From assembly GCA_012032215.1 (NCBI GenBank), contig JAAURO010000007.1:1-17195 (forward strand): a DNA stretch of 17,195 nt, in the 5' to 3' direction. The DNA comes from Limnobacter sp. GTDB taxonomy: Bacteria; Pseudomonadota; Gammaproteobacteria; Burkholderiales; Burkholderiaceae_B. This document shows, piece after piece, positions 1-17,195 of the stretch. Numbering within the stretch: position 1 is the stretch's first letter; every line of letters starts with the position of its first letter. The translations under genes were made by a program, and so were the position numbers. The notes beneath the pieces are model-generated. The model did not search any database, was not told the DNA's origin, and saw only the letters and a program-made list of their open reading frames with translations.

Positions 1-2
1 CT

Positions 3-317
3 GAAGAAAAAACAGCGGCTACTGGCACGAAGCCAGCGCCTGGCAAGGCCGATAAACTTGGCTTGGTGGTTTCCAGTCTGACTGCGCAGGAAAAGAAACA
101 GCTTGGCATTGCGTTTGGGGTGAAAGTGGAATCTGCCCAAGGGTCTGCTGCGCAGGCGGGTATCAACGAGGGCGATGTGGTGGTTCGCATTGGCCGCACC
201 GATATTCAAACCGTTGCCCAATACGAGCAATTGGTGAATCAGGTTAAAAAGGGCCAGCAGGTGGCGCTTTTGGTGCGTCGCGGAGAATCGGCGAGTTTCT
301 TGGTAATCACTCCCTGA
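3..317 (+). CDS. DegQ/MucD-type periplasmic serine protease, C-terminal part (5' end outside window)
   Basis: The reading frame is open from the first complete codon and ends at TGA 315-317, so only the last ~104 residues are present. After a short Ala/Thr/Lys/Pro-rich linker the sequence has the form of a PDZ domain: a Gly-Ile-Ala-Phe-Gly strand, then AAQAGINEGDVVVRIGRTDI, which is the standard PDZ core where a buried loop precedes a carboxylate-binding strand. This matches the second PDZ domain of HtrA/DegQ/MucD proteases, which degrade misfolded envelope proteins in the periplasm. The protease triad would lie upstream, outside the window. A mucD-type gene directly before lepA is a familiar order in betaproteobacteria, where it closes the rpoE cluster. 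A hairpin terminator follows 33 bases after the stop. DegP, DegQ and MucD cannot be told apart from this fragment. Confidence 0.85.
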   Translation, partial: EEKTAATGTKPAPGKADKLGLVVSSLTAQEKKQLGIAFGVKVESAQGSAAQAGINEGDVVVRIGRTDIQTVAQYEQLVNQVKKGQQVALLVRRGESASFLVITP

Positions 318-329
318 TTCCGCTAGAAT
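300..329 (+). promoter_or_regulatory. Possible sigma-70 promoter for lepA
   Basis: A -10-like TAGAAT (324-329) lies 18 bases after a -35-like TTGGTA (300-305), overlapping the 3' end of the protease gene. Transcription would begin near 336 and give a leader of about 40 nt before the lepA start. It is the best match in the gap and would be needed if the terminator after the protease gene is efficient. This is prediction by eye from consensus matching only. Confidence 0.3.
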
Positions 330-350
330 ACGGGGTTATCCAGTTTGGTC

Positions 351-373
351 GGGGGCGTTGTTGCCCCCTTTTT
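351..373 (+). terminator. Intrinsic terminator / attenuator hairpin touching the lepA start
   Basis: GGGGGC (351-356), a six-base loop GTTGTT and GCCCCC (363-368) form a perfect six-pair GC stem followed directly by five T (369-373). This is the textbook layout of a Rho-independent terminator. The T run ends one base before the first candidate lepA ATG (375). The hairpin therefore occupies the place where a Shine-Dalgarno sequence would be expected. It could end the protease transcript, attenuate lepA, or control initiation. Confidence 0.7.
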
Positions 374-374
374 A

Positions 375-2175
375 ATGATGCAGATGCAGCACATCCGTAA
401 TTTTTCCATTATTGCCCACATCGATCACGGCAAATCCACCTTGGCCGACAGGTTGATTCAACGCTGTGGTGGCTTAAGCGACCGTGAAATGAATGCGCAG
501 GTGCTTGATTCCATGGATCTAGAAAAGAGCGCGGCATCACCATTAAAGCCCAAACCGCAGCACTTACGTACAAAGCCAAAGATGGCCGCACCTATTTGCT
601 AAACCTCATCGACACCCCAGGGCACGTGGATTTTTCCTACGAGGTAAGCCGCTCGCTGTCTGCTTGCGAAGGCGCGCTGCTGGTGGTAGATGCCTCGCAA
701 GGCGTAGAGGCTCAAACCGTGGCCAACTGCTACACCGCCCTTGATTTGGGTGTAGAGGTGATTCCTGTTTTAAACAAAATGGACTTGCCCCAAGCCGATC
801 CAGACAATGCGCGTGCTGAAATTGAAGATGTAATCGGCCTGGATGCTTCTGATGCCATTGCTGCCTCAGCCAAAACCGGCATGGGCATAGACGACATTCT
901 GGAATGATAGTCGCCAAAATACCCCCTGCCAAAGGTGATCCGCAAGCTCCCTTGCAGGCCCTGATTATCGACAGCTGGTTTGATACCTACGTGGGCGTGG
1001 TCATGTTGGTACGCGTGTTCAATGGCAAGCTGCGCAAAAAAGACAAAATCCGGCTTATGGCAACCAACGCCGCCTACCCAGTCGATGAAATCGGTGTGTT
1101 CAGTCCCAAGGGCGTGCCCGTGGAAGAGCTTTCTGCCGGGCAAGTGGGCTACATTATTGCGGGCATCAAAGAGCTGACATCGGCCAAGGTGGGCGACACC
1201 GTCACTTTGGTGAATGCGTCTGCGCCTGAACCGCTACCCGGTTTTAAGGAAGTGCAATCGCAGGTGTTTGCGGGGCTTTTCCCCGTAGAAGCCAACGAGT
1301 ACGAGGCCCTGCGTGAGGCGCTTGAAAAACTGAAGCTAAACGATGCCGCCTTAAACTATGAACCCGAGGTTTCGCAGGCTTTAGGTTTTGGTTTTCGGTG
1401 CGGGTTTTTGGGCATGTTGCACATGGACATTGTGCAAGAACGCCTGGAGCGCGAATTCGACATGGACCTCATTACCACCGCACCCACGGTGGTCTACGAG
1501 GTTTTACTGCGCGATGGCACGCTGCTTGTGGTGGATAACCCTTCCAAAATGCCCGATCAAAGCAAAATCGAAGAAATCCGCGAACCCATAGTCAATGTAA
1601 ACCTGCTGATGCCCCAAGAATACGTGGGCGCGGTCATGACCCTGTGCACGGGCAAACGCGGCACACAAACCAACATGGTTTACCACGGCAGGCAGGTGCG
1701 CCTTGGTTTTGAAATGCCCATGGCCGAAATTGTGCTTGATTTTTTCGACAAACTGAAATCGGTGTCGCGCGGTTATGCGTCTATGGATTACGCATTTAAA
1801 GAATACCGACCTTCTGAAATTGTAAAGGTAGACATGCTGATTAACAGCGAGAAGGTGGATGCACTGGCTATTATGGTGCACCGTTCCAATTCGCAGTTTC
1901 GTGGGCGTGCAGTGGCCCAGAAAATGCGGGAAATTATTTCACGGCAAATGTTTGATGTGGCCATTCAGGCGGCCATTGGGTCTAATATCATTGCCCGTGA
2001 AACCGTGAAGGCCTTGCGCAAAAACGTGCTGGCAAAATGTTACGGCGGCGATATTTCACGCAAGAAAAAATTGCTTGAAAAACAAAAAGCAGGCAAAAAA
2101 CGCATGAAACAGGTGGGTAATGTGGAAATTCCACAAGAAGCCTTTCTGGCAATACTCCAGGTGGAAGACAAATAA
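375..2175 (+). CDS. lepA: Elongation factor 4 (LepA), ribosome-associated translational GTPase; two frame breaks
   Basis: LepA/EF4 is a GTPase resembling EF-G that binds the ribosome. The N-terminus [16 protein letters not shown] holds the P-loop (about residues 14-22), followed by DTPGH (G3) and NKMD (G4). The C-terminus ends in the LepA-specific tail with [19 protein letters not shown]. The frame breaks twice. One A is missing from the AAAA run at 523-526, where the family has Glu-Arg-Gly-Ile-Thr. Another A is missing at 903-904, just before an ATG that could be mistaken for a new start at 904. Restoring both gives 600 residues, the normal family length, with no other gap. As written, the pieces are 375-602, a fragment ending at 907, and 904-2175. 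The start is one of ATG 375, 378 or 384; no clear Shine-Dalgarno is visible. Both breaks are most likely sequence errors, because the protein is otherwise conserved throughout. Confidence 0.95.
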
Positions 2176-2177
2176 CA

Positions 2178-3045
2178 ATGAATCTTTTCTTTGATACTTT
2201 TTTTGCTGTTGCTGTTCACAGGCTTTTTTTACGTCCTGGATTTGGTACGTTTCAGGCCCAAACGCAGGGAAAAAGCCAGAATGGCGCTGGAAAATGCCCA
2301 GCAGCAAGGCCAGCTTAATGGCAAGGCACTGCGCAAGTTAAAAAACTTTCACCTGCGTCCGCCCGTTTGGCTGGAATACACAGCCTCCTTTTTTCCGGTT
2401 ATCCTGTTTGTTTTTTTGCTGCGCTCGTTTGTCATTGAGCCTTTTAAAATTCCTTCGGGGTCCATGATCCCCACTTTGCTGGTGGGTGACTTAATACTTG
2501 TGAATAAGTTCGATTACGGCATTCGTTTGCCAATTATTGACAAAAAAATTATTCCTGTGTCAAATCCACAGCGTGGCGATGTCATGGTGTTTCGTTATCC
2601 CAAAAATCCTAAACTGGATTACATAAAACGTGTAATCGGCGTAGGCGGGGACGTGGTTGAATACCGCAACAAGCAACTGCTGGTAAACGGCAAAAAACTG
2701 CAACAAACGCCGCTGGAAAAATACTACGATCCCACCAACTTTAGCTATTCCGCACAGTTTCGCGAGCAAATTGGCGACAAAACGCACCGTATTTTAAACG
2801 ATGAAGATGCGCCGCCCTTTGTGGTGGGCGTAGACGATTACGACTACCGTGACCAATGCAGCTACGATGTCACCGGTTTTAAATGCACCGTGCCAGAAGG
2901 GCATTATTTTATGATGGGCGACAACCGCGACAACTCCAGCGACAGCCGCATTTGGGGTTTTGTGTCTGACAGGCAAGTGGTTGGCAAGGCCTTTTTGGTG
3001 TGGATGAATTTTAGTGACCCAAGCCGTGTGGGCTTGTTTTACTGA
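2178..3045 (+). CDS. lepB: Signal peptidase I
   Basis: This is the membrane-bound Ser/Lys peptidase that removes signal peptides from exported proteins. Counting from TTG 2191, residues 1-19 form one hydrophobic segment and 64-82 a second. IPSGSMIPTL carries the nucleophile Ser91, KLDYIKRVIG carries the general base Lys146, and FMMGDNRDNSSDSR is the family's box near the C-terminus. The second half of the protein lies in the periplasm. The likely true start is ATG 2178, three bases after the lepA stop. From there the frame reads Met-Asn-Leu-Phe and breaks at a T run (2190-2192), where one T appears to be extra. Removing it gives a 288-residue protein with a complete first membrane segment. 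Otherwise initiation would have to be at TTG 2191. Pairing with lepA is the usual arrangement. Confidence 0.95.
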
Positions 3046-3052
3046 ACCAGGC

Positions 3053-3768
3053 ATGGCGGCACCACTGGAACCATTTGAATCACAACTCGGGCACCACTTT
3101 AGCAGCCGGGCGTTGTTGCAACGGGCACTGACTCACCGCAGTTACAGTGCCCAACACAACGAGCGTCTTGAGTTTTTGGGCGACAGCGTACTTAATTGTG
3201 CGGCTTCCATTCTGCTGTATCGTGAACACCCCACACTTGACGAAGGCAAGCTCTCGCGGATTCGCTCGCATTTGGTCAAACAGGATTGCCTGGCGCAAGT
3301 AGGCCGAGCCATGGATCTGCCTGCCATGCTGCTGCTGGGCGCAGGTGAAGTTAAAAGCGGTGTGCCTGCCAAAGACAGCATTGTGGCCGATGCGGTAGAG
3401 GCCGTGTTCGGCGCAGTGTTGCTGGATGCTGGCTTTGATGCAGCGTGCCAGTGCATTTTGAAACACCTGAAGCCCATTCTGGAATCGGTGCCCATTCAAT
3501 CTTTGGGCAAAGATCCGAAACCCGCCTGCAGAATAGGCTGCAAGCCAAAAAAAGCCAGCTTCCCCGTTACACCATACTGGTAGAGGGCGGAACCGCTGCC
3601 AACCCCGAGTTTAAAGTAGGCTGTGTGCTTGAAGGCACGCGTGTTGTGGCTGAAGGGGCAGGGCATTCACGCAGACTGGCTGAACAACAGGCCGCTGAAA
3701 GGGCGCTTGCTCAATTGCTGGAAGCCGATTTTTCTGATCCCAATCACACGCGAACGAGGCGCTCATGA
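3053..3768 (+). CDS. rnc: Ribonuclease III; one frame break
   Basis: RNase III cuts double-stranded RNA, including the 30S rRNA precursor. From ATG 3053 the signature ERLEFLGDSVL lies at residues 37-47, with the metal ligand Asp44. The second acidic cluster DAVEAVFGAVLLD has Glu116. Both match the E. coli active-site spacing. The C-terminal double-stranded RNA-binding domain (LPRYTILVEGG through HSRRLAEQQAAERAL) is in another frame: one A is missing from the run at 3518-3520, so the uncorrected frame ends at 3583 after a spurious tail. With that base restored the protein has 238 residues, a normal length. The gene begins seven bases after lepB and its TGA overlaps the era start as ATGA. The rnc-era pair reflects their shared role in rRNA maturation. 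Confidence 0.94.
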
Positions 3769-4678
3769 ACCCTGCACAAGCCACCCCCAATACCCGCTGT
3801 GGCGCAATAGCAGTGGTGGGGCGTCCCAACGTGGGCAAATCCACCCTGATGAATGCCCTGATTGGCGAGCACCTTTCCATTACCTCTTCCAAACCCCAGA
3901 CTACCCGCCACCGCGTGTTGGGTGTGGTTACAGAAACCGTAAAAGGCGAACACACCCAGTTTGTGTTTGTAGATACTCCGGGGTTTCAAACCCGGCACAC
4001 CAATGCCCTGAACAAAACCATGAACCGTGCGGTAACCACCGCCCTGGCCGATGTGCACGCAATTGTGTGGGTGGTAGAAGAAGGTAAGCTAGGCCCCGCA
4101 GACACCAAGGTTCTGCAACTGTGCCCACCCGATATACCGATCATTGCGGTTATTAACAAACTGGATTTGCTGAAAAACCCCAATGCCGTGTTGCCGTTTT
4201 TGGAAAAACTTTCGCACATTCACCCTTTTGCCGCCATTGTTCCGCTAAGTGCACAGGCAGGCAAAAACCTGGATGCGCTTAAAGAAGCGCTGGCCGAGCG
4301 ACTGCCCGAGCAAGCCCATTTTTACGACGAAGACATGCTGACCGACAGGCCCGAAAAGTTTTGGCAGCTGAGCGCATTCGCGAAAAACTGTTCAGGCTGG
4401 TGGGCGATGAGTTGCCTTATTCTTCCACCGTTGTTATCGACAAATTTACCGTGGAAGAGGGGCGGCGGGTTATTTACGCCACGATTTTTGTAGACCGCGA
4501 CACCCACAAAGCCATGATTATTGGCAAGGGTGGAGAAAAGCTCAAACGCATTGCCACCGAAGCCCGTATGGACATGCAGCGCCTCTTTGATGGCCCCGTC
4601 CACCTGGAAACCTGGGTCAAAGTGCGCGGTGGCTGGGCAGACAACGCCGGTGTACTCAGAAACCTGGGCTATGACTAA
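3765..4678 (+). CDS. era: GTPase Era; one frame break
   Basis: Era is an essential GTPase that binds the 3' end of 16S rRNA and monitors 30S assembly. Visible motifs are GRPNVGKST (residues 19-27), the switch II DTPGF, and NKLD. The C-terminal KH domain carries the RNA-binding loop [17 protein letters not shown]. The GTPase and KH parts are in different frames: one T is missing from TTTT at 4359-4362, where Glu-Lys-Phe-Leu-Ala-Ala-Glu-Arg is expected. The unrepaired frame runs to 4493 with unrelated residues, while the KH frame resumes at about 4361. Restoring the base gives 304 residues, which is typical. The start overlaps the rnc stop by four bases. Because Era is essential in well-studied relatives, a consensus error is far more likely than true loss. 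Confidence 0.94.
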
Positions 4679-4701
4679 ACCCGCGCCCAAGGGCGGCAGC
4701 C

Positions 4702-5400
4702 TTGGCTGACCAAGACCTGGCCTACGTGCTGCACAGCGTGCCCTACAAGGAAACCAGTCTGGTGGTAGAACTCTTTACCCGTCAGGCAGGGCGGTTGCCC
4801 GTGATAGCCAAAGGTGCCAAGCGCAGAACCTCGCAACTGAAAGGTGTACTGGTGTCGTTTCAGCCTTTGGGCGTGCGTTATACCGGTAAATCCGAAGTGC
4901 GCACGCTTATGCAGGCCGAATGGGCCGGTAGCCATCTGGCGCCAGAAGGCCGCGCCCTGTTTGCCGCGTATTACCTCAACGAATTGCTGATACGCGGCTT
5001 GAACCGCGAAGATCCCCATACCGAACTCTTCGATTTATACGCCACTACCCTTCAGGATTTAAGCGTCCAAATCGATTTGCACGTGCCGGTTCGCCGCTTC
5101 GAACTGGGTTTGCTGGCCGGCTTGGGCTACGGGCTGGATTACACGCAAGATGCCCAGGCACAGGCCATAGATGCGCAGCGCTTCTATACGTGGCAAACCG
5201 AGCAGGGCTGGAAGGCAAGTGCGGGCAACACGGTTTCTGGCATTAAGGGCACCACCATTCTGGCTTTGGCTGACGCAAAAATGAGCCTCGACATGGCCCT
5301 TGAGTTAAAAGGTTTGACCCGCCAGCTATTACACTTGCATGTGGCCCCACAGGGTTTGCTCTCGCGTGCATGGATGGAACAGTTGCATAAAAATGATTGA
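4702..5400 (+). CDS. recO: DNA repair protein RecO
   Basis: RecO works with RecR (and RecF) to load RecA on SSB-coated single-stranded DNA. The N-terminal half begins AYVLHSVPYKETSLVVELFT and reads as an OB fold, with the typical AKGAKR segment. The rest is the helical C-terminal part with YYLNELL and a Gly-Leu-Gly-Tyr segment. There is no cysteine, so the zinc site of some RecO proteins is absent. From TTG 4702 the length is 232 residues. An alternative is ATG 4671, overlapping the era stop by eight bases. It reads [11 protein letters not shown] and joins this frame if one T at 4702-4703 is an extra base, giving 242 residues. I think the ATG start is more natural, but the printed sequence supports only TTG. 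The 3' end overlaps pdxJ by eight bases. Confidence 0.9.
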   Translation: MADQDLAYVLHSVPYKETSLVVELFTRQAGRLPVIAKGAKRRTSQLKGVLVSFQPLGVRYTGKSEVRTLMQAEWAGSHLAPEGRALFAAYYLNELLIRGLNREDPHTELFDLYATTLQDLSVQIDLHVPVRRFELGLLAGLGYGLDYTQDAQAQAIDAQRFYTWQTEQGWKASAGNTVSGIKGTTILALADAKMSLDMALELKGLTRQLLHLHVAPQGLLSRAWMEQLHKND

Positions 5401-6175
5401 ATTGGGCGTAAATATTGACCACGTGGCCACCATACGGCAGGCCAGGAGAGGCCACGAGCCAGACCCCCTGAAAGCCGCACTGCTGGCTGAAGAATACGGC
5501 GCAGATGCCATTACCGTGCATGTGCGCGAAGACCGCCGCCACATGCAGGACGAAGACGTGCGCCGCATACGCCCAGCCATTGCCACACGCCTGAATTTTG
5601 AGTGTGCCGTAGTAGAAAACATGCTGCGTCTCGTCGAAGAAATTGCCCCGCACGATGTGTGTTTTGTGCCAGAACGCCGCGAAGAAGTCACCACCGAAGG
5701 CGGCCTCGATGTATTGGGTGGCTTGCAAACCATTGGTGCAGCAGTAGAACGTATTCAAGCCCAGAACATGCGGGTTTCACTGTTCATCGACCCCGCCGAA
5801 GCCCAGGTGCGCGCCGCTGCACAAGTGGGCGCACAGGCCATCGAGCTGCACACCGGCAGCTATGCCAACGCCTGCACACAAACACAAGTACAGGCACAGC
5901 AAAACAATGCCACTCATTTGCACGAACTACAGCGCATTCGTCAGGCCGCAGAGCTGGGTGTATCGTTGGGGTTGCGGGTAAACGCAGGGCACGGGCTCAC
6001 TTTTGACAACGTGCAGCCGATTGCCGCCATCGAGTGCATTTCTGAACTGAATATTGGCCACAGCCTGGTTGCCAACGCCGTGTTTATGGGTTGGGAAAAA
6101 GCCATTACCCACATGAAGCAACTCATGGTGCAGGCACGGCTGCACAGCATTCGGCCACGGGGTGGTAAATCATGA
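5393..6175 (+). CDS. pdxJ: Pyridoxine 5'-phosphate synthase
   Basis: PdxJ condenses 1-deoxyxylulose 5-phosphate with 3-amino-2-oxopropyl phosphate to make pyridoxine 5'-phosphate, the last ring-forming step of the DXP-dependent vitamin B6 route. The protein begins MIELGVNIDHVATIRQAR, the family N-terminus, and contains ITVHVREDRRHM, FVPERREEVTTEGG, IELHTGSYA and LRVNAGHGLTFDNV, the phosphate- and substrate-binding segments of this TIM barrel. It is uninterrupted at 260 residues, slightly longer than the E. coli enzyme. An upstream extension of the frame to 5339 lies inside recO and is not used; ATG 5393 matches the family start and gives the usual recO-pdxJ overlap. Its stop overlaps the acpS start as ATGA, which suggests translational coupling. 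Confidence 0.97.
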   Translation: MIELGVNIDHVATIRQARRGHEPDPLKAALLAEEYGADAITVHVREDRRHMQDEDVRRIRPAIATRLNFECAVVENMLRLVEEIAPHDVCFVPERREEVTTEGGLDVLGGLQTIGAAVERIQAQNMRVSLFIDPAEAQVRAAAQVGAQAIELHTGSYANACTQTQVQAQQNNATHLHELQRIRQAAELGVSLGLRVNAGHGLTFDNVQPIAAIECISELNIGHSLVANAVFMGWEKAITHMKQLMVQARLHSIRPRGGKS

Positions 6176-6587
6176 GCGTGCTGGGCCTTGGCTGCGACAT
6201 TGTAGAACTGGCACGCATACAGCGCGTGCTGGGTAAAGCAGAACTGGGCGCAGGCAGGCGCTTTGTGCAGCGCGTACTTACTGCTAAAGAACAAGAAGAA
6301 TTTGAAGCCCGTCACGCGGCGTTTGCCCCGCGAGGCGTGGCCTACCTGGCCACCCGTTATGCTGCCAAAGAAGCTTTTGCCAAAGCCCTTGGAACCGGCC
6401 TTGGCAAGCAGTTTTCTTTTCAGGATTTATCGGTGCTGAACCACGCTTCGGGCGCACCCAGGCTAGAGTTCTCTGCCAACCTGCAAAACAGACTGCAAGC
6501 CATGCAGGCCGAAGCGCATGTGTCTTTAAGCGATGAAAAACCGTGGTCATGGCCATGGTGGTTTTGTCGCGGCTTATGCTGTTTTAA
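6172..6587 (+). CDS. acpS: Holo-[acyl-carrier-protein] synthase; frame break near the 3' end
   Basis: AcpS transfers 4'-phosphopantetheine from CoA to a serine of acyl carrier protein. GLGCDIVELARIQRVL opens the protein with the metal ligand Asp9, and YAAKEAFAKALGTG holds the second ligand Glu67; these are the two diagnostic motifs. Near the end the frame breaks at the A run 6536-6540, where one A is missing after Ser-Asp-Glu-Lys. The restored frame reads Thr-Val-Val-Met-Ala-Met-Val-Val-Leu and stops at TAA 6585-6587. This is the expected final strand and gives 138 residues. Without the repair the frame runs to 6597 with a Trp- and Cys-rich tail unlike the family. The gene follows pdxJ with a four-base overlap, as in many proteobacteria. 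Confidence 0.93.
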
Positions 6588-6609
6588 CCTTTTCTGACAG
6601 AGCAACACC

Positions 6610-7648
6610 ATGCTTGGACCTTACCTGTTTGGCATTACCGGATTCACCCTGAACGCCGACGACAAACGCCGCCTTGCAAGCCCAGAAGTGGGTGGCGTTA
6701 TTTTATTCGGCCGAAACTTTGAAAGCCCCGCGCAAGTAGCTGATTTGGTGCAGCATATACGTGCCGCGTGCCCCCGAACCCAAGCCCGTGTTTGTAGACC
6801 ACGAAGGCGGACGCGTACAGCGTTTTCGTACCGGTTTTACCGCCATACCGGCCATGCGCAGCTTGGGCAATTTGGCCGGAAAAAACTTGCCTCAAGCTTT
6901 AAAAGCAGCCCGCGCAGCCGGTTTTGTGCTGGCTTCCGAGCTGCGCGCCTGCGGCTTGGACATGAGTTTTACCCCCGTGCTGGATCTCGATTGGGGCAAC
7001 AGCGAAATTATTGGCGACCGCGCTTTTTCTGCCAACGCCGAACGGGTAGGGCTGCTGGCCGCAGCCTTAATGAATGGCCTGTTGCTGGCAGGCATGCAGG
7101 CCTGTGGCAAACACTTTCCAGGCCATGGCTGGGTAAAGCTGGACAGCCATTTGGCATTGCCGCGCGACACCCGCCCCTTAAGCGACCTGCGCCAGCACGA
7201 CCTGCAGCCTTATGCCCACAACAATTCGTTGAATATGGCCGCCATTATGCCGGCTCATGTGGTGTACGACCAGGTAGATACCTTGCCAGCCTGCTTCTCG
7301 CCATTCTGGCTGGAAGAAGAACTGCGCGGCCGCCTGAATTACGATGGCGCTATTATCAGTGATGATCTGGATATGGTAGGCGCACACAGCATGGGCGGCA
7401 TTGCCGAGCGCGCTGCGGCCGCCTTGCAGGCAGGTTGCGATGCAGTGTTGGTGTGCAACACTTTTGCCGACATGGACACCCTGCTAACCAGCCAGCTTGC
7501 GCAAGCACAGCCCAATGCCCAGCGCCACCGCAGGCTGCAACGGCTGTTGGCCCAACCCGTGCCGTGCCTGCAAAACTGGCAACAGCTACAGGCACTGCCC
7601 GATTACCAGGCCGCACTTGCCACGCTTGAATTACTCCGGAATTACTGA
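6610..7648 (+). CDS. nagZ: Beta-N-acetylhexosaminidase NagZ; one frame break
   Basis: NagZ is the cytoplasmic glycoside hydrolase family 3 enzyme that removes N-acetylglucosamine from anhydromuropeptides in cell-wall recycling. The frame from ATG 6610 gives VGGVILFGRNF, then breaks in the C run at 6771-6775, where one C appears extra. The other frame continues FVDHEGGRVQRFR, KHFPGHG (residues 167-173, with the catalytic His of the family loop), MPAHVVY and SDDLDM (about 250-255, holding the nucleophilic Asp). Removing one C gives an uninterrupted 345-residue protein of normal length. A start at 6761 in the second frame is therefore not real. The start ATG is 22 bases after the repaired acpS stop. 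This is the last gene of the plus-strand run, converging on the gene at 7707. Confidence 0.94.
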
Positions 7649-7706
7649 AGCAAATTTAATCGTGAATCGTTTGACTTTTATTTCTCTCAACTCCAGTTGC
7701 CGCGAG

Positions 7707-9455
7707 CTACTCCTTGGTTAAATTTGCCGGGGGACGGCGGTGGGCTAGCAGTTTCAGAATACAGACCTTCAGTTGATTGGCTGGTGGAGGCATTTTCACG
7801 GCTTGCTGTATCGCTGATGCGATTCTTGAGCCAGGTAAAAAAGCTCTAACCCGACCGGGGCGTTTTTCTGATGAGGGTGGAGAGTTAATACTCGGGTTAT
7901 GAGACGAGGCTTGAGACAGGGGGGGGCGTGAAGAAGAAACGGCTGTACCTGTCGGGGACGAGGGATCCCTTTGTGAGACTCTTGATAGGGGGGCTTTGCT
8001 GCTACTCTGGGAGTTTTCCCCTACTTGTATTGCAGGCAGCCGTTCCTGGGTAGCATCTGCCCCGCGAGAATTTGAAGGAGGCGTAGGAGGATTGCCGCGA
8101 AGTTTTCTAAGTGCTTCTAGCACGGCTGCAGCTCGTTTTGAAGAGATGTCTTCTGAAGTGGTGGGGCTTTGGTTGGCAGCAAGGCCAGTACGCGAGGAGC
8201 GGCGGGAGCTTCCTCTTGATGGACTTCCTGGAGGGCTTACTGAAGGGCTTACTGAAGGGCTTACTGAAGGGCTTACTGAAGAGCTTTGTGTAAAAGCACA
8301 GCTTTTATAACTCTCAACTGAAGAAGCCTCATTTCCAGCCCCCTTGTGTGCAGCCGCACCACGTTCAGAAATCGTGTATAGGGGGTTATGCATCATGAAT
8401 GGTTCTTCTTGCTTGGGTAGCAAATCTTTAAAAGCATTAACACACGCGGCGATCAGGTTTGTTCGCATTTGCGGATAGGGTAAAAATACACGTCCGGCCT
8501 GTTCTTGCTGCCGGCACGTATTGTCCAACCATTCTTTTATAAGCAATTCCAGCGCATTCTCATTTTTGGGGAAAAATGGATGTTTGGGGTGTTCAGATTT
8601 TGCATGTTCGGTAAGCACCTGACCAACCATGTCCATAAACAGCAGTGCTGGGGCTCTGCTTACACCCATTGCCGAAGTAAAGTGCCCTGTGTTGGGTTTT
8701 ATGGCCGTGCTTCTTGCTGTCGCACCACTGTCGGAGCTGTCTGGCTGGGCGTAACGCTGTTTAAAACTGTTCATGATCTGCTTGCAGCGTACCAGGTCTT
8801 CTGTAAGTAGTTCTTTGCCATCAAAAGGCGGAGCCATTTCAAGAACGGGAACCACTTTGTTGTAAGTTCCTTCTTTGTTAAATACCCTAATTTCGGCTGT
8901 AACGTACCGTATAGGGTTGTGTTCGCTTTTGGGGTGAACCGTTAAGTTATTAATTTCAAATCTTTTATTCTTTTCGGTATATGCACAAATTTCGACCCTC
9001 TGGACTTTTTCATCAGATACTAGTATTTCTTTTGCCAGCAATTGTTGAAGTGGGCTGCGATTCTTGCTGCTATTATCGATACCGCTGAACTTGCTATACA
9101 TGTCGCCCCGATTTCTTGCGGCGGCTTCCACAAAGGCAAATCCTTGGCTTCTAGTGGTAAACGTGACAAGAGGCTGCTGCTTATCCGCACAGTCTTCAAG
9201 GAGCTTTCCGATTGTTTCGAAACTTTGGTGATAATTACCAGTATTGATTGATTTATGGCCACTGAGGCTTCGCTTGGCAGGCGATGCCGGTGAGAAGCGG
9301 TCGTTTGGCGTACACAATGGTACTTCTTTGCAAACAAGGGTGTTTCCGCTGTCGGTGTGATGAGCACTGGGGCCGTCAGCTGTGCTGTGTGTGTTGCTGA
9401 AATCGGGCGCTAATGGCCTAAGCCCTGATGAACCAGGTGAGAGGGGGCCGCTCAT
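7707..9455 (-). CDS. Effector-like protein with a YopH/SptP-type tyrosine-phosphatase-like domain lacking the catalytic Cys
   Basis: I do not recognise an ortholog. The protein has 582 residues from ATG 9455, which is preceded by an AAGGAAG Shine-Dalgarno; the frame extends to TTG 9542 but that start is weaker. Residues 1-80 are rich in Ser, Pro, Thr and His and carry no signal peptide. Residues ~120-350 follow the order of a protein tyrosine phosphatase. VPVLEMAPPFDG (~202-213) matches the WPD-loop strand with Asp212 kept. HFTSAMGVSRAPALLFMD (~258-275) matches the HCxxGxxR P-loop, with Arg267 and the downstream helix Asp kept but Ser261 (TCG, 8673-8675) where the nucleophilic Cys should be. 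YPQMRTNL (~327-334) resembles the Q-loop with Gln329. The C-terminal ~200 residues are low-complexity Ser/Pro/Arg with an SVSP repeat. If the fold is right, this is a pseudophosphatase, perhaps a secreted phosphotyrosine binder. The alignment is by eye. Confidence 0.6.
   Translation of the reverse strand: MSGPLSPGSSGLRPLAPDFSNTHSTADGPSAHHTDSGNTLVCKEVPLCTPNDRFSPASPAKRSLSGHKSINTGNYHQSFETIGKLLEDCADKQQPLVTFTTRSQGFAFVEAAARNRGDMYSKFSGIDNSSKNRSPLQQLLAKEILVSDEKVQRVEICAYTEKNKRFEINNLTVHPKSEHNPIRYVTAEIRVFNKEGTYNKVVPVLEMAPPFDGKELLTEDLVRCKQIMNSFKQRYAQPDSSDSGATARSTAIKPNTGHFTSAMGVSRAPALLFMDMVGQVLTEHAKSEHPKHPFFPKNENALELLIKEWLDNTCRQQEQAGRVFLPYPQMRTNLIAACVNAFKDLLPKQEEPFMMHNPLYTISERGAAAHKGAGNEASSVESYKSCAFTQSSSVSPSVSPSVSPSVSPPGSPSRGSSRRSSRTGLAANQSPTTSEDISSKRAAAVLEALRKLRGNPPTPPSNSRGADATQERLPAIQVGENSQSSSKAPLSRVSQRDPSSPTGTAVSSSRPPLSQASSHNPSINSPPSSEKRPGRVRAFLPGSRIASAIQQAVKMPPPANQLKVCILKLLAHRRPPANLTKE
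8233..8280 (-). repeat. Four perfect tandem copies of a 12-bp unit coding SVSP
   Basis: GGGCTTACTGAA (plus strand) occurs four times in exact tandem. In the minus-strand gene each unit encodes Ser-Val-Ser-Pro, giving an (SVSP)n stretch that joins the phosphatase-like domain to the Ser/Arg-rich tail. Because the unit is a multiple of three, slippage would change tail length without breaking the frame. Confidence 0.95.
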
Positions 9456-9724
9456 GTGTTCTTCCTTAATTAATGCATCAATCAAAGAATTAGGTGGCCT
9501 GTTACACAAAAAAGTTCTTTGTTTTTTATTGTGTTTTTTCAATGGGGGGGTGGTTTTTGACTGAATTATTAACTTTTTAGAAGGAGGTATTTAAAAAAAC
9601 ATCTGCCAATTCAACCAAAAACAGGTGGTAACACAGCACAACAACAGCACAAAAACAGGACAACACAGTGCCGCCCTGTTTTTATGCACCCAAACTGCCC
9701 TCTTTTTGGGCCGAGGTGTTGCTG
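9456..9724. other. Intergenic region between the parvulin gene and the phosphatase-like gene
   Basis: This 269-bp stretch is rich in A/T and homopolymers. It contains the terminator-like hairpin at 9651-9683 and a second possible stem CCCAAA/TTTGGG at about 9690-9711. It also holds the Shine-Dalgarno of the phosphatase-like gene (AAGGAAG, read on minus, just upstream of 9455). I found no convincing -35/-10 pair and no RNA gene. Confidence 0.6.
9651..9683 (-). terminator. Probable Rho-independent terminator after the parvulin gene
   Basis: AAAAACAGG (9651-9659) and CCTGTTTTT (9675-9683) form a perfect nine-pair stem around a 15-base loop. On the minus strand, about 40 bases after the isomerase stop, the arm ends in five T. 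A second possible stem, CCCAAA/TTTGGG, lies between it and the stop codon. The stem is AT-rich, so strength is uncertain. It would separate the bolA/isomerase transcript from the downstream phosphatase-like gene. Confidence 0.5.
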
Positions 9725-10506
9725 TTATTGCACTTTGGCGTTGCTTAAAAGATCTGCCTGGTATTTTTCCCATTTCTGGGCCAACAGGCCTTCTTTTAGC
9801 TGATCTTTGACAGTATCCAAGGCGGGAGGCGTGCTGGTGCGCACATCGTTCACTAAAATAATGTGGTAACCAAACTGGCTTTTAACGGGCTGCTTGGTGT
9901 ATTTGCCTTTTTCCAGTTGCACCATGGCTTGCGAGAATTCGGGCACAAAGCTGTTGGGGTTTGCCCAGTCCAGATCGCCACCGTTTCTGGCTGAGCCGGG
10001 GTCTTTGGAATTCGCTTTGGCCAGTTCTGCAAAGCTTGCGCCTTTGTTCAGCTTGTCAATCAGCGCTTTTGCCTGCTCTTCTTTTTCCACCAGAATGTGG
10101 CTGGCGTGGTATTCCTGGCCGCCCATCATTTTGGCTATGTTGTTGTAAGCTTCCTGGAGATCAGACTCGCTGACTTCGTTTTTGGCCAGGAAGTCTTCCC
10201 GCAAGGCATTGGACAAAATAGCCTGGTTCATCATTTGCATTTGGTATTGCACGGTTTCCGTGCTGGCCAACCCTTTTTTAATGGCCTCTTGTTTCAGGAT
10301 TTCCTGGTTGACGAGTTCGCGGCGAATGGTGTCGCGAATTTCAGGGGTTTGAGGCGCACCGCGTTTGATTTGCTCGGCCACAATGTAATCAAGTAAACCA
10401 CTGGGAACAGGCTTGCCATTGACCACCGCCGCATTTTGCGCAACGGCTGGCGCATTCAGGGCCCATGTGGCAAGACAGGCAAAAAAACAGACTTTACTTT
10501 AAACAT
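9725..10506 (-). CDS. Periplasmic parvulin-type peptidyl-prolyl isomerase; frame break in signal peptide
   Basis: This is a PpiC/SurA-like rotamase that speeds proline isomerisation in exported proteins. The parvulin domain is clear: EYHASHILVEKEEQAKALI, then FAELAKANSKDPGSARNGGD, FVPEFSQAM and KSQFGYHIILVND. A helical N-terminal region with many Gln and Glu precedes it. In the printed sequence the frame has no good start; the first usable codon is GTG 10426. Adding one base to the A run at 10481-10487 connects it to ATG 10506. That yields Met-Phe-Lys-Val-Lys, a hydrophobic core and Ala-Val-Ala before Gln-Asn, a normal cleavable signal peptide, for 260 residues in total. GAGG sits upstream of that ATG. 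The start is 11 bases after the bolA stop, so the two are probably co-transcribed. Confidence 0.9.
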
Positions 10507-10517
10507 ATTCTGCAACC

Positions 10518-10861
10518 TCATGAAATAATTTGTTTTTTATTAATGGTTTTGGGGTGGGTGGTGTGGTGCTCAGTGCTCTGTTCGGTGCTCTGTTCGGTGC
10601 TCTGTTCGGTACGCTGTATGTGTATGGCCAAGGCGTGAATTTCGTGTTTCATCCAGTGGGACACGGCATCATACACCAGCCTGTGGCAGGCCAGCATGGC
10701 CAATCCTTCAAACTGTGGGCTGCCAATGCGCACCCTGAAATGCTTGCCGCCTGATTTGGCACCTTCGTGGCTGCATGCAGGTGAGATTCATCTTCAACGC
10801 ATACCGTGGCCTTAAGGGCTGACTCCAAGCGCTGTTTAAGTTGTTCGGTGCTAATGGGCAT
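10518..10861 (-). CDS. bolA: BolA family protein; one frame break
   Basis: BolA proteins partner with monothiol glutaredoxins in iron-sulfur cluster handling and affect cell shape and stress responses. The N-terminal frame reads MPISTEQLKQRLESAL and DESHLHA. The C-terminal frame reads HFRVRIGSPQFEGLAMLACHRLVYDAV and HEIHALAIH, the core with the invariant His. They join if one C is restored at about 10770-10771 (plus strand), producing the expected His-Ala-Gly-His-Glu-Gly-Ala-Lys-Ser-Gly-Gly. The corrected protein has 114 residues. The last ~25, after the IHALAI motif, are an unusual Thr/Glu/Gln/Ser tail made of the 12-bp repeat at 10573-10608, which BolA normally lacks. The gene lies between yciB and the isomerase; its start is six bases after the yciB stop. 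Confidence 0.9.
10573..10608 (-). repeat. Three perfect tandem copies of a 12-bp unit in the bolA tail
   Basis: GTGCTCTGTTCG (plus strand) is repeated three times exactly, with a partial copy to its left. In bolA it encodes a Thr-Glu-Gln-Ser repeat at the C-terminus. It is the second 12-bp in-frame repeat in the window but has no sequence relation to the one at 8233-8280. Confidence 0.95.
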
Positions 10862-10867
10862 GGGTGT

Positions 10868-11500
10868 TTAAAGCGTTTGCTTGCTGGGTGGGGTTTCTTT
10901 CAGGTGTTTGGCCATGTAAAAGCCCTGGGCCACCACAAAAATCAGGGTGGCACCTAGCGAACCAAACAGCTTGAAGTCTACCCAGATATCGGTGGAAAAA
11001 CGGTAAGCCACCACCAAGTTTAAAACACCCATAATGACAAAAAACACGCACCAGGCACAAAGCAGGTTATTCCATACAGGGCGGGGCAGTTCTACCTGGT
11101 CTTTCATCATCAGCTGGAGCGGGTTTTTGCCAAACAGGTGTGCGCCCAAAAAACCAAGCCCCATGGCCCAGTACAACACGGTGGGTTTCCATTTAATGAA
11201 GGTGGAGTCTTGTAAAACCAGGGTGGCACCGCCAAATACCACCAAAATCAAAAGGCCTATCCATTGCATTTTTTCAACCGGCCGACCCATCAGCTTTTGC
11301 AGTATGACCTGGGTAGCCGTGGCCAGTATGGCGACTACCGTGGCGGCCAGAATGGGGATTTGTTCGGTGCGCAGTTCAGCTGAGGTAAACAGACTTAGAA
11401 AAGGATCGAGCGCTGCGCGCGTGTCTTCAAGGTGCATGCCCGACCATTTGAAGGTAAGGAAAAAAAGAACGATGGGTAAAAAATCGAGCAAAAGCTTCAT
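10868..11500 (-). CDS. yciB: YciB family inner-membrane protein (intracellular septation protein A)
   Basis: The protein starts MKLLLDFLPIVLFFLTFKWSG and contains VEKMQWIGLLILVVFGGATL, FIKWKPTVLYW, PVWNNLLCAWCVFF and WVDFKLFGSLGATLIF. These are the conserved membrane segments and loops of YciB/IspA septation proteins, which sit in the inner membrane and influence envelope and division processes. It has about five or six membrane segments. At 210 residues it is some 30 longer than the E. coli protein, because of an extra stretch after the first segment (about residues 24-50). ATG 11500 fits the family start; an extension to 11620 is rejected because it overlaps the msrB end and lacks family residues. 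It lies between msrB and bolA, all on the same strand. Confidence 0.93.
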   Translation of the reverse strand: MKLLLDFLPIVLFFLTFKWSGMHLEDTRAALDPFLSLFTSAELRTEQIPILAATVVAILATATQVILQKLMGRPVEKMQWIGLLILVVFGGATLVLQDSTFIKWKPTVLYWAMGLGFLGAHLFGKNPLQLMMKDQVELPRPVWNNLLCAWCVFFVIMGVLNLVVAYRFSTDIWVDFKLFGSLGATLIFVVAQGFYMAKHLKETPPSKQTL

Positions 11501-11546
11501 GGCTGGGCCGTTTGGTGTCAGAAAGAACGAGTGGTTGAACGGAATA

Positions 11547-11954
11547 TCAGTTGTTTTTAAATGCAAGACTGGCCGAGTTGATGCAATAACGCAGCCCGGT
11601 GGGGGCTGGCCCATCTTCAAACACGTGGCCCAAATGGGCAGCGCAGTGCGTGCAGGTAACTTCTGTACGGGTTATGCCGTGACTGTGGTCGGTGTGCATG
11701 GCAATGTGTGTTGAATCCACAGGCTGAAAATAACTGGGCCAGCCGCTTCCTGAATCATACTTGCTCTCGGACGAAAATAAGGCGGTGCCGCAGCAGACGC
11801 ACGCATAAATGCCTTGTTCGTGGTGGTTCCAGTAGCGCCCGCTAAAGGCAGGTTCGGTGCCTCCCTGGCGGGCAATTCCGTATTCTTCAGGGCTTAGCTG
11901 TTTTTTCCAGTCGGCCGCGGTTTTTTGCCCGCCCTTGCTTGCTGGTTTGTTCAT
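11547..11954 (-). CDS. msrB: Peptide-methionine (R)-S-oxide reductase MsrB
   Basis: MsrB reduces methionine-R-sulfoxide in damaged proteins. The 135-residue protein shows the zinc site CVCC (Cys52, Cys55) and CTHC (Cys101, Cys104), the SGSGWPSY substrate segment, and RYCINSASL with the catalytic Cys124. No clear resolving Cys is seen in the usual upstream loop, so a Trx-independent or zinc-site recycling variant is possible. ATG 11954 is preceded on the minus strand by AAGGA at suitable distance. A longer frame up to 12122 has no family similarity and runs into the selO end. It follows selO on the same strand; both genes belong to oxidative-stress biology, which may explain the grouping. No frame break was found here. 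Confidence 0.96.
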
Positions 11955-12057
11955 GAGGGTTTTCCTTGTTGAATGGGTCAGGTGCTTTACCTGTTTTACC
12001 TTTGGGTTGCCTGTTGGCTTACTGCTTATGAGCGCATTACTTAAAGCCGCGAGGGTT

Positions 12058-13608
12058 TTACGAGGAGCAACTGACTTCCAGGTGCCGGGCCCATGGGGGT
12101 GCGGCGTTGTAGAGGTTGGCACATTCTGCTTGCTCAGTGTATGGGTCAGACACTGCCTGAAGCAATCGGTTCAATTCGGTGCAATTGCCGTGGGTTGCAC
12201 CTTCTATGGCTGTTTGCAACAAGTGGTTTCTGGGTACTACGCAAGGGTTGTGTGCCTTCAGGGCTGCTTGCCAGGCAGTGGTTTGCGTTTGCGCATTGGT
12301 GGATGGGGCAAAGTGTGCACCTACAACTTTTACATATTCAATGAGCCAGTTTTTACAATCAGTTAGCTTGTTTTCTTCATGTGATTGAACCGGAAAAAAA
12401 GCGCTGTTTTGCCAAAGTTGCCAATTGGTGTGAACATTCTCCAGCGGGGCCAGGCTTGCGAGCGACCGGAAAAACCGGGTGAAATCCAGCTGGCAGCTTT
12501 GCATGAAGTGTAGGGTATTGGCAACCAGGGTGCGCGTTGAGGCAGTAAGCGGGTTGGCATGCCCAGTTTTTGGGCAAACAAGGCTGTGTGCGTTTGTTCG
12601 AAAATCGGGCCAAATTCGCTTAAAATGTGCTCTATGGCTTCTTTTTCTTCAGGAATGAGCGGACGTATTGCCTGCGCCAGTGCGTACAGGTTCCAGTGGG
12701 CCACGCGCGGTTGGTTGCTGTAGCTGTACCGACCTTGGTGGTCGGAATGGTTGCATACGTGGTCTGGATTAAAAACATCCATGAACCCGTAAGGGCCGTA
12801 ATCGATGGTTTCGCCCAGCACCGACAGGTTGTCGGTGTTCATGACCCCGTGGCAAAACCCAATTGCTTGCCACTGCGCTACCAGTCGTGCGGTGCTTTTT
12901 ACCACGCTGGTGAGCCATTCCAGAACCTGGGTTTGAATGGGCTGTCGAGCTTTGGTGGGTTTTGAATACCAAGCCCCAATGCCAGGTGCTTCATATGCCA
13001 TTCCAGCAAAGTGTGCAGTTCGACAAGCCGGTTTTGGCTGGCAAAAACTCAAAATGCCCAAAGCGCAAAAAGCTCTGGCTAACCCGGCACACAATGGCTG
13101 CGGTTTCGGTGGTTTCGCGTTGAACGGGGTCTGCGCTGCCCGTCAGACTTAAAGCCCGCGTGGTGGGTATGCCCAGCGCGTGCATGGCTTCCGATGCTAC
13201 GTACTCGCGAATAGAGGAACGCAACACTGCCCGGCCATCTCCCATGCGGGAAAAGGGCGTTTGACCTGCGCCCTTAAGCTGCAATTGCCGGTAGCGTGTG
13301 CCGCTGCGTAATTCTGCAATCAAGAGGGCGCGTCCGTCTCCGAGTTGCGGCACAAACACACCAAACTGGTGACCGCAATACACGCTGGCTTGGGCAGGGT
13401 ATTGGGGCAGGCTTTGGCTGCCTGCCAACACAGTAAGCCCGGCCAGGCTTTGCCACCAATCGGGGTTCAGGCCAATTTGCTGCGCCAACACGGTGTTAAA
13501 GCACAGCAACCGGGGTGTTTGTGCCAAGGGCGTGGGGGGCGTTGGCACCAAAAAAGGCTTGCCCAACGCGGTGTATTCCCGCACCAAAAGGGTGTTTTCT
13601 TCAAGCAA
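12058..13608 (-). CDS. selO: Protein adenylyltransferase SelO (YdiU); three frame breaks
   Basis: SelO is a pseudokinase-fold enzyme that transfers AMP from ATP to Ser/Thr/Tyr of proteins and is linked to redox control. Motifs in order are [25 protein letters not shown] with the ATP Lys, [34 protein letters not shown] with the two Arg, HGVMNTDN and [10 protein letters not shown] with the metal Asn and Asp, [12 protein letters not shown], and the C-terminal LEVSCSS. They fall in three frames. One T appears missing opposite A run 13043-13047, a second base near 12957-12963 and a third near 12549-12556. With these restored the protein is ~517 residues, as expected. As written, fragments end at 12991 and 12363, and the last frame ends at 12058. 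The start (TTG 13608) is uncertain. The breaks are probably sequence errors, although three in one gene leave real decay possible. Confidence 0.9.
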
Positions 13609-13631
13609 AGTGTGTATTTTCCCTGGTTTTT

Positions 13632-13693
13632 ATGATCACCGCTGTGGTTCTCAACAGCCCTGGCAGCACAAAGCCGGTAAAACAGAGGCTCCC
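13632..13693 (-). repeat. Possible degraded remnant of the same inverted-repeat element
   Basis: CAGAGGCTCCCTA at 13684-13696 repeats the right end of the 160-bp element at 13962-14121, including the junction with a CTAR-type target. About 50 bases to the left, TGATCACCGCTGTGG (13633-13647) resembles the element's left interior TGATCAACCCGCTGTGG with two bases missing. The TAG stop of the SelO-like gene lies inside this end. It may be a decayed or solo copy between the SelO-like gene and selO; the interior is not alignable by eye. Confidence 0.35.
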
Positions 13694-16185
13694 TAAGTAC
13701 TCCGTGTGTCTGAAACAAGTGCATCGAGTTCTTGCGCATCTGGCACTGCAAACACATAACCAGACAAAGTTTTATGTGGTGTGTTTGTTGAGCCAATCAA
13801 CAATTGTCCTTTAACTTGCCCAATGCAGTATGGCTGCACTTCTACAGAAAAAGTCAGTGTTTCGCCTGCATTATCTAGCTTGCCTTGCACCACGAGAGGT
13901 TTTTCAGAAGAGTCTATGCTTAGTTGCAACACCGCATTGGAAAAATCAGCATCTCCACTAGGGAACCTCTGATCAACCCGCTGTGGCGCATATTTGGTGG
14001 ATTCGGGCGCGAGCGCCTTGCAAAATGCTCGCGAGATCGCTTGATATCACTGCGCTTTTTGCAAGGCGCTGGCATCCCGACTTCCCTCAAATCTGCATCC
14101 ACGGAGTTAATCAGAGGCTCCCTAGAGTGCTCAAGAGGATTTTGCTTGCTCAGTGTATTGGTTTGAAAGCTGACCACTAAATGCCGGTCGCCATTTTCAT
14201 GAACATGAATTGCATAATTTGTGCCATTGATCACTGCTTTTTGTATTTCAAGGTGGTCTTGAAAAACATGGATAGATCCTTGTTTTAGGATTGCATCCAC
14301 ATTTCGGATTGACTCAGCAATCAGTTCATCTATGGTGGTTTTTATCAAATCAGCGCAGTCGGATTTTTCATATTTTGGAATAATTTCATCCAAATAATTG
14401 CGCAAGTTGAAGCGAATTAATCTATCGATGGGTTTGTTTTCAAACTCAGCTCTTTTTAACATGGATTGCATGCACTGCTCTTTGGTTGCAAAAAAGCCCT
14501 CTTGTACACCAATGGTTTGAATTGTCTCAATCACACGAGGGTACAGGTCTGAGAAATCCTGTGCAAATTGTTCCACCACTTTTTTGGCGTCTTCGGAGGT
14601 TTTGCAGTAGTAATTCTTGAATTTGTGTGTGCTTGAATTGTCAGTACCAGAGGTGGAGGATTCTGGTTCCTTCTCGCGCCAGCTTCGTACAGCAGATTGG
14701 TCATCGTATTCTGGGTGGAGTAAAGTTTTTACTGTATCGGGTGAAATATACCCGTCTTCCAAGGCTTTCGGAGCCATTGCAAGCAAATTAAAAATATCTA
14801 CAACTGAAGTTTTGCTGGTATCGGTTTGCTTTACATCTAAAGAGCCATTGTTGTAAAACTTGCTCACATGCATCAACAGCTTCCTGAATTGTTTGGCAAG
14901 CTCTGGTTGTTGGTGTTCTACGGCAATGGCCAATTTTCAGCAATTCCGCAGGCGCGCAGCATCTCCACTGTTTTGTAGTGGGAATAATACTTTTTATACA
15001 GTTGTTCAATGCCTTCGTATTTCATCCGTGCTAGCAACGCGTGGCGGTTTTTGGCTTCTATGCGAAACATGTAATCAACAAAAGAGCCCATTTTTTGAAT
15101 TTTCTCATCGTTCATACCATGCACTGGAGCAGTGCGGCTCTGGGTGCTGGTGTAATCATGATCCAGCATTTGCCCGTACAGGCCATTGTTAGAATCAGCC
15201 AAAACACCATGAAGTATGCGCCAGCGCAATTGCTGAGCTGCAGTGCGGGCGTGCCCTTGAGCCATGGCGTTGGCTTGTTCTTCCTGAGGTAAGCAGGAAA
15301 TAGCAGATAGACGATCTCTGTCAAATTCGGGTTCCCATATTTTGGGATCCTTTACTGGTGTGGTAACAATGGTGGCATGCGCTGGCCGGATATGGTTGCC
15401 ATAGCGCACTACCAGTGCTTGTGGCTGCTTCTGTTTCTCGTCTTTAACTTTGTCGCCAACATCTATGATTGCCAATACTCGTGTTCCACCCTGCGATAGC
15501 AGATGGTGCGACAAATGCCCCATGCATGCTTCTACAATGGCTTCACACAATGGGCAGGTGCCGGGGTTTTCGTAGGGTGGCTTGGCACGGTTGAGTGCCA
15601 ATTTGGTAACCCCTGCCCCTTTAATGCAAACCTGATCCACATAAATTGCGCGCCCATCTCCTTTTGATTTGTGATCTGTATAGAAGGTGGCGTAAGTTGA
15701 AACGTATTTTGAAGTGGGGGTGTTGGTAAAGGGGGTTCGAGCGGGGGTTCTAGCGGAAAAATCGTTTTGAGCGAAAATTTTTCAATTAGCTGTGCATGAA
15801 GTTCTTCAGTCATCCGGTTTTCTGGCGACACTGAGAATCCAAACTTTCTTGCTGCTTCGTAATCTACCCACAATACCGTACCCGGAACTCTTTCGGCGGG
15901 CACGTCAGTCACAGAAGAATCAGGTAATATGGTTTTAACAGATTGTGTGGCATGCTGTTGCGTTGCTCTTTCCAACGGTGTCAGAGCACAAGGTAGTTGG
16001 CTTTGTGAGGGGCATACGCTGACAGGAAAACCAATATTTCCCAAGTTACTTTGTAATAATTCGTTGATAAGTGCCTTCACTGCCCGTATAGAAGGGGCGG
16101 CCTGCTGGCTTTCTGGGGTGCTGCTATGTGGGAAGCCCGATTTTTCTGTGCTATACGCAGGGGTGGTGCAAGAAGAGGTTTCCAT
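13693..16185 (-). pseudogene. Divergent SelO-like pseudokinase/AMPylase, disrupted by a small mobile element and two frame breaks
   Basis: The SelO family is recognised from ordered motifs. In corrected numbering these are GDGRAIYVDQVCIKGAG (176-192, Lys189), AIVEACM (Glu219), VVRYGNHIRPAH (Arg261, Arg267) and HGVLADSNNGLYGQMLD (326-342). The last aligns with HGVMNTDN...ID of SelO, keeping Asn333 and Asp342 while the presumed catalytic base is Ser332. A CPLC...C..H cluster (211-228) replaces the SelO loop before helix C. Residues 1-100 are Ser/Thr/Pro-rich without a signal peptide. ATG 16185 is chosen over TTG 16215. Two single bases seem missing, at G run 15716-15720 and near 14931-14936. 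An inserted element (13962-14121) cuts the gene ~80 codons before its end; as printed, translation runs through it and stops at 13920. Without these lesions the protein is ~776 residues. It lies 84 bases upstream of selO, suggesting duplication and divergence. Substrate unknown. Confidence 0.7.
13962..14121. mobile_element. 160-bp MITE-like element with inverted ends and CTAG target duplication
   Basis: The left end GGAACCTCTGATCAAC (13962-13977) and the right end, read in reverse complement, GGAGCCTCTGATTAAC (14106-14121) match at 14 of 16 bases. CTAG flanks both sides (13958-13961 and 14122-14125). An internal perfect inverted repeat AGCGCCTTGCAAAA (14012-14025) / TTTTGCAAGGCGCT (14057-14070) would let the whole unit fold into a long hairpin. 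No transposase is encoded, so it needs a partner element in trans. A CTAG duplication fits the YTAR-type targets of the IS5 group as I know them, but the family is unproven. Removing 164 bp (element plus one CTAG) restores the SelO-like frame exactly, which shows it landed in a coding gene. Confidence 0.85.
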
Positions 16186-16349
16186 GGTGTTTTCCCATTT
16201 TAATACATTCGACAAGCCTAGCCCGTGTCGTTCAAGATTTTAGGGTTTAATCAAATGAAAAGTATCTTGACGGTATGAAAAGTTGTTTTCAGGGGGTTCG
16301 CATGTTTCTGGTGATGTGTCTAAAAAAAGTATTCTACTTCTAATTGCTG

Positions 16350-16683
16350 TCAATAACACGAATCATCTTCAAATACCACACGCTCGAACAACTCCACATG
16401 GCGCTTTACCACTGGTTGTAATTGCGCAAACAGGGCGTTTGCGTGTTGTTCTATGGCGGCTGCGCAATCGGTCAGTTGCAGGGTGGTGCCGGTGCCTGCA
16501 CAAGGCGCTATTTCATACACTTCCATCAGCGTAGTGTGTCCGGGCTGATGGTCTGTTTTGCATAAGCTGGCCGCGCACGGGCAATGTGGTTTGCATGTGC
16601 TGTATCAATTGCCCGCTGATCCGTTGTGCTTTGCCAAGCAGTGAGTTGTCTATTTTGTAATACACAAACACGGCAGCAGGCAT
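16350..16683 (-). CDS. DUF4936 family protein; frame break in the middle
   Basis: This is a short protein of a family with no known function that sits beside ygfZ in Burkholderiales. The N-terminal half AVFVYYKIDNSLLGKAQRI and the C-terminal half TLMEVYEIAP...HVELFERVVFEDDSCY have the family's start (VYYK), central MEVYE and final HVE-FE segments. They lie in different frames; the net change is one extra base or two missing bases in about 16526-16545. Two missing bases (one in an A run, one C) give the more natural Pro-Asp-Thr-Thr-Leu-Met-Glu. The corrected length is about 110 residues. I chose ATG 16683; TTG 16713, which overlaps the ygfZ stop, is the alternative. It is probably transcribed with ygfZ. 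As written, the first frame ends at 16513. Confidence 0.7.
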
Positions 16684-16709
16684 AGGGGTGTTGCCGGCCG
16701 CCGAGGTGT

Positions 16710-17195
16710 TCAAAGTTGCCTGCCTTTGGTAAATACATCGTAGGGCGGCAATTCCAGGCCAAAGGCTTGCGCAGCCTGGCTTTCCGGGTTTTGGCTTGCT
16801 TCGGCTTGGGAGCTCAGTGTGAATTGGCTTTCGGGTGCGGTGGCTAAATCGACAGGGCAGTCTATAAGTGCAAGGCTGCCACTGGCGTTAACCACGCTGC
16901 CTACGGGTTCGTTGTTTTTTCCGACCAGCCACACGTCTTGCCCGGCCACCGGGTTGCTGCCAACCGAGTGTGCTATAAAGGCGCGGCGCTTGTTTTTGCC
17001 CAGATAATGGCTGCGGGCCACCACTTCCTGGCCGGGGTAACACCCTTTTTCGAAATGAATGCCGCCGGTCAAGTCAAAGTTGATTTCCTGGGGCACGTAT
17101 TTTTCTACTGTTTCACCCTGAATAAAGCCGATGCCACTGGCGATTAATGCGGTTTCCAACTGCTTGTCTGCCTGTGAATCAAACGACTGTTCAGG
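16710..17195 (-). CDS. ygfZ: YgfZ/GcvT-type folate-binding protein, C-terminal part (5' end outside window)
   Basis: YgfZ is a tetrahydrofolate-dependent protein needed for assembly or repair of certain iron-sulfur enzymes. The frame is open to the window edge and supplies the last ~161 residues. It contains the family's signature, HFEKGCYPGQEVVARSHYLG, whose Lys-Gly-Cys-Tyr-x-Gly-Gln-Glu core is diagnostic and includes the essential Cys. Upstream of it lie a Gly-Glu-Thr-Val-Glu-Lys-Tyr-Val-Pro-Gln-Glu segment and Asn-Phe-Asp-Leu. The C-terminal barrel-like part ends in LELPPYDVFTKGRQL. No frame break was found in the visible part. Its stop overlaps the possible TTG start of the DUF4936 gene by three bases, which supports a shared transcript. 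Confidence 0.93.
   Translation of the reverse strand, partial: PEQSFDSQADKQLETALIASGIGFIQGETVEKYVPQEINFDLTGGIHFEKGCYPGQEVVARSHYLGKNKRRAFIAHSVGSNPVAGQDVWLVGKNNEPVGSVVNASGSLALIDCPVDLATAPESQFTLSSQAEASQNPESQAAQAFGLELPPYDVFTKGRQL

What the first reader, a model, noticed from the sequence alone, without database searches (positions are those of the whole stretch)
13693..16185. A strongly diverged SelO paralog sits directly upstream of ordinary selO
Seen: motifs equivalent to the SelO Lys, Glu, paired Arg, Asn and Asp positions occur in the correct order (Lys189, Glu219, Arg261/Arg267, Asn333, Asp342). The residue matching the SelO catalytic Asp is Ser332, the Arg-Arg spacing is one residue shorter, and the C-terminal Cys-Ser-Ser is absent. 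Known: SelO pseudokinases AMPylate proteins with an inverted ATP. Inferred: duplication followed by change of substrate or activity, with a Ser/Thr/Pro-rich N-terminal extension and a ~350-residue C-terminal extension. I know of no described subfamily with this layout.
Basis: partly seen in the sequence, partly recalled or inferred. Interest (0 to 1): 0.8.

Follow-up and report, generated by a model that had tools for sequence, protein, structure and literature searches.

The report
Orphan third branch of SelO proteins
Next to a normal selO gene lies a real but very distant relative of the SelO protein-modifying enzymes, closest by profile to the microcin-maturation enzyme MchC but without MchC's usual partner gene, in a bacterium that also has an injection system, so it may be a stand-alone AMP-transferring protein with a new job.

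Summary
The frame-broken minus-strand gene at 13693-16185 encodes a SelO-superfamily domain: a profile of it and its own-genome paralog (contig C149) matches a SelO profile at 98.2% probability, E 3.9e-14, and only SelO structures in the PDB below E 0.001. The six SelO ATP-pocket residues are kept. The origin story is not supported: in trees it lies outside all sampled SelO and outside the MchC/MceJ microcin-maturation clade, while profiles place it nearer MchC. An HlyC-type partner gene lies beside or one gene from 9 of 10 MchC-like genes opened; none was found in the held 66% of this genome. Searches of partly overlapping sets of 59, 398, 368, 267 and 397 other genomes gave no close homolog. 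The genome has a non-flagellar type III secretion system, and the same contig carries a member of a multicopy phosphatase-like family. Best reading: a stand-alone SelO/MchC-fold AMP transferase, possibly a secreted effector. Structure prediction failed; pocket geometry and activity are untested.

The parts
15535..16185 (-). N-terminal piece from the METSS start: Ser/Thr/Pro-rich first part, then a stretch that resembles the MchC N-terminus only faintly; frame break where it overlaps the next piece
   Evidence: STPNQ 48% of the first 50 residues; 1.9 and 1.7 bits against two MchC-type profiles, not significant
14921..15781 (-). SelO/MchC-like core piece, 287 aa open frame; carries GDGR, KGAG, TRVLAI, RxxxxxRPAH, RWRILHG, SN and D motifs
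15620..15622 (-). Lys equivalent to SelO Lys113
   Evidence: core residue 54; SelO numbering from PMC8097203
15530..15532 (-). Glu equivalent to SelO Glu136
   Evidence: core residue 84
15386..15406 (-). Arg pair equivalent to SelO Arg176/Arg183, spacing 6, followed by Pro-Ala-His
   Evidence: core residues 126 and 132
15161..15193 (-). Ser-Asn ... Asp: Asn and Asp equivalent to SelO Asn253/Asp262; the residue before Asn is Ser, as in C149 and 3 of 4 MchC-like rows
   Evidence: core residues 197, 198, 207
13923..14936 (-). C-terminal piece, similar only to the C-terminal piece of the C149 paralog; its last part reads into the inserted repeat
   Evidence: (23% identity, E 7.6e-5 to C149), (no PDB match; no SelO or MchC similarity)
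13958..14125 (.). inserted palindromic MITE-like repeat with terminal inverted repeats; blastn matches at 11 other loci held from this genome
13693..13957 (-). last part of the C-terminus beyond the repeat, in another frame; its GYVFAVP...EL end resembles the C149 end KYHFAVP...EL (by eye)
12058..13608 (-). ordinary selO, broken into three frames

Best explanation
The gene encodes a large protein, roughly 750-800 residues by span, built around a protein-kinase-fold domain of the SelO superfamily that belongs to a third, HlyC-less branch lying between SelO and MchC/MceJ. Shown by sequence: homology to SelO and MchC; retention of all six residues that in SelO hold an inverted ATP and Mg; loss of the SelO TDN motif and C-terminal Cys; a C-terminal region found only in one paralog of the same genome; no HlyC partner found. 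Inferred: the domain binds ATP with its phosphates buried and transfers AMP to a hydroxyl or carboxyl of a protein or peptide, acting alone rather than with an HlyC-type acyltransferase. Inferred more weakly: it is one of a lineage-specific set of effector-like proteins exported by the type III secretion system of this genome, with the Ser/Thr/Pro-rich N-terminus as export signal and the C-terminal region for target binding. The window copy carries a repeat insertion near its 3' end and may be decaying.
For: Profile-profile homology: SelO 98.2% and MchC 99.0% probability; PDB hits below E 0.001 only to SelO; core alone 26.9 bits SelO and 42.3 bits MchC, reported shuffles at most 1.9; best plasmid matches of C149 are three MchC-like genes, then eight haloarchaeal SelO. 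Six pocket residues invariant, their roles in SelO from PMC8097203. Outside both clades in three trees. HlyC beside or one gene from MchC-like genes in 9 of 10 loci opened, no PF02794 match in the own genome. Paralog C149. Type III secretion genes on contig C93. A member of a multicopy effector-like family on the same contig. GC 0.43-0.49 over the gene against 0.50-0.57 over most of the rest.
Against: No structure: both AF2 runs failed (pLDDT 32.9 and 34.9). No activity data. In the full tree the window core joins the SelO side and C149 the MchC side (both 92/89), and the nearest rows of the window core by path are SelO, so their kinship with each other and with MchC is unsettled (window plus C149 as one clade neither rejected nor shown, p-AU 0.121). 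The MchC profile is biased: two of its seven rows were found with the query's own profile and five with one of those two. Export is circumstantial: the gene is not next to the secretion genes, no TTCG-N16-TTCG box lies upstream, and its N-terminal composition (48% STPNQ) is close to the msrB (44%, possibly mis-started) and era (40%) readings. GC is also 0.46-0.48 around lepB and the PPIase gene. The genome is 66% complete, so an HlyC gene could be missing, and C149 starts at a contig end. The window copy may be a pseudogene.
Confidence: 0.45

Rival explanations
1. A diverged MchC/MceJ-type bacteriocin maturation enzyme whose HlyC partner and peptide gene lie elsewhere in the missing third of the genome or were lost; it would activate the C-terminus of a peptide for attachment of a small molecule.
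For: Closer to MchC than to SelO by profile; shares the longer Lys-Glu insert with all four MchC-like rows, Ser before Asn with 3 of 4 and RPAH with 2 of 4; MchC genes are variable and sit on islands (PMC3281104).
Against: No PF02794 match in the held genome; no HlyD or C39 exporter seen in the 17-kb contig (my reading; not every ORF was searched); outside the MchC clade at 98-99 support, the window core even on the SelO side in the full tree; C-terminal piece with no MchC similarity.
Confidence: 0.25
2. A tandem duplicate of the adjacent selO that diverged fast.
For: Adjacent and on the same strand; SelO homology; 27% identity to a selO piece in a three-way alignment; SelO side of the full tree.
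Against: Outside the whole sampled SelO clade including two archaeal and an actinobacterial row; higher score to MchC; the paralog is on another contig; 0 of 15 genus relatives have such a gene near selO.
Confidence: 0.08
3. A catalytically dead scaffold or a decaying pseudogene of mobile origin, with the kept residues being residual.
For: Repeat insertion in the 3' part, frame breaks, orphan distribution, long branches.
Against: Housekeeping genes in the same window are broken in the same way, so the breaks are probably errors; six pocket residues survive in two paralogs about 31-34% identical, which points to past selection on both.
Confidence: 0.22

Closest known systems
MchC / MceJ, microcin H47 / E492 maturation proteins (distant SELO subfamily, PMC3281104)
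   Same: Best profile match; KGxG followed by a longer Lys-Glu insert; Ser before Asn in 3 of 4 and RPAH in 2 of 4 MchC-like rows; pocket residues kept.
   Different: No HlyC-type partner found; outside the MchC clade; N-terminal Ser/Thr/Pro-rich stretch and a C-terminal region without MchC similarity.
SelO / YdiU protein adenylyltransferase (PF02696)
   Same: Homologous domain with Lys, Glu, Arg, Arg, Asn and Asp in order; GDGRA and KGAG motifs.
   Different: Not called by the SelO models; TDN motif and C-terminal Cys absent; outside the SelO clade.
Type III effector kinases and pseudokinases in general (group recalled; review PMC9950578 seen by passages)
   Same: Lineage-restricted protein with a paralog and a kinase-like domain in a genome with a type III secretion system.
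   Different: No export or translocation shown. I recall no SelO-fold type III effector; the lists (30 of 46 papers; 6 of 6; 2 of 2; 12 of 75) name none in titles or abstract starts, but few of those papers were opened.

Membership tests
SelO (PF02696, NF040880) | Score over the curated family cut-off | tested here: not met
   Window core: no PF02696 match at E up to 10; C149 17.9 bits against cut-off 22.8
SelO (PF02696, NF040880) | Profile-level homology over the kinase-like core | tested here: met
   hhalign 98.2% probability, E 3.9e-14; PDB SelO hits E about 7e-4
SelO (PF02696, NF040880) | ATP-pocket Lys, Glu, Arg, Arg, Asn, Asp | tested here: met
   roles from PMC8097203
SelO (PF02696, NF040880) | HGVMNTDN-type motif and C-terminal Cys | tested here: not met
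   HGVLADSN in the window, HGSVNESN in C149; no C-terminal Cys
SelO (PF02696, NF040880) | Branches inside the SelO clade | tested here: not met
   Outside at 97-100 support in three trees, long-branch caveat
SelO (PF02696, NF040880) | AMP transfer with inverted ATP | not testable with these tools
   needs protein; AF2 models failed
MchC/MceJ | Closest profile is MchC | tested here: met
   42.3 against 26.9 bits (window), 59.8 against 32.1 bits (C149); hhalign 99.0% against 98.2%; the MchC set was gathered with the query's own profile and its hits
MchC/MceJ | Branches inside the MchC clade | tested here: not met
   MchC plus Sphingomonas rows form their own side at 98-99 support
MchC/MceJ | Neighbouring HlyC-type acyltransferase (MchD/MceI) | tested here: not met
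   9 of 10 MchC-like loci opened have one; this genome has no PF02794 match, but it is 66% complete
MchC/MceJ | Peptide conjugation activity | not testable with these tools
   biochemistry
Type III secretion effector | Genome encodes a non-flagellar type III secretion system | tested here: met
   SctR over its cut-off; SctN, SctT, SctU and the first SctV piece score better than the flagellar models though under their cut-offs; SctQ about tied with FliN
Type III secretion effector | N-terminal export signal | tested here: inconclusive
   48% STPNQ in the first 50 residues; of 11 other readings in the window msrB has 44% and era 40%
Type III secretion effector | Secretion or translocation | not testable with these tools
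   needs an isolate

The most novel reading that the evidence does not exclude
A third branch of the SelO superfamily has been recruited as a type III secreted AMP transferase (or transferase of another ATP-derived group) that modifies proteins of a eukaryotic, perhaps protist, host, working alongside a multicopy family of cysteine-less phosphatase-like effectors in the same lineage.
Probability: 0.25. Interest if true: 0.75.

Novelty: new variant of a known kind. Interest (0 to 1): 0.5.

Why it matters
SelO AMPylates proteins, and MchC helps join a siderophore to a peptide; how one fold serves both is open. A branch that sits between them, keeps the ATP pocket, drops the SelO TDN motif and apparently works without an HlyC partner is a direct test of which residues and partners set the chemistry. 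If exported, it would add a SelO-type fold to the list of effector enzymes.

Tried and rejected
Rejected: chance motif matching (reported shuffles at most 1.9 bits); recent tandem duplicate of selO; defence gene (no PADLOC hit); RNA-linked element (no tRNA, no Rfam match in the window). One PHROG hit for C149 (phrog_24437, unknown function, E 7.9e-6) was not followed. No TTCG-N16-TTCG box with up to one mismatch lay within 250 bases upstream of 7 starts examined (119 bases for L106).

Led nowhere: AF2 of the core with four relatives, twice (pLDDT 32.9 and 34.9), so no fold search was run; genome-contig scan with the window core alone (no relative) and with A3 (4 loci, 2 MchC-like Sphingomonas and 2 ordinary SelO); viral contigs (none); plasmid blastn (of 42 records 20 were listed, annotated matches there are SelO/YdiU); C-terminal pair against the PDB (none); DUF5638 at E 0.09 for the C-terminal piece, taken as chance. 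I searched papers for Limnobacter on a guess about the genus; no call names the genus.

Dropped or unopened: of 65 loci offered for the SelO profile the 53 that carried both motifs were used; the main tree used 26 of these 53. L096 and L097 were left out of the two check trees as long branches. L107 was left out of the phosphatase-like alignment because it lies in two pieces. Of the 21 plasmid records, 5 were opened. L100 and L117 (under 36 bits) were not examined.

Full report
What was checked. Minus-strand open pieces at 16239-15535, 15781-14921, 14936-13923 and 14046-13696 cover the finding. Frame breaks also cut lepA, rnc, era, nagZ (gene names by my reading), selO and an SctV/FlhA-type gene on contig C93, so they are more likely assembly errors than decay. 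I kept the pieces apart throughout.

Is it a SelO relative? Yes. Pfam does not call it. A search of the own genome found a paralog on contig C149: 31% identical over the core, E 4.8e-15, and 23% over the C-terminal piece, E 7.6e-5. That paralog gives a sub-threshold SelO hit in the right register (17.9 bits, E 0.0014). A two-sequence profile hits only SelO structures in the PDB below E 0.001 (6k20, 6iii, 9jym; E about 7e-4; the next hits are AbiK at E 0.98). Profile-profile comparison gives 98.2% probability to SelO. The core alone scores 26.9 bits against a profile of 53 SelO sequences; the best reported shuffle is 1.8 (120 of 200 shuffles gave any line). In Pseudomonas syringae SelO these are Lys113, Glu136, Arg176, Arg183, Asn253 and Asp262, which hold an inverted ATP and Mg; the same review says that SelO itself already lacks the HRD Asp (PMC8097203, section read). 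So Ser in place of the Asp of TDN is a real difference, but not loss of the assigned base.

Which branch? MchC/MceJ proteins, which act in attaching a siderophore to microcins, were described as a distant SELO subfamily with an HlyC-type partner (PMC3281104, section 11 read). A profile of seven MchC-like proteins scores the window core at 42.3 bits and C149 at 59.8, against 26.9 and 32.1 for SelO. That set is not independent: two rows came from the query's own profile and five from a search with one of these two. In a plasmid search C149 itself finds 11 records: three MchC-like genes first, then eight haloarchaeal SelO. Window and C149 share with the four MchC-like rows a longer insert between KGxG and the Glu (all four), Ser before Asn (three; Gly in L025) and RPAH (L025 and L026 only). 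Against a simple MchC kinship: in the full tree C149 joins the MchC side and the window core the SelO side (92/89 each), and a clade of the two is neither rejected nor shown (p-AU 0.121). End branches exceed 3 changes per column, so the placement is unsure. I therefore speak of a third branch, possibly two.

Context. An HlyC-type gene lies beside, or in L020 one gene away from, 9 of 10 MchC-like genes opened: L020, L021, L025, L026, L093, L094, L095, L097 and L116 do; L096 does not by Pfam, though it has a C39 exporter. The window gene sits between selO and a stretch I read as a ygfZ-like gene; PF02794 has no match in the held genome. C149 starts at a contig end, so its upstream side is unknown. 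Sixteen of 16 genus members have selO; 12 of the 15 relatives have msrB within 1.5 kb of it, and none shows any piece of the SelO-like gene there. Searches for further members found none that scores like the two paralogs: 59 other genomes with the C-terminal piece, 398 of the order, 368 of the class with a broader profile at E 1e-12, 267 of the family at E 1e-6 and 397 of the phylum at E 1e-7; the sets overlap. In the order search 92 of 399 genomes matched at E 0.001, in large part frames of about 500 aa that I take for ordinary SelO; the best, L025 and L026, are MchC-like, as is L116. L100 and L117 (under 36 bits) were not examined.

Secretion context. Contig C93 carries non-flagellar type III genes: SctR over its curated cut-off; SctN, SctT, SctU and the first SctV piece better matched by type III than by flagellar models though under the cut-offs; SctQ about tied with FliN. 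All 16 genus members match the SctV model and 4 of 16 are over its cut-off; two score classes (about 670-790 and about 600 bits) suggest SctV and FlhA (my inference). The ORF at 7707-9542 in the same window belongs to a multicopy family (6 matches in one relative, 2 in this genome, 0 in the other 14) with a loop FSSAxGxxRS like a tyrosine-phosphatase loop without its Cys; the five best PDB profile hits are SHP-1 chains at E 0.049 to 0.67, none significant, and Pfam gives no phosphatase match. Its N-terminus and that of the SelO-like gene have 44% and 48% STPNQ, but among 11 other readings msrB has 44% and era 40%. GC is 0.43-0.49 over the SelO-like gene and 0.50-0.57 over most of the rest, but also 0.46-0.48 around lepB and the PPIase gene.

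Insertion. A repeat of about 168 bp at 13958-14125, itself an imperfect palindrome, matches 11 other held own-genome loci, five of them within a few bases of a contig end. The C149 contig shows no such match (L019), and its gene ends with a similar FAVP...EL stretch (by eye). The window copy therefore carries an insertion in its 3' part and may be truncated.

Mechanism. Shown: homology, pocket residues, branch position with caveats, absence of an HlyC gene in what is held. Inferred: ATP binding and AMP transfer, by analogy with SelO. Weakly inferred: export by the type III system. I put AMP- or nucleotide-transfer chemistry of an intact copy at about 0.6, and export at about 0.3.

Literature. 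Seen: PMC3281104 (section 11 and passages), PMC8097203 (one section and passages), and passages of PMC10364804, PMC12599244, PMC6071977, PMC9950578 and PMC7472721. The search for MchC with SelO listed two papers, PMC3281104 and a clinical one. The lists, several of them capped, showed me no HlyC-less third branch in titles or abstract starts; the library lacks most subscription papers.

Noticed in passing
window 7707-9542 (-); L103-L109: Multicopy family with a tyrosine-phosphatase-like loop in which Cys is replaced (FSSAxGxxRS): 2 matches in this genome, 6 in one genus relative, 0 in 14 others; PDB hits to SHP-1 are not significant (best E 0.049). Possible pseudophosphatase effectors.
   Followed up: partly
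window 13958-14125; L005-L011, L013-L015, L114: Palindromic MITE-like repeat of about 168 bp at 11 other own-genome loci, five of them at contig ends, so it probably breaks the assembly.
   Followed up: partly
L114 (G000:C93) 6893-15742: Non-flagellar type III secretion gene cluster; beside sctU on the other strand an ORF that looks leucine-rich-repeat-like by eye, without a Pfam match.
   Followed up: partly
window 345-2175, 3014-3768, 3765-4678, 6610-7648, 12058-13608: Several housekeeping genes broken into frames, which points to indel errors in the assembly.
   Followed up: partly
L020, L021 (Sphingomonas): MchC-like gene with an HlyC-type gene nearby in two Sphingomonas records, in L020 also a C39 peptidase exporter and a 2OG-Fe oxygenase domain.
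   Followed up: partly
L093, L095 (Vibrio and Photobacterium plasmids): HlyC-type gene, SelO-family gene, glycosyltransferase, small protein, radical SAM and HlyD in the same order: a bacteriocin-like cassette.
   Followed up: no
window 10560-10619: Head-to-tail copies of a 12-base unit (GGTGCTCTGTTC-like).
   Followed up: no
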